From positions 1,612,001 to 1,676,000 of the forward strand of contig NZ_CP150300.1 of assembly GCF_037991315.1 (NCBI RefSeq): DNA of 64,000 bases. The letters run 5' to 3'. The DNA comes from Paenibacillus sp. FSL H8-0079. Its GTDB lineage: Bacteria; Bacillota; Bacilli; Paenibacillales; Paenibacillaceae. A program made the translations under genes and the position numbers. Shown here piece by piece: positions 1 to 64,000 of this stretch. The stretch's first letter is position 1. The number at the start of each line of letters is the position of its first letter. The notes under the pieces are model-generated. The model saw nothing but the letters and a program-made list of their open reading frames with translations, was not told where the DNA came from and ran no database searches.

Positions 1-285
1 GAACGCCCAGCCTTCCGCTCCACGGGTACATGGTACGCTATCGGCAGCCAGCAGCTTCATCTGCTTCAGCACCCGGAAGGTCACACGCTACGCGAGGCTG
101 GTATTGATACAACAGACGGCCACTTTGCGATCTGGGTCACCAGTTATTCAGGGACTATAGCCTGGCTGGAGCAGCAGGGAATTGAGTATGAAGCGAGACC
201 TGAGAGTGTAGCTGGATTCGCACAGATTTTTGTACTTGATCCTGACCGTAACATTATTGAGTTCGATTCACCCTATCACTCTTAA
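1..285 (+). CDS. VOC/glyoxalase-family protein, C-terminal part
   Basis: Reading frame 1 is open from the window edge to a TAA at 283-285 and gives 94 residues. It ends in a typical vicinal-oxygen-chelate half-domain: an 'LHLLQHPEG' strand early on, and 'FVLDPDRNIIEF' near the end, which matches the last metal-ligand strand (D-P-D-x-N-x-I-E). Members include glyoxalase I, fosfomycin-resistance thiol transferases and dioxygenases. The substrate cannot be told from this fragment. The start lies upstream of the window. A terminator-like hairpin follows 80 bases downstream. Family assignment is fairly sure; function is open. Confidence 0.75.
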   Translation, partial: ERPAFRSTGTWYAIGSQQLHLLQHPEGHTLREAGIDTTDGHFAIWVTSYSGTIAWLEQQGIEYEARPESVAGFAQIFVLDPDRNIIEFDSPYHS

Positions 286-310
286 GGGAAAAATGGTTAG
301 AATAAATCCC

Positions 311-339
311 TTGCTCCACCAGAAATTGTATGCTATATT
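311..339 (+). promoter_or_regulatory. candidate sigma-A promoter before the tad operon
   Basis: A TTGCTC -35-like hexamer (311-316) and a TATATT -10-like hexamer (334-339) are separated by 17 bases. They lie between the end of the VOC gene and the first tad gene. If used, the transcript would begin near 346 and read through the hairpin at 366-413. Pattern match only. Confidence 0.4.
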
Positions 340-365
340 ATCCATACATTCATAGCACGTGACGG

Positions 366-417
366 AAGCACCGTCCATATACTGCATGTTCATGCGGTTA
401 CTGGACGGTGCTTTTTT
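366..417 (+). terminator. intrinsic terminator or leader attenuator
   Basis: A 12-base arm (AAGCACCGTCCA, 366-377) is exactly complementary to 402-413 and is followed by a T-rich tract. It can end transcription of the upstream VOC gene. It also lies between a promoter-like sequence and the first tad gene, so it could act as an attenuator for the pilus operon. Confidence 0.75.
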
Positions 418-447
418 GTGCTTTTTTTGCAGGGAGGGAAGGAGAAA

Positions 448-1668
448 TTGATTGTACTAAAGGCAGTATTGGTTTCCAAAGACAGAGATTATATCAGTGC
501 CTGGCTTGATTATGTACAGGGAAGTTCGTCAGGTTTCCAAGTGCGTTTTACGGCCTTCTCCCAATGGGATTCGTTCAGAGATCACATGAACGAGCAGCAG
601 GAAGGTCGGGAGATGCCGGATCTGGTCGTTGCGGAACCGGAATTCCTGAACAACTGGTTGAGTAACGGCGGAGAAGCATCGGGTGTACCTTGGCTAATGC
701 TGAGTGAAGGGATGGACGAGGTGGACGAGGCGAAGCGGCTGATGAAATACCAACCCTTGCCTACGTTACTGGAAGCTGTGATGAATGCTTGCCGGCAGCC
801 GCGCCGCAAGAAGATGCATCGTCCGGGGCAGGAAACCCTCTCTATTGGTGTATTGTCCGCTTCGGGTGGAAGTGGTAAAACGGCAGTGGCCCTGCACATG
901 GCGAAGCAGTTGGGGCTCGCAGGTTATGCTGTCCTCTATCTGAATCTGGAGACGCTGGATAGCACGCTCCCGTTTCTGGAGAAGGGATTTTCTAGAAGTG
1001 GGCAACGCCACCCGGATGCGGAGACGGGGTTGTCACGCCTGCTTTACGATCTGAAGGTGGGCAGAAAGGAATCGGGCAAGCAGCTACAGGTGCAAGCCAA
1101 GGCTGTGGATGGATATGTGATCCGGCATGAAGCGTTGAAGTCTGATGTATTCTGGCCATTATCGAATCGGAAAGAACTGTTGCAGATGACTCGTGAGGAT
1201 ACGTCGAATCTGCTTCGTTATTTAACGGATTGCGGACAATATGATGTGCTGGTTCTTGATGGCGATTCCGGTTGGGATGGGCGCAGTGAAGGGGTGCTGG
1301 GTGCAGCAGACGCATTTGTCTGGCTGGTTGAGGATGATATATCTGCCATGCATCGATGGGGACAATGGTTACAGCATGCTGAGCGTACGAAGCCGGATCT
1401 GTACGAAAGTGTGCTGAACGGTTCACGCTTTGTGGTTAACAAATATCGGGACAATGTCGTCAATGCACTTCCACGGCCTGATCTGCATCTGGATGCGGTG
1501 TTGCCCTATATTCCTTCATGGAAGCAACTTAGTCAGGAGGAAGTCATGCTTAGTTCTCCGATCTTCCAGCGCGAAGTGAAAAGATTATGTGCCATGCTGG
1601 TACAAGATGGCGAAGAAGAATTGAAGCAGACGGGGCGAATTCAGAAGCAGGATCGGTGGGCGTTATGA
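448..1668 (+). CDS. TadZ/CpaE-like pilus assembly ATPase
   Basis: First gene of the tad operon, 406 residues from a TTG at 448. That start follows a GGGAGGGAAGGAG ribosome-binding site; a GTG at 418 lies inside the terminator and is less likely. Residues ~1-120 look like a degenerate receiver domain of the kind that helps place CpaE/TadZ at the pole. Residues ~130-390 are a MinD/ParA-like ATPase with a P-loop 'GGSGKT' near residue 140, but without the leading lysine of the deviant Walker A. The 'VLVLDGDSG' stretch fits the Walker B region. The stop overlaps the next start (ATGA at 1665). The role, positioning of the Tad secretion machine, is inferred from family and operon. Confidence 0.8.
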   Translation: MIVLKAVLVSKDRDYISAWLDYVQGSSSGFQVRFTAFSQWDSFRDHMNEQQEGREMPDLVVAEPEFLNNWLSNGGEASGVPWLMLSEGMDEVDEAKRLMKYQPLPTLLEAVMNACRQPRRKKMHRPGQETLSIGVLSASGGSGKTAVALHMAKQLGLAGYAVLYLNLETLDSTLPFLEKGFSRSGQRHPDAETGLSRLLYDLKVGRKESGKQLQVQAKAVDGYVIRHEALKSDVFWPLSNRKELLQMTREDTSNLLRYLTDCGQYDVLVLDGDSGWDGRSEGVLGAADAFVWLVEDDISAMHRWGQWLQHAERTKPDLYESVLNGSRFVVNKYRDNVVNALPRPDLHLDAVLPYIPSWKQLSQEEVMLSSPIFQREVKRLCAMLVQDGEEELKQTGRIQKQDRWAL

Positions 1669-2969
1669 CGGAGTCATCCAATCGAATACTGGATCGTGAA
1701 GAACAGTTTCAGATCATGCGCAGGGAGGTCAGGGCAGGCCTGGATTTAACCTCTTCGGCTGGAGACGATGAACTGTGGCAGGGGATAGAATGTAAAGTTC
1801 TCACTGATCCGAAGCTGGATGATCTGACCTCCGGAGAACGTCATACGCTGGTACAGCGATTGTTTGACTCCTTTCGTGGATTGGATATTCTGCAGCCGCT
1901 CGTGGATCATCCCGATATTACGGAGATTATGATCAATAGTCATAAGGAGATTTTTGTGGAGCAGGAAGGTGAAGTCAGCCAGATCACCCTAGAATTTGAG
2001 TCCAGGGAACGGCTCGAGGATATCATTCAGATGATTGTGTCCGGAGTAAACCGGATTGTGAATGAGTCTTCTCCAATCGTGGATGCCCGGTTAAAGGATG
2101 GTTCGCGGGTCAATATCGTGTTGCCTCCCATTGCCTTGAAAGGCCCTACGATGACGATTCGTAAATTTCCGAGTGAGCCGATGAAGATGTCTGATCTGAT
2201 TGATAAGGGAGCCTTGCATGAAGAAGCCGCAGAACTGCTGCAACAGTTGGTACGGAGCAAATACAACATCTTCATTGGAGGTGGGACTGGCTCGGGGAAA
2301 ACGACCTTTCTGAACGCCTTATCCCAATTCATCCCTGCCGATGAGCGGATTATAACGATTGAGGATTCGGCTGAACTGCAGATTGTAACGGTACCGAATC
2401 TGGTGTCACTGGAGACACGGAATGCGAATACCGAGGGCAAAGGGCAAATCTCCATTCGTGATCTGATCAAGTCTTCCTTACGGATGCGTCCGAACCGGAT
2501 TGTCATTGGCGAAGTAAGGGGCGCGGAAGCGTTGGATATGTTACAGGCCATGAACACAGGGCACGATGGGAGCTTGTCTACAGGGCATGCGAATACCATT
2601 TCGGATATGATCAGCAGACTCGAAACGATGGTGCTCAGCGGTGCGGATCTTCCCATTGCGGTTGTACGACAACAGATTAGTTCCGCAATCGATATATTTG
2701 TACATTTATCCCGGTTAAGGGACCGCTCACGGCGGGTGACAGAAATCAGTGAAGTGATCGGTATGCAGAACGGTGAGGTTTTGCTGAATCCACTGTTTCG
2801 TTTCCAGGAACAAGAAGAGCGTGAAGGCAAAATTATTGGCGGGTTAGTACAGGTTGGAAAGTTGAATCAGGTGGATAAAATTCAGATGGCTGGGCTCGGG
2901 GACTGGCTGGATGAATACATAGAACAATATAGTGTTGAATCAGATTCATCAGATAACAACGTGAATTAA
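1665..2969 (+). CDS. tadA: TadA/CpaF secretion ATPase
   Basis: Hexameric traffic ATPase that powers extrusion, and possibly retraction, of Flp pili at the inner face of the membrane. 434 residues from the ATG that overlaps the tadZ stop. The frame stays open 78 bases further upstream, but that part is inside tadZ. It has an N-terminal all-alpha domain with a 'HPDITEIMIN' motif, a Walker A 'GGGTGSGKTT' near residue 205, a Walker B region 'RIVIGEVRG' near 280, and a His box 'GHDGSLSTGHAN' typical of the CpaF group. Length fits the family. This is the best diagnostic gene of the operon. Confidence 0.95.
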   Translation: MTESSNRILDREEQFQIMRREVRAGLDLTSSAGDDELWQGIECKVLTDPKLDDLTSGERHTLVQRLFDSFRGLDILQPLVDHPDITEIMINSHKEIFVEQEGEVSQITLEFESRERLEDIIQMIVSGVNRIVNESSPIVDARLKDGSRVNIVLPPIALKGPTMTIRKFPSEPMKMSDLIDKGALHEEAAELLQQLVRSKYNIFIGGGTGSGKTTFLNALSQFIPADERIITIEDSAELQIVTVPNLVSLETRNANTEGKGQISIRDLIKSSLRMRPNRIVIGEVRGAEALDMLQAMNTGHDGSLSTGHANTISDMISRLETMVLSGADLPIAVVRQQISSAIDIFVHLSRLRDRSRRVTEISEVIGMQNGEVLLNPLFRFQEQEEREGKIIGGLVQVGKLNQVDKIQMAGLGDWLDEYIEQYSVESDSSDNNVN

Positions 2970-2991
2970 AGCCATTGGAAGGTGATTACTG

Positions 2992-3753
2992 TTGGGTGAA
3001 GCCAGACAGATGTTGACGGATTACACCGTATATACGCTTTCCCGGAGACAACGAATGGTCTGTATGCTGATTAGTGGTCTGCTGTTTTTTGGCATCGGAA
3101 TTCTGTTCTACCATCATTGGTTGGCTGGAGCGATCTTGGCTGCGGGTTGCATATGGGTACCAAAACATTGGACTAAAGTGCTGTTGGAACGAAAAAGAAT
3201 GACACTCAGTTTACATTTTAAGCAAGCGTTATATGCATTGTCTTCGGCACTGGCCGCAGGAAAATCGGTGGAAAATGGATTCAAGGAATCCGTAGAGGAT
3301 CTGCGGATGTTGAACCCGGAAGCGGATACCGATCTGATTCGTGAGTTCACGATATTGCGGACACGGATGGAGTATGGACAACCAATCGAAGAGGCACTAC
3401 AGGATTTTTCGGATCGGGCGCAGATTGAAGATATTACGAATTTTGCAGATGTGTTCATTACGTGCAAACGAACTGGCGGGGATCTGGTTGAGGTTGTGCG
3501 TCGTACCTCTGCGGTGATTGGTGAGAAGCTGGACATTCAGCAGGATATTATGGTCGCGGTATCGCAGAAAAAGTTCGAATCAAAGGTGATGTTTGCCGCT
3601 CCATTTATTTTTCTGATATTCCTCAATCTGACCGCCAAGGATTTTATGGAGCCACTATATAGCGGGATGGGGTATCTCATCTCTAGTGGTGCATTGGCAG
3701 TACTGGCCTGCTGTTATCTATGGGTTACTCGAATTATGGATATCAAAGTATAA
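2992..3753 (+). CDS. tadB: TadB-like inner-membrane platform protein (T2SS F family)
   Basis: 253 residues starting at TTG 2992, 5 bases after a GGAAGGTGAT ribosome-binding site. Hydrophobic segments lie at ~23-60 and ~200-245, with a cytoplasmic type II secretion GspF-like domain between them (~residues 75-195) carrying 'ALAAGKSVENGF' and 'CKRTGGDLVEVVRR', both typical of TadB/TadC. With TadC it should form the membrane platform that couples the ATPase to pilin assembly. It sits 22 bases after tadA. Confidence 0.88.
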   Translation: MGEARQMLTDYTVYTLSRRQRMVCMLISGLLFFGIGILFYHHWLAGAILAAGCIWVPKHWTKVLLERKRMTLSLHFKQALYALSSALAAGKSVENGFKESVEDLRMLNPEADTDLIREFTILRTRMEYGQPIEEALQDFSDRAQIEDITNFADVFITCKRTGGDLVEVVRRTSAVIGEKLDIQQDIMVAVSQKKFESKVMFAAPFIFLIFLNLTAKDFMEPLYSGMGYLISSGALAVLACCYLWVTRIMDIKV

Positions 3754-3765
3754 GGAGCTGAAACG

Positions 3766-4635
3766 ATGCTGCTTCCCGTTATAGTTGCAGGGATGCTCGG
3801 AGCGGGATGGCTGGTGCTGGATCGAACCCGGGGACAGACCTACCGGCATCTGCGCAAGCTGAATATGGAAGGATTACGACTGAAGAAATTGCATGGCCCG
3901 TTCCTATTTGTACTGGACAAGTTCGAGATTGGACGCAGATTGCCTGTGCTCATGTTTCGGATGCAACATGCCATTCAGAAAATGTATGGCATACAGCACA
4001 GTGGAGAGAAAACGATGCTTTATTGCGCTGAAATGTTGACTTATACGTGGCTCATGTTGCTGGTAGGTTGTCTGTTAACACTCGTTGGAGATATGGGTAT
4101 CGGAGGCATGGTGGGTGGACTCGCGTTGGGTATAGCTTTACCTTTTGCACTTTATAAAGACCTCAATACCAAGGTTCAGCGGAGAGATCAGGACATCCTC
4201 ATGGAGCTGCCCGAGCTGCTGAACCGAATTGTTCTGCTGGTGGGCGCTGGGGAGACCGTTCAGCGTGCCATCGTTCACTGTGTGACAAGCCAAGGGGAAC
4301 GGGATCATCCGCTGTACAACGAACTCAGAAAGACCGTGGGGGATTGGAATAACGGTTATTCGTTTCAACAATCATTTGAACAGTTCAGCCGCCGTTGTGG
4401 TGTGCAGGAAGTGACGATTTTTACGACGACGGTCCTGCTAAATTTCCGGCGTGGGGGAGGTGACTTTGTATTGGCGCTGCGGGATCTGTCACATGTGTTG
4501 TGGGAGAAACGCAAGGCTGTTAGTCGGGCGAAGGGAGAACAGGCTTCTTCTAAACTGGTGTTTCCGATGGTGCTAATCTTTTTTACGATTGTAGTCATGA
4601 TCGGGGCACCTGCTTTTATGATGATGAATATGTAG
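3766..4635 (+). CDS. tadC: TadC-like inner-membrane platform protein (T2SS F family)
   Basis: 289 residues, ATG 3766 after AAGGAGCTGAAACG. Membrane segments are at the N-terminus, at ~90-130 and at ~260-285. The cytoplasmic GspF domain has 'LLNRIVLLVGAGETVQRA' and 'FRRGGGDFVLALRDLSH', the counterpart of the GGD motif of TadB. It is the second platform subunit of the Tad machine. It starts 12 bases after tadB and is followed 11 bases later by the pilin gene, so all are surely co-transcribed. Confidence 0.88.
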   Translation: MLLPVIVAGMLGAGWLVLDRTRGQTYRHLRKLNMEGLRLKKLHGPFLFVLDKFEIGRRLPVLMFRMQHAIQKMYGIQHSGEKTMLYCAEMLTYTWLMLLVGCLLTLVGDMGIGGMVGGLALGIALPFALYKDLNTKVQRRDQDILMELPELLNRIVLLVGAGETVQRAIVHCVTSQGERDHPLYNELRKTVGDWNNGYSFQQSFEQFSRRCGVQEVTIFTTTVLLNFRRGGGDFVLALRDLSHVLWEKRKAVSRAKGEQASSKLVFPMVLIFFTIVVMIGAPAFMMMNM

Positions 4636-4646
4636 GAGGAATTGGG

Positions 4647-4838
4647 ATGATGGAAGTATTGAAAAACAAGGTGAACGCATTTTGGAAGGAAGAGGACGGA
4701 CTCGGCACGTTGGAGCTGATTCTGATTATCGGCGTTATTATCATTATTGCTTTGATATTTAAAGACCAAATAACGGCACTAATCAAGTCTCTTCTTAGCA
4801 AAGTGGATACAAAAAGTAATGAATTTTTCCCGGGTTAA
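4647..4838 (+). CDS. flp: Flp-type (type IVb) major pilin
   Basis: 63 residues, ATG ATG at 4647 behind a strong TAGGAGGAATTGGG site. A short charged leader ends in Gly18, followed by 'LGTLE' with Glu at +5, the cleavage and assembly signature of type IVb prepilins. A hydrophobic stretch (~24-42) follows, then a short tail. Size and pattern fit Flp1-family pilins. It should be cut by the A24 peptidase at 8781-9290 and polymerised into the pilus. Its last 20 bases overlap the start of the next gene, which suggests translational coupling. Confidence 0.88.
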   Translation: MMEVLKNKVNAFWKEEDGLGTLELILIIGVIIIIALIFKDQITALIKSLLSKVDTKSNEFFPG

Positions 4839-5496
4839 CAGGCTGAAGAAGGAAGAAGGGAGCTTCACCGTTGAAGCCTCCCTGATCTTCCCTGTCGTAC
4901 TGTTTATTCTTGTATTGTTGCTCTTCTTTACCATGTACATGTATCAAAAGACATTTCTGAATCAACACGCCTATGCAGCTTCCGAACGTGCAGCATATAG
5001 CTGGGACAACAGCAACAAGCAGGCGATGACGGGTGAATTTGTCGCTGGAGAACATGACAATCTGTACTGGAGACTGACGGATGATCGTATGCTTGGAGCG
5101 CTGTTTGGCTGGGCGGGAGCGGATAATCAGGTTAGTGTTTCTATACCTGCTGGTGAAGGCGGAAGTCTCTCGGAACAGAAATTAGCACAAGCGGTGCAAC
5201 ATATGCCCTCAGCTATGAAAGGAACAATTGAGTATCAGAATTCTCTGATTCAGCGGAAAGTAACAACCAAGCTGGACCAGGTAATTTCTTTGCCTCTTCC
5301 TTCTTTTTTGTTCGATTCAGGTAACCGTGTACTGACTCAAGGATCATCCGCAGTTGTTGAACCGGTGGAATTCATTCGAACGGTCGATCTGGTCCGTTAT
5401 TATGCAGCCAAGTTTAAAGGCAAAGGCGGAGAAGCCGCGAGTACTGCTGCGGAAGCGGGACAGGTTGTGCAGCATTTTGGCAAAAGCAAAAAGTGA
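4819..5496 (+). CDS. tadE: TadE-like pseudopilin
   Basis: 225 residues; ATG 4819 lies inside the end of the pilin gene and has only a weak ribosome-binding site. Residues 10-45 read 'KKEEGSFTVEASLIFPVV' and a hydrophobic run: a Gly followed by SFTVE (Glu at +5) is the prepilin-peptidase site of TadE proteins. The rest is a predicted extracytoplasmic domain of unknown fold. TadE proteins are processed minor pilins needed for Flp pilus assembly. Confidence 0.82.
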   Translation: MNFSRVNRLKKEEGSFTVEASLIFPVVLFILVLLLFFTMYMYQKTFLNQHAYAASERAAYSWDNSNKQAMTGEFVAGEHDNLYWRLTDDRMLGALFGWAGADNQVSVSIPAGEGGSLSEQKLAQAVQHMPSAMKGTIEYQNSLIQRKVTTKLDQVISLPLPSFLFDSGNRVLTQGSSAVVEPVEFIRTVDLVRYYAAKFKGKGGEAASTAAEAGQVVQHFGKSKK

Positions 5497-5515
5497 GAAA
5501 AGGAGGAGGGCAGAG

Positions 5516-7702
5516 CTGTTTAGAAAAAAAGACGGTGAGTTGGGGGCCGTAACCCTTTTTTTAATATTAATATTGGCTGGAGTTTATATGTTTGTAGCTA
5601 TATTCATTGATTACGCTCGTATTGCGGCATTCAAGGTGCAGACTGAACGAATGACACATGCTGCAATGAGGTCCGTTATGTCCGCCTATGACACATCACT
5701 CCGAGAGTATGGTTTATTTGGGTATGGCGACAGTAGTGGGGATGCGATTATGGCCAAAGTGCTGAACGATAGTGTGAAGCCTTCATCCGTAAAAGATGGA
5801 TTCCCTATTCTGGATATCCAGTGGGATACAACTTCGCTGAGCATGGAGCGTGAACTGGGCAGATACGATATTTTCAATCGCCAGATTCAGGAGGATATGA
5901 AGTATCGGGCTCCGGTTGATTTTACCCTTGAAGTGATCAATCGGTTCAAACCGATGTCGGACGAGATGAAGGAAGCAGCGCACACGGTAGACTTGCTGAA
6001 AAAATTACAAAAGTTATATGACAAACGTGAAGAATTGCTGGACGAAGCCATTGTCAATCAGACGGAGTCCGCGGAGAAGCTGAAGAATCTTCCAAAGTTG
6101 ATCATGGATCCGCCTTCACAGCCGATCTATGAAGAAATGCTGGAAGAAACACCAGAGACAGCTGCTGAGGCAGCGGCACGTTATGCAGATTATCTGAACA
6201 AGCAACGGGCAGATGAGGGTTTGCCGTTCAGAGAGCAACAATACATATTGGAACTGGCTCGTTATCGGACTGGTGTGAGTAATGTGGTGACAGGCATCAG
6301 CATGATCATTCAGCCCGCTTTACAGGCCCATCAAACGAAGCTGGAGGAAGCACAGTCCAAGATCGAAGAAGCACGGAAGATTAATGAGGAAATGAAACGT
6401 GTGATTGCGGAGGGGGAGAACCGTTCACAGAATGCCAGCTACGACAACGTGGGCAATTCGAATCTGCCTGGGACGAGTCCTGCATCTACTGGATCAGGCA
6501 GTGAAGCCAAAAGCACACGTTCTCTTGCTTCGGAGCTTGTGAGGGCAGATAGCCTATTTGATCAGTTGAAGGCACGTGTGGTTTCACAGAATTCGGACTT
6601 CGGCAACGTCAGAAGAGACAACATGGAGTTGAATAATCAGCTTCGCAGCGTTACGGGCATGAGTGGGGTTCCGATTAAACCCGCGGTCAGACAGGCAAGT
6701 CAGATTACGGAACGATACATGGACACCTATGTGCGTAACGGTCCTGCCAACCTCATCCAACAGAGTAAGCAACAGCTGGAGAGTGGTCGTGGGTCGGATG
6801 CCCAGCGCAAAGCGAATGACAAAGAATCCAAAGGCAAATTGAAGGAAGTCAAACGAATCTTGTCGCAGATTCAGAATGGAAGTTCCGGATCTATGGACGC
6901 TTTCAAGCAGTTGGAGGAATATTACAACACTAATATTGCTTTTAACGAGGCTAGTCGTGAGGATGCCAAAAAGGCAGAGATTGCGGATGATCCCTATGAC
7001 TCTGGTAGCGAAGCCATGAAGGGTATGGACAGTTTGTTTGGCGGGATGTCCGGTCTACTGGACAGTCTTGGCGACGAATTATTTCAGAATGAATATGCTT
7101 TAGCCTATTTCAACTCCATGGATTTTGGGCAGCTATTTACCTGGACTGAAGGTGGAGATGCTGGTGATGTTTTTAAACTGGAGAATCAGGAACTAGAGTA
7201 TATCGTTTACGGGTTTCATAACCCTTCGGGCAACATCGCTGCGGCATATGCAGAGATCTTTGGGATGCGACTGGCTATTCGGACAGCAGAAGGGTTAATT
7301 GAGCACAGTAAGCTAGGAAATCCTCTTCTCGTGTTATCTGCGGCAATCTTATACGGGATTACAAACGCTATCGCGGATATGGTGAAACTGGCGAAAGAGG
7401 GCAGTGTGGAATTGTCCAAGTATATCAAAGTCAAACTGCCGTACAGGGACCATCTCCGATTGTTTCTCTTGATGCATAGTAACAATGAACGCAAAATGTC
7501 CAGAATGCTGGCTCTGATCCGATTGAATACCGGTGTGAATCCAGATGAGAAACAGACATATGCTTCGGGTAACATGCGCAGTAGCATCAAGTTGTGGTTT
7601 TTGCCTGGGGTGGTTAGAAGCATAGGTGCAGTTATGGGGAGTGCGGATCAAGTTGAAGGTGGACGATTTTTCATTGAGCGGAAGGCGGATTATTCCTATT
7701 GA
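5516..7702 (+). CDS. large DUF5702-like surface protein of the tad locus
   Basis: About 728 residues. No ATG, GTG or TTG stands at a good distance from the AGGAGG at 5501-5506; the frame offers a CTG at 5516 (9 bases on), with a TTG at 5540 as alternative. The N-terminus is 'RKKDGELGAVTLFL' plus a membrane span (~residues 16-40), which resembles TadE/TadG-type N-termini. The long extracellular part is polar, has coiled-coil-like stretches around residues 235-320, and ends in a mixed hydrophobic region. Proteins of this build (DUF5702) recur in Firmicute tad operons. A TadG-like anchor or minor-pilin role is inferred. Confidence 0.75.
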   Translation: MFRKKDGELGAVTLFLILILAGVYMFVAIFIDYARIAAFKVQTERMTHAAMRSVMSAYDTSLREYGLFGYGDSSGDAIMAKVLNDSVKPSSVKDGFPILDIQWDTTSLSMERELGRYDIFNRQIQEDMKYRAPVDFTLEVINRFKPMSDEMKEAAHTVDLLKKLQKLYDKREELLDEAIVNQTESAEKLKNLPKLIMDPPSQPIYEEMLEETPETAAEAAARYADYLNKQRADEGLPFREQQYILELARYRTGVSNVVTGISMIIQPALQAHQTKLEEAQSKIEEARKINEEMKRVIAEGENRSQNASYDNVGNSNLPGTSPASTGSGSEAKSTRSLASELVRADSLFDQLKARVVSQNSDFGNVRRDNMELNNQLRSVTGMSGVPIKPAVRQASQITERYMDTYVRNGPANLIQQSKQQLESGRGSDAQRKANDKESKGKLKEVKRILSQIQNGSSGSMDAFKQLEEYYNTNIAFNEASREDAKKAEIADDPYDSGSEAMKGMDSLFGGMSGLLDSLGDELFQNEYALAYFNSMDFGQLFTWTEGGDAGDVFKLENQELEYIVYGFHNPSGNIAAAYAEIFGMRLAIRTAEGLIEHSKLGNPLLVLSAAILYGITNAIADMVKLAKEGSVELSKYIKVKLPYRDHLRLFLLMHSNNERKMSRMLALIRLNTGVNPDEKQTYASGNMRSSIKLWFLPGVVRSIGAVMGSADQVEGGRFFIERKADYSY

Positions 7703-7731
7703 ATGATCGGGATTGTTTCGGTGGAGGGATT

Positions 7732-8763
7732 ATGGATAAGCAGCAACGATATGAAAAAGAATGCTCACAATTGCAGATTCGTTTAACACGAATAATTAGA
7801 TTGCAACGATTGAAGTCTCTGAATAAGCAGATATGTTCTCCGAACAAGGAACAGGGCAGCATGGTTCTGGAAGCTTCACTGGTGTTACCTGTCTTTCTAT
7901 TCTTTATCATGTTTCTCATCTTCATTGTGCAAATGACTCTAATCTCCACGGCGTTACAGAGCACGGCGGGTGAAGCGGTGAAGCAGTTATCAACGAAAAT
8001 ATATCCGGTATCCCTTGTGTTCACACCTTCTGATTCCGCTGGCGGTGAGGGCTCGGGAGGAGGCTGGAAGATACCGGAGCTGTCTTTGACAGAATGGGCA
8101 GAAGGTTATGCTTCTTCTCTGCCCGAGCCATTAAGTGATTGGGTGCGTTCAGCAGCGGTCAGTGGTGAACAGCCACTACAGGAGATCAAGACATCTGTGT
8201 TAGAAGCTGTGCTTGATCCGACAGTCAAACCGTTGCTACAACCCTTCATAGAGCCAACTCTGCTGGATATGGAACGTGTTCATGTGAATGGTATTTCGAT
8301 ACCAGATCTCAAAAACAAAACCAATCCATATTTCAGGCTTGAACTAAGTTATGAATTACCGGTAAAGGTGCCCTTTCTCAGCAAACCGCTACGGATTCAG
8401 GCTGCTGCGGCAGAACGGGTATGGATTGGTGATACAGGAGAAGGATCAGATGGTAGCGGAGGGGACGAGGATACTGCGGGTTCAGCAACTGTACTATCGA
8501 AGCCTGACCCGGCTTACATAGGTAACAATGCAACGATCAAGGTGAAGGTAGAACCAGGAGCGACAGCCAACTTAACGATATTTTACAAGTCAGGTGAAAG
8601 TTCTGCAAAGCACATCGGTTGGGCGACCGCAGATGAGAATGGAATTATTGAATGGAACTGGTTTGTTGGTACTCGGACAACAGAAGGAACATGGAGTTTT
8701 GTTGTCGAGACAGGTGACGGTGTCAAAACGGAGACTACGTTTACCGTGGCCTCCAGAAAATAA
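7732..8763 (+). CDS. TadE-like pseudopilin with C-terminal beta-sandwich domain
   Basis: 343 residues from ATG 7732, preceded by GTGGAGGG; a TTG at 7699 overlapping the previous stop is an alternative. A charged leader of ~40 residues is followed by 'EQGSMVLEASLVLPVF', a prepilin-like site (Gly, then Glu at +5) with a membrane span. Residues ~245-343 form a separate domain after a Gly/Ser/Asp-rich linker, with 'IGWATADENGIIEWNW' and 'VGTRTTEGTW'. That pattern is known from extracellular Ig-like/beta-sandwich repeats in Gram-positive surface lipoproteins. A pilus-associated adhesin or tip protein is a reasonable inference. Confidence 0.78.
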   Translation: MDKQQRYEKECSQLQIRLTRIIRLQRLKSLNKQICSPNKEQGSMVLEASLVLPVFLFFIMFLIFIVQMTLISTALQSTAGEAVKQLSTKIYPVSLVFTPSDSAGGEGSGGGWKIPELSLTEWAEGYASSLPEPLSDWVRSAAVSGEQPLQEIKTSVLEAVLDPTVKPLLQPFIEPTLLDMERVHVNGISIPDLKNKTNPYFRLELSYELPVKVPFLSKPLRIQAAAAERVWIGDTGEGSDGSGGDEDTAGSATVLSKPDPAYIGNNATIKVKVEPGATANLTIFYKSGESSAKHIGWATADENGIIEWNWFVGTRTTEGTWSFVVETGDGVKTETTFTVASRK

Positions 8764-8780
8764 GGAAGGAGATGATGGAG

Positions 8781-9290
8781 ATGGAGTGGTTTTACATTGC
8801 CTGTGGTATATACGTAATTGCAGCTTTTATTACAGATATTCGTTCAATGAAAATTCCAAATCGATTGACTTTACCCGTGACTGTTGCAGGCGTATTGGCC
8901 CACATCATATGGGGAGGTTGGGATGGTTTCTTGTTCTCAGCCGCTGGATTTGCAGCAGGTTTTGGTATTTTATTCTTGATGTATGCAATTGGAGCGGTAG
9001 GAGCAGGAGATGTGAAATTGTTTGGTGGGATTGGGGCATGGACTGGACTCGCTTTTGGCATTCATGTCATTATTTACTCCGTTTTGTATGCGGGAGCAAT
9101 TGGTCTAGTGATACTTCTATTCCGTAAAGATTCAGCGAAACGAATTCGAGGTATGGCAGGTAGTCTTGCAGGGTTCTTCATGCTCGGTTCGGTCAAGCTG
9201 GTAAACAAAGAGAAGACATTGAAGTTTCCGTTTATGCTGGCGGTGTTACCTGGATTTATCACGGTCCTTATCTCAGGACTTTTCCCTTAA
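8781..9290 (+). CDS. tadV: A24-family prepilin peptidase (TadV/CpaA)
   Basis: 169 residues from ATG 8781, which has the best spacing to AAGGAG at 8766-8771; ATGs at 8772 and 8775 are too close. An integral membrane aspartyl protease with the two catalytic aspartates visible: Asp19 in 'TDIRSMKIPN' and Asp77 in the GxGD motif 'GAVGAGDVKL'. It lacks the methylase domain of the long PilD type, as expected for TadV/CpaA. It should process the pilin and the TadE-like proteins upstream. Last gene of the tad operon proper. Confidence 0.9.
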   Translation: MEWFYIACGIYVIAAFITDIRSMKIPNRLTLPVTVAGVLAHIIWGGWDGFLFSAAGFAAGFGILFLMYAIGAVGAGDVKLFGGIGAWTGLAFGIHVIIYSVLYAGAIGLVILLFRKDSAKRIRGMAGSLAGFFMLGSVKLVNKEKTLKFPFMLAVLPGFITVLISGLFP

Positions 9291-9304
9291 GTGAAGGAGT
9301 AGAG

Positions 9305-9353
9305 AAAATCTGAGGATAACAGTGATAGAAGATGGCACTGCAATTGGAGTGGC
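9305..9353 (+). repeat. dispersed repeat, copy A (half element)
   Basis: About 48 bases resembling the right half of the element at 38879-38999 read on its minus strand: AATCTGaGGATAACAGtGAT, then a GAAGATGGcACTGCAAT-like stretch, with scattered mismatches. The left arm of the palindrome is missing. It lies just after the tad operon and ~100 bases before copy B. Confidence 0.6.
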
Positions 9354-9429
9354 AAAGTGTAACATATTGTAACTCAACTTATATCAACTAAAATTTTTAC
9401 ACGAGAACGGAGAGGGCGGAAAAAACCTG

Positions 9430-9546
9430 AAGAAGCGGAGCGCTCGCCTTTATCCCCGGATTTCCCCCTTTATAGAAGGGAATCAAGAAATCTGGGGATA
9501 ACAGCGATCGGAAGGTTGTTCCGTCATCGAAGTACCCAGTGTAACT
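9430..9546 (+). repeat. dispersed nested-palindrome repeat, copy B
   Basis: A 14-base arm at 9450-9463 pairs with 9488-9501 (one G-T pair), and an inner CCCTT/AAGGG stem makes a long hairpin. A 27-base core (9488-9514) is identical to the reverse complement of 38900-38926. The element lies in the 299-base gap between tadV and the FHA gene. No ORF or transposase is present, so a MITE-like or REP-like unit is inferred. Confidence 0.75.
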
Positions 9547-9589
9547 TTCTTTAGTTGATCCTATATAACAATGGAAAGAGAGGATTGGC

Positions 9590-11362
9590 ATGTATGGATT
9601 AACGAGAGATTTTATCCGTAATGGCGGGGCGTTTATGGTTTTGGAGAAAGCAGACGGGTTACGAATGGAGGAATTGAGCCGGGTACAGATGGGGATGTTG
9701 TCCTCTAATCAGATACCGCGCCTTCTTCCTGTACATATTCGTGAAGTGGATCGAAATGTAACTTTGCAGTATGACATATCAGGCTACAAGATGTTATCCC
9801 AGATGTTAAAGTCAAGCAAAATTCAATTGCGTGTTCTGTACGGTCTGTTATTCCAACTGGCCGATGCCTTCACGGAATGCCGACAATATATGCTGGAACC
9901 TCGTAAATTATTGATTCAGGAGGAGTACTTGTTCATTAATGGTTCATTTGAACAGGGTGAACTTGGGATGGTATATGTACCGATTATGGATACGATTGAA
10001 GTTGATTCGACGCCCCAGCAATTCCGAGAGCTAGTGATCAGGTTGATGGCCCATGTACAGGAACTGCAGGGAGAAGGCATTCAACGTGTTCTGCAACTAT
10101 GCGACAATGAACACTGGGATATCAGACAGTTGCGAGAGCTTTTGCTGGAGTTATACGCTGACGAGCAAGAGAGTGGAGGAAGCGCAGCATTTCTCTCATC
10201 CAGAACGTCGGACACAGTGGATGATCCAAGAGGCAATCTTCATTCATCGATTTCTGAGCGGGATAACACGCCGTTTACTGGTCATTCTCGGCCATATCAA
10301 CCCGGTGCTCCCATTCAAAATGCTTCTGTGGAGCCACAGCTAAATTTCCGTCAGCCGCAGAAAATGAGTGCTTCTGAGGTTGAAGATATTCCGGTGAGAT
10401 CCCGAACCTTTCCAGGCAGACGCCCATCTGGACAATCTTCATTGGCGGGCTCAAGAAGCGTGGATCAGGGACCAAGTAACCCGTATGATTCGTCGTTAGA
10501 GCGTGTTGATATGGACGTGGAGGAGAAGTCTGGATCTTCCAAAGTAACCTATATCATACTGGGCTGCATGGTGGCCATGGCATTGGTATGGAGATTCGTA
10601 TACATGGAGCAACCTGGGCAGACACAGATGATCATATCGGCGTTACTAAGCCTTGGTTTGCTTGGTGTAGCAGGATGGACGTGGAAGCGTAAGGGGAGCC
10701 CTCAGAATGATGCTGTGAATAAGCGCTCTTTTTCATTCAGCCTAGGCAAGAACAAAGACAAGCAAACGGAAGCTGAAGAGGAACTATTTCAGGAGAGTTG
10801 GCGCTGGAATACAGCTGATAGGTCTGAGGAACGTGTAAACCAAGCGGTTGAATCCGATTCAGAAGGTAGTGCGCATTCCCGTTTTCAAAATCTGCATATG
10901 ACCACTGAACATTCCGAACCAACATTCGTTCAACACCAGGATAGAACAGTAGATTCAACTTCGGAGTTAATCCGACATGATACAGTTGCTGAAGCAACCG
11001 TGAACTTGCAGAATCTGGATAAAGGTAACTTTACAGGGGAAGGCCCAGTGATGGCGTCTTATTATCTTGAACGAAGATCCGGAAGCAGTGACCAACATGA
11101 ACGGATGGATGTGCAGGGAGCGTCTTTTGTAATCGGAAGATCAGTGGACATGGTTCAGTGGGTGGATACAGCGACCGGCGTGTCCCGTGCTCATGTGGAA
11201 TTGAGCAGGAACAAATCGGGCTATGTGATTAAGGACTTGGGTTCCGTCAATGGAACCGTTCTTCAGGGCAATATTCTTGCTCCTTACAAGGAGTATCCAT
11301 TGGCGGATGGAGATACATTTACCCTGGCTGAATCTGTTTACACCTATCGGTCGGTTGGATAA
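9590..11362 (+). CDS. FHA-domain protein with N-terminal DUF6382-like region
   Basis: 590 residues, ATG 9590 after AGAGAGGATTGGC. Residues ~1-190 match the DUF6382-type region of Bacillales FHA proteins ('MVLEKADGLRMEELS'). A polar linker follows, then two membrane spans (~315-365), then a second polar linker. The C-terminal FHA domain (~515-580) shows the phosphothreonine-binding core 'GRS...SRAHVEL...DLGSVNGT'. It is a membrane-anchored phosphopeptide reader. Its place right after the tad operon suggests it links Ser/Thr phosphorylation to pilus control. The link is inferred from position only. Confidence 0.82.
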   Translation: MYGLTRDFIRNGGAFMVLEKADGLRMEELSRVQMGMLSSNQIPRLLPVHIREVDRNVTLQYDISGYKMLSQMLKSSKIQLRVLYGLLFQLADAFTECRQYMLEPRKLLIQEEYLFINGSFEQGELGMVYVPIMDTIEVDSTPQQFRELVIRLMAHVQELQGEGIQRVLQLCDNEHWDIRQLRELLLELYADEQESGGSAAFLSSRTSDTVDDPRGNLHSSISERDNTPFTGHSRPYQPGAPIQNASVEPQLNFRQPQKMSASEVEDIPVRSRTFPGRRPSGQSSLAGSRSVDQGPSNPYDSSLERVDMDVEEKSGSSKVTYIILGCMVAMALVWRFVYMEQPGQTQMIISALLSLGLLGVAGWTWKRKGSPQNDAVNKRSFSFSLGKNKDKQTEAEEELFQESWRWNTADRSEERVNQAVESDSEGSAHSRFQNLHMTTEHSEPTFVQHQDRTVDSTSELIRHDTVAEATVNLQNLDKGNFTGEGPVMASYYLERRSGSSDQHERMDVQGASFVIGRSVDMVQWVDTATGVSRAHVELSRNKSGYVIKDLGSVNGTVLQGNILAPYKEYPLADGDTFTLAESVYTYRSVG

Positions 11363-11387
11363 GCTATGGTTCATTCCCGTGGTTCAA

Positions 11388-12299
11388 TCAGTCCGATAAG
11401 CCACGGTGCTTCAGATCTTCAAGAGCCTGAGTCAATGTGGGGAAGGTGAACTGGAATCCGTGGTCGAGTGCTTTTTGCGGAATGACTCTCTGCCCCTGAA
11501 GCACGACAACGGATAGTTCTCCGACCAAGGTTTTAATCAGGAAGCTGGGCACGGGGAACCAGTGAGGGCGATGATACACCTTGCCCACCGTGCGACCGAA
11601 TTCATCATTGGTAACGGGATTTGGTGTGGAAGCATTCACAGGCCCGGAAATCTGTTTGTTCTGAATAGTGAAGTCAATCAGTCTGACGATATCCATAATG
11701 TGAATCCAGCTGGTCCATTGCTTGCCACTGCCAATCTTGCCGCCAACACCCAGCATATAAGGCAGTTTCATTAATGGAAATGCACCTTTTTTATGTCCGA
11801 GTACCAAGCTAACCCGAATTTTAACAAGTCTCACATTTTTGATTGCATCTGCAGCAACTTCCCATTGTTCGGAGACACGGGAAGGGAAATTCATGGACTT
11901 TTGCGGACTGCTCTCATCAAACGTTTCGGAAGGGGAGGTGCCATAGATGGCCATGGCAGAAGCTTGAACGACCACTTCCGGTTTTTGCTCCAGTGATTCC
12001 ACCAATCGGGCTACCCGGGCGACAGTCGTGACTCTGGATTCAACAATCTCCAGCTTCGCCTTGGTTGTCCAGCGTTGGTTCAACGTTTCTCCGGCAAGGT
12101 TAACGAGCGCATCCACACCTTCTATCAATTGCGGTTGTTCTTCGACTTGCTCCCACGATATATATGTAAGATTGTTACTTGGATTATGCAAGTCAGGCAG
12201 TTTACGTGTAATGACTTTCACATGGTGTCCGGCTTGCAGCCAGTAATCCACAAGTGCTCCTCCCACAAACCCGGTACCTCCACAAATGGCAATTTTCAT
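11388..12299 (-). CDS. TIGR01777-family NAD-dependent epimerase
   Basis: 303 residues, read on the minus strand from the ATG at 12299. That start has GAGAGG nine bases upstream; an ATG at 12308 would touch the ribosome-binding site. The N-terminus 'MKIAICGGTGFVGGALV' is a Rossmann GxxGxxG nucleotide-binding motif. 'VNLAGE', 'SAMAIYG' and the C-terminal 'QRVIPQKALDHGFQF' are typical of the TIGR01777/YfcH branch of extended SDR proteins. The substrate is unknown. It converges with the FHA gene, 25 bases between stops. Confidence 0.88.
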   Translation of the reverse strand: MKIAICGGTGFVGGALVDYWLQAGHHVKVITRKLPDLHNPSNNLTYISWEQVEEQPQLIEGVDALVNLAGETLNQRWTTKAKLEIVESRVTTVARVARLVESLEQKPEVVVQASAMAIYGTSPSETFDESSPQKSMNFPSRVSEQWEVAADAIKNVRLVKIRVSLVLGHKKGAFPLMKLPYMLGVGGKIGSGKQWTSWIHIMDIVRLIDFTIQNKQISGPVNASTPNPVTNDEFGRTVGKVYHRPHWFPVPSFLIKTLVGELSVVVLQGQRVIPQKALDHGFQFTFPTLTQALEDLKHRGLSD

Positions 12300-12459
12300 A
12301 TCGAACATCCTCTCTGTACTTTCACTGCGCTGACGTATACCCATGAATCGACAAACAGCCCCGGACGGTAAGTAATGCCTGTTGGGAACGACTTACCTGA
12401 CGGAGCATATCTGTATCTAATTAACCAAATCCATATATGACTTAACTTATCTTTGTAAT

Positions 12460-12927
12460 TTATTTAATCAAGTGTTGATAAGGAGAGTAATCGATTTTGT
12501 TTTTCTCCAAAAATTTCACCAGAAACTTATTATCCCGCTTCGGTGTGGCAATAATGTATCCTTTGATGCAATGATCTCTCGAGACTTCCGTGGCGTTGTC
12601 CTCAACTGCAATTTTACCAATCTCTGCAGCAATGGAATGTTTGGCGATGTCACGAAACGGCCCAGGTACAGGCTCCACAAGTTGATCCAAAAAAGCTTTG
12701 GCTTCATCAGTCCATAAATGACGGCTGGCTTCAACCCAATAATTCTGCCAATCCAGTTTGGACCTTCCGTCCGCTTTTGGTAGCACTTTCAAAAACTTGC
12801 GCATCATAAAAAAACCACCGATACACATGCTGCCAAGCAATAAAAAAGTCCAGAATGCGATCGTATTCATAAACCAATTGCTGGGGGAACTGCTGGTCAG
12901 TATCATCGCGTAGGAGTCGAAAATCAT
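12460..12927 (-). CDS. DUF2621 membrane protein (YneK-like)
   Basis: 155 residues; start at 12927 with GAGGTG eight bases upstream, preferred over an ATG at 12948. One membrane span (~22-43) is followed by a soluble domain with 'KLDWQNYWVEASRHLW', 'PVPGPFRDIAKHSIA' and 'GYIIATPKRDNKFLVKFL'. These are the conserved blocks of DUF2621, known from Bacillus YneK. Function is not established. Divergent from nfo across 169 bases. Confidence 0.82.
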   Translation of the reverse strand: MIFDSYAMILTSSSPSNWFMNTIAFWTFLLLGSMCIGGFFMMRKFLKVLPKADGRSKLDWQNYWVEASRHLWTDEAKAFLDQLVEPVPGPFRDIAKHSIAAEIGKIAVEDNATEVSRDHCIKGYIIATPKRDNKFLVKFLEKNKIDYSPYQHLIK

Positions 12928-13096
12928 TGCGGAGTCACCTCGGTTCATTGATTTTCACGGAAAGACGGATTCCGCCCACCATGTTCCACATATTAGCTGC
13001 CAAAAATAGCCTCTATCCCGAATTATAGCGCATTTCTAGATTTATTTCGATAATCGCGTTAGAATAAGGGATAATTCAGATTAAGGGGGATCAATA

Positions 13097-14203
13097 ATGC
13101 TGAAAATCGGCTCCCACGTGTCCTTTTCGGACAAGGGATTATTGAGTGCAACGAAGGAAGCGTCTTCGTACGGTTCCAGTTCGTTTATGATATATACGGG
13201 TGCACCACAGAATACACGTCGCAAGCCAATTGAGTCCATGTATATTGAAGAAGGCAAGGTTGCCATGCAAGAGGGTGGAATGGAAGATATCGTTGTCCAT
13301 GCACCGTACATTGTTAATCTTGGCTCATACAAAGAAAACACGTTTAGACTGGCTGTAGATTTCCTTCAGGAAGAGATTCGTCGGACACATGCCATTGGTG
13401 TGAAGAACATCGTATTGCATCCCGGCGCATTTACAGACAAAGATGCCCACTATGGGATCGGACGGATCGCAGAAGGATTGAATGAAGTGCTGGAGGGTGT
13501 GAAAGACACGGATGTGAACATCGCTCTGGAGACCATGGCTGGCAAAGGTACGGAGATGGGTCGCAGTTTCGAAGAGATCGCTCAGATTATCGAGAAAGTA
13601 ACATATAACGAGCGCCTGACTGTGTGTATGGATACATGTCACATACATGATGCCGGATATGATATCGTTAATGATTTTGATGGTGTACTTGAACAATTCG
13701 ATCGTACGGTAGGACTTGACCGCGTTGCCGTAATGCATATTAATGATAGTAAGAATGCTGTGGGTGCGCACAAGGACCGTCATACACCGATCGGCTCTGG
13801 ATGGATCGGCTTTGAGGCGATTAACCGCATCGTGAACCATGAGAAGCTTCAAGGACGTCCATTTATTCTGGAGACACCTTGGATTGGCAAAGAGGCCAAG
13901 ACACAGCGTCCAATGTATGAAGTGGAGATTGCGCTGCTGCGTGGGGATGTTGCAGGTCGATTCGGCCAGGAATTCCTGACAGAAGTAGAACAGCTGCAAC
14001 ACTTTTTCAAAGGTAAAGAGATTGAGTCCCGTTCGTATATTCTGGATGTATGGACATTGCTCAAGAATGACGCCAAAGCCAAAAAGGCAGATCCGCGCGA
14101 ACCGCTGGAACGCCTCTATGACATGGTGGCTGAAGCTGCACTGTTCCCGCATTTGAATGAAGAGCAACTGAATCATCGCTTGATTGCCTGGCTTGCGGGT
14201 TAA
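13097..14203 (+). CDS. nfo: endonuclease IV with C-terminal extension
   Basis: Deoxyribonuclease IV (AP endonuclease), a TIM-barrel enzyme with three zinc ions that cuts 5' of abasic sites in base-excision repair. The metal ligands are visible: 'VVHAPY', 'VLHPGAF', '[13 protein letters not shown]', '[13 protein letters not shown]', 'HINDSK', '[10 protein letters not shown]' and 'FILETPW'. ATG 13097 follows AAGGGGG. At 368 residues it is longer than the ~280-300 usual for the family. The last ~85 residues, after 'EIALLRG', form a helical, charged extension. It is followed closely by purU. Confidence 0.93.
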
Positions 14204-14246
14204 CCCCCGCAGGTCATGGCTTAATTGAAGGAGGAAGAATAACCCG

Positions 14247-15140
14247 ATGGAGATCCATGCTAAACAAGTACGCCCTGATTCTAAAAACCGCGCCGATCGT
14301 GCGCGCATGCTCATTTCCTGTCCAGATGGTCCAGGAATTGTTGCTGCCGTGTCTCATTTCCTGCACCAGCATGGTGCAAACATTGTTCAGTCGGACCAAT
14401 ATACAATGGACCCTGCTGGCGGCATGTTCTTTATGCGGATTGAGTTCGATCTTCCGCAGTTGTTAATCAACCTGCCGAAACTGGAAGCTGATTTTGCAGA
14501 AGTGGCAAGCCGTTTCCAAATGGAATGGACGCTATCTGCGGTTAGCCGTAAGAAGAAACTGGCTATCTTTGTATCCAAAGAAGATCATTGTCTGGTTGAA
14601 TTGTTGTGGCAATGGCAGGCAGGCGACCTGGATGCCGATATTGCGCTTGTGGTCAGCAATCATCTGGACATGAAGGACTATGTAGAATCATTCGGCATTC
14701 CTTATCATCATATTCCGGTTACAGCAGATACGAAGAAAGAAGCGGAACAGCGTCAACTGGACGTCATCGGCAATGATGTGGATGTGATCATTCTTGCTCG
14801 TTACATGCAGATTATCTCTCCAATGTTCATTGAGCACTACCGCAATCGAATCATTAACATCCACCATTCGTTCCTGCCAGCCTTCGTGGGCGGTAAACCG
14901 TATGCGCAAGCGTACAACCGTGGTGTCAAAATTATCGGTGCGACAGCGCACTATGTTACGGAAGAACTGGATGGCGGCCCGATTATTGAACAGGATGTGC
15001 AGCGTGTAAGCCACGGGGACGATGTAACCGAGCTGAAGCGTATTGGACGTACCATTGAGCGTGTTGTGCTTGCACGTGCCGTGAAATGGCATGTCGAAGA
15101 TCGAGTTCTCGTTCATGAAAATAAAACCGTCGTATTTTAA
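14247..15140 (+). CDS. purU: formyltetrahydrofolate deformylase
   Basis: Hydrolyses 10-formyl-THF to formate and THF, balancing one-carbon pools. 297 residues: an N-terminal ACT domain (~residues 15-95, 'RMLISCPDGPGIVAAV') and a formyltransferase-like domain (~100-290). The catalytic Asn-His-Asp set is visible in 'INIHHSFLPAF' and 'EELDGGPIIEQD'. ATG 14247 has GGAGGAAG upstream. It starts 43 bases after nfo. The shared hairpin at 15194-15239 ends the unit. Confidence 0.95.
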   Translation: MEIHAKQVRPDSKNRADRARMLISCPDGPGIVAAVSHFLHQHGANIVQSDQYTMDPAGGMFFMRIEFDLPQLLINLPKLEADFAEVASRFQMEWTLSAVSRKKKLAIFVSKEDHCLVELLWQWQAGDLDADIALVVSNHLDMKDYVESFGIPYHHIPVTADTKKEAEQRQLDVIGNDVDVIILARYMQIISPMFIEHYRNRIINIHHSFLPAFVGGKPYAQAYNRGVKIIGATAHYVTEELDGGPIIEQDVQRVSHGDDVTELKRIGRTIERVVLARAVKWHVEDRVLVHENKTVVF

Positions 15141-15193
15141 GCTTATGCTTTAATACTGCGCAAGGTTGATTCGGAACCATGGAATAGACTAAC

Positions 15194-15239
15194 AAAAAGG
15201 CGACCCCAATTCGTTTACGAAGTGGGAGTCGCTTTTTTA
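15194..15239. terminator. bidirectional terminator
   Basis: A hairpin (GGCGACcCC...GGgaGTCGCT, inner TTCGT/ACGAA) is flanked by AAAAA on the left and TTTTTT on the right. It serves purU on the plus strand and the membrane-protein gene on the minus strand. The last codons and stop of the latter lie inside the stem. Confidence 0.88.
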
Positions 15240-15691
15240 GCATTCATATACTTTCCGCACAAGCCAAGCACAATACCAAACAGCAGATGCCCTGCAAACC
15301 AGTAGAGGATGGCTGCCACATCGTACAGGTCTGGCACACGCGAAGATAGTTGAGAGAGTGGGATGTAGAGCAGAGACGAAACAGCACCAAGCAAGATTCC
15401 TTTGAACATGGGGCGGCCTGTGCGCTGTACCCACCACAAATAGAAGATGCCAATGGCAACAGACACAATTAGGTGCAAAGAAAACTCAATGAATTCGGGT
15501 AAGGTTGGCGGAAGACCAGGCACAAAATCGATATTCAGAAGCAGAGTATATACTTGTTCATCGGTGTAGGCCTGAATCATTTTAAGGAAAAATCCCAGGA
15601 CAACTCCCGACAGAATCCCCGTTAAAATACCGGATATCCAGGGTAATGCGTGTTTTACCGATGGGGATGGGTGAGCAGCAGCATCTGGCAT
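15215..15691 (-). CDS. small YqhR-like membrane protein
   Basis: 158 residues, ATG at 15691 behind AGGAGG. Four hydrophobic segments (~18-38, ~68-88, ~95-115, ~125-148) and short polar ends. The pattern 'GILTGILSGVVLGFFLKMIQ ' near the start, 'WVQRTGRPMFKGILLG' and a C-terminal 'HLLFGIVLGL' recall the YqhR/YagU-type conserved membrane proteins of Bacillales. That assignment is tentative and no activity is known. Its coding end forms part of the shared terminator stem. Confidence 0.6.
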   Translation of the reverse strand: MPDAAAHPSPSVKHALPWISGILTGILSGVVLGFFLKMIQAYTDEQVYTLLLNIDFVPGLPPTLPEFIEFSLHLIVSVAIGIFYLWWVQRTGRPMFKGILLGAVSSLLYIPLSQLSSRVPDLYDVAAILYWFAGHLLFGIVLGLCGKYMNAKKATPTS

Positions 15692-16125
15692 GATTGCGAC
15701 CTCCTATGATTGACGCATGTTCATTTGAAAAGTAAACCGCAGCCCAACTTTCTAATCCATATTCAGGAATATTATATGTGAATTACGGATGGATATCTAA
15801 AAAATGCATGGTTTTCAGCTTAAAGGTTATACTTCATGCGATGGATTTGCGAGGCTCGTTAAGTCTGTTTTTAGGTTTAAGTGCCTTGTATAGTGCGATT
15901 TTTGCTTAATTAGCAAGGGGTTATTCATCACAAACAACCGATTTTTCCGGAACTTCTAAAAGAAGGTTATGGAAAAGCTTCACGCCAAGTGATACAATAC
16001 AAAAGTGAATAAGTCAAAATGAAACACTCAAGCGGATTCACTTATTGTGAAATTCGGTTTGCTTGTATGATGAGAGGGATTCGCTTGCGCACCCGACTTA
16101 TCTAAAGACATGAGGAGGACAAACC
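15692..16125 (+). promoter_or_regulatory. leader region of transketolase with candidate promoter
   Basis: 434 bases without a gene. The clearest signal is a sigma-A-like promoter: TGGAAA (15970-15975), 17-base spacer, TACAAT (15993-15998). That would give a ~120-base leader before tkt. The leader has weak AATAAGT/ACTTATT complementarity but no recognised riboswitch. The rest is AT-rich upstream DNA with nothing further that can be supported. Confidence 0.45.
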
Positions 16126-18168
16126 ATGACTGACAAGAACGAAGCGATTCAAAAGGACGAGAACACTACAATCGACAACCTGTCGATTACTACCGTACGT
16201 ACTTTGGCGATTGATGCAATTGAGAAGGCAAATTCCGGACATCCGGGTATGCCTATGGGCTCCGCTCCAATGGGGTACCAACTTTTTGCAAAAACGATGA
16301 CTCATAACCCGGACCACCCAACTTGGGTTAACCGGGACCGTTTTGTCCTGTCTGCAGGACATGGCTCCATGTTGCTGTACAGCTTGCTGCACCTGAGCGG
16401 ATATGATCTTCCGATGGAAGAACTGAAACAGTTCCGTCAATGGGGAAGCAAAACTCCGGGTCACCCGGAATTCGGACATACTGCAGGTGTTGATGCAACA
16501 ACTGGCCCACTGGGTCAAGGTATTGCAATGGCTGTAGGTATGGCGATGGCTGAAGCTCAACTGGGCGCAACATACAATAAAGACAAGTTCAACGTAGTTG
16601 ACCACTACACTTACGCAATCTGTGGTGATGGTGACTTGATGGAAGGCGTATCTCATGAATCAGCTTCCCTGGCTGGACGTTTGCACCTGGGCAAACTGAT
16701 CATGTTGTTCGACTCCAATGACATCACGTTGGATGGTAAATTGGATCTGTCTTCTTCCGAAAGCATCGCGAAGCGTTTTGAAGCTTATGGCTGGCAAGTG
16801 CTGCGCGTTGAAGATGGCAATGATCTGCCTGCAATCGAAAAAGCAATTCAGGAAGGTCAAGCAGATACACTGCGTCCTACACTGATCGAAGTTAAAACGG
16901 TTATCGGTTATGGTAGCCCGAACAAACAAGGTAAAGGTGGCCACGGCGGTACTCACGGATCTCCACTGGGTGCAGACGAAGCCAAATTGACTAAAGAGTA
17001 TTACAAATGGGTTTACGAAGAAAACTTCCACGTACCAGCTGAAGTTCGCGATCACTTTGCACAAGTGAAAGATCGTGGTATCTCTGCTAATAAAGCTTGG
17101 GACGAGAAATTTGCCGAGTACAAAAAAGCATTCCCTGAGCTGGCAGCTCAATTCGAAACAGCGATTAACGGCGACCTTCCAGAAGGTTGGGACCGTGATC
17201 TTCCTAAATATGCAGCAACAGACAAAGCTCTTTCCACTCGTGTAGCATCCGGTAACGCTCTGAACGGTCTGGCGCACAACGTGCCACAACTGACAGGCGG
17301 ATCTGCTGACTTGGAAAGCTCCACAATGACTCACTTGAACAACCTGGAGAACTTCACACCTGAAGATTACTCCGGCCGTAACATCTACTTCGGTATCCGT
17401 GAATTCGGTATGGCTGGAGCAATGAACGGTATGGCACTGCACAGCGGTGTGAAAGTATTCGGAGGTACATTCTTCGTATTTACCGATTACCTGCGTCCGG
17501 CTGTTCGTCTGGCTGCCCTGATGGGATTGCCTGTAACGTATGTTCTGACTCACGACAGTATCGCTGTTGGTGAAGATGGTCCTACGCACGAACCAATCGA
17601 GCAACTGGCATCCCTGCGTATCATTCCTAACCTGACGGTTATTCGTCCGGCTGACGGTAATGAAACTTCGGCTGCTTGGGCTTACGCGCTTGAGAACAAG
17701 AGCAATCCAGTTGCACTCGTACTCACTCGTCAAAACCTGCCGATCCTGGAAGGTACGGTTGAAGGTTCACGTGAGAACGTGAAACGTGGTGCTTATGTTG
17801 TCTCTGATGCAAAAGATGGCAAAGCGGTAGCACAAATTATCGCTACAGGTTCTGAAGTGCAATTGGCTGTTAAAGCTCAAGCAGCACTTGCAGAACAAGG
17901 CATTCAAGTTCGCGTAATCAGCATGCCAAGCTGGGATCTGTTCGAGAAACAAGATAAAGCTTACAGAGAGTCCGTTCTTCTTCCGGATGTTAAAGCTCGT
18001 CTTGCGATTGAAATGGCTTATCCAATGGGCTGGGAGAAATATGTTGGAGATCAAGGTGACATTCTCGGAATCAGCACATTTGGTGCTTCCGCGCCTGGCG
18101 ACCGTGTTATCCAAGAATATGGCTTTACAGTGGACAACGTGGTTAGCCGCGTAAAAGCATTGCTGTAA
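16126..18168 (+). CDS. tkt: transketolase
   Basis: Thiamine-diphosphate enzyme of the pentose phosphate pathway, moving two-carbon units between ketose and aldose phosphates. 680 residues, a normal length. The ThDP motif '[12 protein letters not shown]' and the downstream Asn are present, as are '[16 protein letters not shown]' near the N-terminus, '[13 protein letters not shown]', '[18 protein letters not shown]' in the pyrimidine domain and '[15 protein letters not shown]'. ATG 16126 follows ATGAGGAGGACAAACC. Codon use is strongly biased (GGT, GCT, CGT), unlike its neighbours, which fits high expression. Confidence 0.97.
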
Positions 18169-18246
18169 TAGCTTCATAAGCACTGCTATGGTTGGGAGGG
18201 CATCATGCTGTCCTGATCCATGGCAGTAAGTTATTTCCGCAGAGAT

Positions 18247-18290
18247 GGGCGGTGACTCGTTATCGCCCTGATCTGTTTGCCTTTTGTTTT
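18247..18290 (+). terminator. probable tkt terminator
   Basis: GGGCGgTGA pairs with TatCGCCC around a 5-base loop, followed by a T-rich but interrupted tail (TTTGCCTTTTGTTTT). The hairpin is modest. It lies 78 bases after the tkt stop and just before the ppnP ribosome-binding site. Confidence 0.45.
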
Positions 18291-18316
18291 CATTAACTTC
18301 AGGGGAGCGGGTACGC

Positions 18317-18634
18317 ATGTCACAATTCGATCAAGTCAGTGTAGTGAAAGAGGCCAACATTTATTATGATGGTCAGGTAACCAGCAGAACGGTTATTTTG
18401 GGGGATGGCAGCAAAGTGACTCTGGGCATCATGCTTCCAGGCAGTTATGAATTCGGTACGGATTCCCGTGAAATTATGGAGATTCTGTCCGGAGATCTGA
18501 AAGTATTGCTTCCCGGAGCAGAAGAGTGGCAAGAGATTCAAGGTCAAGCTACGTTCCACGTGCCTGCCGAATCCAAATTCAAACTGGAGATACGCAGCGT
18601 TACTGACTACGTCTGCTCGTACCCGGCGGAATAA
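18317..18634 (+). CDS. ppnP: pyrimidine/purine nucleoside phosphorylase
   Basis: 105 residues from ATG 18317, nine bases after AGGGGAG. This is a single small beta-barrel (cupin-like) domain of the YaiE/PpnP family, which splits several nucleosides with phosphate to ribose-1-phosphate and base. Matching blocks are 'YFDGQV'-type start ('IYYDGQVTSRTV'), 'LGIMLPGSYEFGT', 'EIMEILSGDLKVLLPG', 'FHVPAESKFKLE' and the C-terminal 'DYVCSYPAE'. It is framed by its own terminator. Confidence 0.9.
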   Translation: MSQFDQVSVVKEANIYYDGQVTSRTVILGDGSKVTLGIMLPGSYEFGTDSREIMEILSGDLKVLLPGAEEWQEIQGQATFHVPAESKFKLEIRSVTDYVCSYPAE

Positions 18635-18640
18635 CATAAG

Positions 18641-18686
18641 AAGGGTAAGCAGAACCGCAACCCGCGGATTCGGTTTACCCTTTTTG
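18641..18686 (+). terminator. intrinsic terminator after ppnP
   Basis: GGGTAA...ACCG pairs with CGGTTTACCC across a GC-rich loop, followed by TTTTT at 18681-18685. Confidence 0.85.
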
Positions 18687-18819
18687 CTTCTTGAATTCTA
18701 ACGACAAAGTTCGAGTTGCAAGCTTGTCAGCCCCGTGGATTTGAAGTATCCTTAAGGCAAGTTGTTTAGAATGGAATACGCGGAAATAATATAACCGAAA
18801 TCAGGAGGTTTTTGAGATC

Positions 18820-20175
18820 ATGGCAAAAAAAGTGACATTTGACTATAGCACGGCATTGCAATTTGTAAATCAACACGAAGTGGATTATTTCGCAGAACCG
18901 ATTCGTCTGGCTCACGAGCAGCTTCACAACGGAACAGGAACAGGCTCCGATTATCTGGGCTGGATTGACCTGCCAACGGCTTATGACAAAGAAGAGTTCG
19001 CACGCATTCAAAAAGCAGCTGCCAAAATCCAAAGCGACTCCGAAGTACTGATCGTTATCGGTATCGGTGGATCATACCTGGGTGCACGTGCAGCGATTGA
19101 AATGCTGACTCACTCTTTCTATAACAATCTGCCAAAAGACAAACGCAAAACGCCTGAAATCTATTTTGCAGGAAACAATATCAGCTCCACATATGTAACT
19201 CACTTGCTGGATCTGGTTGAAGGCAAAGATTTCTCCGTTAACGTCATCTCCAAATCCGGTACAACAACAGAGCCGGCAATTGCTTTCCGTATCTTCCGTG
19301 CAGCACTGGAAGAGAAATATGGTAAAGAAGAAGCACGCAAACGCATCTATGCTACAACAGACAAAGCGCGCGGTGCACTGAAAGAACTGGCGAATGCTGA
19401 AGGATACGAGTCTTTCATTATCCCGGATGATGTTGGTGGACGTTACTCCGTTCTGACGGCTGTAGGTTTGCTGCCAATCGCAGCAGCTGGTATCAGCATC
19501 GAAGAAATGATGCAAGGTGCGGCTGACGCATCCAAGGAATACAGCAACCCGAACGTAGCTGAGAACGAAGCATATCAATATGCAGCTGTTCGTAACGCTT
19601 TGTATCGCAAAGGCAAAGGCACTGAGATTCTTGTAAACTATGAGCCATCCTTGCACTTTGTATCCGAGTGGTGGAAACAATTGTTCGGAGAGAGCGAAGG
19701 TAAAGACTACAAAGGGATCTATCCTGCATCTGTTGATTTCTCCACAGACTTGCACTCCATGGGTCAATTCATCCAAGAAGGTAGCCGGAATATCTTCGAA
19801 ACTGTTATTCAGGTTACTGAAGTTGCGGAGCATATTTCAATCAAATCGGATCCGGACGATCTGGACGGTTTGAACTTCCTTGAAGGCAAAACCATGGACT
19901 TTGTTAACAAAAAAGCGTTCCAAGGAACACTGCTTGCACATACGGATGGTCAAGTACCAAACCTGATTGTGAACATTCCAGATATGACTCCATATTCTTT
20001 CGGATATCTGGTATACTTCTTTGAAAAAGCATGCGGCATCAGTGGCTACCTGCTGGGCGTCAATCCATTTGACCAACCAGGTGTGGAAGCTTACAAGAAA
20101 AATATGTTCGCATTGCTGGGCAAACCAGGCTTTGAAGAAGAGAAAGCAGCGCTCGAAGCGAGACTTTCCGAATAA
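18820..20175 (+). CDS. pgi: glucose-6-phosphate isomerase
   Basis: Interconverts glucose-6-phosphate and fructose-6-phosphate in glycolysis. 451 residues, the short Bacillus-type form. Signature stretches are '[14 protein letters not shown]' near residue 75, '[17 protein letters not shown]' (phosphate-binding Ser/Thr loop), '[16 protein letters not shown]' and the C-terminal '[10 protein letters not shown]' with the active-site lysine. ATG 18820 follows AGGAGG. Codon bias is high, as in tkt. A TTTAGA/TAATAT pair (18765-18792) may be its promoter. Confidence 0.97.
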
Positions 20176-20272
20176 TTCATCGGTCTGCTCATATAGTTAA
20201 ATAAAGTAATGTAAATCTATCGGGGAATCACTGTTCGTGTAAGATGCAGTGTTCCCGGATGTAGATAACCAG

Positions 20273-20310
20273 GGCAGTTCGTCCGCGTTCGCGCGGGGAA
20301 CTGCTTTCTT
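20273..20310 (+). terminator. intrinsic terminator after pgi
   Basis: GCAGTTC with inner CCGCG (20274-20286) pairs with CGCGG and GAACTGC (to 20304); a short T-rich tail TTTCTT follows. Another hairpin, GGGAATCACTG with CAGTGTTCCC, lies just upstream at 20222-20256. Confidence 0.7.
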
Positions 20311-20368
20311 GTAAAATGGATTAAATGGAAAATTGGACTCAGGAAAAGGTCAGAAAGTTGGATTTGGG

Positions 20369-21001
20369 ATGATTGAACGTTATCGCACGGTTCGAGGACC
20401 GGGCAATCTGGAAATTGTAATCAAGAAGTCGCGATTTATCGGTCATATTATGCCGGTCACGACAGAGGAAGAGGCTGTTGCCTTTATCGATGAGATCAAG
20501 AAAAAACATTGGAATGCGACTCACAACTGCTCTGCGTACATGATTGGGGAGCGGGATGAGATCCAGAAGCAATCCGATGACGGGGAACCAAGCGGAACAG
20601 CAGGGAAACCCATTCTTGAAGTGATCAAAAATCAGAAATTGAAAAATGTAGCAATTGTGGTTACGCGATACTTCGGGGGAATTATGCTTGGAGCTGGTGG
20701 GTTAATTCGCGCTTATACGGATGGAGCTGTAGCAGCCATTGAAGCCGGAGAAGCCATTACCAACGTGCTGCATCGTGAAGTGTTTGTTGAACTGGATTAT
20801 ACGTGGCTGGGTAAAGTGGAAAATGAGTTAAGGAGCCGGGAAGTCCGTACAGGTGAAACTGGATTCACCGATAAGGTTACGTTGACTTGTCTTCCGCCGG
20901 ATAGTGAAACCGAGGCTTTTGTAGCCTGGATCACGGATTTGACGCAAGGGCAATCCCGGATCACGGAGGGACAGCGGCTTTATTTTATTGAAGGGGAATA
21001 A
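20369..21001 (+). CDS. yigZ: YigZ/IMPACT family protein
   Basis: 210 residues if started at ATG 20369, giving 'MIERYRTVRGPG', the usual start of the family. The ribosome-binding site there is weak, and a TTG at 20333 also lies in frame. Conserved blocks are 'KKSRFIGHIMPV', 'NCSAYMIGE', 'SDDGEPSGTAGKPI' and 'VTRYFGGIMLGAGGLIRAY'. The N-terminal UPF0029 domain is shared with eukaryotic IMPACT; the C-terminal part resembles EF-G domain folds. Biochemical role is unsettled. Confidence 0.9.
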   Translation: MIERYRTVRGPGNLEIVIKKSRFIGHIMPVTTEEEAVAFIDEIKKKHWNATHNCSAYMIGERDEIQKQSDDGEPSGTAGKPILEVIKNQKLKNVAIVVTRYFGGIMLGAGGLIRAYTDGAVAAIEAGEAITNVLHREVFVELDYTWLGKVENELRSREVRTGETGFTDKVTLTCLPPDSETEAFVAWITDLTQGQSRITEGQRLYFIEGE

Positions 21002-21006
21002 AATAT

Positions 21007-21609
21007 ATGGCTAGAAGAGCAGTCGAACAGGAGTTGTCGAGGGAGCGGATACTGGAGGCGGCGAGGCACCTTTTTATTACCAAAGGATACCGCGCCATTT
21101 CGATGCGAAGCATCGGCCAGCATCTGGGCTATAGTCATGGGTCGCTGTATTATCACTTTAAGGAAAAGGCAGAGCTGTTCTATGCCATCGTGGTTGAAGA
21201 TTTCAATCATCTGGGGCATTTGCTGCTGCAAGCCATGGTCAGGCCGGTTCGTGATGATGTGAGCAAGGTAGAGCACATTATGATGGAGTTTATTCGCTTT
21301 GGTCTGGAGAATCCATACCAATACGAAATTATGTTTATGATCAGGGACGAAGAACTGTTGTCTTATTGTCGTACCGAACAGGGACGTTGCTTTGAATTGT
21401 TTGCATCGATTATAAGGCAGTATATGAATGAAGAGAACTGTACGGAAGAGGATATTCAAAGGGTACCGCGTACGCTATTTTTGGCTATGCACGGATTCAT
21501 TTCTTATTACATTCAGGACCGTTTAACGTTTGTGGAGATTGAATCGTCTGCGCTGTCTCATGTCAAAGTGCTGTGCCGCAATCTGGGTCAGCAGCCTGGC
21601 GTCCAATAA
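21007..21609 (+). CDS. TetR/AcrR-family transcriptional regulator
   Basis: 200 residues, ATG 21007, with an AAGGGG site inside the end of yigZ (the genes are 5 bases apart, so co-transcribed). Residues ~10-60 form the TetR helix-turn-helix: 'RILEAARHLFITKGYRAIS' then 'IGQHLGYSHGSLYYHFKEK'. The C-terminal ligand domain is all-helical and not recognisable by ligand. Its target is unknown; the neighbouring yigZ gives little hint. Confidence 0.88.
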   Translation: MARRAVEQELSRERILEAARHLFITKGYRAISMRSIGQHLGYSHGSLYYHFKEKAELFYAIVVEDFNHLGHLLLQAMVRPVRDDVSKVEHIMMEFIRFGLENPYQYEIMFMIRDEELLSYCRTEQGRCFELFASIIRQYMNEENCTEEDIQRVPRTLFLAMHGFISYYIQDRLTFVEIESSALSHVKVLCRNLGQQPGVQ

Positions 21610-21711
21610 TGGCGCTATTGTTGCACCCCTACACTTCAGGGCGGTGATTTGTCATAACTTTAATTCTTTATAACGTTGTCTCGCGAAAGTTAGTATGCTC
21701 CAAAGACCAAG

Positions 21712-21757
21712 TCAGGCGGCTCCGACCCGAAATGAGGGTGGACCGCCTGTTTGTGTT
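21712..21757. terminator. hairpin between convergent genes
   Basis: CAGGCGG...ACCC pairs with GGGT...CCGCCTG around a GAAATGA loop; a TTTGTGTTT tail follows. It lies between the TetR gene and the convergent yjbQ gene. The T run is imperfect. Confidence 0.6.
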
Positions 21758-21799
21758 TGCAAAAATGAATGAGTTGGTGGCAGGTCTGTTGGGCCGAAT

Positions 21800-22201
21800 C
21801 TAACCTTCCATGATTTTGAGAAAGTACTCTCGCTCACGTGGTCCATCGAATTCGCAAAAGTAAATGCCCTGCCATCGGCCAAGCAGCAGTCTGCCTTCAT
21901 GAATAATCACCGTCTGTGATGGCCCCGTTGTGATCGATTTCAGGTGAGAGGCTGTATTGCCTTCGGCATGTCGATACTCGGGATGCTCCCAAGGGTACAC
22001 TTCGTCCAGGCGCAACAATACATCGTGTTTCACATCCGGATCTGCATTTTCGTTGATGGCAATACCCGCCGTTGTATGTGGACAGTAGATGAGCACAGTC
22101 CCATTCTGCACGCCGCTACTTTGGACAACCTGCTTCACGTCCCGTGTGATATCTTTCATTTCATCTCGTGTGGAAGTGGATATATTCTTCGTATATAACA
22201 T
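21800..22201 (-). CDS. yjbQ: YjbQ family (UPF0047) protein
   Basis: 133 residues, ATG at 22201 behind AAGGAGTG. One-domain beta protein with the UPF0047 signature: 'IYCPHTTAGIAINENADPDV', 'YRHAEGNTASHLKS' and 'LLLGRWQGIYFCEFDGPR'. The conserved His, Asn and Asp residues form a metal-bound site. Homologues have weak thiamine-phosphate synthase activity in vivo, but the true role is unclear. It stands alone and diverges from the sulfate operon. Confidence 0.92.
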   Translation of the reverse strand: MLYTKNISTSTRDEMKDITRDVKQVVQSSGVQNGTVLIYCPHTTAGIAINENADPDVKHDVLLRLDEVYPWEHPEYRHAEGNTASHLKSITTGPSQTVIIHEGRLLLGRWQGIYFCEFDGPREREYFLKIMEG

Positions 22202-22382
22202 ATTAAATCACTCCTTAGGATCTCATTTCTTACCCTCGATTGTACCTTAACCACTACATACCAAACAAACCACATATGACGCTGATTATGGGAATGGCAC
22301 AATAACGGAGAAGACAGAAATAACCTGAAGAGATTTTTATTAATCGATCTCATATGTGGCCTAATTATATTCAATAAAAGCA

Positions 22383-22463
22383 TTGACGATTAGCACTGCA
22401 AACTGGTAAAGTATCAGAAAAGCAAAACCAAGTAGACTAATGGGAATAATATTAAAGTAATAT
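22383..22463 (+). promoter_or_regulatory. candidate promoter and operator of the sulfate operon
   Basis: TTGACG (22383-22388), an 18-base spacer ending in TGG, and TAAAGT (22407-22412) form a promoter with an extended -10. Downstream, ATATTA-AAG-TAATAT (22449-22463) is a small inverted repeat placed where a repressor could bind. The ~130-base leader also has a CCGG...CCGG hairpin near the start codon. The rest of the 345-base gap (22202-22546) shows nothing definite. No riboswitch was recognised. Confidence 0.45.
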
Positions 22464-22546
22464 AATCCAACTTAGGAAAAATGTCGTATCGAAGCAGGGA
22501 GACTGCCGACCGGAACTAAAGCCGGAGGCTGGGAGGGAACGCAGCA

Positions 22547-23362
22547 ATGAATACCGTTCTTCGTCATAAGGGATGGACTTGGGGATTTCGCAGTACCGTA
22601 TTGTTATATTTTATCGTACTTATTGTACTTCCAATCATCGGTGTGTACGTCAATTCCTTCTCCGAAGGATGGAGCAACTTTGTTCAGAGCATTACGGACC
22701 CGATCGCGTGGAAAGCCGTACTGCTGACCATTCGGCTGGCGGTGATTGCAACGCTGATTAATGTGGTTCTTGGCACGATGATCGCATGGGTGTTGACAAG
22801 GTATCGCTTTGTGGGCCGATCGTTTCTCAACAGTCTGGTCGATCTTCCGTTTGCACTGCCAACCGCAGTGGGCGGCTTAATGATTATGCTGCTCTTGGGT
22901 CCGGTCAGTGCCATCGGGAAACTGGCAGAATCCATGGGATTCGAGATAGTGTTTCACCAGCCCGCAATTGTTATCGCGATGACCTTTGTCACATTTCCAT
23001 TTGTGATCCGTGCGGTGCAGCCTTTACTGGAAGAGATTGATCCTTCCGAGGAAGAGGCCTCGTACACGATGGGTGCTTCCAAGGCTCGCACGTTCATGCA
23101 GGTTATTCTGCCTTCCATGGCACCTGGCATGATCAGTGGGGGGATGTTGGCTTTCTCCAGAGGACTCGCTGAATTCGGGGCTGTTGTGCTGGTGGCTGGT
23201 AACATTCCGGGAAGAACACTGACCGCTTCCGTATTTATCTACGGGGAGATTGAAAGTGATAATCCAACTGGGGCAGCTGCTGTATCCGTGTTGCTCCTGA
23301 CGCTCTCTTTCCTGATCCTCTGGCTGATCAATCTGGTGCAGATGCGGGGGAGAAGACGATGA
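22547..23362 (+). CDS. cysT: sulfate ABC transporter permease CysT
   Basis: 271 residues, ATG 22547 after GGAGGGAAC. Six membrane spans; the binding-protein-dependent permease loop 'EEIDPSEEEASYTMGASKARTFMQ' has the EAA motif that contacts the ATPase. 'DLPFALPTAVGGLMIMLLLG' is typical of CysT/ModB-type permeases. First gene of a four-gene importer operon for sulfate or thiosulfate. Its stop overlaps the cysW start (ATGA). Confidence 0.92.
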   Translation: MNTVLRHKGWTWGFRSTVLLYFIVLIVLPIIGVYVNSFSEGWSNFVQSITDPIAWKAVLLTIRLAVIATLINVVLGTMIAWVLTRYRFVGRSFLNSLVDLPFALPTAVGGLMIMLLLGPVSAIGKLAESMGFEIVFHQPAIVIAMTFVTFPFVIRAVQPLLEEIDPSEEEASYTMGASKARTFMQVILPSMAPGMISGGMLAFSRGLAEFGAVVLVAGNIPGRTLTASVFIYGEIESDNPTGAAAVSVLLLTLSFLILWLINLVQMRGRRR

Positions 23363-24156
23363 GACGACTCTTAATCGGACTGACGTTTGCGGTATTTATT
23401 GTACTGCTGATCATCCCGCTCGGACGCATTTTTATTGGCGCATTTGAAGACGGGGCAGGCGGATTCCTGAAAGGGTTAATGCGCCCTGAGGCGCTACACG
23501 CCTTGATGATGACCGGACTGGTGGTTCTGGTGGTCACCCTGTTAAATACATTATTTGGCATCATGATGGCCCTGTATCTGGTACGTGCCGGGTGGCTGAG
23601 TGAACGGGTGAGAGGGCTGTTGAACAGCATTGTAGACCTGCCTTATGCCGTATCTCCTGTCATTGGCGGCTTGATGATTGTGTTGATGTTGGGACCTAAC
23701 AGCATTATGGGCGCTTTTTTTGAAGGAATCGGATTCAATGTGGTCTATGCCTTCCCAGGTATGGTGATCGCAACGTTATTTGTTACCTTTCCACTGATGG
23801 TCAGAGAGGTTATGCCTGTTCTGCAGGAACTCGGTTCACAGCAAGAGGAGGCAGCATCTACCCTTGGCGCCTACGGCTGGAGAACGTTCTGGAGTGTGAC
23901 CTGGCCTTCGATCCGCTGGGCGGTGGTGTACGGTCTTGTCTTGACGGTTGCGCGCTCGCTCGGGGAATTCGGTGCAGTGCTGGTCGTATCCGGTAATATT
24001 ATGAACAAAACGCAGACAGCAACAACGCTGGTCTATCAGGATGTTGAGAATTTTAATGTTGCTGCCGCAAATGGTGTGGCATTGGTGCTGGTCACCTTCT
24101 CCGTCGGGCTACTGCTCATGATGGAATGGGCCAAGAAGCGAAAGGAAGTGCATTGA
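23359..24156 (+). CDS. cysW: sulfate ABC transporter permease CysW
   Basis: 265 residues, second permease subunit. It overlaps cysT by 4 bases and ends one base before cysA. The EAA loop 'QELGSQQEEAASTLGAYGWRTF' is visible, as is 'ARSLGEFGAVLVVSGNI', a stretch conserved in CysW. It pairs with CysT to form the membrane channel. Confidence 0.92.
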   Translation: MRRLLIGLTFAVFIVLLIIPLGRIFIGAFEDGAGGFLKGLMRPEALHALMMTGLVVLVVTLLNTLFGIMMALYLVRAGWLSERVRGLLNSIVDLPYAVSPVIGGLMIVLMLGPNSIMGAFFEGIGFNVVYAFPGMVIATLFVTFPLMVREVMPVLQELGSQQEEAASTLGAYGWRTFWSVTWPSIRWAVVYGLVLTVARSLGEFGAVLVVSGNIMNKTQTATTLVYQDVENFNVAAANGVALVLVTFSVGLLLMMEWAKKRKEVH

Positions 24157-24157
24157 T

Positions 24158-25222
24158 ATGCATGTAGAAGTCCGTGATCTGAACAAACATTTCGGTGATT
24201 TTCATGCGGTAAAAGATGTCTCATTCGATATTGCCAAAGGCCATCTGATCGGTCTGCTTGGACCCAGCGGAGGCGGAAAAACGTCCATTCTGCGTATGCT
24301 TGCGGGTCTGGAGAATCCGGGTTCTGGAGAGATTCGCTTTCACGGAAAAGTGGTGAATCATCTGCCTCCACAGGAGCGGGGGATCGGATTTGTATTCCAG
24401 AACTATGCCTTGTTCAAACATATGACGGTATTTGAGAATATTGCTTTTGGACTCAAGGTCAAGAAGACACCGAAAGCCCAGATCCGTGATCGGGTTATGG
24501 AACTCGTTGAATTGACCGGGTTAAAAGGTTTCGAACAGCGCTATCCACATCAGTTGTCTGGTGGGCAGCGTCAACGTGTTGCTTTTGCCAGAGCACTTGC
24601 CCCTGAACCGCAGCTGTTATTGCTGGATGAACCGTTCGCGGCCATTGATGCGAAGATCCGTCAGGAACTGCGTTCATGGTTACGTGAGTTGATTGAGCGA
24701 GTGGGAATTACTTCGATATTTGTAACGCATGACCAGGATGAAGCGATTGAAGTGGCAGACGAAATTATGATTATCAGTCAGGGTCGTCTGGAACAGAAGG
24801 GCACACCTTGGGATATTTACAAAAACCCGCAGACACCTTTTGTCGCTACATTTATCGGGGAGTCTACGGTTGTGGAGGATGCTTCGCAGCTGAAAGGATT
24901 CGAACATGCGGTTGAGGGTGAAGGTACACGAGCGCTGATCCGACCAGAGTATATTGAGATCGGTTTGAAAAACGAGTTTACCATGTTGTCTGCAACAGAA
25001 AAAGGTACAGTCAAACATCTTCATTTCCGCGGCAGTGAATGGATGGTAGAGGTGGAAGTACAGGGTCACAAGTTAATCACCTATCGTTCCCTGGAGAAAA
25101 CGACATTGGAGATCGGTCAACAGATTAGAGTCCTTGTACACCGTGCATACTTGTTCAATGATTCCAACAGTTGGGTGGTTGAGAACCGACTGAAGGAAGA
25201 TCCGATGCCGGTGATGATTTAG
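24158..25222 (+). CDS. cysA: sulfate ABC transporter ATPase CysA
   Basis: 354 residues, starting one base after cysW. Walker A 'GPSGGGKTS' near residue 35, signature 'LSGGQRQRVAFARAL', Walker B 'LLLLDEPFAAID' and the switch His 'FVTHDQDEA' are all present. A TOBE-like regulatory domain covers the C-terminal ~110 residues, as in CysA/MalK-type importer ATPases. It supplies energy to CysTW. Confidence 0.93.
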   Translation: MHVEVRDLNKHFGDFHAVKDVSFDIAKGHLIGLLGPSGGGKTSILRMLAGLENPGSGEIRFHGKVVNHLPPQERGIGFVFQNYALFKHMTVFENIAFGLKVKKTPKAQIRDRVMELVELTGLKGFEQRYPHQLSGGQRQRVAFARALAPEPQLLLLDEPFAAIDAKIRQELRSWLRELIERVGITSIFVTHDQDEAIEVADEIMIISQGRLEQKGTPWDIYKNPQTPFVATFIGESTVVEDASQLKGFEHAVEGEGTRALIRPEYIEIGLKNEFTMLSATEKGTVKHLHFRGSEWMVEVEVQGHKLITYRSLEKTTLEIGQQIRVLVHRAYLFNDSNSWVVENRLKEDPMPVMI

Positions 25223-25247
25223 ATCGAGTGACAGAAAGGGGCTGCCC

Positions 25248-26312
25248 ATGCAGACGAGGAAGAAGAAAGTCATACTCTTATATGTTGCCCTCATGCTTCT
25301 GCTCGTCTGCATGACCGCTGGATGCAGCAAGCAGGAGGAGTCAAGCGAACAGAACGAGCCCACTGGTAACGATTCGTCCAATACGCTGGTGATCGGTGCT
25401 TATAGTGTAGCGAAAGACGCTGTAGGTGAGTTGCTACCCAAGTTCCAGGAGGAGTGGAAGGCGAAGACTGGGCAGACAATTAACTTCCAGGAATCCTATG
25501 AAGCTTCGGGTACACAGGCAAGAGCCATCGTTGGTGGATTCGAGGCTGATGTGGCCCTGCTCGCGATGGAGAGCGATATCGATAAGCTGGTCAAAGCCGA
25601 CTTGGTTAGCTCCGATTGGAAACAGACCCCTAATGAAGGCATGATTACTCGTTCAATTGTTGTTCTGGGAACAAGAGCAGGTAACCCGCTGGGGATTCGT
25701 GATTTTCAGGATTTAACCAAGCCGGGAGTGAAGGTACTGTACCCCAATCCAAAGACATCCGGGGGCGCACAATGGGATATTAATGCCATCTACGGTGCCG
25801 GATTGAAACTGTCGGAGGAGCAAGAGGGTAAGAAAGACCCTGCCGCAGCCAAGGCTTTTCTCGAACAGGTACATCGCAACGTTGAATCATTGGACAAGAG
25901 TGGTCGCTCTTCGATGGCGGCATTCGAGTATGGTGTTGGTGATGTCATCGTCACGTATGAAAATGAATTGCTTGCCCGGATCGCCAAAGGTGTAGATTAT
26001 GACATCGTCGTTCCGAAGAATACAATCCTGATTGAGAACCCGGCAGTCGTGGTGAATAAATATGCTGACAAACACGGGAATCGTGAACTGGCGGAAGCCT
26101 TTGTCGCCTATCTGCGTACACCAGATGCACAGCGTATTTTTGCCAAGCATGGTTTTCGTTCAGTAGATCCGGATGTATTTGCACAGACGGAGTCCACATT
26201 CCCAACGCCCGAAGGTCTGTTTGATATCACCTATCTGGGTGGATGGGATGAGGTACGCAGTACGTTGTACTCCAAACGCGGGGTGTGGTATCAGGTGCTC
26301 GCGGGAATATGA
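25248..26312 (+). CDS. sulfate-binding lipoprotein of the ABC importer
   Basis: 354 residues with a lipoprotein signal peptide ending in 'CMTAGCSKQ'. The mature protein is a type II periplasmic-binding fold. 'YEASGTQARAIVGGFEADV' and 'NPKTSGGAQWDINAIYG' match the two signature regions of prokaryotic sulfate-binding proteins (Sbp/CysP). Being last in the operon, 25 bases after cysA, is a common Firmicute order. Thiosulfate versus sulfate preference cannot be told. Confidence 0.92.
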   Translation: MQTRKKKVILLYVALMLLLVCMTAGCSKQEESSEQNEPTGNDSSNTLVIGAYSVAKDAVGELLPKFQEEWKAKTGQTINFQESYEASGTQARAIVGGFEADVALLAMESDIDKLVKADLVSSDWKQTPNEGMITRSIVVLGTRAGNPLGIRDFQDLTKPGVKVLYPNPKTSGGAQWDINAIYGAGLKLSEEQEGKKDPAAAKAFLEQVHRNVESLDKSGRSSMAAFEYGVGDVIVTYENELLARIAKGVDYDIVVPKNTILIENPAVVVNKYADKHGNRELAEAFVAYLRTPDAQRIFAKHGFRSVDPDVFAQTESTFPTPEGLFDITYLGGWDEVRSTLYSKRGVWYQVLAGI

Positions 26313-26362
26313 TATGAGTATTGTTGATGCAATCGAATAGGTAGCCGAGCGTGTTGATACTA

Positions 26363-26400
26363 AACCTTCATTTCAATGGAAGTAGAGATGGAGGTTTTTT
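26363..26400 (+). terminator. intrinsic terminator of the sulfate operon
   Basis: AACCTTCAT (26363-26371) pairs with ATGGAGGTT (26388-26396, one mismatch) and is followed by a T run to 26400. It is 50 bases after the last transporter gene. Confidence 0.75.
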
Positions 26401-26470
26401 ACTGCCAAAAGGTTATAATAGAGGTATACTGAATCATGATTGTTACATAGTGCAGGAAGGTGTGAGTTGG

Positions 26471-26917
26471 ATGAGTTCAGAGATCAAATTATCCCAAAGT
26501 ACAGCGATTCGACTGGAGCAGGCCCGTGGTAAGGGGATGCCTGAGGAAGAACTTTTAAAAGCTATTCAAGCGAAAGACGTTTCCGCTTTTGACGAAGTGT
26601 CTGAAGAGGAATACAGATATAACGAATTTTTCTCGTATGCGGACGAGCATGGTGAGAATCTGGAGGCAGCAGTGAAAGACGGGTACCGGATTACCTTTAA
26701 CACGCGTGGTGGACTGGGAATCTGGTTGGAGAAGGCCTTTAAGGTGCAACCAGAGAAAGACTTCACAGTGGGTGAAGGAATCGTCACCGGATTACAGTTG
26801 AAACCGGAGCAGGCAGAGGTGCTGGCGGAGCGACTTGCGTCAAACTGGGTCATTACAGACTCGAAGGATGTACCTGGAGGTCAGGAACTGACATTGAAGC
26901 TGCGGGCACTGGTGTAA
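26471..26917 (+). CDS. hypothetical protein
   Basis: 148 residues from ATG 26471, which has AGGAAGGTG 8 bases upstream; the frame is open further back but covers the terminator. Acidic and soluble, with no signal peptide or membrane span. 'AIRLEQARGKGMPEEELLKAIQ' suggests a helical start, and the middle contains 'YRITFNTRGGLGIWLEKAF'. I do not recognise the family. It has coding character (good start, normal composition) and stands between two terminators. Confidence 0.7.
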   Translation: MSSEIKLSQSTAIRLEQARGKGMPEEELLKAIQAKDVSAFDEVSEEEYRYNEFFSYADEHGENLEAAVKDGYRITFNTRGGLGIWLEKAFKVQPEKDFTVGEGIVTGLQLKPEQAEVLAERLASNWVITDSKDVPGGQELTLKLRALV

Positions 26918-26929
26918 TCCCAGCGCTGG

Positions 26930-27143
26930 ATTAATGTGACTTGAATCAATCGGTCATGGCCTGGCAAAAGGTGAAGCCTGATCTTCATGCGGATGACCCA
27001 GCTGTAAGGGGGAGCGCCAGATGTGGATGAGCGCAAGCTCCCGATGGAGCGAAGCATGGAGATGAAGTCTGACGGTGAACGGTCAGACCACAGACTATCC
27101 CGAATTGCAGTGAAAAACTGCAGCGGGATGGTCTTTTTTTTTT
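26930..27143 (+). ncRNA. candidate structured RNA or long 3' UTR
   Basis: A non-coding stretch with several pairings: GTGAAG/CTTCAT (26971-26987), GAGC-GCAA-GCTC with a GNRA tetraloop (27029-27040), an alternative GGGAGC/GCTCCC pairing that competes with it, and GTCTGAC/GTCAGAC (27067-27088). It ends in a strong terminator. The downstream gene has its own promoter after the terminator, so this RNA is either the 3' end of the 26471-26917 transcript or a separate small RNA. It matches no family I know. Confidence 0.4.
27092..27143 (+). terminator. strong intrinsic terminator
   Basis: AGACTATCCCG and TGCAGT pair with ACTGCA and CGGGATGGTCT around a GAAAA loop; a run of ten T follows at 27134-27143. 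Confidence 0.93.
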
Positions 27144-27170
27144 GCAAAAACAGAGGTGGACGATTACAAT
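27142..27170 (+). promoter_or_regulatory. sigma-A promoter of the PhnP-like gene
   Basis: TTGCAA (27142-27147), 17-base spacer, TACAAT (27165-27170). It begins at the end of the preceding terminator's T run and gives a leader of ~25 bases before the TTG start at 27202. Confidence 0.7.
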
Positions 27171-27201
27171 CTACATATCATTAATTCAGGGGGAATGCGG
27201 A

Positions 27202-27990
27202 TTGAATCAGCTAACATTTCTGGGCACTGGCGATGCGATGGGCGTTCCACGTGTGTATTGTGATTGCGAAATATGTTCAGAGGCGAGGCTTACGGGAGAA
27301 AATAGACGGAAACGCTCTTCTGTTCTGATTGACGGTGATGGCGATGGTGCGAGTGAACAGTTCATGATTGACTGCGGGCCGGACTGGAGATCACAGATGG
27401 AGGAGCAGGGATTGCGTATGGTGCATACATTACTCATCACTCATGCTCATTTCGATCATATTGGAGGATTGCCGGAATGGGCCGATGCGTGCCGCTGGCT
27501 GGGTGTGAAGGGACGTTTGTATGCACCACGTGAAGTGATTGCCACCATTCAGGGACAGTTTCCCTGGTTGGGGCGTCATATGGACTTTCTGGAAACGGAT
27601 GATGATATTGAATTAGGCGGCTGGAAGGTGCATTCCTGGAAAGTGTGCCATGGACATAACGGGTATTCTTACGCCTATCGATTGGATCGGGGTGGATATA
27701 GCTGGGCGTATTGCTCAGATGCCATAGACCTGAAGGTATCCGAGAAAGAGCCGCTGCACGGACTGGATATGCTGGTGCTCGGAACGAGCTTTGTGCATGA
27801 GCTTGCGGAATTCTCAACACGTTCCGTGTATGATATGCACGAGGCGCAGGAGTTGCTGAGGGAACTGAAACCGGGTCATACCTATTTTACACATATGTCT
27901 CATGACGTCGATGTACGGCAAAATTACAAGCTGGATCAAGGCATTACGATTGCCCTTACAGGGATGAAGGTACCGCTTGGAACCTTATAG
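27202..27990 (+). CDS. PhnP-like metallo-beta-lactamase-fold hydrolase
   Basis: 262 residues from TTG 27202, eight bases after AGGGGG. The metal site is clear: 'THAHFDHIGG' (HxHxDH), a later His in 'WKVCHGHNGYSY', 'YCSDAIDLK' and 'HMSHDVDV'. The N-terminal 'LTFLGTGDAMGVPRVYCDCEIC' contains the GTGxxxGxP and the CxCxxC-like cysteines of PhnP-type phosphodiesterases, where they bind a structural zinc. Family members cleave cyclic phosphates, but no phn operon is nearby. A cyclic-phosphodiesterase role is inferred. Confidence 0.85.
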   Translation: MNQLTFLGTGDAMGVPRVYCDCEICSEARLTGENRRKRSSVLIDGDGDGASEQFMIDCGPDWRSQMEEQGLRMVHTLLITHAHFDHIGGLPEWADACRWLGVKGRLYAPREVIATIQGQFPWLGRHMDFLETDDDIELGGWKVHSWKVCHGHNGYSYAYRLDRGGYSWAYCSDAIDLKVSEKEPLHGLDMLVLGTSFVHELAEFSTRSVYDMHEAQELLRELKPGHTYFTHMSHDVDVRQNYKLDQGITIALTGMKVPLGTL

Positions 27991-28124
27991 CTGGAAACGA
28001 ATGCGTAACTCAACTTAATGAGTGTAACAAAATAAATTCAGAAGAGCGTATCCTTTACAAGGGGTTCTTCGTTTACATAGTGTAAGTCAAAATCAATCAG
28101 GAACCAGCAAAGGGGGGCCCCAAG

Positions 28125-28994
28125 ATGGCCTTTGTGAAGTCCGTGGATTGCAGAATCAACAGACCACATGATGATGGTAAAAAAGCTAAATACAATATTG
28201 AATCCGGTGGCAACGACGGAAAAAACCAATTGGACCAAAGCATCCATGCCGTATTACCCGACCTAATGGGTTCGTTGTATGCGTATTGTTTATCTCTGAC
28301 GAAATCAGTTCCAGAGACGGAGGATCTGGTCCAGGAGACTTGTCTCAAAGTATTGTCGTCGAGTGTCGTTGGAACTTACGGGATTAAAGATATAAACTGG
28401 GAAGCTTATCTGATCCGTATGGCACGCAACAGCTGGATTGATATCTTACGTCAGCGTGAGAGATTAGCATATAAACTGGATAGCTTGAAGCCGCTTCTGC
28501 ACGAGATGGAGGAGGAAAGACGATTCGAGGAGTTGGAGTCTGCTGTTCAACTTCTTGTAGATAAGCTACCACCGTGGCAGCGAGTGATATATGTATTACG
28601 TGAATTAATGGGTTATAAGGCGGCAGAGACTGCGAAAATGTTGGATACGACAGAAGGCGCTGTGAAAGCAGCGTTAAGTCGTGCCCGCTCTGCCATAGCC
28701 GAAGTGAGGCACAGGTTGGAACAATCGGACGCTGAATTGCAGTATGAAGCAGGCGCAGTGGAAAACAATCGGGAGGAACTGCGCAGCTATCTGCTGGCAT
28801 TTCGTAATGGAGATACAGCTCGAATCATTGATCTGTGCCTGAATCGGACTGATGATCCGATGGCTGTGGCGGGTAGTATTTTGCAGCAGGCTTTGCCGTC
28901 TCCATCCATGCAGCCAATGATGTACGGGTATTCCACTTCTGGCATGAACTCGATGTCATATGGAGGAGGATACACGGTCAACATGGTTGCCTAA
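28125..28994 (+). CDS. ECF-type sigma-70 family RNA polymerase sigma factor
   Basis: 289 residues, ATG 28125 after AAAGGGGGG. Sigma region 2 at ~45-110 ('SLTKSVPETEDLVQETCLKVL', 'EAYLIRMARNSWIDILRQRER') and region 4 at ~140-195 ('LPPWQRVIYVLRELMGYKAAETAKML', 'TEGAVKAALSRAR'). An unusual tail of ~90 residues ends in a Met/Gly/Tyr/Ser-rich stretch. No anti-sigma gene is next to it; instead a clpP paralogue follows after 18 bases. Regulon unknown. Confidence 0.88.
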   Translation: MAFVKSVDCRINRPHDDGKKAKYNIESGGNDGKNQLDQSIHAVLPDLMGSLYAYCLSLTKSVPETEDLVQETCLKVLSSSVVGTYGIKDINWEAYLIRMARNSWIDILRQRERLAYKLDSLKPLLHEMEEERRFEELESAVQLLVDKLPPWQRVIYVLRELMGYKAAETAKMLDTTEGAVKAALSRARSAIAEVRHRLEQSDAELQYEAGAVENNREELRSYLLAFRNGDTARIIDLCLNRTDDPMAVAGSILQQALPSPSMQPMMYGYSTSGMNSMSYGGGYTVNMVA

Positions 28995-29012
28995 ACCGAG
29001 GAGGCGACACAC

Positions 29013-29594
29013 ATGAATGTAGTACCTTATGTGGTGGAACAGACAGCTCGCGGCGAACGGAGCTATGATATTTACTCCCGTTTGCTCAAAGATCGAATCA
29101 TTATGGTGTCCGGTGAGATTGAGGATCAGATGGCAAATGCCATTGTGGCTCAGTTATTGTTTTTGACTGCAGAGGATCCAGAGAAGGACATCCAGATGTA
29201 CATCAACAGCCCCGGTGGGTCGGTGACTGCGGGGTTCTCGATCTATGACACGATGCAATTCGTGAAGCCGGATATCTCCACGATCTGCACAGGTATGGCG
29301 GCGAGCTTTGGCACGATATTGCTGGTGGGTGGAACAAAAGGCAAGCGTATGGCACTGCCAAACAGTGAGATCATGATCCACCAGCCACATGGCGGTACGC
29401 GAGGGCAGGCATCCGATATGCTGATTCATGCTAACCGCATCATTCAGCACCGGCAACGCCTTAACAAGCTGTTAGCCGACCATACAGGACAGTCGATTGA
29501 GCGGATTGAAAAGGACTCGGATCGAGACTATTTCCTGACCGCTGCGGAAGCCGTCGAATATGGATTGGTGGATAAGGTCATATCCAGCACATAA
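29013..29594 (+). CDS. clpP: ClpP-family protease subunit (paralogue)
   Basis: 193 residues, ATG 29013 after GAGGAGGCGACACAC. Catalytic triad at the standard ClpP positions: Ser98 in '[11 protein letters not shown]', His123 in 'MIHQPHGG', Asp172 in 'DRDYF'. '[20 protein letters not shown]' is the conserved handle region. The serine motif reads GMAASFG rather than the GMAASMG of housekeeping ClpP, and the C-terminus is short. It is therefore probably a second ClpP. It shares a transcript with the sigma factor gene and ends at a strong terminator. Confidence 0.9.
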
Positions 29595-29598
29595 CAGT

Positions 29599-29634
29599 AG
29601 CCCGGAAGGTCATGTGACCTTTCGGGCTTATTTT
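29599..29634 (+). terminator. intrinsic terminator after clpP
   Basis: AGCCCGgAAGGTCA pairs with TGACCTTtCGGGCT around a 2-base centre, then TTATTTT. Confidence 0.9.
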
Positions 29635-29693
29635 GGCTTCTAACGATACGCTTATGTCACACACGCAGGAGTGGGGATCATTTTAAATTTAGA

Positions 29694-31103
29694 CTACATT
29701 TCTTTCGCAAGCGTAATGAGCCTGCTCATACCTTCCCGAATCTGCTGCTCATGTGCATAAGAGAAGGACAAACGCAGCTTGCGACTGGCTGAATCATCCG
29801 AAGAATCGAATACGGTTCCGGGGACAAAGGCAACGGATTGCTCCATGCATCGATGAAGCAGTCTTCCTGTATCCACGCCCTCGGGAAGCTCCGCCCAAAA
29901 GTTGAGTCCGCCCTCCGGCCGGGTCCACGTCCAGTCCGTTTCCAGTAGACATTGTTCCATTACTTCCATCCTTAGCTGGATGGCGGTCCGCAACTTGGAC
30001 AGATGCTGATGCATGCGGTCTGACTGAAAATAACGGAGGAAAAGCTTCTGGTTCAGAAGGGGCGACCCGTTATCTGTCAGTGATTTTACAGCCTGTAGTC
30101 CTGGCATGAATCGTTGACGACATATGATGGCTGCAATCCGTAGCCCGGGTGCAACATACTTGCTGTAACTGCGAATGTACAGGGTGTGACCGGTGGTGTC
30201 GTAGGTGAAAATGGGTGCAGGAGGTTTCTCCTTAAAATAGATATCATAGGTGCTGTCGTCTTCGAGTAGAAAACAACCATACTGTTCTGCAAGTTCCGGT
30301 AATTGCTTGCGCTGTTCAACTGGAACATTAACGCCGGTCGGATTATGAAAGGTGGGCGTCGTATAGAATAAGCGTGGTTTCTCCGTTTTCATCAGATGCT
30401 CAATCTGCTCCAGATCATACCCATCCGAGTGAATATCCGTAAAGATTAGACGAGCACCTTGCTTGCGAAAAATTTCCATTGCAGGCCCGTACGTGGGCCT
30501 ATCCATCAGAACACGATCACCAGGTCTGACCAGACTGCGAGAGATTACGTCGATGGCCTGTTGGGCTCCCGAAGTAATGAGCACTTCGTCTGCCGAGAGA
30601 TAGAAGCGTTCTTTTTTCGTTAAATGGCTTGCCAGCGCACTTCGCAATTCCAGATCTCCCTGAATTGTGGAATACGTTCCAAGCAAACGGGGATATTGAT
30701 CTAGCAGATCACGCATCAGTTCACCCCAATAACGGTTGGGCAGCAGAGAGGGATCGATTAACGATTTGGAAAACTGGTATTCAGCTTCAAGGGACTGTAC
30801 CCGTGCTAGTGAATCCCAATGTAGCCAGGCAGACACAGCGGGATCATCCGCCTGATCTGTTACAGAGAAAGGGGTAGCTGGACTGACATAGTAGCCAGAC
30901 TTGTCCTTCACATAAACATTCCCACGTTCTTTTAACTCCTGATACGCTTTGAAAACGGTCAAGCGATGTACGCCGAGTAGCTCGGACAGGCTTCGTACAG
31001 ATGGCAGTTTTTCATGTTCAGCCCACTCTCCCGCTTCTATACGCACAACGAGATAATGGATTACTTGCTCATATAGTTTAAGGCTGTTATCTGTCATCAT
31101 CAT
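29694..31103 (-). CDS. MocR/PdxR-family regulator (GntR HTH plus aminotransferase fold)
   Basis: 469 residues from the ATG at 31103; a GTG at 31124 is in frame but touches the AGGAG site. The N-terminal winged helix of GntR type (~residues 5-70) has 'LPSVRSLSELLGVHRLTVFKAYQEL'. The rest is a class I aminotransferase fold with 'SGAQQAIDVISR', 'PTFHNPTGV' and the PLP lysine in 'RSYSKYVAPG'. It divergently faces an EamA exporter gene; direct repeats lie between them. It likely controls that exporter in response to an amine or PLP-linked ligand. Confidence 0.9.
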   Translation of the reverse strand: MMMTDNSLKLYEQVIHYLVVRIEAGEWAEHEKLPSVRSLSELLGVHRLTVFKAYQELKERGNVYVKDKSGYYVSPATPFSVTDQADDPAVSAWLHWDSLARVQSLEAEYQFSKSLIDPSLLPNRYWGELMRDLLDQYPRLLGTYSTIQGDLELRSALASHLTKKERFYLSADEVLITSGAQQAIDVISRSLVRPGDRVLMDRPTYGPAMEIFRKQGARLIFTDIHSDGYDLEQIEHLMKTEKPRLFYTTPTFHNPTGVNVPVEQRKQLPELAEQYGCFLLEDDSTYDIYFKEKPPAPIFTYDTTGHTLYIRSYSKYVAPGLRIAAIICRQRFMPGLQAVKSLTDNGSPLLNQKLFLRYFQSDRMHQHLSKLRTAIQLRMEVMEQCLLETDWTWTRPEGGLNFWAELPEGVDTGRLLHRCMEQSVAFVPGTVFDSSDDSASRKLRLSFSYAHEQQIREGMSRLITLAKEM

Positions 31104-31164
31104 GGTTTTGCCCACCCGGCTCACACTCCTTTTGAACTCTATTGTAACAGCAAACGGAAGATAA

Positions 31165-31192
31165 CTGTTCTGTTTTGTGCATTCTGTTCTGT
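31165..31192. promoter_or_regulatory. direct-repeat operator candidate in MocR/EamA intergenic region
   Basis: The 9-mer CTGTTCTGT occurs at 31165-31173 and again at 31184-31192, a 19-base period on one DNA face. MocR-type regulators are known to bind direct repeats in such divergent spacers. The downstream copy lies near a TATATG -10-like sequence (31202-31207) of the exporter gene. Confidence 0.55.
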
Positions 31193-31235
31193 AGAGAGTG
31201 CTATATGATGGAGAACAGATGAAGGAGGGGCTAGC

Positions 31236-32174
31236 ATGGTTGGGATCGCATTTACCGTAATGTGTCTTATTTTTGGAACAACGTTTCTGGCAATCAAAAT
31301 TGGAGTGGAAGCTGGCATGCCGCCTTTTCTGTCAGCTGGAGTCCGTTTTATCGTTGCAGGGGCTTTGATGTTTGCATGGATGTGGATGAAGGGGAAGGTC
31401 AATATTTCCCTACTGTGGCGTAAAGAAATGCTCATTACAGGTGCAGGACTGACGTTTGGTACATTTGCGACCTTATATTGGGCTGAACAATATGTGAGTT
31501 CGGGCGTTGGTGCTATTTTGTCTGCTACAGGTCCACTCATGATTATGCTGATGCAGACAGCTTTGTTGCGACAAAAAACATCTGCACGCATGATAACGGG
31601 ATGTCTAATCGGTTTTGCCGGAGTAGTGCTTGTGGTTCTGCCTGGTGTATCCATTGGTGGAAGTCCATTATGGCTATGGGGCTGTATTGCCGTTCTGGTG
31701 GGCGAAGTGTGTTATTCAGCTGGAGCGATATACTCCAAAAAGGTTATTAATCAGTTCAAAGAAACGAATCCCGTAGCAATCAACGCAGTACAGATGATGT
31801 ATGGGGGACTGTTGTTAAGCTTGCTCTCAGCGGTGACAGAATCGTGGAATATGTCCGCTCTGGATTGGGTGCCTGCTGTCTCGTCCGTGATATATCTGAC
31901 TGTAATTGGCTCGATGGTGGGGCATAGTCTGTTCTATTGGATCATGTCTCGTACGAATCCGTTGTTCCCGGCAACCTGGCTGTACATCTCCCCGCCGATT
32001 GCGGTTGGTCTGGGTGCCGTTGTCTATGATGAACATGTCAGCTGGATTACGTGGATCGGTGTGGCATTGGTCGTTACAGGTTTGCTGGCGATGAATGAGA
32101 AAGTAATGGGTTGGTTAAAACGAGGTGAGCGTTCTAATTCATTGGTCCAAAATTCCAAACCTGTGGTAAAATAG
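31236..32174 (+). CDS. EamA/DMT-family transporter
   Basis: 312 residues, ATG 31236 behind GAAGGAGGGG. Ten hydrophobic segments arranged as two EamA repeats of five spans each; 'FGTTFLAIKIGVEAGMPPFL' and 'EAGMPPF...RFIVAGALM' match the first repeat. These proteins export metabolites such as amino acids. Specificity is unknown. Divergence from a MocR-type regulator is a common arrangement and suggests induced expression. Confidence 0.88.
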   Translation: MVGIAFTVMCLIFGTTFLAIKIGVEAGMPPFLSAGVRFIVAGALMFAWMWMKGKVNISLLWRKEMLITGAGLTFGTFATLYWAEQYVSSGVGAILSATGPLMIMLMQTALLRQKTSARMITGCLIGFAGVVLVVLPGVSIGGSPLWLWGCIAVLVGEVCYSAGAIYSKKVINQFKETNPVAINAVQMMYGGLLLSLLSAVTESWNMSALDWVPAVSSVIYLTVIGSMVGHSLFYWIMSRTNPLFPATWLYISPPIAVGLGAVVYDEHVSWITWIGVALVVTGLLAMNEKVMGWLKRGERSNSLVQNSKPVVK

Positions 32175-32211
32175 GTGATATGTAATTCTGGACAGGAATG
32201 AGGAAGTAACT

Positions 32212-32523
32212 ATGGATAACAGACAAAAACTTGGAGTAGTATTGTTATTTGCAGGTATTCTTCTATATGGTGCAATTCATATTGCGACTGTTATACACAT
32301 CCCGACCGTAATGGTTTGGTCTGATACGTGGGGGCAGTATTTTGCAGCTGTGTCTGAGACACATGGCTGGGTTGGATTTATACTGGCCATCCTATTATTT
32401 ATAGTGGGGGCGTTGCTGTTGTTGTCTGTTTTCGTTTCTGGTATTTCCAAGGGGAGTATGATGCAAGAGATCAGGGAACGTGATCAGGAATTCGAAGAGA
32501 AGTACAGGAATGGAAGGCACTAG
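32212..32523 (+). CDS. small two-span membrane protein, unknown function
   Basis: 103 residues, ATG 32212 after AGGAAG. Two membrane spans (~residues 8-30 and ~52-78), a short outside loop, and a charged C-terminal tail 'REIRERDQEFEEKYR' style helix. No family recognised. It lies 37 bases after the exporter gene and shares its terminator, so it may be co-transcribed. Confidence 0.65.
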   Translation: MDNRQKLGVVLLFAGILLYGAIHIATVIHIPTVMVWSDTWGQYFAAVSETHGWVGFILAILLFIVGALLLLSVFVSGISKGSMMQEIRERDQEFEEKYRNGRH

Positions 32524-32578
32524 GCGAAAGTGATTGCAAAATAGTATCGGGTGGCATATTGATTGGTCTGATCATAAT

Positions 32579-32626
32579 AACAGCCCTACACAAGCGAGTT
32601 ATCGCTGTGCAGGGCTGTTTATTTTG
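32579..32626. terminator. terminator between convergent genes
   Basis: ACAGCCCT...ACA-GCGA pairs with TCGC-GTG...AGGGCTGT around a GTTA loop; TTTATTTT follows on the plus strand. It can also serve the HAD gene on the minus strand, though its T run there is poor. Confidence 0.82.
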
Positions 32627-32675
32627 TGTTTTGATCAAAACACATGTTAATGCAAAATGCACTTTTCTAAAATGG

Positions 32676-33479
32676 TTACTCTGCGTTCAATACAAACTTC
32701 TCGATAACCTCTTTTACGCCATCTTCGTTATTGCTCGCCGTAATGTAATCAGCCAGCTCTTTAAGAGCAGGGATGGCGTTACCCATTGCTACACCAAGTC
32801 CTGCAACTTCCAGCATCTCATGGTCATTCCAAGAGTCGCCAATGGCAATGCACTCGCTCAATTGGTGACCAAAGTGGTCTGCGAGGAATGTAAGAGCATG
32901 GCCTTTAGTTCCCTCATTGTGCATGATCTCGAGGAAGTAAGGTTTGGACTTTGTGATATGCACTTGTGGTCCAAGCAACTCACGCAGGTCAACGGCAACC
33001 TTATCCAAGTAATCCGGCTCATCGATGATCAGCAGTTTCGGTGTTTTTTGTTCAATTACTTTGATGAAATCAGATTCGATGTAATATTGTGTGCCGTTCA
33101 ATTTGGCATAATCACGCAGTTTGTCGTTTTCTTCACGAGCATACAGCTTGTCATCAATGTACGTTTGAAGGTGAAGATTATTTTCCAGGCAATAATCGTA
33201 CAGTTTGCGGGAAGCCTCCTGTGGAACGTAGCGCTCGTAGAGTACTTTTTCGTCTAGCAAGTTCTTCACCAATGCGCCTTGATACGTAATGATCGGCACA
33301 TTAAGTCCGGTCTGACGAGCAAGCGCTTGTGCGGAAGCATAAGCACGGCCAGTCGCCAGCGTTACAGTTACACCATGAGCAACCGCTTGTTCCAGCGCCG
33401 TTTGCGTGGCAGGGGTTACTTCCTTGTTGTCGTTGATCAGTGTGTCATCAATGTCGATTGCGATTAATTTGTAGGTCAT
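32676..33479 (-). CDS. HAD-superfamily Cof-type phosphatase
   Basis: 267 residues, ATG at 33479 behind AAGGAGAG. HAD motif I 'IAIDIDDTLIND' at the N-terminus, motif II 'TLATGRAYA', and motifs III/IV 'KGHALTFLADHF' and 'IGDSWNDHEML'. A type IIB cap domain lies between (~residues 85-200). Cof/YidA proteins dephosphorylate sugar phosphates, FMN or PLP. The substrate here is unknown. It lies 58 bases after the lipoate ligase gene on the same strand. Confidence 0.9.
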   Translation of the reverse strand: MTYKLIAIDIDDTLINDNKEVTPATQTALEQAVAHGVTVTLATGRAYASAQALARQTGLNVPIITYQGALVKNLLDEKVLYERYVPQEASRKLYDYCLENNLHLQTYIDDKLYAREENDKLRDYAKLNGTQYYIESDFIKVIEQKTPKLLIIDEPDYLDKVAVDLRELLGPQVHITKSKPYFLEIMHNEGTKGHALTFLADHFGHQLSECIAIGDSWNDHEMLEVAGLGVAMGNAIPALKELADYITASNNEDGVKEVIEKFVLNAE

Positions 33480-33537
33480 CTGAGTTTCTCTCCTTTTTTA
33501 TCTGTATCTATTCGGGTCTTAATCTATAAATTCAACT

Positions 33538-34542
33538 TTACTCCTCCAGAAAAACAAGGCCGATAAAGTCTTCCAGCTCAAGGTTGCCGAAGTAGTGTTT
33601 TACATCCAGCCCCTCAAGTGCAGTACGCACCTCGGATTCCTCATAACGCTTGCCACGCAGCATATCTTCGATATCCGCCACATCGCCTACGCCGAAGAAG
33701 TCGCCGAAGATTTTGATATCTTCGATTCGTCCATCTTTGATGTTCATGCGCAGGTCAATAATGCCGACAGGGAATTTGCGGGTATGCTTCACATTGCTTT
33801 CCGGAGACAGACCATAGTTCCAGTCCCAGTTGCTATACCGCTCGGCAGAGATTTCCTTGATCTTGTCCCAGTCTTTCTCTGTGAGTGTATATTGCGGGAC
33901 ATCTTGCGGCTCCATCCGGAAAATGTGACGCAACAGCTCATCGCGGAACTGTTCAATCGTCAGGTTGCTGTCGATCAGATCACGAATGTTGGCAACCCGG
34001 CTGCGCACGGATTTGGTACTCTTGGATTTGAATTTCTCGGGATTTACGTTCAGGGATGCTTGAACATGATCCAGATTCAGGTTAAACATCAACGTACCGT
34101 GACTGAACATGCGTCCACGCGTGGAGAATTGGGCATTGCCCGAAATTTTCTTTTCTCCTACTTGCAGATCGTTACGTCCAGTTAGCTCGGCATTGACTCC
34201 AAGTTCCTGCAAGGCTTCAACCACAGGCTGGGTGAATTTGCGGAAGTTGTGGAAGGATTGACCGTCATCGGCTGTAATAAAACTAAAATTTAGGTTGCCG
34301 AGATCATGATATACCGCTCCGCCTCCCGAGAGACGACGGACAACCTGCACACCGTTATCCTGCACGTATTCGATATTAATTTCTTCAATGGTATTCTGGT
34401 GCTTTCCGATAATAATGGACGGGCGATTGATGTAGAACAGCAGATAACTGTCATCCTCCATTGGCAGATGCTTCAGAATATACTCCTCAATCGCGAGGTT
34501 TACAGACGGATCTGTAATGCCCTGGTTATCAACAAACAGCAT
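33538..34542 (-). CDS. lplJ: lipoate-protein ligase
   Basis: 334 residues from the ATG at 34542, seven bases after GGAGG; an ATG at 34548 is too close. It activates lipoate with ATP and attaches it to lysines of E2 or GcvH proteins. Conserved parts: 'YINRPSIIIGKHQNT', 'VRRLSGGGAVYHDLGNLNFS' (lipoyl-AMP loop), 'GRNDLQVGEKKISGNAQ' with the catalytic lysine, and the C-terminal accessory domain. Length fits Bacillus LplJ. Confidence 0.93.
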   Translation of the reverse strand: MLFVDNQGITDPSVNLAIEEYILKHLPMEDDSYLLFYINRPSIIIGKHQNTIEEINIEYVQDNGVQVVRRLSGGGAVYHDLGNLNFSFITADDGQSFHNFRKFTQPVVEALQELGVNAELTGRNDLQVGEKKISGNAQFSTRGRMFSHGTLMFNLNLDHVQASLNVNPEKFKSKSTKSVRSRVANIRDLIDSNLTIEQFRDELLRHIFRMEPQDVPQYTLTEKDWDKIKEISAERYSNWDWNYGLSPESNVKHTRKFPVGIIDLRMNIKDGRIEDIKIFGDFFGVGDVADIEDMLRGKRYEESEVRTALEGLDVKHYFGNLELEDFIGLVFLEE

Positions 34543-34567
34543 GGTCATTCCTCCATTAATGTATGTG

Positions 34568-34583
34568 AGGGATCAAGATCCCT
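34568..34583. repeat. perfect 16-bp hairpin in the lplJ leader
   Basis: AGGGATCAAGATCCCT is a 7-bp stem with a 2-base centre, 26 bases upstream of the lplJ start codon. It could fold in the leader RNA or bind a dimeric regulator. The remaining ~210 bases up to cobD show no clear promoter. Confidence 0.4.
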
Positions 34584-34795
34584 TATGTAGTGAACCTTGT
34601 AAAACAAACGAAACCGAAATTCCTCTTCTATTGTAAACGAATTGTGGTTGGGACACAAAGGAATTAGAAGGGGTACCGAAGGGTCGCCACGAACGAGCAA
34701 CATACAGCCTGGCAGAAAGACTTGCAAAACGGGATTGACCCGTACCTCCCACGCCATCCATAATAAAAAGGACATGTGGAAAGGGTGACGGAAGA

Positions 34796-35950
34796 ATGAC
34801 CGGTTATATTGAAGTTTTCGGACATGGCGGTGACGTGGAGACAGCCGCATCCCGGTTTGGAGGGAACGCTGCGGATTTCCTCGATTATAGCGCAAATATC
34901 AATCCGTTGGGCCCGCCAAAGGAAGTGTTGGAGGCTTTGGAGCAAGGATTGCAGTCGGTTCTTCGTTATCCTGATCCGGGCCATCGAGGGTTCAAATCAT
35001 TACTCAGTGAACGTTTGGGTGTGCCACAGGACCATATTTCGGTAGGCAATGGTGCTGCTGAAAGCATGGCTTTGATCTTGCTCGGACTTGCTCCGCAGAA
35101 GGTCGGCACAGTGGAACCTGGATTTTCAGAATATCGTTCTTTAGCGCGACAATTCGGTGCGGAAGTCCAGCATGTGGAGGGACGAGAGCAGCTGGAGTGG
35201 CGTGCTGAACCTGAGAACATTGAACGACTGATGGAACAGGTAGACCTGCTGTTTCTCGGTCAGCCCAACAATCCAAATGGCGTACAGTATCCGGTGGAGG
35301 TATTGCATCGTCTGGCTCGCAAAGCAGAGAAAACGGGTACTGTCTTGGTCATCGATGAGGCATTTATGGATTTCATTCCTGAATCAAGACGACAATCTCT
35401 TGCACCAAGATTGAACGAATACTCACAGGTGATCATCATTCGATCAATGACGAAGTTTTATGCCATTCCGGGTCTGCGTCTGGGGTATGCTTTGGGACGT
35501 CCGGAATGGATTCGTGCGATGACGGAGAAACAAGTGACCTGGAGTGTGAATGGATTGGCATTGATTGCAGGTGAAGCCTGTCTGCGCAGTGGAGAGTGGT
35601 TCGAGCAGGAAACGCTGGCACAGATCGCCGAGGAACGTGTGTGTTTAACGAAAGGCTTGGAGTCGTATGGTTGTGTGGTAACGCCGGGAGAAGCTAATTT
35701 TATTCTGGTCCAACTGCCTAAACCCTGGACAGCGGCATCCATGCAGGCAGCGCTGGGCAAGCGTGGCATTCTGATCCGTAGCTGTGCCATGTATCCAGGA
35801 CTTGGTGAACGACATGTACGCTTGGCAGTAAAGGACGCAGAGGCCAACGAAAGCTTACTCGAAGTGTTAGGAAGTGTAATGGGGCAGCCACATCTCAATA
35901 GACATATGATCGGAGCAGGGGGAACGTGCGATGACACTGCCGTTTTATAA
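34796..35950 (+). CDS. cobD: threonine-phosphate decarboxylase
   Basis: 384 residues; PLP enzyme that makes (R)-1-amino-2-propanol phosphate, the linker of the cobamide nucleotide loop. The N-terminus 'FGHGGDVETAASRFGG' with 'DYSANINPLGPP' is diagnostic. PLP-binding parts: 'VGNGAAESMALI', 'NPNNPNG'-type 'LGQPNNPNGVQYP' and 'IIRSMTKFYAIPGLRLGY' with the Schiff-base lysine. ATG 34796. First of four overlapping cobamide genes; it overlaps cbiZ by 20 bases. Confidence 0.93.
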   Translation: MTGYIEVFGHGGDVETAASRFGGNAADFLDYSANINPLGPPKEVLEALEQGLQSVLRYPDPGHRGFKSLLSERLGVPQDHISVGNGAAESMALILLGLAPQKVGTVEPGFSEYRSLARQFGAEVQHVEGREQLEWRAEPENIERLMEQVDLLFLGQPNNPNGVQYPVEVLHRLARKAEKTGTVLVIDEAFMDFIPESRRQSLAPRLNEYSQVIIIRSMTKFYAIPGLRLGYALGRPEWIRAMTEKQVTWSVNGLALIAGEACLRSGEWFEQETLAQIAEERVCLTKGLESYGCVVTPGEANFILVQLPKPWTAASMQAALGKRGILIRSCAMYPGLGERHVRLAVKDAEANESLLEVLGSVMGQPHLNRHMIGAGGTCDDTAVL

Positions 35951-36752
35951 TTACTACAAGAATGCACAGGCAGGCGAGAACGAATACCGTTCCTCTTCGT
36001 GGCCCGGGCTGAAAATTACTGCACACGATCGACATATCCGCGCTGCGAGTCCTTCTGTTGCCAGTGCAATTTCAAGTGCGGTATATGGTGGCGGGATGCT
36101 TGAGCTGAATCGGATATTTAACATCTATGTGGATCGGCATTATCGCTGCGATGATCCTCCTCGTGATATCGAACGTTCTCTAAATGAATGGAAGGAGCAG
36201 CCTGATCAATGTGCGGGATTGCTGACTGCGGTTCGACTGGAGCATACCTCCATTCAGGAATATACAAGTGAGGAATTCGGAATTCTGTGTTGTACAACAG
36301 CCGGGGTGTCCAATGCTGCGCGGGCAGGTTCCGTAAGAACCGTATTTGATACGGAGGGAAACGAGACTGTTGCTGTAAGACCTTTAAAATCCACAACCCA
36401 ATCTCAAATCATGAAGCCTTACGTCCCAGGCACGATTAACGTCATGTTATGGTTGAACGGACGCATGACATCTGGAGCGATGGTGAATGCCGTCCAGACT
36501 GCGGTGGAAGCCAAAGCGGCGGCGCTGGCTGATTTCAGTGTTGCGGACTCGGAGAACGGGCTGCTGGCCACCGGGACGACAACGGATGCTATTGTACTTG
36601 CAGTCAGTCAGGTGCACGAGCACAAGCCGCTAATTTCTTATGCGGGAACAGCTACGGTTATTGGTGCAGCCATCGGCAGGTTGGTGTATGACACGATCAT
36701 GGAAAGCCTACAAGCGGGACAGCAGTGGAAAGAGAGGAACAGGGTGAAATGA
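35931..36752 (+). CDS. cbiZ: adenosylcobinamide amidohydrolase
   Basis: 273 residues, ATG 35931 behind AGGGGGAAC, inside the end of cobD. CbiZ removes the aminopropanol arm from adenosylcobinamide or pseudo-cobamides to give adenosylcobyric acid, which allows remodelling of imported corrinoids. Matching blocks: 'CCTTAGVSNAARAG', 'GTINVMLWLNGRMTSGAMVNAVQTA' region, and 'LATGTTTDAIVLA'. It ends at an ATGA overlap with cbiB. Next to cbiB it points to salvage rather than de novo synthesis. Confidence 0.9.
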   Translation: MTLPFYNYYKNAQAGENEYRSSSWPGLKITAHDRHIRAASPSVASAISSAVYGGGMLELNRIFNIYVDRHYRCDDPPRDIERSLNEWKEQPDQCAGLLTAVRLEHTSIQEYTSEEFGILCCTTAGVSNAARAGSVRTVFDTEGNETVAVRPLKSTTQSQIMKPYVPGTINVMLWLNGRMTSGAMVNAVQTAVEAKAAALADFSVADSENGLLATGTTTDAIVLAVSQVHEHKPLISYAGTATVIGAAIGRLVYDTIMESLQAGQQWKERNRVK

Positions 36753-37777
36753 CATTTCAGATAGGGCAACTGGCCTCCTGGCCGTTCTGGACGGGAATGG
36801 CGGGTGCCTGGATTATTATAGGGGCTTACATACTTGATCGATGCATCGGTGATCCGCGTTGGATTCCTCATCCAGTGATCGGCATGGGGAAGGCCATCTC
36901 TGCGCTAGAGCGTAGTATTCGTTCCCGTGTGAGCACGGATTCCGGGCTGAAAAGAGCGGGTCTATTATTTCCGTTGCTGATTGCGGGTGGGGCGTTTGTA
37001 ATCACTTGGGCATTCGTATATGTGCTGGGTTTCATTCATCCAGTCGTAGCGGTAGTGGCTGAAATTGTGCTTATTGCGACTACCATTGCTTCCAAAGGGT
37101 TAAAGGATGCAGGGATGGAAGTGTATCAACATCTGATTCAGAAGGATTGGCCTGCTGCAAGACGTTCACTTGGCATGATTGTTGGACGTGACACAGCTCA
37201 TCTGGATGAACCGGAGGTTGTGCGAGGAACGGTGGAGACGGTAGCGGAGAATATTGTGGATGCCATCGTGTCCCCTTTGTTCTATGCGTTAATTGGTGGC
37301 GCACCACTTGCGATGGCCTATCGTGCCGTGAATACATTGGATTCCATGGTTGGTTATAAAAATGAGAAGTACTTGCATCTCGGCTGGGCTTCCGCCCGTT
37401 TGGATGATTGGGCAAACTGGATTCCCGCACGGCTCACCGCCATCCTGCTGATCTTGGGCGCATGGGTCATGAAACTGGATGCCAAAGGCGCAGCACGTAT
37501 GGTGACCCGGGATGCCAGATTGCATCCAAGTCCGAATAGTGGTTTTCCTGAATCGGCGGTGGCCGGAGCACTGGGGATCAGACTTGGTGGACATAATGTG
37601 TACCATGGCGTAGCTTCTTTTCGTGCCTATATGGGTGAGGAAACACGTCCGATGGCAGCAGAGGATATTGTGCGAACGACACGTCTCATGTTCTGGTCAG
37701 CAGGTTCTTTTGTAATCCTGTGTACACTGGTAACGCTCGGAATATGGCTCGCTGGAGGTACGTTGTTATGGAAGTAA
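36749..37777 (+). CDS. cbiB: adenosylcobinamide-phosphate synthase
   Basis: 342 residues from ATG 36749 (ATGA overlap with cbiZ); a GTG at 36725 is in frame but lacks a good site. An integral membrane protein that joins adenosylcobyric acid to aminopropanol phosphate. 'DRCIGDPRWIPHPVIGMG' is the classic N-terminal motif; 'IVGRDTAHLDEPEVVRGTVETVAENIVD' region and 'NTLDSMVGYKNEKY' follow. Several membrane spans. Its end overlaps the next gene by 10 bases. Confidence 0.94.
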   Translation: MTFQIGQLASWPFWTGMAGAWIIIGAYILDRCIGDPRWIPHPVIGMGKAISALERSIRSRVSTDSGLKRAGLLFPLLIAGGAFVITWAFVYVLGFIHPVVAVVAEIVLIATTIASKGLKDAGMEVYQHLIQKDWPAARRSLGMIVGRDTAHLDEPEVVRGTVETVAENIVDAIVSPLFYALIGGAPLAMAYRAVNTLDSMVGYKNEKYLHLGWASARLDDWANWIPARLTAILLILGAWVMKLDAKGAARMVTRDARLHPSPNSGFPESAVAGALGIRLGGHNVYHGVASFRAYMGEETRPMAAEDIVRTTRLMFWSAGSFVILCTLVTLGIWLAGGTLLWK

Positions 37778-38427
37778 CTGCAGGGCAGAATGGATCACAG
37801 CAACGAAATATCCTGTTTGTACGTCATGGCACAACCGCATGGAATGTGGAAAAAAAATATTTGGGGCATACCGATATCGCTTTGCTGCCGGATGCAGAAA
37901 GAGAACTGGCTTCGCTACGCGAGCAATTGAGCAACGTCTCGTGGGACTCGGTATATTGCAGTGATCTGCTCCGTTGTCAGCAGACGCTGGCAATGATCGG
38001 GCCCCATTTATTAGGGCATGTGAAGCTGGACCCACGTCTGCGAGAGGTTGATTTTGGTCAATGGGAAGGGTTGACGTACGATCAACTTAAAGACAACCAA
38101 CAATACCGGGACTGGATCGATGCTCCGCAGGACGTCACCCCGCCCGAGGGGGAGTCATGGCAGGCGTTCACTGCACGGATCGATTCATTTCTGCAAGAGT
38201 GCATAGGGTCTGATTGTCCGTCCATGCTTTCTCCTGAGTCAGGCGTGCCCACCATTATTGTGGTCACCCACGGCGGTGTAATTCGGTATGCTTTATCCCG
38301 ACTCATTGCCGATCTGGGATTCTGGGATACGCAGGTGATCCCTGGACAAGCCATACAGGTATTGCTGGAGCGTCATGGGGATCAGTGGGCTGGCGAGAGG
38401 GTGACTTTTCCGGCAATCGGGTTGTAA
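37768..38427 (+). CDS. cobC: CobC-like histidine phosphatase (alpha-ribazole phosphatase)
   Basis: 219 residues from ATG 37768, nine bases after GGAGG, overlapping the end of cbiB. The phosphatase RHG motif 'LFVRHGTTAWN' is at residues ~15-25; 'DLLRCQQTLAMI', 'REVDFGQWEGLTYDQL' and 'VVTHGGVIRYAL' complete the family signature. In this place it should dephosphorylate alpha-ribazole-5'-phosphate or the late cobalamin phosphate. General phosphoglycerate-mutase-like activity cannot be ruled out. Confidence 0.85.
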   Translation: MEVTAGQNGSQQRNILFVRHGTTAWNVEKKYLGHTDIALLPDAERELASLREQLSNVSWDSVYCSDLLRCQQTLAMIGPHLLGHVKLDPRLREVDFGQWEGLTYDQLKDNQQYRDWIDAPQDVTPPEGESWQAFTARIDSFLQECIGSDCPSMLSPESGVPTIIVVTHGGVIRYALSRLIADLGFWDTQVIPGQAIQVLLERHGDQWAGERVTFPAIGL

Positions 38428-38460
38428 GGATGTGCAATATAACCTATAATCACAACAGAA

Positions 38461-38490
38461 GTGTGACAGCACTGTAGTTTCGTGTGACAG
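38461..38490 (+). promoter_or_regulatory. 9-bp direct repeat upstream of the cobalamin riboswitch
   Basis: GTGTGACAG occurs at 38461-38469 and 38482-38490, a 21-base period. The second copy could supply a GTGACA -35 box for a TACGAA -10-like sequence at 38506-38511. It may be a promoter with an activator site, or chance. Confidence 0.35.
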
Positions 38491-38559
38491 GCAATAATGC
38501 CTGCATACGAATGCAGATTGCTCACTTGAATGGTTAATCCATATCAGCGACCAAGGGTC

Positions 38560-38775
38560 CCGCGTGCATGCAGTAATGGTTCATGGCTGTAAATAGTCAT
38601 GGATGGCATACGGGTGAAATAGGGAAGCCGGTGCAAGTCCGGCACGGTCCCGCCACTGTAAATCAGGAACAATTCCTGTAAGTCAGGTTACCTGCCCTGG
38701 ACGTTCAAACCGGTGTTCCTTCGAGGAAAGGACAGCGTTTCGGGCAGTTCTATGTGCGTTCACAACAATATGTTG
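38560..38775 (+). promoter_or_regulatory. cobalamin (B12) riboswitch
   Basis: The conserved core is easy to see: GCCGGTGCAAGTCCGGCACGG-type arm at 38627-38647, CCGCCACTGTAAA at 38650-38662, and the B12 box AGTCAGGTTACCTGCC at 38681-38696. It senses adenosylcobalamin or a related corrinoid. An intrinsic terminator follows at 38807-38842, then btuF at 39158. Binding should raise termination and lower expression of the uptake and nucleotide-loop genes downstream. The cobD-cobC genes upstream are outside its control. Confidence 0.95.
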
Positions 38776-38806
38776 AACACGTACAGATCGCCATATGCGA
38801 GACGTC

Positions 38807-38842
38807 ATCCCTGATCCTGACGTAAGGATTAGGGATTTTTTA
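38807..38842 (+). terminator. terminator of the cobalamin riboswitch
   Basis: ATCCCTgATCCT (38807-38818) pairs with AGGATtAGGGAT (38825-38836) around GACGTA, followed by T's. It is the expression platform of the riboswitch and also ends read-through from cobC. Confidence 0.88.
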
Positions 38843-38878
38843 TTGTTCATATAAGATGAACCAGACATTTACATGAGG

Positions 38879-38999
38879 TCACTACGATTGCAGTACCATC
38901 TTCCGATCGCTGTTATCCCCAGATTTTTTGATCCCCTTTTCGAAAGGGGAAATCCGGTGATAGCATACGCTTCCGATGTAGCTTTCTTGTAGAAAGCTT
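38879..38999 (-). repeat. dispersed nested-palindrome repeat, copy C
   Basis: Same element as copy B in the opposite orientation. Arms at 38913-38926 and 38950-38962 enclose an inner CCCCTTTTCGAAAGGGG hairpin (38933-38949). The 27-base core at 38900-38926 is identical, reversed, to 9488-9514. Beyond it, AGCTTTCT-TGT-AGAAAGCT (38980-38998) is a further small perfect hairpin. It sits between the riboswitch terminator and btuF. The rest of the 730-base gap holds no ORF. Confidence 0.75.
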
Positions 39000-39157
39000 T
39001 AGGCGAACAATTTGTTTCTTCAGATCGGTTCTGCACTCTCCGTAAACGTGTAAATGTTGCGGTTCAAAACCTTAAATAGGAACACCAAGGCAAGGGTAGT
39101 AAGAGCTCGAGCACGATGCAAGAAAATAGTACAAATAGAGAAGGGGAGAATAACAGA

Positions 39158-40156
39158 ATGAATTTCAAGAATTGGAAAAGCGTAGCGTCCCTGCTGAGTG
39201 CAGCGGCACTGGCACTGGCTTTGGCCGGATGTGGCAATGCAACAACGAACGAGGGCACAGGTACTTCACAGCAACCGGCACAGGAGCAGTCCCAAGGCCA
39301 GGCGCAGACGGATCTCAAAACACAATATCCACTTACAATTACCGATGCAACGGGTGAATCGTTCACATTTGAAAAGGCGCCAGCCAAAATCGTATCCGTG
39401 TCTCCAGCTGAGACTGAAACGTTATTCGCACTTGGATTGGACGAGCAGATTGTAGGGGTATCCGACTATGATGATTATCCTGAAGCTGCAACAACCAAAG
39501 CGAAAATGGGTGGCATAACGAAGCCAAATGAAGAGTCCATCATTGCGGCTGAAGCCGATATTGTATTCACAGGTATCTCGATGAGCGAAGATGCAGTGAA
39601 GAAACTGCGTGAGCTGGGCATTACCATTTTCAAAACGGATCCAAAATCGATCGATGATGTGATGAACAACATCGAAACTTTCGGTAAAATCACGGATCAT
39701 CAAGAAAAAGCTCAGGAGATCATCACACAGATGAAACAGGATGTGACTGATGTAACTGAAGCGGTGAGCGCTGTTAAACCGGAAGAGAAGAAAAATGTAT
39801 ACGTTGAATTCTCCCCAGGCTGGACTGTGGGTAAAGGCGAATTTATGGATGAACTCATTACTGTAGCCGGTGGTAGCAATATTGCTTCGGACAAAGAGGG
39901 CTGGTATGAAATTAATGAAGAGAACGTAATTGCCTCCAACCCGGATGTGATTCTGTATGCCAACGATGTCATTGATGAAAACTCCAAAACACTGGATCAG
40001 ATCATTAAAGCTCGCAGTGGTTGGGATCAAATCACGGCTGTGAAGAACGATGCAGTCATCGGCCTAGATGCCAATCTGCTCAGCCGTCCAGGCCCACGTG
40101 TAACCGAAGGTCTGAAAGAAGTAGCCAAAGCGATCTATCCTGACCTGTTCCAATGA
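39158..40156 (+). CDS. btuF: corrinoid-binding lipoprotein of a BtuF-type ABC importer
   Basis: 332 residues from ATG 39158, nine bases after AGGGGAG. Lipoprotein signal peptide with Cys25 in 'LALAGCGNAT', then a Gln/Thr-rich linker. The rest is a helical-backbone (class III) binding protein: 'PAKIVSVSPAETETLFALGLDEQIVGVS' region and 'SRPGPRVTEGLKEVAKAIYP'. The fold is shared with siderophore-binding proteins, but the riboswitch and the cob neighbours argue for corrinoids. Overlaps btuC (ATGA). Confidence 0.88.
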   Translation: MNFKNWKSVASLLSAAALALALAGCGNATTNEGTGTSQQPAQEQSQGQAQTDLKTQYPLTITDATGESFTFEKAPAKIVSVSPAETETLFALGLDEQIVGVSDYDDYPEAATTKAKMGGITKPNEESIIAAEADIVFTGISMSEDAVKKLRELGITIFKTDPKSIDDVMNNIETFGKITDHQEKAQEIITQMKQDVTDVTEAVSAVKPEEKKNVYVEFSPGWTVGKGEFMDELITVAGGSNIASDKEGWYEINEENVIASNPDVILYANDVIDENSKTLDQIIKARSGWDQITAVKNDAVIGLDANLLSRPGPRVTEGLKEVAKAIYPDLFQ

Positions 40157-41199
40157 GTAAAAAACTGGCCGTGTACGCATCGGCAGGGATCGCGCTGCTT
40201 GTGTTAACCGTGCTCATCTGCACGGGCATCGGTTCGGTTTCCTTGCCTATTCGTGACATTGCAGGTATTCTACTTCATCACTTGCCATGGGTCGGAGACT
40301 GGATCACGCCCGACTGGAGTGCAGCAGCCGAACAGATTATCTGGAAAGTCAGATTCCCACGTGTACTGCTTGCTGTGCTCGTGGGGGCATCGCTGGCGAT
40401 TGCCGGTGCGGGATTCCAGGGGGTTCTTCGGAACCCGCTGGCGGACCCGTTCACTCTGGGCGTATCATCCGGTGCTTCGGTGGGTGCAGCCTTCTTGATT
40501 TTCTTCGGATTGCAGTATGCACTGATCGGAATCTGGACGTTGCCACTGGTAGCTTTTTTGACAGGTGTATTAACATTATGGTTCGTCATGTCCCTGGCTC
40601 GTGAAGGACGCAAAATACCAACACACAGTCTGATTCTGGCTGGTGTCGTGATGCAAAGTTTCTTGGGAGCGGTGGTTTCCTTCCTGTCGACGATGTCGAA
40701 ACAGACCATTAATGAAATTATATACTGGACGATGGGAAGTCTGGCTCTGCGTGGGTGGTCGTATACGGCCATCCTTTTCCCGTATTTTCTGTTAGGTCTA
40801 ATCTTTCTCTGGAGCCGTGCACGTTCCTTGAATGTTCTTGCGCTCGGAGAACGTCAAGCTGCGCATATCGGGGTTGGCGTCGATCGACTGAAGTTGTCCG
40901 TGCTTGCTGTAGGAACACTTCTTACGGCAGGAGCGGTCTCCGTATCCGGTGTTATTGGCTTCGTTGGATTGGTGATTCCGCATATGCTTCGGTTGCTTGT
41001 GGGGCCTGACTATCGATTGCTGGTGCCTTTATCCGCCATTGGTGGGGCCATCTTCATGGTATGGGCAGACACCATTGCCCGATCCTTACTGGCGCCGACT
41101 GAAATTCCGCTTGGTGTGGTGACGGCCTTTGTAGGTGCACCATTCTTCGCTTACCTGTTACAACGGAACAAAAAACTGCAGAAGGGGATGATGCCATGA
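40153..41199 (+). CDS. btuC: BtuC-type ABC permease (FecCD family)
   Basis: 348 residues with about ten membrane spans. Conserved stretches are 'WKVRFPRVLLAVLVGASLAIAGAGFQGVLRNPLADPF' region near residues 60-95, 'GVSSGASVGAAF' and the ATPase-contact loop 'VSGVIGFVGLVIPHMLRLLVG'. It forms the channel of the corrinoid importer. It overlaps its neighbours at both ends by ATGA. Confidence 0.9.
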   Translation: MSKKLAVYASAGIALLVLTVLICTGIGSVSLPIRDIAGILLHHLPWVGDWITPDWSAAAEQIIWKVRFPRVLLAVLVGASLAIAGAGFQGVLRNPLADPFTLGVSSGASVGAAFLIFFGLQYALIGIWTLPLVAFLTGVLTLWFVMSLAREGRKIPTHSLILAGVVMQSFLGAVVSFLSTMSKQTINEIIYWTMGSLALRGWSYTAILFPYFLLGLIFLWSRARSLNVLALGERQAAHIGVGVDRLKLSVLAVGTLLTAGAVSVSGVIGFVGLVIPHMLRLLVGPDYRLLVPLSAIGGAIFMVWADTIARSLLAPTEIPLGVVTAFVGAPFFAYLLQRNKKLQKGMMP

Positions 41200-41999
41200 G
41201 TATTAATTCGGACGAACCGCTTTTCGCAGTTACCGGGGCAGGTAAAATGTATGGTAGTCATCAAGCCCTGGACGCGGTGACCTGGCAGGTTACGGAGGGG
41301 GACTGGTGGGGTGTCGTTGGTCCAAATGGCAGTGGTAAGTCTACCCTGCTCCAGCTCCTTGCTGGAACGGAGCAGTCAAGCGCAGGCAGTATACGTGTTA
41401 ATGGCCGGGATATCGCCTCATACAGTCGGAAAGATCTATCACGCATGATTGCCGTGTTACAACAGGATGGTCTGCCTGCAATTTCTTATCCTGTGAGGGA
41501 TGTCGTGGAGATGGGGCGTTATCCATACCAGAATTGGCTTGGGCGAGAATCAGCAGATGGAGCGGCTGTAGTTGACCGTGTACTGGAAGAATTGGGATTG
41601 ACCGAAATGGCTGAAAGGCCTTTGGATGCACTTAGTGGAGGACAGCGTCAGCGGGTGGCACTCGCCAAGGTCATGGCACAGGAACCACGGTTATTATTGC
41701 TGGATGAACCCACTACGTTTCTGGATATCAAATATCAATTGCAATTTATGGAGTTATTATCGACATGGCGGCAAAAAAACAGCATTACGATTGTGGCTGT
41801 GCTGCACGATCTAAATCTGGCTGCGCAGTTCTGCGACCACATTCTGGCGCTGCGAGAAGGCAAAGTGGTGGGGAATGGAACGCCCCATACCTTGATGACC
41901 GAAGACAACATTCAGGACATCTTTCGCGTTAAACCTGCGATGGTGAACCATCCTGACAATGGAATCCCACAGCTCTTGCTGCGGCGGGAGAAGGAATGA
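41196..41999 (+). CDS. btuD: BtuD-type ABC ATPase
   Basis: 267 residues. Walker A 'GPNGSGKSTLLQLL', signature 'LSGGQRQRVALAKVMAQ', Walker B 'LLLLDEPTTFLDI' and the switch 'VLHDLNLAAQFCD' are complete, as in FecE/BtuD ATPases. It powers BtuC. The gap to cobT is 45 bases, so the importer and nucleotide-loop genes form one transcript under the riboswitch. Confidence 0.92.
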   Translation: MSINSDEPLFAVTGAGKMYGSHQALDAVTWQVTEGDWWGVVGPNGSGKSTLLQLLAGTEQSSAGSIRVNGRDIASYSRKDLSRMIAVLQQDGLPAISYPVRDVVEMGRYPYQNWLGRESADGAAVVDRVLEELGLTEMAERPLDALSGGQRQRVALAKVMAQEPRLLLLDEPTTFLDIKYQLQFMELLSTWRQKNSITIVAVLHDLNLAAQFCDHILALREGKVVGNGTPHTLMTEDNIQDIFRVKPAMVNHPDNGIPQLLLRREKE

Positions 42000-42044
42000 A
42001 CGAAGCGGGGCAACCCATATTTTGATGAAGGAAGTGCTGGCTGT

Positions 42045-43202
42045 ATGAATAATGAACAGGTGTTGGAACAGTTACTGGGTCGGATCGTGGGTCCTAATGA
42101 AGAAATTGCGGCGGAAGCATCCGCACATGTGGATGCATTGACGAAACCACCCGGCAGTCTGGGTAAGCTGGAACAACTGGTTATTCGTCTTGCGGGAATC
42201 ACTGGCAAGGCTCGTCCACGTTTGGATCGTAGAGCCGTCATTGTGATGGCTGCAGATCACGGCGTGGTGGCGGAAGGTATTAGTGCTTTCCCAGCCGAGG
42301 TAACGCCGCAGATGGTCCTTAATTTCCTGGCTGGAGGGGCTGCTGTCAATGTGCTTGCCCGCCACGCCGGAGCCGATGTAATCTGTGTGGATATCGGGGT
42401 TAATGCCGATCTGGAACATCCTAACCTGCTTTCCCGCAAAGTTCGTAAAGGTACGGCCAACATGGCAAAGGGTGCAGCAATGACTCGCGATGAAGCAATT
42501 CAAGCCATTCTTGCAGGAGTCGACGTGGTATCGGCAGAGGTGACAAAGGGAACGCAGTTGTTCGTTACTGGAGAAATGGGGATTGGCAATACAACCGCGA
42601 GTGCAGCGGTGATGTGTGCATTAACCGGGATCGCCCCAGCTTCAGCGGTTGGGCGAGGAACAGGGATTGATGATGCGGGTTTACAGCGTAAAGCCGCGGT
42701 GGTTAGCCAGGCACTGAGCGTGAATTCCCCAAATCGGGAAGATGCACTGGACGTACTTTGTAAAGTGGGTGGACTGGAGATTGCCGGACTGACCGGTGTG
42801 ATTCTTGCTGCAGCTGCGAACGGATGTCCTGTTGTTGTGGATGGATTCATCTCCACTGCTGCCGCATTGATTGCAAGACAGCTTGCTCCCGTGAGCACGG
42901 CTTATATGATTGCTTCTCATACTTCACATGAAAGCGGACATGCAACCCTGCTTCGTGAACTTGATCTGAAACCGATGCTGGATCTGGATATGCGGCTGGG
43001 CGAAGGAACCGGAGGTGTACTCAGTCTTCATCTGATTGATGCAGCCTGTCTCCTTTTGAATGAGATGGCGACCTTTGCAAGTGCAGGGGTATCGAATGGA
43101 ACGAACAAGGCTTCGGATGCCGAGGTGGACGCAAGCGAGGGTGATGTAGCAGACTCTGATGTTACAGGTGCTTCGACGGTTCAAGGAGAGGTATCGCTAT
43201 GA
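42045..43202 (+). CDS. cobT: nicotinate-nucleotide-dimethylbenzimidazole phosphoribosyltransferase
   Basis: Makes alpha-ribazole phosphate from DMB and nicotinate mononucleotide. 385 residues. Family blocks: 'LTKPPGSLGKLEQL', 'AADHGVVAEGISAFPAEVT', 'GEMGIGNTTASAAV' and the catalytic Glu region 'LDMRLGEGTGGVLSL'. The conserved domain ends near residue 345. The last ~40 residues are a low-complexity Ala/Ser/Asp/Glu tail not usual in CobT. It ends in an ATGA overlap with cobU. Confidence 0.94.
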   Translation: MNNEQVLEQLLGRIVGPNEEIAAEASAHVDALTKPPGSLGKLEQLVIRLAGITGKARPRLDRRAVIVMAADHGVVAEGISAFPAEVTPQMVLNFLAGGAAVNVLARHAGADVICVDIGVNADLEHPNLLSRKVRKGTANMAKGAAMTRDEAIQAILAGVDVVSAEVTKGTQLFVTGEMGIGNTTASAAVMCALTGIAPASAVGRGTGIDDAGLQRKAAVVSQALSVNSPNREDALDVLCKVGGLEIAGLTGVILAAAANGCPVVVDGFISTAAALIARQLAPVSTAYMIASHTSHESGHATLLRELDLKPMLDLDMRLGEGTGGVLSLHLIDAACLLLNEMATFASAGVSNGTNKASDAEVDASEGDVADSDVTGASTVQGEVSL

Positions 43203-43759
43203 GTGTGTTGGTGACGGGTGGAGCGCGCAGTGGTAAAAGTTCGTTTGCCGAGCGCCTATGTATGCAACGTTCCTCGGAGGCCTGGTATGTGGCTACGGCT
43301 CAGGCGTATGATGACGAGATGCGCGAGCGTATAGGTCTACATCAGAATCAGCGTGAGGCATCAGGTTATCTATGGCATACGGTGGAGGAACCACTTGCAT
43401 TACCTGCACTCATTACACGTATGGGAGAAGACCATACGGGTACGTCTGCACCCACGATTCTGGTCGATTGTCTGACGCTCTGGTTGACCAATGTTCTGCT
43501 TGCACATGAGCACGAAGATGAGCAGATTTTGCAAGATCATATGGATGCACTGGTGGAAGCAATCCAGTCTTACCCGGGGCTGCTCGTGCTTGTCACAAAT
43601 GAAGTGGGGGACGGTATTGTCCCGGAGTATGCGCTTGGGAGAAAATATCGGGATCTGGCGGGCATATTGAATCAGCGGATTGCAGCCATATGTCGTGAAG
43701 TGTTCCTGGTGACTGTAGGTATTGCGATTGAGCTGAAAAGCAAGGAGTATCGTTTATGA
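43199..43759 (+). CDS. cobU: bifunctional adenosylcobinamide kinase / guanylyltransferase
   Basis: 186 residues. P-loop 'TGGARSGKSSFAERL' at the N-terminus, 'WYVATAQAYDDEMRERIGLHQ' with the guanylated His region, 'ILVDCLTLWLTN' and 'VTNEVGDGIVPE'. It phosphorylates adenosylcobinamide and then makes adenosylcobinamide-GDP. It overlaps both neighbours by ATGA. Confidence 0.94.
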   Translation: MSVLVTGGARSGKSSFAERLCMQRSSEAWYVATAQAYDDEMRERIGLHQNQREASGYLWHTVEEPLALPALITRMGEDHTGTSAPTILVDCLTLWLTNVLLAHEHEDEQILQDHMDALVEAIQSYPGLLVLVTNEVGDGIVPEYALGRKYRDLAGILNQRIAAICREVFLVTVGIAIELKSKEYRL

Positions 43760-44640
43760 CCGATCTTACTCATCAACGTAAACATGCGGCTGCGGCCGCT
43801 TTTCAATTTTTATCCCGATTTCCGGTAAAAATGCAGATTGACTTCGTCCCGTCGCTACTGCGGGAAAGTGTCGTGTTTTATCCACTGGTGGGTGCAACAA
43901 TTGGAATATGCGTTTGGCTCGCAGGGGCCTTAACGGGTGCGGTACTTCCCGCCTTTCCCGCTGCCGTATTAACCTTAACAATATGGGTATGGCTCACTGG
44001 CGGCCTTCATCTGGATGGCTGGATGGATACGGCAGATGGACTACTCAGCTATCGTACACGTGAGCGGATGTTGGAAATCATGAAGGACAGCCGTGTAGGA
44101 GCTATGGGCGTGCTCGCCTGCGTCCTACTGCTGATGATGAAAGCAGCTCTGATCGCCGATTTTATCGCACGTGGCAACTGGATCTATGGTGCGCTGTTGA
44201 TCTTGCCCATGGTCTGGAGTCGTTGGTTCATGGTGTATGCCATCTCAGCCTGGCCGAATGCACGTGGAGATGATGGACTTGCAGTATTATTCAAGGGATT
44301 GGGTGAGCGTAAGGAAGTTCAGCGAGCACGCAGCTCTGCGGTTGGGTTGACCCTTCTTGCGGGTGTAATTACGTTTGTTGCTGTATGGATATTTGGGCCG
44401 GATGTAGGCACCGCAGATGCCATGGTGAGTAGCCTGGGAACATTGCCATGGTGGTTGTATCCTGTGACGGCTGTCATTGTTGTACCTTTTGCGTGTTACA
44501 TCATTGGTAAATTCGTTGCTGCACGCATCAGTGAAAGGCTGGGCGGACTTACAGGAGATACGTACGGAGCGATGAATGAGCTGCTGGAAGCGGCTTTACT
44601 CACCGTGCTTAGTGTGCTTCAGGGACTCTTTTGGCTGTGA
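43756..44640 (+). CDS. cobS: cobalamin synthase (adenosylcobinamide-GDP ribazoletransferase)
   Basis: 294 residues, ATG overlapping the cobU stop. Polytopic membrane enzyme that joins adenosylcobinamide-GDP to alpha-ribazole (phosphate). 'AFQFLSRFPVKMQ', 'TGGLHLDGWMDTADGLLS' (the Asp-rich active site), 'MLEIMKDSRVGAMGV' and 'GGLTGDTYGAMNELLEA' are the family motifs. Seven or so membrane spans. Confidence 0.94.
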   Translation: MTDLTHQRKHAAAAAFQFLSRFPVKMQIDFVPSLLRESVVFYPLVGATIGICVWLAGALTGAVLPAFPAAVLTLTIWVWLTGGLHLDGWMDTADGLLSYRTRERMLEIMKDSRVGAMGVLACVLLLMMKAALIADFIARGNWIYGALLILPMVWSRWFMVYAISAWPNARGDDGLAVLFKGLGERKEVQRARSSAVGLTLLAGVITFVAVWIFGPDVGTADAMVSSLGTLPWWLYPVTAVIVVPFACYIIGKFVAARISERLGGLTGDTYGAMNELLEAALLTVLSVLQGLFWL

Positions 44641-44695
44641 AAAACGCAAAAAATGAGTAAGGTGAGACACTAACAGGAGACTGAGGTGATGGTGT

Positions 44696-46279
44696 ATGGA
44701 AGATACGCCTGTACAACAACCGGCGGCAGTACTTATGCTGCAAGGGACGGCATCGGATGTAGGGAAAAGCGTGATTACAACGGCGCTGTGCCGTGTATTC
44801 AAGCAGGATGGCTTCAAGCCTGCCCCGTTCAAGTCACAGAACATGGCACTGAATTCCTACGTAACGGAAGACGGCAAGGAGATTGGCCGGGCCCAAGGCG
44901 CGCAGGCAGAAGCCTGTGGTATTGAAGCAACGACGGATATGAATCCGATCCTCATCAAGCCGGTGCGCGATATGCATTCGCAGATCGTGGTACACGGTGT
45001 ACCTTTTGCCCAGATGAGCGCATCAGATTATCGGCAGAAGTTCCTGCCCGAAGCGAAGCAGACGGTCATGGATGCGCTGAACCGGTTGCGGGACACCTAT
45101 GATGTGGTGCTGATGGAAGGAGCAGGCAGTCCTGCGGAGATTAATCTGAAAGACCGGGATATCGTCAACATGAATCTGGCAGGTTGGGCCGATGCTCCAG
45201 TCATTCTGATCTCGGATATTGATCGGGGCGGCGTATTTGCTTCTATTGTCGGCACTCTGGAGCTGCTAGAGCCACACGAGGTGAAGCGTGTAAAAGGTTT
45301 TATCATCAACAAGTTTCGCGGCGATCTGTCCCTGTTGCAGCCCGGACTAGACTGGCTCGAAGAACGGACAGGCATTCCAGTATTAGGTGTATTACCTTAC
45401 ATAAGAGATATTCAGATTGAAGCAGAGGATTCAGTGGTTCTGGACTCCATGCGTCATGGAAAATCCGGCAAGACAGAGTTGGATCTGGCGGTGATCCGAT
45501 ATCCGCGAATTTCCAACTTTACAGACTTCGATGCACTTTCCCGTGAACCGGATGTGAATGTGCGTTACGTGACTTCGCCAGAGGAATTGGGAAGTCCTGA
45601 TGCCATTCTTCTACCGGGTACGAAGGATACGATAGGTGATCTGGCTTTCCTGCGTGAGTCTGGACTGGAGCAAGCGATTGCCAGCCAGACCGAACGTGAT
45701 AACGTTCAGCTCGTAGGGATATGTGGCGGATACCAGATGCTTGGGAGACATCTGAAGGACCCGTTTGCAGTGGAGGCGAATCAGATCCAGGAAGCGAAGG
45801 GACTCGGTTGGCTCCCGCTATCGACAACATTTCTTCAGGAAAAGCAGACGGTGAGGGCTTCTGGACGGGTGCAACTTCAGAATCCGATTCGTCTGTATGG
45901 TGAACCAGATGTGAAAGCATCTCCACTACCTATTAATGGATATGAGATTCATATGGGTGTTACGGAGTGCCACGAACCTGAACATGTAACCGCACTATTT
46001 GAAATCTCCCATCCAGGTGGTGAAGCATTCCATGAAGGCTGGGGCACAGTGGATGGCAGCGTATGGGGAACCTATCTGCATGGTTTGTTTGAAAGTGATC
46101 AATTCCGACGTTCGTGGCTTAATGGTTTGCGTGAAGGAAAGGGACTAGCTCCACTTCAAGAGACATATAGTGCACATGAACGTAAAGAGATGGAGTTCGA
46201 TCGGGTAGCCGAATCATTGCGGTCCTCATTGGATATGAAGCGTGTGTACGAGATTATGGGTGTTCAGGCACCGGAGTAA
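44696..46279 (+). CDS. cbiP: cobyric acid synthase
   Basis: 527 residues, ATG 44696 after GAGGTGATGGTGT. ATP- and glutamine-dependent amidation of (adenosyl)cobyrinate diamide side chains. The N-terminal dethiobiotin-synthetase-like P-loop region is 'MLQGTASDVGKSVITTALCR', with 'FKSQNMALNSYVT'. The C-terminal class I glutaminase-like domain has 'LVGICGGYQMLG' (Cys nucleophile) and 'GTYLHGLFE'. Its presence without ring-synthesis genes in view suggests that partly amidated corrinoids can be completed, or that the other genes lie elsewhere. Confidence 0.94.
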   Translation: MEDTPVQQPAAVLMLQGTASDVGKSVITTALCRVFKQDGFKPAPFKSQNMALNSYVTEDGKEIGRAQGAQAEACGIEATTDMNPILIKPVRDMHSQIVVHGVPFAQMSASDYRQKFLPEAKQTVMDALNRLRDTYDVVLMEGAGSPAEINLKDRDIVNMNLAGWADAPVILISDIDRGGVFASIVGTLELLEPHEVKRVKGFIINKFRGDLSLLQPGLDWLEERTGIPVLGVLPYIRDIQIEAEDSVVLDSMRHGKSGKTELDLAVIRYPRISNFTDFDALSREPDVNVRYVTSPEELGSPDAILLPGTKDTIGDLAFLRESGLEQAIASQTERDNVQLVGICGGYQMLGRHLKDPFAVEANQIQEAKGLGWLPLSTTFLQEKQTVRASGRVQLQNPIRLYGEPDVKASPLPINGYEIHMGVTECHEPEHVTALFEISHPGGEAFHEGWGTVDGSVWGTYLHGLFESDQFRRSWLNGLREGKGLAPLQETYSAHERKEMEFDRVAESLRSSLDMKRVYEIMGVQAPE

Positions 46280-46292
46280 GTTGTTATACATA

Positions 46293-46353
46293 AATACCCC
46301 CATGTCCGACAACCCGTTTTCTAGAAACGGAATGTTAGCGGCATGGGGGTATT
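46293..46353. terminator. long nested palindrome, possible terminator
   Basis: AATACCCCCATG (46293-46304) pairs with CATGGGGGTATT (46342-46353), and an inner CCGTTTtctaGAAACGG hairpin lies between. There is no T run on the plus strand, so it may be a weak terminator for the converging cbiP and chemoreceptor genes, or a cruciform. Confidence 0.5.
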
Positions 46354-46412
46354 GCATATCCTATGACTAAATGGGGTTTAAAACAGGGAATGATGGGTTA
46401 ATGGTATACCTG

Positions 46413-48113
46413 TTAGTTTATTTTGAAATTCTTCATGGCGGATTGCAGTTCTACAGCTTGTTCATGCAGATGTCGTACCGTATTCGAATGTGAATCCATC
46501 TCGCTGAGCTGAAGATCTGCTGTTGAAGCAATCTGTAGCATGCTCTCACGGGATTTGGACGTAATCTGTGCCGTTTCTTCAACAGACGCACTCACTTCTT
46601 CTGCACCAGCGGATACTTGTTGCGTAGAAGCCGAGACAGTCTGGATGGTCAGGTTGACGTTCTGAATCAGTTCATTCAGTTGCTGGAAGGCTGAACCTGC
46701 CTGTTGAACGACAGTCGTACCTGAACCAATCTCCTTGGTTACGCGGTTCATGGCGTCAACCGAGCGTTCAGCGTCTTCACGAATGGTACCCAGATAATCC
46801 GAAATTTCCTCGGTGGCTGTCTTGGATTGCTCCGCAAGTTTGCGAACTTCTCCAGCAACGACAGCGAATCCGCGTCCGTGCTCTCCAGCACGTGCTGCTT
46901 CAATGGAGGCGTTGAGTGACAGCATGTTAATCTGTTTGGTAATTTCAAAAATGGAAGCAACAATGGTGCCGATGGCTACTGAACGTTCATTCATGGTCTC
47001 AACATACCGCAACGATTCGCTTGCTGTCTGACCTACACGTTCCATCTGCTCCACGGCATTCTGAGCCAGTCGGTTACCATTAACCGCCTCATTGGCTGCT
47101 TCGCCAATTTGCTCAGACACTTCAGCAGAAGAAGAAGCGATATGCATGATACCCTGCGTAATTTCTTCCATGGCTCTGGCGTTCTCGGATGCACTGGAAG
47201 CAATACTGATGCTGCCTTTTTCTGCATCTTCAGCAGAGCGGCTGGAATTACGAACCATACCGGACATCGATTCAACCCGCTGAAGCAGGTCATTGGAGCC
47301 TGCCACAACTTCATCGGACGTGGACAAGGCACGGCTAATCATTTCTTTCAGGTTATGCGTCATCGTCTGGAAGCTTGCGGCAAGCTGGGCAATTTCATCT
47401 TTACCTTTGATCTCTAGCTCAGCGGTCAGATCGCCTTGGGATATTTGTTTGCTATGTTGAACGAGCTTGATGATGGGTTTGGTTACTCTTTTGATCATAC
47501 TAGTTGAGATAAGCCAGCCGAGCACGAAGACTAATGCTGTAATTCCAAGACATAACCAGAAGACCTGAGTAATCTTGTCTTGAATGAACTGGGCGTCCAT
47601 GCTTACAGCCATAATCATATTACTTCCTGCGATTGGCATAAAGGCTGCTTTATGTACACCGAAGGAATCGGAGTAGACCTCGCTGATTACCATTTGTTTG
47701 TTCTCGATCGCTGCATTCATTGTGGGTTCTACATTAATCTCATCTTGGGCTTTCATGCCTGAGGAAGAGTTGGCAACCACCACTTTGGCTGATCCATCTT
47801 GAATGGCAACAATGTATGCGGCATCCAGATTGTGTTCTTTTGCTTTATCTGCGAGATACGATTCTACGGTCATAGCAGCACCTTCGGAACCGGCTCCGCC
47901 ACTCTGTACCTGTAGAATCTTTGAAGCAGAGGTATTCTTGTATATATCCTGAATGGACGTGTTTAGGACTTTATCGAACTGCGGGAGCACGTAACTTTGA
48001 ATAATATTCATCGATACGGCATAAAAACTGATACTGAACAACAGGGAAGCAACCAGCAAGACGAGGAACAAAGTGCCTCTAATTTTACCGGCAACGGTGC
48101 GATTACGAAACAT
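46413..48113 (-). CDS. methyl-accepting chemotaxis protein
   Basis: 566 residues, ATG at 48113 after AAAGGATG. Membrane span 1 at ~12-34, an extracellular sensor domain (~35-182) of single-Cache type, span 2 at ~183-207, HAMP (~208-262), then the long signalling coiled coil. The signalling tip with '[20 protein letters not shown]' and '[16 protein letters not shown]' is complete. No C-terminal CheR-binding pentapeptide is visible. Ligand unknown. Confidence 0.93.
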
Positions 48114-48461
48114 AGAATCATCCTTTCACGTCATGTTCATTAACATTGTCGCTTTTCCGTTATCATAAGACCTATATACCAATGAAGAAAGGCCTAATTT
48201 ATACGTTGAGAAAACTTGGGAATAAGCGGATATACCTATATTACAGAATTAACCGGAGGTTGAATAGAACAATTTTCACGATTTGGTGTATTTTTTTCAG
48301 AAATAGATTAATCTGTTACATGCATATTACATAATATCAATTAATACCTACCAGAATAGTTTGATATATGGTATATTGTAAAATGTCTTGTTGGTCGTAT
48401 AAAAAATAGAAGAGAAAATCGGATAAGTTCCGGTTACACATGTTGAGGAGGATTTATAGTA
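48114..48461. promoter_or_regulatory. divergent intergenic region, chemoreceptor / tcyP
   Basis: 348 AT-rich bases with no ORF worth calling. Near 48360-48380 there is an AT palindrome, ATATATGGTATAT, next to a TTGATA -35-like and TAAAAT -10-like hexamer. A cysteine-metabolism regulator could bind here because tcyP genes are usually sulfur-controlled, but no known box can be matched with certainty. Confidence 0.3.
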
Positions 48462-49859
48462 ATGGATACTTTTCTAGTCATTTTGAATGTAGTGATCATG
48501 CTGGCATTTTTGGGTGTGCTCTACTGGATGCAGAAGAAACATATTTCCTTTACGAAACGCGTATTTGCGGGTTTGGGTATGGGGGTTGTATACGGTGTAA
48601 TTCTTCAATTGATCTATGCATCCGGCTCTGATGTCATCACGAAGTCGGTCGATTGGTTCAATCTGGTTGGTTCAGGATATGTTCGTTTGTTACAAATGGT
48701 CGTGATTCCATTGATTATGGTATCGATCATCTCGGCTATTATGAATCTGAAAGGCAAGCAAAACCTCGGTAAAATGAGTGTCTCCATTATTGCGATCCTG
48801 TTGATCACAACGGCGATTGCGGCAGGGGTCAGCATTGTAACGAGTCTTGGCTTCAACCTGACTTCTATTGAGATTGAGGGTGGAGATCGGGAGCTTGCAC
48901 AAGGACAACGCATGGAGGAACGTCTTGTTGATGTACAGGATCAGACGATTCCACAGCAAGTGCTGGAATTCATTCCTTCGAATCCATTTGCGGATATGAC
49001 TGGAGAACGTCGTACATCTACGCTGGCGGTTGTTATTTTCTCCGCGTTCATCGGTGTGGCTGTACTTGGATTGGATCGCAAAAAACCACAGCAGGCGGAA
49101 ACATTCCGAGGCATGGTTAATGCGGTATATGCGGTAGTTATGCGGATTGTAACGTTGGTACTTCGATTGACGCCATACGGTATCTTGGCCCTGATTACGA
49201 AGGTAACGGCGACCACGAATCCAGACGAGATTCTGAAGTTGATCAAATTCGTTGTCGCATCCTATGTAGCGTTGCTCGTTATGTTCATCATTCACTTGAT
49301 TATCATTGCGCTGTCGGGCTTCAACCCACTGACGTATCTGAAAAAGGTTCTGCCAACACTGGTATTTGCCTTTACGTCCCGTTCAAGTGCGGCAGCCATT
49401 CCGCTGAATGTAGAGACACAGACGAAGAAATTGGGCGTATCGGACGGAATTGCGAACCTGTCTGCAAGCTTTGGTGCTACGATTGGGCAAAACGGCTGCG
49501 CCGGGATCTATCCGGCCATGCTGGCGGTGATGATTGCTCCAACGGTCGGAATTGATCCGCTGAGCTGGGACTTCATTGTGACCTTGATCCTCGTAGTTAT
49601 GATCAGTTCATTCGGCGTAGCTGGAGTAGGCGGCGGGGCAACCTTCGCTTCCCTGATCGTATTGTCCACGATGAACCTGCCGGTAGCCTTGGCAGGATTG
49701 CTGATTTCCGTTGAACCGCTGATCGACATGGGTCGTACAGCATTGAACGTGAACGGGTCCATGACTTCTGGACTTGTAACCAGCAAAATTTTGAAAGAAA
49801 ATGATCAAGACACCTTCAATGATCAAAGCCGTGAACTGGATTCAGCTGTTCAGGTGTAA
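48462..49859 (+). CDS. tcyP: L-cystine transporter of the dicarboxylate-symporter family
   Basis: 465 residues, ATG 48462 after GAGGAGG. Eight or so membrane spans with the glutamate-transporter core: the serine-rich hairpin 'FAFTSRSSAAAIPLNVET', 'GATIGQNGCAGIYPAMLAVMIAP' and 'SFGVAGVGGGATFASLIVLS'. The long version with 'GQNGCAG' and the C-terminal 'INVNGSMTSG'-like 'LNVNGSMTSGLVTSKIL' fits Bacillus TcyP, a sodium-driven cystine importer. It complements the sulfate importer at 22547-26312 for sulfur supply. Confidence 0.9.
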   Translation: MDTFLVILNVVIMLAFLGVLYWMQKKHISFTKRVFAGLGMGVVYGVILQLIYASGSDVITKSVDWFNLVGSGYVRLLQMVVIPLIMVSIISAIMNLKGKQNLGKMSVSIIAILLITTAIAAGVSIVTSLGFNLTSIEIEGGDRELAQGQRMEERLVDVQDQTIPQQVLEFIPSNPFADMTGERRTSTLAVVIFSAFIGVAVLGLDRKKPQQAETFRGMVNAVYAVVMRIVTLVLRLTPYGILALITKVTATTNPDEILKLIKFVVASYVALLVMFIIHLIIIALSGFNPLTYLKKVLPTLVFAFTSRSSAAAIPLNVETQTKKLGVSDGIANLSASFGATIGQNGCAGIYPAMLAVMIAPTVGIDPLSWDFIVTLILVVMISSFGVAGVGGGATFASLIVLSTMNLPVALAGLLISVEPLIDMGRTALNVNGSMTSGLVTSKILKENDQDTFNDQSRELDSAVQV

Positions 49860-49921
49860 TACAGAATGGATCAGGTAGAGGCTCATATAAGAGCCAAAGC
49901 CATCTACAGTTCAAGCAAGTA

Positions 49922-49961
49922 AAGCCGTCCTTCGGAGAAATCCGGAAGGCGGTTTTTTTTG
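49922..49961 (+). terminator. intrinsic terminator after tcyP
   Basis: GCCgtCCTTCGGA pairs with TCCGGAAGGCGGT around GAAA, followed by eight T's. The rest of the gap to the preQ1 riboswitch (to 50181) shows no ORF of note; a promoter is expected near 50130-50160 but is not clear. Confidence 0.88.
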
Positions 49962-50181
49962 TAGCAATCGCACCATACCTGTGCTCGGTGTGCGAAGTCG
50001 TCTACTTTTTGTTACACGTGGTAAGAGAGATGGAGGTAGGAAAAACGGAGTATGGTCGAGAGAGACAAAGGAGTTATATAAAAGGGACTGGGAGTCACTG
50101 TAGGTAGGCTTGGGGTTATTTAGTGCTGTTCAAGGGACGAGAAATGTGGTAGAGTATTCATGTTTTGGCCCTGAGCCAAAC

Positions 50182-50221
50182 CGCGGTTCGTAACCATCCC
50201 GCGTAATCAAAACTAGGAAGG
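50182..50221 (+). promoter_or_regulatory. preQ1-I riboswitch
   Basis: CGCGG (50182-50186), loop TTCGTAACCAT, CCGCG (50199-50203), then the A-rich tail TAATCAAAACTAGGAAGG. This lines up base for base with the Bacillus queC-type preQ1-I aptamer (5-bp stem, 11-base loop, AAAACTAGG tail). The tail contains the ribosome-binding site of the next gene, so ligand binding should block translation. The transporter identity of that gene supports the call. Confidence 0.88.
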
Positions 50222-50223
50222 CA

Positions 50224-50919
50224 GTGTATGTATTTATGTTTAATTTAGGGTGGGGAGCGGTATTCGTTCTCGTAACTTATGGATTTTTCCTATTGTGTTA
50301 CCGCTTGTTCGGTAAAAAAGGTCTCTATGCCTGGATTGGTGTGGCTACGGTTATAGCCAACATTCAGGTGACCAAAACGATAGATATCATGGGAATTGTA
50401 CTGACGTTAGGCAACACGATGTATGTCAGCATGTACCTGACCAGTGACCTTCTCAATGAGAAGTATGGATCGGGTGAAGCGCGGAAGGCCGTATGGTTCG
50501 GATTCTTTACGTTAATCATGACGACGGTTCTGATGCAGATGGTGTTGTACTTTGACCCGGCACCGACGGACTTTGCACAGGATTCGATGAAAACATTGTT
50601 CGGTCTGCTGCCACGTCTGGCACTCGGAAGTCTGACCGCGTATTTCATCAGTCAGTTCCTGGATGTGCGACTGTTCAGCTGGTTACGCAAGGTAGCACCT
50701 GGACGTAATCAATTGTGGATTCGTACCAATGGTAGTTCGATCATTAGCTCATTTGTAGATACACTGGTGTTCTGCACGATCGCGTTTGCGTTCATCTACC
50801 CTTGGGACATCTGGCTGGAAATCTTCCTGACTACGTATGTCATCAAATTCGTACTGACTGCGGTCGGAACACCGTTTCTGTATGCTGCACGTAATTTCAA
50901 GTTTAAGGATGAAGCTTAG
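50224..50919 (+). CDS. queuosine precursor transporter (QPTR/YhhQ family)
   Basis: 231 residues from GTG 50224; an ATG at 50236 is an in-frame alternative. Six membrane spans; 'NIQVTKTIDIMGIVLTLGNTMYVSMYLTSDLLNEKYG' region is the conserved VUT/QPTR core, with 'SQFLDVRLFSWLRK' and 'RTNGSSIISSFVDTLVF' further on. It should import preQ0 or preQ1 for tRNA queuosine modification. The preQ1-I riboswitch on its ribosome-binding site strongly supports that role. Confidence 0.92.
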   Translation: MYVFMFNLGWGAVFVLVTYGFFLLCYRLFGKKGLYAWIGVATVIANIQVTKTIDIMGIVLTLGNTMYVSMYLTSDLLNEKYGSGEARKAVWFGFFTLIMTTVLMQMVLYFDPAPTDFAQDSMKTLFGLLPRLALGSLTAYFISQFLDVRLFSWLRKVAPGRNQLWIRTNGSSIISSFVDTLVFCTIAFAFIYPWDIWLEIFLTTYVIKFVLTAVGTPFLYAARNFKFKDEA

Positions 50920-50948
50920 ACAATATTCAAAAAGTATCACTTAAAATC

Positions 50949-50997
50949 ACCCTCTGCGCAGTCAATTGTAATTCGGACTCTGCAAGAGGGTTTTTTC
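50949..50997 (+). terminator. intrinsic terminator after the queuosine precursor transporter
   Basis: ACCCTCTgcGCAGTC pairs with GACtcTGCaAGAGGGT around an AT-rich loop, followed by TTTTTT. Confidence 0.85.
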
Positions 50998-51028
50998 ATA
51001 GAAAAGACCCGAAACAAGAAAAATACTT

Positions 51029-51057
51029 TTTACATTTTTATGAAAAAGTTATAATAT
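51029..51057 (+). promoter_or_regulatory. candidate promoter of the 51123 gene
   Basis: TTTACA (51029-51034), 17-base spacer, TAATAT (51052-51057); a TATAAT overlaps at 51050-51055. The region is very AT-rich, so exact boxes are uncertain. Confidence 0.5.
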
Positions 51058-51122
51058 AAACGACCTGTCGTTATGAGCGTGTATCATTAGCAACGATGAT
51101 TTCAACCAAAGGGGAATCGCAC

Positions 51123-51476
51123 ATGTACTCTACACTGCGTTATAAACTGGAAAGCAATGGAACAACCTATGAGAATGATAACATTAATGCCTCGTTATTG
51201 GTGGAGTTGATCACCAATCTGGAATTGCAGGAATACGTAGTACTTGGACCTTCGGAGCTGGTGGAGGGAAGTATGTATATGCAGGCTGCTGCGCTTGAGG
51301 AACCAGGGCAGATGGTGGCGGAGATTCGTTTGCAGGAAGGTGAGGACGGTTTCCGGCATTACAGCTACAGCACAGCAGATACGACTGTGATTATTCAATG
51401 GTTTCTGGATTACTGGGGGAAGCAACAGCTGCCACAGCTGGAATCCTGGCATGATATCACGCATGAGTTTGATTAA
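51123..51476 (+). CDS. hypothetical acidic protein
   Basis: 117 residues from ATG 51123, with AAAGGGGAA six bases upstream. Soluble, acidic, no signal or membrane span, with 'YKLESNGTTYENDNINASLL' near the start and a Trp-rich end 'WFLDYWGKQQLPQLESWHD'. I do not recognise the family. A promoter upstream, a good ribosome-binding site and a terminator downstream make it a believable gene. Confidence 0.65.
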   Translation: MYSTLRYKLESNGTTYENDNINASLLVELITNLELQEYVVLGPSELVEGSMYMQAAALEEPGQMVAEIRLQEGEDGFRHYSYSTADTTVIIQWFLDYWGKQQLPQLESWHDITHEFD

Positions 51477-51550
51477 TGGTAAATGAGTGAGCAGGAATAA
51501 GATCACGTAGAATGCAGACGGAGTAATGTAGGATATGCTTCGTATTAATT

Positions 51551-51598
51551 AAAATCCCGCGACCCATGATATTATGGGTTTGCGGGATTTTGTTTTTG
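51551..51598. terminator. bidirectional terminator
   Basis: AAAATCCCGCgACCCAT pairs with ATGGGTttGCGGGATTTT around GATATT, with T's on the plus side and A's on the other. It sits between the 51123 gene and the converging M24 peptidase gene. Confidence 0.88.
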
Positions 51599-51615
51599 AC
51601 ATAGATCCAATTGGA

Positions 51616-52704
51616 TTAGTCGGTAAGGATTTGCAGCTCTTTAGGATATGTTGTCAGAACTTCGACACCCGTCTCGGTCACAATTACATCATCCTCGATG
51701 CGGACGCCGCCTGCTGCGGTATATATGCCTGGTTCAATCGTGAATACGGTACCTTCATTCAGGATGTCCATGTTTTCTCCATGGAGGGAAGGATACTCAT
51801 GCACGTCGATACCCAATCCGTGGCCTACTCTGTGCATGAAGCGCTCGCCGTATCCCGCTTCTTCCGTGACCTGGCGTGCTGCACGATCCACTTCGGCGCA
51901 GGTGATGCCTGGTTTCACGACTTGGATAGCAGCTTCGTTCGCTGCGAGCACAGTGTTATAGATGGTTTTGAGTTCAGGTGAGATGTCACCAAAGGCAAAT
52001 GTGCGTGTGATATCCGAAGCATATCCTCCAGCGTACACACCCATATCGAACATCAATAGGTCACCATGTTGCAGTTTCCGTTCACCTGGTGTACCGTGTG
52101 GCAGACCTGTTTTGGGTCCGGTGAGCACCATGGTATCAAAGGAAGGGCCATCCGCGCCCAGTTTCTTCATCTGGTACTCCATCTCGGCGACAAGCTCAAT
52201 CTCGGTTACGCCTGTGCGAACGTGAGAGAGGCCTTGACGCAGTGTTTCTTCGATCAGATAAATAGCGTGGCGAATGCGGGCTACCTCATCTGGTGTTTTT
52301 TTCACACGCAATGTGCGAAGCAAGGGGCCGACATCTTCAAAGCTGGCGGCACCCAGCGCGGCGGTCAGCTGCTCATAACGTGAGACGGTCACGTATTCTT
52401 TTTCGAGACCTACTCGGCCCAGACGGCCTTGATAACGTTCGAACAAAGCGTACGGATTATCCGTATCCGTATGAGTGGCAATGTTGGATACCGAGGAAGC
52501 GGCTGCGGCAGCTTCAGCGTCCAGAGCGGGTACGATCAACAAGGGTTCTTCGCCACGTGCGAGAACTAGGCCAAGGAAACGTTCATGCGGATTGCTCGCG
52601 AAGCCAGTTAAATAGTAGATATGTTTCGGATCTGTGATCAGCATGGCGTCCAATCCTTGCCCGGACAGATCGTCTTCAAGACGAGATAAAGGGTTTTGAT
52701 TCAT
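51616..52704 (-). CDS. Xaa-Pro peptidase (M24 family)
   Basis: 362 residues from the ATG at 52704 (AAGGTGG 12 bases upstream); an ATG at 52728 is possible. Creatinase-type N-domain (~1-125), then the pita-bread catalytic domain. The five metal ligands are visible: two Asp in 'DMGVYAGGYASDITRTF', His in 'HRVGHGLGIDVHE', Glu in 'FTIEPGIY' and Glu in 'VRIEDDVIV'. It removes N-terminal residues before proline or splits Xaa-Pro dipeptides; aminopeptidase P and prolidase cannot be separated here. Confidence 0.92.
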   Translation of the reverse strand: MNQNPLSRLEDDLSGQGLDAMLITDPKHIYYLTGFASNPHERFLGLVLARGEEPLLIVPALDAEAAAAASSVSNIATHTDTDNPYALFERYQGRLGRVGLEKEYVTVSRYEQLTAALGAASFEDVGPLLRTLRVKKTPDEVARIRHAIYLIEETLRQGLSHVRTGVTEIELVAEMEYQMKKLGADGPSFDTMVLTGPKTGLPHGTPGERKLQHGDLLMFDMGVYAGGYASDITRTFAFGDISPELKTIYNTVLAANEAAIQVVKPGITCAEVDRAARQVTEEAGYGERFMHRVGHGLGIDVHEYPSLHGENMDILNEGTVFTIEPGIYTAAGGVRIEDDVIVTETGVEVLTTYPKELQILTD

Positions 52705-52954
52705 AAGTGTAGTTGTCCACCTTTCCATTCATACTATCCTTCTATTATAAAAGATTATGGTGGAATTCCAAACTACAGTGATTCCATGCCTTTCGAATCC
52801 CTTGAATTCGCCGTTTGAGTGGCTGGTATGAAGGGTAATACAGGGCGAAACCGCTTTACAGAATAATAATAGCACCACAACTATAGAGAACAATACGTTG
52901 AAGCTTGGCTTACTTATTTTATACGAAAAACGATATGAGAAGGGAGATGTAATC

Positions 52955-54166
52955 ATGAATAATCGAGTAACCGTTCCACTGTATGCTTCATTATTAAGTG
53001 TGGCCCTGTTAACAGCGTCATGCTCTTCAGGTGATCCCTCTACAGGAGGAACAGAGCAGACGTCTCAGGGGCAGGGAACAGGTCAGGGACAGACAGCCAA
53101 TGGAGGCAATGGCAGTACGAGTGGAAACGAGAGTGGAGCGCAGGGAGAGACGGTTATTCCGTATCAGGCTTCCGTTCTAGTTGAAGGATTGAATGCACCA
53201 TGGGAGATTGTGAGTGTGCCTGATGGTCGGATGTTTGTAACGGAGCGCCCTGGTGCAATTCGGATTATTGAGGATGGAAAACTTGCTCCTGAACCACTGA
53301 TTGAATTCTCAGCCCCATTTAATGAAGAAGGCGAAGGAGGTCTGTTGGGTCTTGCAGCTGATCCGGACTTCGAGGATAACGGTTATCTATATGCGTACCA
53401 CTCCTATCTGGAAGGCGATGATATTGCGAATCGGGTGTTACGCCTCAAGGTGAATGATGGCAAAGCGGTCATAGATCAAGAGTTGCTTGGTAACATTCCA
53501 GGCGGAACGAATCATAACGGTGGGCGGATCAAGATTGGCCCAGACAAGTTGCTCTATATTACGACAGGTGAGCGCTATGAACCGGAACTGTCACAGAACG
53601 AAGATAGCCTTGGGGGTAAAATATTGCGGATTGGTCTCGATGGATCGATCCCTGCAGACAACCCATGGCCGAATTCGCCTGTATACAGTATGGGACACCG
53701 GAACGCACAGGGACTGGCCTGGAATCCGGACAACGGTTATCTCTATTCTACCGAGCATGGTCAGCGGAATCATGATGAGATTAACCGGATTGTGGCCGGG
53801 AAGAATTATGGCTGGCCCGAGGTAGAAGGAGACGATGATGACAATGGCGCATATCAGGCTCCGCTTGCACATAGTGGGAATGATACGTGGGCGCCGTCTG
53901 GTGTAGCTTATGTTGAAGAAGGACCATGGGCCGGATCACTGATTGCCGCGAATCTGCGTGGAGAGCAGTTGCTGAAGGTTACTCTGTCGGAAGATGGTAC
54001 ACAAGTTAAACAGGTGGAACCAATCTTCGAAGATGAGTGGGGCCGGATTCGTAATGTGAGTGCTGGTGAGGACGGAAAGTTATACGTGCTTACGAACAAT
54101 CGGGATGGGCGGGGATCGCCACGTGATGGGGATGATAAGCTGATTGTGCTTACTCCGGAGAGCTGA
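52955..54166 (+). CDS. lipoprotein of the PQQ-dependent sugar dehydrogenase (GDH-B/YliI) family
   Basis: 403 residues from ATG 52955 after AGAAGGGAG. Signal peptide with lipobox 'LTASCSSG', then a ~45-residue Gly/Gln/Thr/Ser linker. A six-bladed beta-propeller follows: 'GLNAPWEIVSVPDGRMFVTER', 'GGLLGLAADPDF', 'NHNGGRIKIGPDKLLYITTGE', 'GHRNAQGLAWNP' and 'GKNYGWP'. Family members oxidise sugars with PQQ, but many Firmicute members lack known cofactor synthesis. The electron acceptor is unknown. Confidence 0.9.
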   Translation: MNNRVTVPLYASLLSVALLTASCSSGDPSTGGTEQTSQGQGTGQGQTANGGNGSTSGNESGAQGETVIPYQASVLVEGLNAPWEIVSVPDGRMFVTERPGAIRIIEDGKLAPEPLIEFSAPFNEEGEGGLLGLAADPDFEDNGYLYAYHSYLEGDDIANRVLRLKVNDGKAVIDQELLGNIPGGTNHNGGRIKIGPDKLLYITTGERYEPELSQNEDSLGGKILRIGLDGSIPADNPWPNSPVYSMGHRNAQGLAWNPDNGYLYSTEHGQRNHDEINRIVAGKNYGWPEVEGDDDDNGAYQAPLAHSGNDTWAPSGVAYVEEGPWAGSLIAANLRGEQLLKVTLSEDGTQVKQVEPIFEDEWGRIRNVSAGEDGKLYVLTNNRDGRGSPRDGDDKLIVLTPES

Positions 54167-54299
54167 GTCAGGAGTAAGGGGAAAGATAGCGTGCACATGT
54201 CGTGATGCAATATAAAATGCTGCGTGTATACCGTACGCAATAGGAGCTACCATACGGTCAACACCAGTGCAGTAGTAGAAGTGCGTGGTTAATTAATTA

Positions 54300-54343
54300 A
54301 AGGAGCTGTCCCGTCAAGTTCATGACATATGGGACAGCTCCTT
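54300..54343. terminator. strong inverted repeat, probable bidirectional terminator
   Basis: AAGGAGCTGTCCC (54300-54312) is exactly complementary to 54331-54343, with an inner GTCA/TGAC pairing. TTAATTAATTAA-type sequence flanks the left side, so it works best for the minus-strand gene at 54468-55197. The 301-base gap 54167-54467 holds nothing else definite. Confidence 0.7.
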
Positions 54344-54467
54344 GATTATAATGTATGTGTCATCCTAATTCTGAATGCGGTACAACGCATAGTGCCGCAC
54401 TAGTAGAAACAGCGTTAATAGGATGCTTGTGTCATTTCAAAAACACTCACAAGTCCGCGTTCGTTAC

Positions 54468-55197
54468 TTACTCTGCGCTCTCCTTCGCAAGTGTGGCAAT
54501 GCGCTGAGCGGGATCATTCGTGTACTCTCCACCGTGATAACAGAGAACCTTATTGAGCTTAAGGTTGGTCAGTTTCTGCAGGCTTCGCAGCGCTTCAGGC
54601 ATGTCCGGTGTCGCGGGTGGCGCAGGGCCAACCAGTTCATCATCAACCACACGAAGTTCATCGGCAGCGAGCAGGAACTGTTGCTCTCCGAAATACAGGC
54701 TGATATGACCTGGGGTATGTCCCGGTGTATGAATGACCTGTGTACCGCCTTGAAGGGGCAACAGATCTCCGTCCGCCAGCGTTCTGCTGATGTTCACTTC
54801 CGGCAGCTGCAAGAGCAGTTGGTCTGCCAGTGCCAAAACGGGTGCGGGCAGCAAAGCACGACGTTCAGGCGTGAATTTGATCAAAGGTTTCTCACCAGTT
54901 AGATACGGAATTTCATCGGCATGTGCCCAGATTTCCAGATCAGGGATGGCATCCAGAAGAGCGCCTAGGTTACCGATATGGTCGATGTCCTGATGGGTAA
55001 TAATCACACGTTTGACGTCCGAGAGCTGTACATCCTCTTGTTCCAGTGCGGATTGAAGTTCTGCAAATTGTCCAATCATGCCCGTATCTACCAGGGTAAC
55101 GCCATCTTCGTCATGAAGCATGACGAAGATGGCGTTACCCTGAAGGTGTAGGAATATGAAGATGTAGTGCAGTAATCGAAGTTGTTGGATGGCTCAT
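54468..55197 (-). pseudogene. metallo-beta-lactamase-fold hydrolase gene with a +1 frameshift near its start
   Basis: From ATG 55195-55197 the minus strand reads 'MSHPTTSITALHLHIPTPSG' and then hits TAA. One base shift at the GGG run (55138-55140) restores 'NAIFVMLHDEDGVTLVDTG' and a full metallo-beta-lactamase fold: 'THQDIDHIGN' (HxxxDH-like), 'HTPGHTPGHISLY' and 'CYHGGEYT'. The total, 730 bases, is one base too long for a 242-residue protein. Starting at the ATG at 55121 gives only 217 residues and loses the first two strands. It is either a true frameshift, a sequencing error or a recoded gene. The lesion is in a perfect palindrome. Confidence 0.75.
55092..55142. repeat. perfect 24-bp inverted repeat inside the MBL-fold gene
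   Basis: Bases 55092-55115 are exactly complementary to 55119-55142, with only AAG between. Both arms lie in coding sequence (residues around NAIFVM and HDEDGVTL), and the extra base that breaks the reading frame is in the right arm (the CCC at 55138-55140), paired with GGG in the left arm. Confidence 0.95.
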
Positions 55198-55203
55198 GGT
55201 TAT

Positions 55204-55228
55204 CCGGACCGTAGTCCGGTACACCTCC
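55204..55228 (-). promoter_or_regulatory. ribosome-binding site and hairpin ahead of the MBL-fold gene
   Basis: On the minus strand an AAGGAGG site (55224-55230) is followed by CCGGAC-TACG-GTCCGG (55204-55219) and then ATG at 55197. The linear distance, ~26 bases, is too long, but folding the 16-base hairpin would bring it to about 10. The hairpin could thus bridge the site to the start codon, or serve another purpose. Confidence 0.4.
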
Positions 55229-55253
55229 TTTTCTTTTTTAGCGATGATTGTTG

Positions 55254-55796
55254 TTATTCAGGGCGATTATATTTCAAGTGTTTTCTATATTTTTTTACCG
55301 TATGGAGTAGCGCTTCGAACGTTTCTTCTTCATTACTGCCGTCTTTAACGATGGATACAAACGAGAAATTATCATGAACGAGCTTGTTTCTCGTCTGAAA
55401 CACCTGACTAAGGGACTCAGCGAATTGTTCTTTTTCGGATTCAAGGGCAATGAATTCTTTACTAAGTTCGGCCTGGATGATCTCCATATTGGAACGCGCA
55501 CGGTAGGCAGGAGTTTTCATCAGCTGGGTCGAATTAAACTTTTTCTGATATACCTGTCTATACAATTGATTTAACATTTGTTCAGTAATGGCGCATAGTT
55601 CGATGACCAGTGAAGCATATCTTCGGTTTTTGCGTTTTCGGGTGAGCTCACGTGTTTCTTCGTCGTCCAAGATACCGTATTTTTCATACAGCGTAGAGTC
55701 ATCTTTCTGCAAGATCTCCTGATATTCCTGTTCGAGTAGTGCGATTTCAAGTTTGGCTTGTCGTTTAACTTTTTTAAAATCTTCTTTGGTCAGCAT
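55254..55796 (-). CDS. HEPN-like small helical protein
   Basis: 180 residues from the ATG at 55796, six bases after GGGAGGAC. All-helical and highly charged. Residues ~60-160 contain 'ELCAITEQMLNQLYRQVY' and, after a gap, 'VFQTRNKLVHDNFSF'. The RNKLVH stretch fits the Rx4-6H motif of HEPN domains, which are often RNases in toxin-antitoxin or defence systems. A coiled-coil-like N-terminal part (~1-55) is rich in Lys/Glu. The HEPN call rests on motif and helix pattern only. No partner nucleotidyltransferase gene is nearby. Confidence 0.55.
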   Translation of the reverse strand: MLTKEDFKKVKRQAKLEIALLEQEYQEILQKDDSTLYEKYGILDDEETRELTRKRKNRRYASLVIELCAITEQMLNQLYRQVYQKKFNSTQLMKTPAYRARSNMEIIQAELSKEFIALESEKEQFAESLSQVFQTRNKLVHDNFSFVSIVKDGSNEEETFEALLHTVKKYRKHLKYNRPE

Positions 55797-55900
55797 ACTT
55801 GTCCTCCCATGGAAACCGAGATGTGATCCTATCATTATCTCATATTGTACGCTGTAGCGCCTCTAATTTCGGAACCTCAGGTTCAGAAGGGAATTACCTC

Positions 55901-56764
55901 ATGTCCATTCAGACAGCAATTGTAACAGGAGCTAACTCAGGTATGGGTTTGGCAACTACCATTGAACTTGCAAGGCAAGGATATCGCGTAATTATGGCAT
56001 GCCGCAGTGAGAAGCGCGGACAGGAGGCACTTCAGGAAGCTGTGCGTCAGTCCGGCTCTTCTGCAATTGAATTGATGCTGTGTGATCTTGGTTCACTCGA
56101 AAGCATACGCCAGTTTGCCCGCACATTCCGTGAGCGCCATGATCGCCTGGACGTTCTGGTTAATAATGCCGGGGTGGTTATGGTCAAGCGGAAGGAAACT
56201 TCAGACGGGTTCGAACAGAGTATCGGTATTAACCATCTGGGTCATTTCCTGTTGACCTTACTTTTGATAGAACCTCTGAAAGCCGCGAAGCAGGGACGGG
56301 TTGTGAACGTTTCGTCAGGTGCGTACAAGGCCGGCAAAATCCACTTTGAAGATCCACATCTGCACAAAGGTTATAATCCGATCAAAAGCTATGCTCAATC
56401 CAAATTGGCTAACGTGCTGTTCACTCGTGCACTGGCTCGAAAACTGTCAGGTACGTCTGTCACAGTGAACTGTCTACACCCTGGTGCGGTGGGAACGAGT
56501 ATTGGCGTAGATCGTAATACCGGATTCGGCACACGCATTATGGCTTTTGTAGGCAAGCTTCCATTCTTTCTGTCGCCTGAAGAAGGGGCGCGAACGGCTG
56601 TTTATCTGGCCACAAGCCCTGAAGTTGTCGGCATCACCGGGCGTTACTACTATCAACAGAAAGAGCAGCAGCTGAAGAAACATGCCGTTGATGATGCTTC
56701 AGCTGAGCGTTTCTGGACGTGGAGCGAAGAACAGGTGGGGCTAAAGCCTGACGAGAAGTTGTAA
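55901..56764 (+). CDS. short-chain dehydrogenase/reductase
   Basis: 287 residues from ATG 55901 after GAAGGGAATTACCTC. Classical SDR: cofactor motif 'TGANSGMG' at residues ~9-16, 'LVNNAGVV', catalytic Ser in 'VVNVSSGAY' and 'SYAQSKLAN' (YxxxK). It resembles retinol-dehydrogenase-like SDRs, with Arg in 'ACRSEKRGQE' suggesting NADP preference. Substrate unknown. Faces the HEPN-like gene divergently. Confidence 0.9.
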   Translation: MSIQTAIVTGANSGMGLATTIELARQGYRVIMACRSEKRGQEALQEAVRQSGSSAIELMLCDLGSLESIRQFARTFRERHDRLDVLVNNAGVVMVKRKETSDGFEQSIGINHLGHFLLTLLLIEPLKAAKQGRVVNVSSGAYKAGKIHFEDPHLHKGYNPIKSYAQSKLANVLFTRALARKLSGTSVTVNCLHPGAVGTSIGVDRNTGFGTRIMAFVGKLPFFLSPEEGARTAVYLATSPEVVGITGRYYYQQKEQQLKKHAVDDASAERFWTWSEEQVGLKPDEKL

Positions 56765-56811
56765 TTCAGCACAAGCTGATGAGTGACCCATGAATAGAGT
56801 CGTTACATCTT

Positions 56812-58812
56812 TTATACTTTTGCCTTCACAGCTTGCTGGATCATTTCAATAACAGCTTCAATACGTTGGATGCCTTGATCTCCCTGACCGTATGCACGGA
56901 CAGAGGCGGATGAGGCATTTTTCTCATTCTCACCAAGTACGAGCGAATAAGGCACTTTTTCCATCTGGGCTTCACGGATTTTGTACCCGAGCTTCTCGCT
57001 GCGCAGATCTGTTTCTACCCGAATGCCCGCAGCCCGGAGCTGGCTCTGTACTTGGAGCGCATAGTTTGCATAATGATCTGATACAGGTAGGAGTTTCACT
57101 TGTACAGGTGCAAGCCAAAGTGGGAACGCTCCTGCATAGTGTTCAGTCAGGATGCCGATGAAACGATCGATGGAACCGTAGATGGCACGATGGATCACGA
57201 CAGGACGGTGTTTCAGACTATCTTCGCCAATGTAAGTGAGGTCGAACTTCTCCGGCATTTGAAAATCAAGTTGGATTGTTCCGCACTGCCAGCTGCGTTT
57301 CAGCGCATCGAGGATATGAAAGTCAATTTTCGGTCCATAAAAAGCACCGTCTCCTTCGTTAATGCGATATTCCACGCCTCGACGATCCAGTACATTTTGC
57401 AATGCGCGTTCCGCCTGATCCCACAGCTCTTCTGATCCCATGGAATCTTCCGGACGAGTGGACAACTCAATCTTATATTCGAATCCGAAGATATCGTACA
57501 TACGTCCGATCAGTGAGATCGCCTGATTAATCTCGTCCTCGATCTGTTCTGGCATGACGTAGAGATGCGCATCATCCTGGCAGAACGTCCGTACACGCAT
57601 CATGCCGTTCAGGGCACCTGAGAATTCATGACGGTGAACCTGACCGAATTCCATCATGCGAATCGGCAATTCGCGGTAGGAATGGAGTGTATTTTTGAAG
57701 ATCAGCATGTGCCCAGGACAGTTCATCGGTTTCAGTGCAAAAGTCGCATCGTCCACTTCCGAGAAATACATATTGTCCTTGTAATGCTCCCAGTGACCGG
57801 ATTGCTCCCACAGCCGGTTGTTCATCATGAGAGGAGTCCGAACTTCCTGATAACCTTCCTGCAATTGCAACTCACGGGAGAACTGCTCCAGTTCAGTGCG
57901 AACAGTCATACCTTTGGGCAGATAGAAGGGCATGCCGGGCGCTTCTTCGGAGAACATGAACAGTTCAAGCTCTTTGCCAAGTTTACGGTGATCCCGTTTT
58001 TTCGCTTCTTCGAGCATGTGCAGGTGTTCATCCAGTTGGGCTTTGTTCGGGAAAGCAGTGCCGTAGATGCGTTGCAGCATCTTATTATCCGAGTTACCCC
58101 GCCAGTACGCACCAGCGACATTCAGCAGTTTGAATGCTTTAATCCGACCAGTGGATGGAAGGTGGGGACCACGACACAGATCAAAGAACTCTCCTTGATC
58201 ATAGATCGAAAGCTCGGCGTCCTCGGGTAAATCCCGAATAAGTTCAAGCTTGTAGGGGTCCTGGATTTCTCCAAAGATGCGGAGGGCTTCCTCCCGGCTA
58301 ACCACTCGGCGACTGATCTTTTCATTTTCCTGAATGATTTTGTTCATTTCCCGCTCGATGGCAGCCAGATCGCTAATGGACAAGGCATGCTCCAGATCAA
58401 CATCGTAATAAAAGCCCTCTTCAATGACTGGGCCGATACCCAGTTTCACTTGTTCCGCGCCGTATATGCGTTTGAGCGCCTGTGCCAGCACATGTGCTGC
58501 GCTATGACGGTAACGATACAGGCCTTCCACACTGTCCAAAGTAACGATGACGAGTTCGCAATCCTGCTCAAGCACCCAATCAAGATCGACATTCTGACCA
58601 TCTACAATACCGCCAATGGCTTGTTTTCCAAGACTTGTGCTGATGGACGAGGCGACCGCACCTACAGTGATGCCTGCTTCGTAAGAACGTATCGCGCCAC
58701 CTTGCAGACGGACCTCAATGGAATGACTGGATTGTTGCAGATCGTTTGCTTGGCTGTCTAATTCGTTACCTGATTTGTTGCTTGCTGAGTTACTGTTTTC
58801 TTGTTTGCTCAT
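56812..58812 (-). CDS. thrS: threonine-tRNA ligase
   Basis: 666 residues from the ATG at 58812, with GGAGAG upstream; a polar ~25-residue lead precedes the TGS domain (~28-88). The editing domain shows 'HSAAHVLAQALKRIYG' (HxxxH) and 'LCRGPHLPSTG'. Class II catalytic core: motif 2 region 'FGQVHRHEFSGALNGM', zinc ligands including Cys in 'PMNCPGHMLIF', and a C-terminal anticodon-binding domain. It is controlled by a T-box leader upstream. Confidence 0.96.
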   Translation of the reverse strand: MSKQENSNSASNKSGNELDSQANDLQQSSHSIEVRLQGGAIRSYEAGITVGAVASSISTSLGKQAIGGIVDGQNVDLDWVLEQDCELVIVTLDSVEGLYRYRHSAAHVLAQALKRIYGAEQVKLGIGPVIEEGFYYDVDLEHALSISDLAAIEREMNKIIQENEKISRRVVSREEALRIFGEIQDPYKLELIRDLPEDAELSIYDQGEFFDLCRGPHLPSTGRIKAFKLLNVAGAYWRGNSDNKMLQRIYGTAFPNKAQLDEHLHMLEEAKKRDHRKLGKELELFMFSEEAPGMPFYLPKGMTVRTELEQFSRELQLQEGYQEVRTPLMMNNRLWEQSGHWEHYKDNMYFSEVDDATFALKPMNCPGHMLIFKNTLHSYRELPIRMMEFGQVHRHEFSGALNGMMRVRTFCQDDAHLYVMPEQIEDEINQAISLIGRMYDIFGFEYKIELSTRPEDSMGSEELWDQAERALQNVLDRRGVEYRINEGDGAFYGPKIDFHILDALKRSWQCGTIQLDFQMPEKFDLTYIGEDSLKHRPVVIHRAIYGSIDRFIGILTEHYAGAFPLWLAPVQVKLLPVSDHYANYALQVQSQLRAAGIRVETDLRSEKLGYKIREAQMEKVPYSLVLGENEKNASSASVRAYGQGDQGIQRIEAVIEMIQQAVKAKV

Positions 58813-58845
58813 GTGAACCACTCTCCATTTCTTAAAATGAAAGCG

Positions 58846-59150
58846 CAAAAAACACCCGTCCCGGAGAAGGGACGAGTGCGCTTGGCTCGTGGTTCCACCC
58901 TAATTTGGTTATGGTGCACCCTGATCTCGACCAGCCGCCGTGAACAGGAAACATCATAACCCTCATTGGAATCCGTTATCGGGGATCAGGCGGTGAACTC
59001 TACTGGCAGCATGCCAAACATCCGAGGGAAGTTCGAAATGCTGAGGTTCGAGGTCACGGCTGCAGAGGGGTAATTCCGGTCCGTTCGCTGAAGAAGGTTT
59101 CACCAATCCCCTCTCTCTCTGGGCAGCACGCAAACGAAATCATGTCTCTG
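58846..59150 (-). promoter_or_regulatory. T-box riboswitch (threonine) of thrS
   Basis: Read on the minus strand, the T-box AGGGTGGAACCACG is at 58901-58888, followed by a terminator: ACTCGTCCC pairs with GGGACGGGT (58877-58854) and a T run to 58846. Upstream stem I ends near 59150, with a specifier-loop candidate ACC (59071-59069), a threonine codon, in GGAATTACCCC. Uncharged tRNA-Thr should stabilise the antiterminator and turn on thrS. Stem details are by eye. Confidence 0.9.
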
Positions 59151-59245
59151 GTCATCGCCAAATATGTTAGATCAACTCATTAAAGTTATCCTGAAATGTG
59201 TTGCATTCAATATCAATATATTGGAACAGGTGTTGTTGAGTGTCG

Positions 59246-59274
59246 ATTATATAGACTGAAAATGGAAAGGTCAA
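59246..59274 (-). promoter_or_regulatory. sigma-A promoter of thrS
   Basis: On the minus strand: TTGACC (59274-59269), 17-base spacer, TATAAT (59251-59246). A near-consensus promoter placed ~90 bases before the T-box leader and just downstream of the histidine kinase gene's stop. Confidence 0.85.
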
Positions 59275-59284
59275 GCGGAACATT

Positions 59285-61045
59285 TTATTTGGTTTCGGAT
59301 GGTTCATCCCATATTAAGCGAATGATCGTTCCTTCACCAGGCGTGGATTGTACCTCAATACGACCTTTCATGGCTTCGATCAAACCTTTGGTTACCGCCA
59401 TGCCCAGACCTGATCCAACATCCGATGTACCTGTGTCTGTACCGCGATAGTATCGTTCAAATAACTTCCATACCGTCTCGGAGTCCATACCTCGTCCGTT
59501 ATCGGCAAACTGAATGCTGAACTCATCAGCCTGCTTACCTGAATGAACACTGACAATCAGGGTGGACTCGGGCGGATTATGGAGAAGGGCATTGGCGGTC
59601 AGGTTATCCACGATTCGTTCAAACGATGGAATGTGAACAAGTCCATACACAGGCATTTCGGAAGGTTGGAATAGGATGCGACCTTCTCCATATGCCGGAT
59701 TCCGTTCAGCGCGCTGAATCAAATCATGAAGTAACGTATTTACGTCAGTCTCTTCCACGACAGGCTGATATCCTCCACTACGTAATCGATAGGTCATCGC
59801 AAGGTCATTGACAAGCCTGTCCATATACATGGATTTATCGAGCATTATACCTGCGAATTCCCTGACTTCTTCCTCGGTCCAGCTATATTTATCTGCTTCA
59901 AGCATATGGGCATAACCCTGGATGGAGGATAGGGGTGTCTTAAGATCATGTGTTATGCCAGCAATCCATTCCTCCCGGAGGGACTCGGTCTGTTTGCGGA
60001 GTTCTTCATCTTGCTCCAACGTGTGGGATAGGGCCTGCATGGAGCGAAGCACTTCAGCATACACGTGATATTTCCGTTTCCACTTTCCGTTACGACGCTG
60101 ACTTCGAGGCACTCCGAAAGCTCCGGTAGGCTCCTCATACTGCCCTCGCTCCAGACGCTGTAACCATTGGAGCATATGCAGCATGGGCGAGCCGAATCGG
60201 TTGGCATACCAGAAGGCGAGCAAAATGAGCAGCATGATGATGGATACAATCAATACGACCAATGCCGGCTCCAAAATAAAGTTGTAGGGGTTCTGATCAC
60301 TGCTCGCCGCTGGATCAACAGGGATGCTAATCAACCAAGTGGTTTCACTCTGTTCATCGTACCACGTGGCAACAGACAGGCCGGATCGACTCGGATAGCG
60401 AACTTGCAGAACGAGTTCCTGAATGGTGTATTCGGTCGGTACGCCCATGGCTGGTTTGTTGTAAGAGGAGAGTTCGCGTCCTGACGGGTCCAATATTTGA
60501 AGATAAGCATTGGCAACGCGTAGGGCCTCCTGTTGGTCGGGCTGGAGATTTAGCTTCCCGTTGGTGAGAGCAAGATCTGAACGAATGTTATTCATTAAGG
60601 ACTTGGCCGGGTTACGCTCCCCATATAACAAGGTAAAATCCTTTCCGTTCTTCTCCCGGATCAGCATGACAATCTGATAAGGGAACGGCTTTTGGCTTTC
60701 CCAGTATGCAATCAACTCCCCTGGCTTATAGTGATTAGGAACATCGGCGGGGGTGTGGTATTCATCAATGGCGTAACCTTGTTCATCCAGAACTTGGAGC
60801 CAGCCTTGATTTTTATCCACTTGCTTCAGCAATTCGGGGTCATATTGGATGGTATCATCTGGCATGATCTCTGCTGTATTAATTAATTGGTCCAGACCGT
60901 TGGCAGCAAAATCATCTACCAGATTCACTTCATTTACCTTTTGCACGACCCAGTAAGTCGCTATAGACCCAAGCAGGATGATAAGAACGACTGCACCGGC
61001 AAGCATCCCGATAAACCGGGTCATTAACCTGCGACGAATACTCAT
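59285..61045 (-). CDS. sensor histidine kinase
   Basis: 586 residues; start overlaps the response-regulator stop (ATGA). Membrane span 1 at ~12-36, a large extracellular sensor domain (~37-256), span 2 at ~257-280, a linker, HisKA with the phosphorylated His366 in 'AGITHDLKTPLSSIQGY', and HATPase with N box 'NLTANALLHN', G1 'DNGRGM' and G2 'GSGLGMAV'. Signal unknown. The divergent M23 lipoprotein hints at a cell-wall role. Confidence 0.94.
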   Translation of the reverse strand: MSIRRRLMTRFIGMLAGAVVLIILLGSIATYWVVQKVNEVNLVDDFAANGLDQLINTAEIMPDDTIQYDPELLKQVDKNQGWLQVLDEQGYAIDEYHTPADVPNHYKPGELIAYWESQKPFPYQIVMLIREKNGKDFTLLYGERNPAKSLMNNIRSDLALTNGKLNLQPDQQEALRVANAYLQILDPSGRELSSYNKPAMGVPTEYTIQELVLQVRYPSRSGLSVATWYDEQSETTWLISIPVDPAASSDQNPYNFILEPALVVLIVSIIMLLILLAFWYANRFGSPMLHMLQWLQRLERGQYEEPTGAFGVPRSQRRNGKWKRKYHVYAEVLRSMQALSHTLEQDEELRKQTESLREEWIAGITHDLKTPLSSIQGYAHMLEADKYSWTEEEVREFAGIMLDKSMYMDRLVNDLAMTYRLRSGGYQPVVEETDVNTLLHDLIQRAERNPAYGEGRILFQPSEMPVYGLVHIPSFERIVDNLTANALLHNPPESTLIVSVHSGKQADEFSIQFADNGRGMDSETVWKLFERYYRGTDTGTSDVGSGLGMAVTKGLIEAMKGRIEVQSTPGEGTIIRLIWDEPSETK

Positions 61046-61803
61046 GGGCGTGACACATGTTCCGGCTGAATAAGTTTGTAACCCAGACCCCGGACGTTCA
61101 CGAGAAACACCGGATTGGAAGGATCGGCTTCAATGCGCTCCCGAATGCGGTGAATATGAACCATCACGGTATTGTCATCACTAATGGCTTCAGAGCCCCA
61201 GACTCGCTCATATAGATCTGATTTGGTGAAGATTCGATTGGGGTGCTTGCAGAAAAAGAGCAGTAGTTGGAACACAAGTGCCGGACAGGATACGGACTCT
61301 CCTTCAACCCGAAGCTCACCAGCCCATTCCAGCACCTGGAATCGTCCAAAGTCGTACACGCCTTCCGATGTGCTGGGAGATGACGTATTTACGTTAGATG
61401 GGACGTGATCCGGGATCGCTGTGGTTTTAGTGGGTAAATAACGCTTCAGTAATGATTTAATTCGAGCAACCACTTCCAGTGGATTAAAGGGTTTGGCAAC
61501 ATAATCGTCGCCACCGACGGCGAACCCGGTTAATTTGTCATAATCCGTTGTTTTGGCCGTCAGAAACAGGATGGGCGCATCGGTGACCTGTCGTAGAAAA
61601 GGACAGATTTCCAGTCCGTTTTTGCCAGGAAGCATGATGTCGAGCACGATGCAATGATAGGTCTTGTTGTTGCACGCCTCGATGGCAGCTTCGCCTGTTG
61701 TAACGGTATCAATATCGAGAAACTGCTCTTTGAGCAGAACGGTTTTGAGCATATGCAGAATAGCCTGTTCATCATCCACAAGCAGTAATGAGACGTTATC
61801 CAT
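61042..61803 (-). CDS. OmpR/PhoB-family response regulator
   Basis: 253 residues, ATG at 61803. Receiver domain (~1-120) with Asp10/Asp11, phosphoacceptor Asp55 in 'IVLDIMLPGKNG' and Lys in 'DYVAKPFNP'. A linker of ~30 residues then a winged-helix DNA-binding domain (~150-250) with 'SDLYERVWGSEAISDDNTVMVHIHRIRERIE'-type region. Pairs with the overlapping kinase. An OmpR-like direct repeat lies in its promoter region. Confidence 0.94.
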   Translation of the reverse strand: MDNVSLLLVDDEQAILHMLKTVLLKEQFLDIDTVTTGEAAIEACNNKTYHCIVLDIMLPGKNGLEICPFLRQVTDAPILFLTAKTTDYDKLTGFAVGGDDYVAKPFNPLEVVARIKSLLKRYLPTKTTAIPDHVPSNVNTSSPSTSEGVYDFGRFQVLEWAGELRVEGESVSCPALVFQLLLFFCKHPNRIFTKSDLYERVWGSEAISDDNTVMVHIHRIRERIEADPSNPVFLVNVRGLGYKLIQPEHVSRP

Positions 61804-61885
61804 AGTTTGAAAATGACCTCCTGATCCTTCCGTTGTGTTTATTGCTAATCATACCATCCAAGAGGGCTGTATAGCTTACGAGCTA

Positions 61886-61903
61886 TCTTAACGGAATCTT
61901 AAT
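61886..61903. promoter_or_regulatory. OmpR-type direct-repeat operator candidate
   Basis: ATCTTAA at 61886-61892 is repeated at 61897-61903, an 11-base period as in PhoP/OmpR sites (read as TTAAGAT repeats on the minus strand). It lies between the two-component genes and the divergent M23 gene. Autoregulation and control of the lipoprotein are inferred. The rest of the 221-base spacer shows AT-rich promoter-like sequence on both strands. Confidence 0.6.
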
Positions 61904-62024
61904 TATGCAGCGTTAGAGGGCGAGACGAGTTTAACTACTGGTAAGTTAGGGTTAGACGAAGGATAAGACTCATTCTGTACACTTAACTGGAAAGTATAAC
62001 GATTAACGGGAAGGGATGTTGAGA

Positions 62025-63125
62025 ATGAACAGAGAAGGCCATCTGAAATCAGAACAGAATACACATTCGAAATTACACCATAGAAAAGGCTGGAAGGTGC
62101 TTGCGATTACCCTTGGAGCTTGCGTGATATTATCTGCTTGCGGCAACAGCAACTCGATTACTTCCGACGAGGCGGAGCAGCGGTCATCCGAACAGACGTC
62201 CAATAATGAAGCGAGCGAGAACTCCGATCAGGAGCAGAACTCAAGTTCAGAGGTGAGCACGATGGTTACACCAGACAATTTCATAGATACGTTGATGAAC
62301 GGTTCAAAGGATGCAATCTATAGTCAGTTTTCTCCGGAATTGAAGGGAACGTTAACGTTGGAACAATTCAAGGAAGCTGCTAACCAGTTTCTGGAGGGTG
62401 TGGAATCTTGGGAGCTAGTGGTAGATGCGGAAATGAATCAAATAACCGAGTATAGCTGGAAGGATCAGACTGGAACGAAAGGTGTTCAAGTTTATTTTTC
62501 TGAAGAAAATCAGATTGAAGGTCTCTTAATTCAGCCGCTGGAAACTTATGAGGACACGGATGCCAAATTCACCAAAACAGAGTTCCAATTCCCCATGAAG
62601 GGGGAATGGTATGTATTCTGGGGAGGCAATGATGTGTTGTCCAACTATCATTATGCGCATGAAACTCAGCGCTACGCCCTGGATATTGTTCGTACACAGA
62701 ATAATTCAAGTTATGAAGGCGATACAAAGGCAAACGAAAACTACTATGCTTTTGGTGAACCACTCTATGCAGCTGCGGACGGAACAGTCGTCGAAATCAA
62801 GAACGATATTCCGGACAATGTACCGGGTGTTATGAATCCGGAAGAGCCGGCGGGTAACTATGTGGTCATCGATCATGGAAATGGTGAATACAGCATCACA
62901 GGACACATCAAGGAAGGCAGTGTTTCGGTCAAAAAAGGAGATAAGCTCAAGCAGGGAGACCCTATCGGTGAGCTTGGTAATTCGGGTAACTCCAGTGAAG
63001 CTCATCTGCATTTCCAGGTATCGGACGGTCCGGATCTGTTCACATCTCGCTCAATCAACATTCGTTGGGCAGACCAGACTCAGCAGTTAACGCGTGGGAA
63101 CACAATTCAGGGACTTCCAGAGTAG
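62025..63125 (+). CDS. M23-family (LytM-like) peptidase lipoprotein
   Basis: 366 residues from ATG 62025, nine bases after AAGGG; an ATG at 62016 is too close. Signal peptide with Cys39 in 'VILSACGNS', a Ser/Glu-rich linker, then a DUF3887-like domain (~80-165, 'AIYSQFSPELKGTLTLEQF'). The M23 domain (~185-355) keeps metal ligands in 'HYAHETQRYALD' and 'AHLHFQV', with 'GNYVVIDHGNGEYSITGHI'. Probably a cell-wall hydrolase or regulator anchored to the outer membrane face. Divergent from the two-component system. Confidence 0.88.
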   Translation: MNREGHLKSEQNTHSKLHHRKGWKVLAITLGACVILSACGNSNSITSDEAEQRSSEQTSNNEASENSDQEQNSSSEVSTMVTPDNFIDTLMNGSKDAIYSQFSPELKGTLTLEQFKEAANQFLEGVESWELVVDAEMNQITEYSWKDQTGTKGVQVYFSEENQIEGLLIQPLETYEDTDAKFTKTEFQFPMKGEWYVFWGGNDVLSNYHYAHETQRYALDIVRTQNNSSYEGDTKANENYYAFGEPLYAAADGTVVEIKNDIPDNVPGVMNPEEPAGNYVVIDHGNGEYSITGHIKEGSVSVKKGDKLKQGDPIGELGNSGNSSEAHLHFQVSDGPDLFTSRSINIRWADQTQQLTRGNTIQGLPE

Positions 63126-63146
63126 TGCTCTGTCAGAAGATTAGGG

Positions 63147-63176
63147 ATGACGAAAACTTCTCTTCTCCGTTATAAT
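63147..63176 (+). promoter_or_regulatory. candidate promoter of the GNAT gene
   Basis: ATGACG (63147-63152), 18-base spacer, TATAAT (63171-63176), then the GNAT ribosome-binding site GGAGG at 63211-63215. Confidence 0.6.
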
Positions 63177-63221
63177 ATCCTCTATGGTAATAGAACGATC
63201 TGGAATGATGGAGGAATAGCG

Positions 63222-63725
63222 ATGAAGCTGGAAGATGTGCAGATTGAATATGCGCGCCTGGAGGACTTGCCGAGGATTGTGGAAATCTATAATTCCACCA
63301 TTGAGAGCCGCATGGTAACAGCGGACTTGGAGCCGGTGACGGTGGAGCAACGTGTTCCGTGGTTCGAGGAACATTCACCGGATCATCGTCCGCTTTGGGT
63401 GATGAAGCAGGCAGGACGGGTGGTAGCCTGGGCGAGCCTCAGTTCGTTCTATGGACGGCCTGCGTATAATGGAACAGTTGAAGTCAGTGTATACGTGGAT
63501 CAGCAATGCCGCGGGATTGGGGCTGGCGGACGTTTGCTCGAAACTGTATTTGCGGCGTGTCCTGCACTTGGAATTACGACGATTCTCGGATTTGTCTTTG
63601 GTCATAATGAACCGAGTCTGGGGTTATTGCGCAAGCATGGTTTTGAACAGTGGGGGTATTATCCCGAAGTGGCTGTGCTGAATGGTGTGAATCGGGATTT
63701 GGCGATTTTGGGCAAAAAAATATAA
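63222..63725 (+). CDS. GNAT acetyltransferase, phosphinothricin-acetyltransferase type
   Basis: 167 residues from ATG 63222 behind GGAGGAATAGCG. GNAT fold with 'IRIVEIYNSTIESRMVTAD'-like start ('LPRIVEIYNSTIES'), 'WASLSSFYGRPAYNGTVEVSVYV' region and the acetyl-CoA loop 'QQCRGIGAGGRLLE'. 'GFVFGHNEPSLGLLRKHGFEQWGYYPEVAVLNG' region fits the Pat/Bar-like branch. Natural substrate unknown; detoxification of amino-acid analogues is usual in the family. Confidence 0.88.
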   Translation: MKLEDVQIEYARLEDLPRIVEIYNSTIESRMVTADLEPVTVEQRVPWFEEHSPDHRPLWVMKQAGRVVAWASLSSFYGRPAYNGTVEVSVYVDQQCRGIGAGGRLLETVFAACPALGITTILGFVFGHNEPSLGLLRKHGFEQWGYYPEVAVLNGVNRDLAILGKKI

Positions 63726-63757
63726 GTGTCGTTCTTGTTCGTGAGATAAGAACATTG

Positions 63758-63798
63758 AAAACCTCCAACCTAAATTAATAGGATTGGAGGTTTTTTGT
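63758..63798. terminator. bidirectional terminator
   Basis: AAACCTCCAAcCT pairs with AGgaTTGGAGGTTT around an AT-rich loop, followed by TTTTTT; a small GTTCTT/AAGAAC hairpin precedes it. It lies between the GNAT gene and the converging DinB-like gene. Confidence 0.85.
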
Positions 63799-63840
63799 CG
63801 TACAACTATATTCTTCGCTATGTGAAAGTTGAGGTTGTGT

Positions 63841-64000
63841 TTATATGCCAAGCTTATGCTTAACCCCTTGAATCTGTCCCAGATGACGTTCCTCATGATA
63901 ACTTGCAAAGTCAATCCACTGGGTAAGATCCATCTCACCGAATACGGGATGAGAAAAGGACTTGCTGCGCAGCAGGTCAGGGTCATGATCCAATGCAAAG
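63841..64000 (-). CDS. DinB-like protein, C-terminal end
   Basis: Minus-strand frame running in from the window edge and ending in TAA at 63841-63843; 52 residues are visible. 'FSHPVFGEMDLTQWIDFASYHEERHLGQIQG' in pieces shows the HPxFG...QW...HxxRHxxQI pattern of DinB/YfiT-type four-helix proteins, where the two His residues bind a metal. Function, often thiol or DNA-damage related, cannot be told from this end. Confidence 0.75.
   Translation of the reverse strand, partial: FALDHDPDLLRSKSFSHPVFGEMDLTQWIDFASYHEERHLGQIQGVKHKLGI

Follow-up and report, generated by a model that had tools for sequence, protein, structure and literature searches.

A probable short-range template switch behind the perfect 24-bp palindrome that breaks an MBL-fold gene in Paenibacillus sp. 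FSL H8-0079

In Paenibacillus sp. FSL H8-0079 a gene of the MBL-fold family is broken by a perfect inverted repeat, whose 24-nt arms are 100% complementary and enclose a 3-nt loop (55092-55142; positions are those of the window, the whole stretch of 64,000 nucleotides that was analysed). It is very probable that this palindrome was made by a single short-range template switch, the event known as quasi-palindrome mutation, which would have taken place in this lineage after its split from the lineage of Paenibacillus sp. SZ31. The features of the locus are collected in Table 1.

Table 1. Positions of the palindrome, of its parts and of the surrounding gene features in the window
Feature	Position	Strand	Remark
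Shine-Dalgarno AAGGAGG	55224-55230	-	
Hairpin CCGGAC-TACG-GTCCGG between Shine-Dalgarno and start codon	55204-55219	-	Same spacer in SZ31 and orthologues
20-codon ORF, from the original MBL-fold start codon to the stop made by the event	55135-55197	-	ATG 55197, TAA 55135-55137
Left arm (overwritten arm)	55119-55142	-	Contains the new 12-bp block
Left arm, CAGGG	55138-55142	-	Also in SZ31
Left arm, TAACGCCATCTT	55126-55137	-	New
Left arm, seed CGTCATG	55119-55125	-	Also in SZ31
Loop CTT, 3 nt	55116-55118	-	
Right arm in gene orientation (copied arm)	55092-55115	-	Same sequence in SZ31
Right arm, seed CATGACG	55109-55115	-	
Right arm, template AAGATGGCGTTA	55097-55108	-	
Right arm, distal CCCTG	55092-55096	-	
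Remnant MBL-fold frame, 217 codons	54468-55121	-	Internal ATG (55121) inside the palindrome

The state before the event is preserved in SZ31 (locus L031, genome G080), the nearest named relative, which belongs to the same species (99% identity over 217 residues; 96.6% identity of the strain pair over 273,582 aligned bp) and has an intact gene of 244 codons without the palindrome. The two sequences are identical up to CAGGG and again from CGTCATG onward. Between these points SZ31 has AAAAACCCCATATTCCC (17 bp) and the window has TAACGCCATCTT (12 bp), which amounts to a net loss of 5 bp and brings an immediate stop. The reverse complement of TAACGCCATCTT is AAGATGGCGTTA, found just past the loop in both strains, so that the 12-nt block was already present, reverse-complemented, in the pre-event sequence. 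Moreover, both switch points lie in microhomology that is present in SZ31, namely CGTCATG/CATGACG (7 nt) and CAGGG/CCCTG (5 nt). An ordinary alignment of the site shows 8 differing columns.

A first-pass annotation of this DNA had reported the inverted repeat with its 3-base centre, a GGG at 55138-55140 and a minus-strand ATG with an upstream AAGGAGG whose frame stops after 20 codons. All of these are present as described, with the qualification that the AAGGAGG stands 26 nt from the ATG and that a separate small hairpin lies between them. It had also held that one extra base at the GGG separates the short frame from the long one. This is right as frame arithmetic but wrong as history, since 12 bp replaced 17 bp and the GGG run is common to SZ31, the window and near relatives (e.g. 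L002-L011, L031-L038) and is therefore ancestral; the addition of a single G at this run was accordingly rejected. In the same way, the alignment of orthologues gave the less complementary arms that had been expected, SZ31 having no palindrome, but no difference at the GGG in near relatives.

The suggestion that template switching had perfected an imperfect palindrome of the ancestral gene and so broken the frame was borne out by the quasi-palindrome of SZ31. Folded as single-stranded DNA, the SZ31 segment forms a bulged hairpin (-11.1 kcal/mol, z -3.8, none of 200 shuffles as good), and the imperfect inverted repeat thus existed beforehand; the window segment forms a perfect hairpin (-29.7 kcal/mol, z -14.8), and the segment of a further relative, as in L005/L034, reaches z -2.9 with 1 of 200 shuffles as good. 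The right seed CATGAC is common to SZ31 and the window, while nearly all other close loci have CGTGAC (L042 also has CATGAC). Since the substitution is shared with SZ31, the seed hairpin of 7 bp must already have been complete when the event took place. Taken by itself, the replaced block of 17 bp shows no clear prior complementarity to the arm, as 1220 of 20,000 shuffles scored as well; the complementarity signal sits in the whole arm with its seeds and not in the middle block.

The palindrome appears to be confined to this genome. The exact 51-mer was found in none of the 60 other loci compared (L002-L061, in which some genomes occur twice and of which L031-L055 are the 25 named orthologues from Paenibacillus). 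A search for the derived 39-mer that allowed up to 2 mismatches found it in one of 75 genomes of the genus, which is this one. This speaks for a single event on a single branch, with the sister SZ31 in the ancestral state, and gives no support to a conserved recoding site; a recoding site was among the other explanations named in the first-pass annotation. When the protein of P. polymyxa was used as query, 62 of the 75 genomes gave a match at E <=1e-50, and the match begins at residue 1-11 in 60 of the 62 and at residue 26 in this genome. The remaining one (G035) is a fragment, a separately degraded orthologue in which a 144-aa ORF (L172 734-1168) matches the P. polymyxa protein at residues 44-157 only. 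No inverted repeat of at least 12 bp at short distance was found in the G035 stretch searched, which indicates a loss different from the palindrome event.

The rarity of the palindrome was assessed in 464,000 bases of this genome, made up of 20 spread stretches of 20 kb and the window, which as the given stretch was not chosen at random. Among the 22 perfect inverted repeats of this sample (arm of at least 12, loop of at most 15) it is the longest. The next longest arms, found in 4 cases, have 17 bp, and 3 of the 4 lie outside ORFs of at least 100 aa. A comparison of 364 kb of this genome with 340 kb of SZ31 gave 273,582 aligned bp in 39 pieces of at least 500 bp, in which differing columns form 772 clusters of 3 or more. 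At the palindrome cluster the nearby reverse complement that covers all differences measures 24 bases, and at the next cluster 11. Plain reversal reaches 11 and plain complement 9 as controls, and when the segments were shuffled 100 times (653 clusters of span at least 7, taken from the side of this genome only) the spans were 7 to 10 and none longer. These margins show a mirrored patch that is real and isolated. There was no sign of a mutator or of a general assembly fault in the 274 kb aligned with SZ31. A marginal mirrored patch was seen near contig position 1,659,025 (window 47025-47031), where 3 substitutions in 7 bases on the SZ31 side have an 11-base reverse complement nearby, a level equal to that of the controls.

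The course of events that we propose starts with the substitution common to SZ31, which gave the perfect 7-bp hairpin CGTCATG-CTT-CATGACG, with its 3-nt loop, as part of a longer inverted repeat that was imperfect. At this seed the nascent strand would then have folded back with its 3' end, been extended by 17 nt on its own new arm, and regained the proper template by way of the 5-nt microhomology CAGGG/CCCTG. The product is the one seen in the window, where 17 bp have given way to 12 bp that are an exact mirror image of the other arm, making the 24-bp palindrome perfect, shortening the gene by 5 bp and introducing the stop; the full-length enzyme would be lost, with at most a shortened protein remaining at low level. 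Such a product is predicted by the Ripley/Lovett model (PMC7202029; PMC6357072) and also fits the four-point template-switch model (PMC7954356, PMC8794818).

The window and the 11 sampled stretches up to 3.42 Mb have a positive GC skew, the 9 stretches from 3.73 Mb on a negative one. The sign places the window in the replichore whose plus strand is made as the leading strand, and the gene would thus be head-on. As the copied arm and, after it, the 3' end of the seed lie on the plus strand, a fold-back of the leading strand would be the simplest course, the strand being assigned from the skew. Template switching induced by 5-azacytidine in E. coli is described as stronger on the leading strand (PMC6357072). 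Switching between strands would leave the same product as a fold-back within one strand.

An ATG aligned with the original start codon is present in all 25 named Paenibacillus orthologue loci, 27 codons before the position of the internal ATG in 24 of them and 30 codons before it in L041. Of the 244 residues of the SZ31 protein, the first 27 are absent from the remnant frame. That this long frame belongs to the metallo-beta-lactamase-fold family, as the first-pass annotation had it, was confirmed with Pfam Lactamase_B (PF00753; E 1.6e-28, 100.4 bits against a gathering score of 22.7), the match starting at profile position 13, and PF19583 is also above its cut-off. The remnant retains the THQDIDH metal-binding motif and, further on, the His and Asp columns that are invariant, and in these it agrees with the MBL-fold metallo-hydrolases, from which it differs in the absent N-terminal 27 residues. 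All 22 NCBIfam matches of the 217-aa remnant were below their cut-offs, those to beta-lactamase models included (class B, 44.8 against 100 bits for the core model and 44.9 against 240 bits for B3), and an identity as beta-lactamase or lactonase was therefore excluded by these models. Relatives are annotated as 'MBL fold metallo-hydrolase' or 'putative metallo-hydrolase YflN'.

The full-length enzyme is probably no longer made, and a restart at the internal ATG may yield at most a shortened protein at low level. The broken gene is most likely a young pseudogene. The remnant and the SZ31 gene have 22 nucleotide differences, of which 9 fall on this lineage, 11 on that of SZ31 and 2 are undecided when polarised by the majority of 7 outgroup loci. 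Of the 9 changes on this lineage 8 are synonymous and 1 is nonsynonymous, a ratio unlike that of long neutrality, which suggests either that the event is recent or that the truncated protein still works. No near second copy was found among the MBL-fold matches listed for this genome, the best having about 42% identity over part. Likewise no near-identical 217-aa form was found among 79 proteins at E <=1e-60, which are clusters at 90% identity and may hide such a form (P0001 has 137 members).

Other origins of the palindrome have to be weighed against the template switch. The restriction to one genome and the fact that palindromes are hard to sequence could point to an artefact of assembly or library, in which a fold-back molecule or a consensus error made the palindrome in the deposited sequence only. 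We regard this as unlikely, because the consensus would need to lose the true 17 bp entirely, the genome is a single contig (completeness 99.99%, contamination 0.09%), no other perfect palindrome with arms above 17 bp was found in the 464 kb and no second such event in the 274 kb aligned with SZ31, and a template switch would be expected to leave junctions like these, of 5 and 7 nt. An identical mirrored patch between microhomologies would also result if a double-strand break, and not an event at the replication fork, had been repaired with snap-back synthesis, as in synthesis-dependent microhomology-mediated end joining. The bases directly beside the patch are nevertheless unchanged with respect to SZ31, and the patch starts exactly at a hairpin seed with a short loop, the usual site of template switches, which makes repair of this kind quite improbable. 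That several independent small mutations gave the palindrome by chance is scarcely credible. The 8 differing columns of the ordinary alignment might be read in that way, but all differences jointly match the reverse complement of the neighbouring arm, where controls reach 11 bases at most, and no partial intermediate of the replaced block was found among the aligned loci.

A different question, compatible with an origin by template switch, is whether the 20-codon ORF, the hairpin and the downstream ORF now work as a regulated unit, that is, as a functional leader-hairpin device or recoding site. Several features would suit such a device: the strong Shine-Dalgarno with its spacer hairpin, the 13 nt from the new stop to the internal ATG, the excess of synonymous changes in the remnant, and an RNA fold over the palindrome of z -7.36, matched by none of 200 shuffles, where a somewhat longer segment of SZ31 gave z -0.87 and was matched by 37 of 200. 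A single template switch might then have given rise, in one step, to a leader-peptide control element and so to a translational unit that did not exist before; we hold this to be highly improbable. In such an element the stop of the 20-codon leader would lie near the base of the 24-bp stem, the terminating ribosome would open the stem and restart at the AUG near its tip, and the short enzyme would be made only when the leader was translated. The arrangement was seen in no other genome searched and is not conserved, the internal ATG lies in the stem near the tip with no Shine-Dalgarno at the usual distance, and the lost N-terminal part contains a proline (P26 of SZ31) that every one of the 28 intact sequences aligned has in common. 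This last point in particular makes control by a leader less probable, and a regulated unit of any of these kinds is in our opinion very unlikely. A search of the region 54900-55400 against Rfam gave 7 matches with E <=1, none of which reached its gathering score; the highest-ranking are to microRNA models, which fit any perfect hairpin.

The mutation at this locus, very probably a template switch, is a real and well-resolved one of a known class, which breaks an ordinary gene and offers a clean natural example. In E. coli, quasipalindrome mutations are described in which an imperfect inverted repeat is perfected by copying an arm from the nascent strand, and lacZ reporters with an 18-bp quasipalindrome revert when one of its arms templates a deletion of 4 bp (PMC7202029, PMC6357072). 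Unlike those reporters, the present event is a natural one in a non-model strain whose sequenced sister shows the pre-event state; it put 12 bp in place of 17 bp, has 24-bp arms and inactivates the gene. The four-point model likewise describes a reverse-complement patch between switch points and a perfect hairpin made in one step, but its studies concern microRNA and rRNA genes and great ape genomes (PMC8794818, PMC7954356), while here a bacterial protein gene is broken. Coding genes of S. cerevisiae likewise provide inverted-repeat arms made identical within coding DNA on terminal branches (PMC8604942). According to its description, that study ignored indels and dropped gene sets with premature stop codons, so that an event like that of Paenibacillus would have been outside its reach (PMC8604942). 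Our search of the literature on bacterial template-switch mutations found no paper on Paenibacillus or on this MBL gene.

As far as these reports describe it, quasi-palindrome switching has so far been known mainly from reporters and from comparisons of yeast, ape and RNA genes (PMC7202029, PMC6357072, PMC8794818, PMC7954356, PMC8604942). Here the states before and after are available within one species, the switch points are exact to the base, and a prior substitution can be seen to have completed the primer hairpin. A plain alignment shows a small frameshift and a few substitutions, and pipelines would file it as such. A search for mirrored patches over pairs of strains would show how often bacterial pseudogenes begin in this way.

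The spacing of the Shine-Dalgarno upstream of this gene is also unusual. The 26 nt to the original ATG would shrink to about 10 nt once the hairpin is folded out, and in most members of the family examined the Shine-Dalgarno lies 25-38 nt from the start codon, a distance at which a conserved split ribosome-binding site would matter for the prediction of start sites. In a survey of 104 loci (52 distinct spacers, 7 loci skipped, some genomes occurring more than once), all 46 distinct spacers of at least 20 nt fold at -5 kcal/mol or better, and for 41 of them at most 15 of 300 shuffles were as good. The 5 spacers of at most 14 nt have no hairpin, the single 15-nt spacer folds weakly, and orthologues without a spacer hairpin have a normal Shine-Dalgarno spacing of 6-10 nt. 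Long spacers occur in the genera g1, g29, g23 and g34 and short ones in g1, g21, g23 and g34. The stem sequences differ by group (CCGGA/TCCGG; CCGGGA/TCCCGG; GCCGG/CCGGC; GCTTCGGA/TCTGAAGC). In a polymyxa-like group of 8 rows 96.6% of the cells are paired, against 33-53% when the alignment is slid; in these 8 rows the changes are one-sided throughout, no pair having changed on both sides, and covariation was no better than in shuffles. It is the slid controls, the spacing and the stems that differ between clades that argue for the predicted hairpin.

Judged from sequence, the MBL gene family thus combines a distant Shine-Dalgarno with a hairpin that would restore the spacing, and in this it resembles T4 gene 25 with its split ribosome-binding site. 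In phage T4, a structure between the Shine-Dalgarno and the AUG is likewise described, for genes 38 and 25, as shortening an overlong gap, which in gene 25 goes from 27 to 11 nt (PMC3014915). Unlike the T4 cases, the candidate presented here is a chromosomal gene, spread over four genera of one bacterial family. Among papers on split ribosome-binding sites and on hairpins between Shine-Dalgarno and start, no chromosomal case like this was recognised by title, which is a weak negative. A detector built for such sites covered 744 kb of this genome (780 ORFs) and returned 9 rows with a best score of 6.5, a set in which the broken MBL gene cannot appear. Nor is the detector specific to the MBL gene, as one other ORF among 381 of SZ31 scores equally high (8.5). 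This ORF, of 328 aa and on the minus strand, has an A+T-rich 8-bp stem after GGGAGG.
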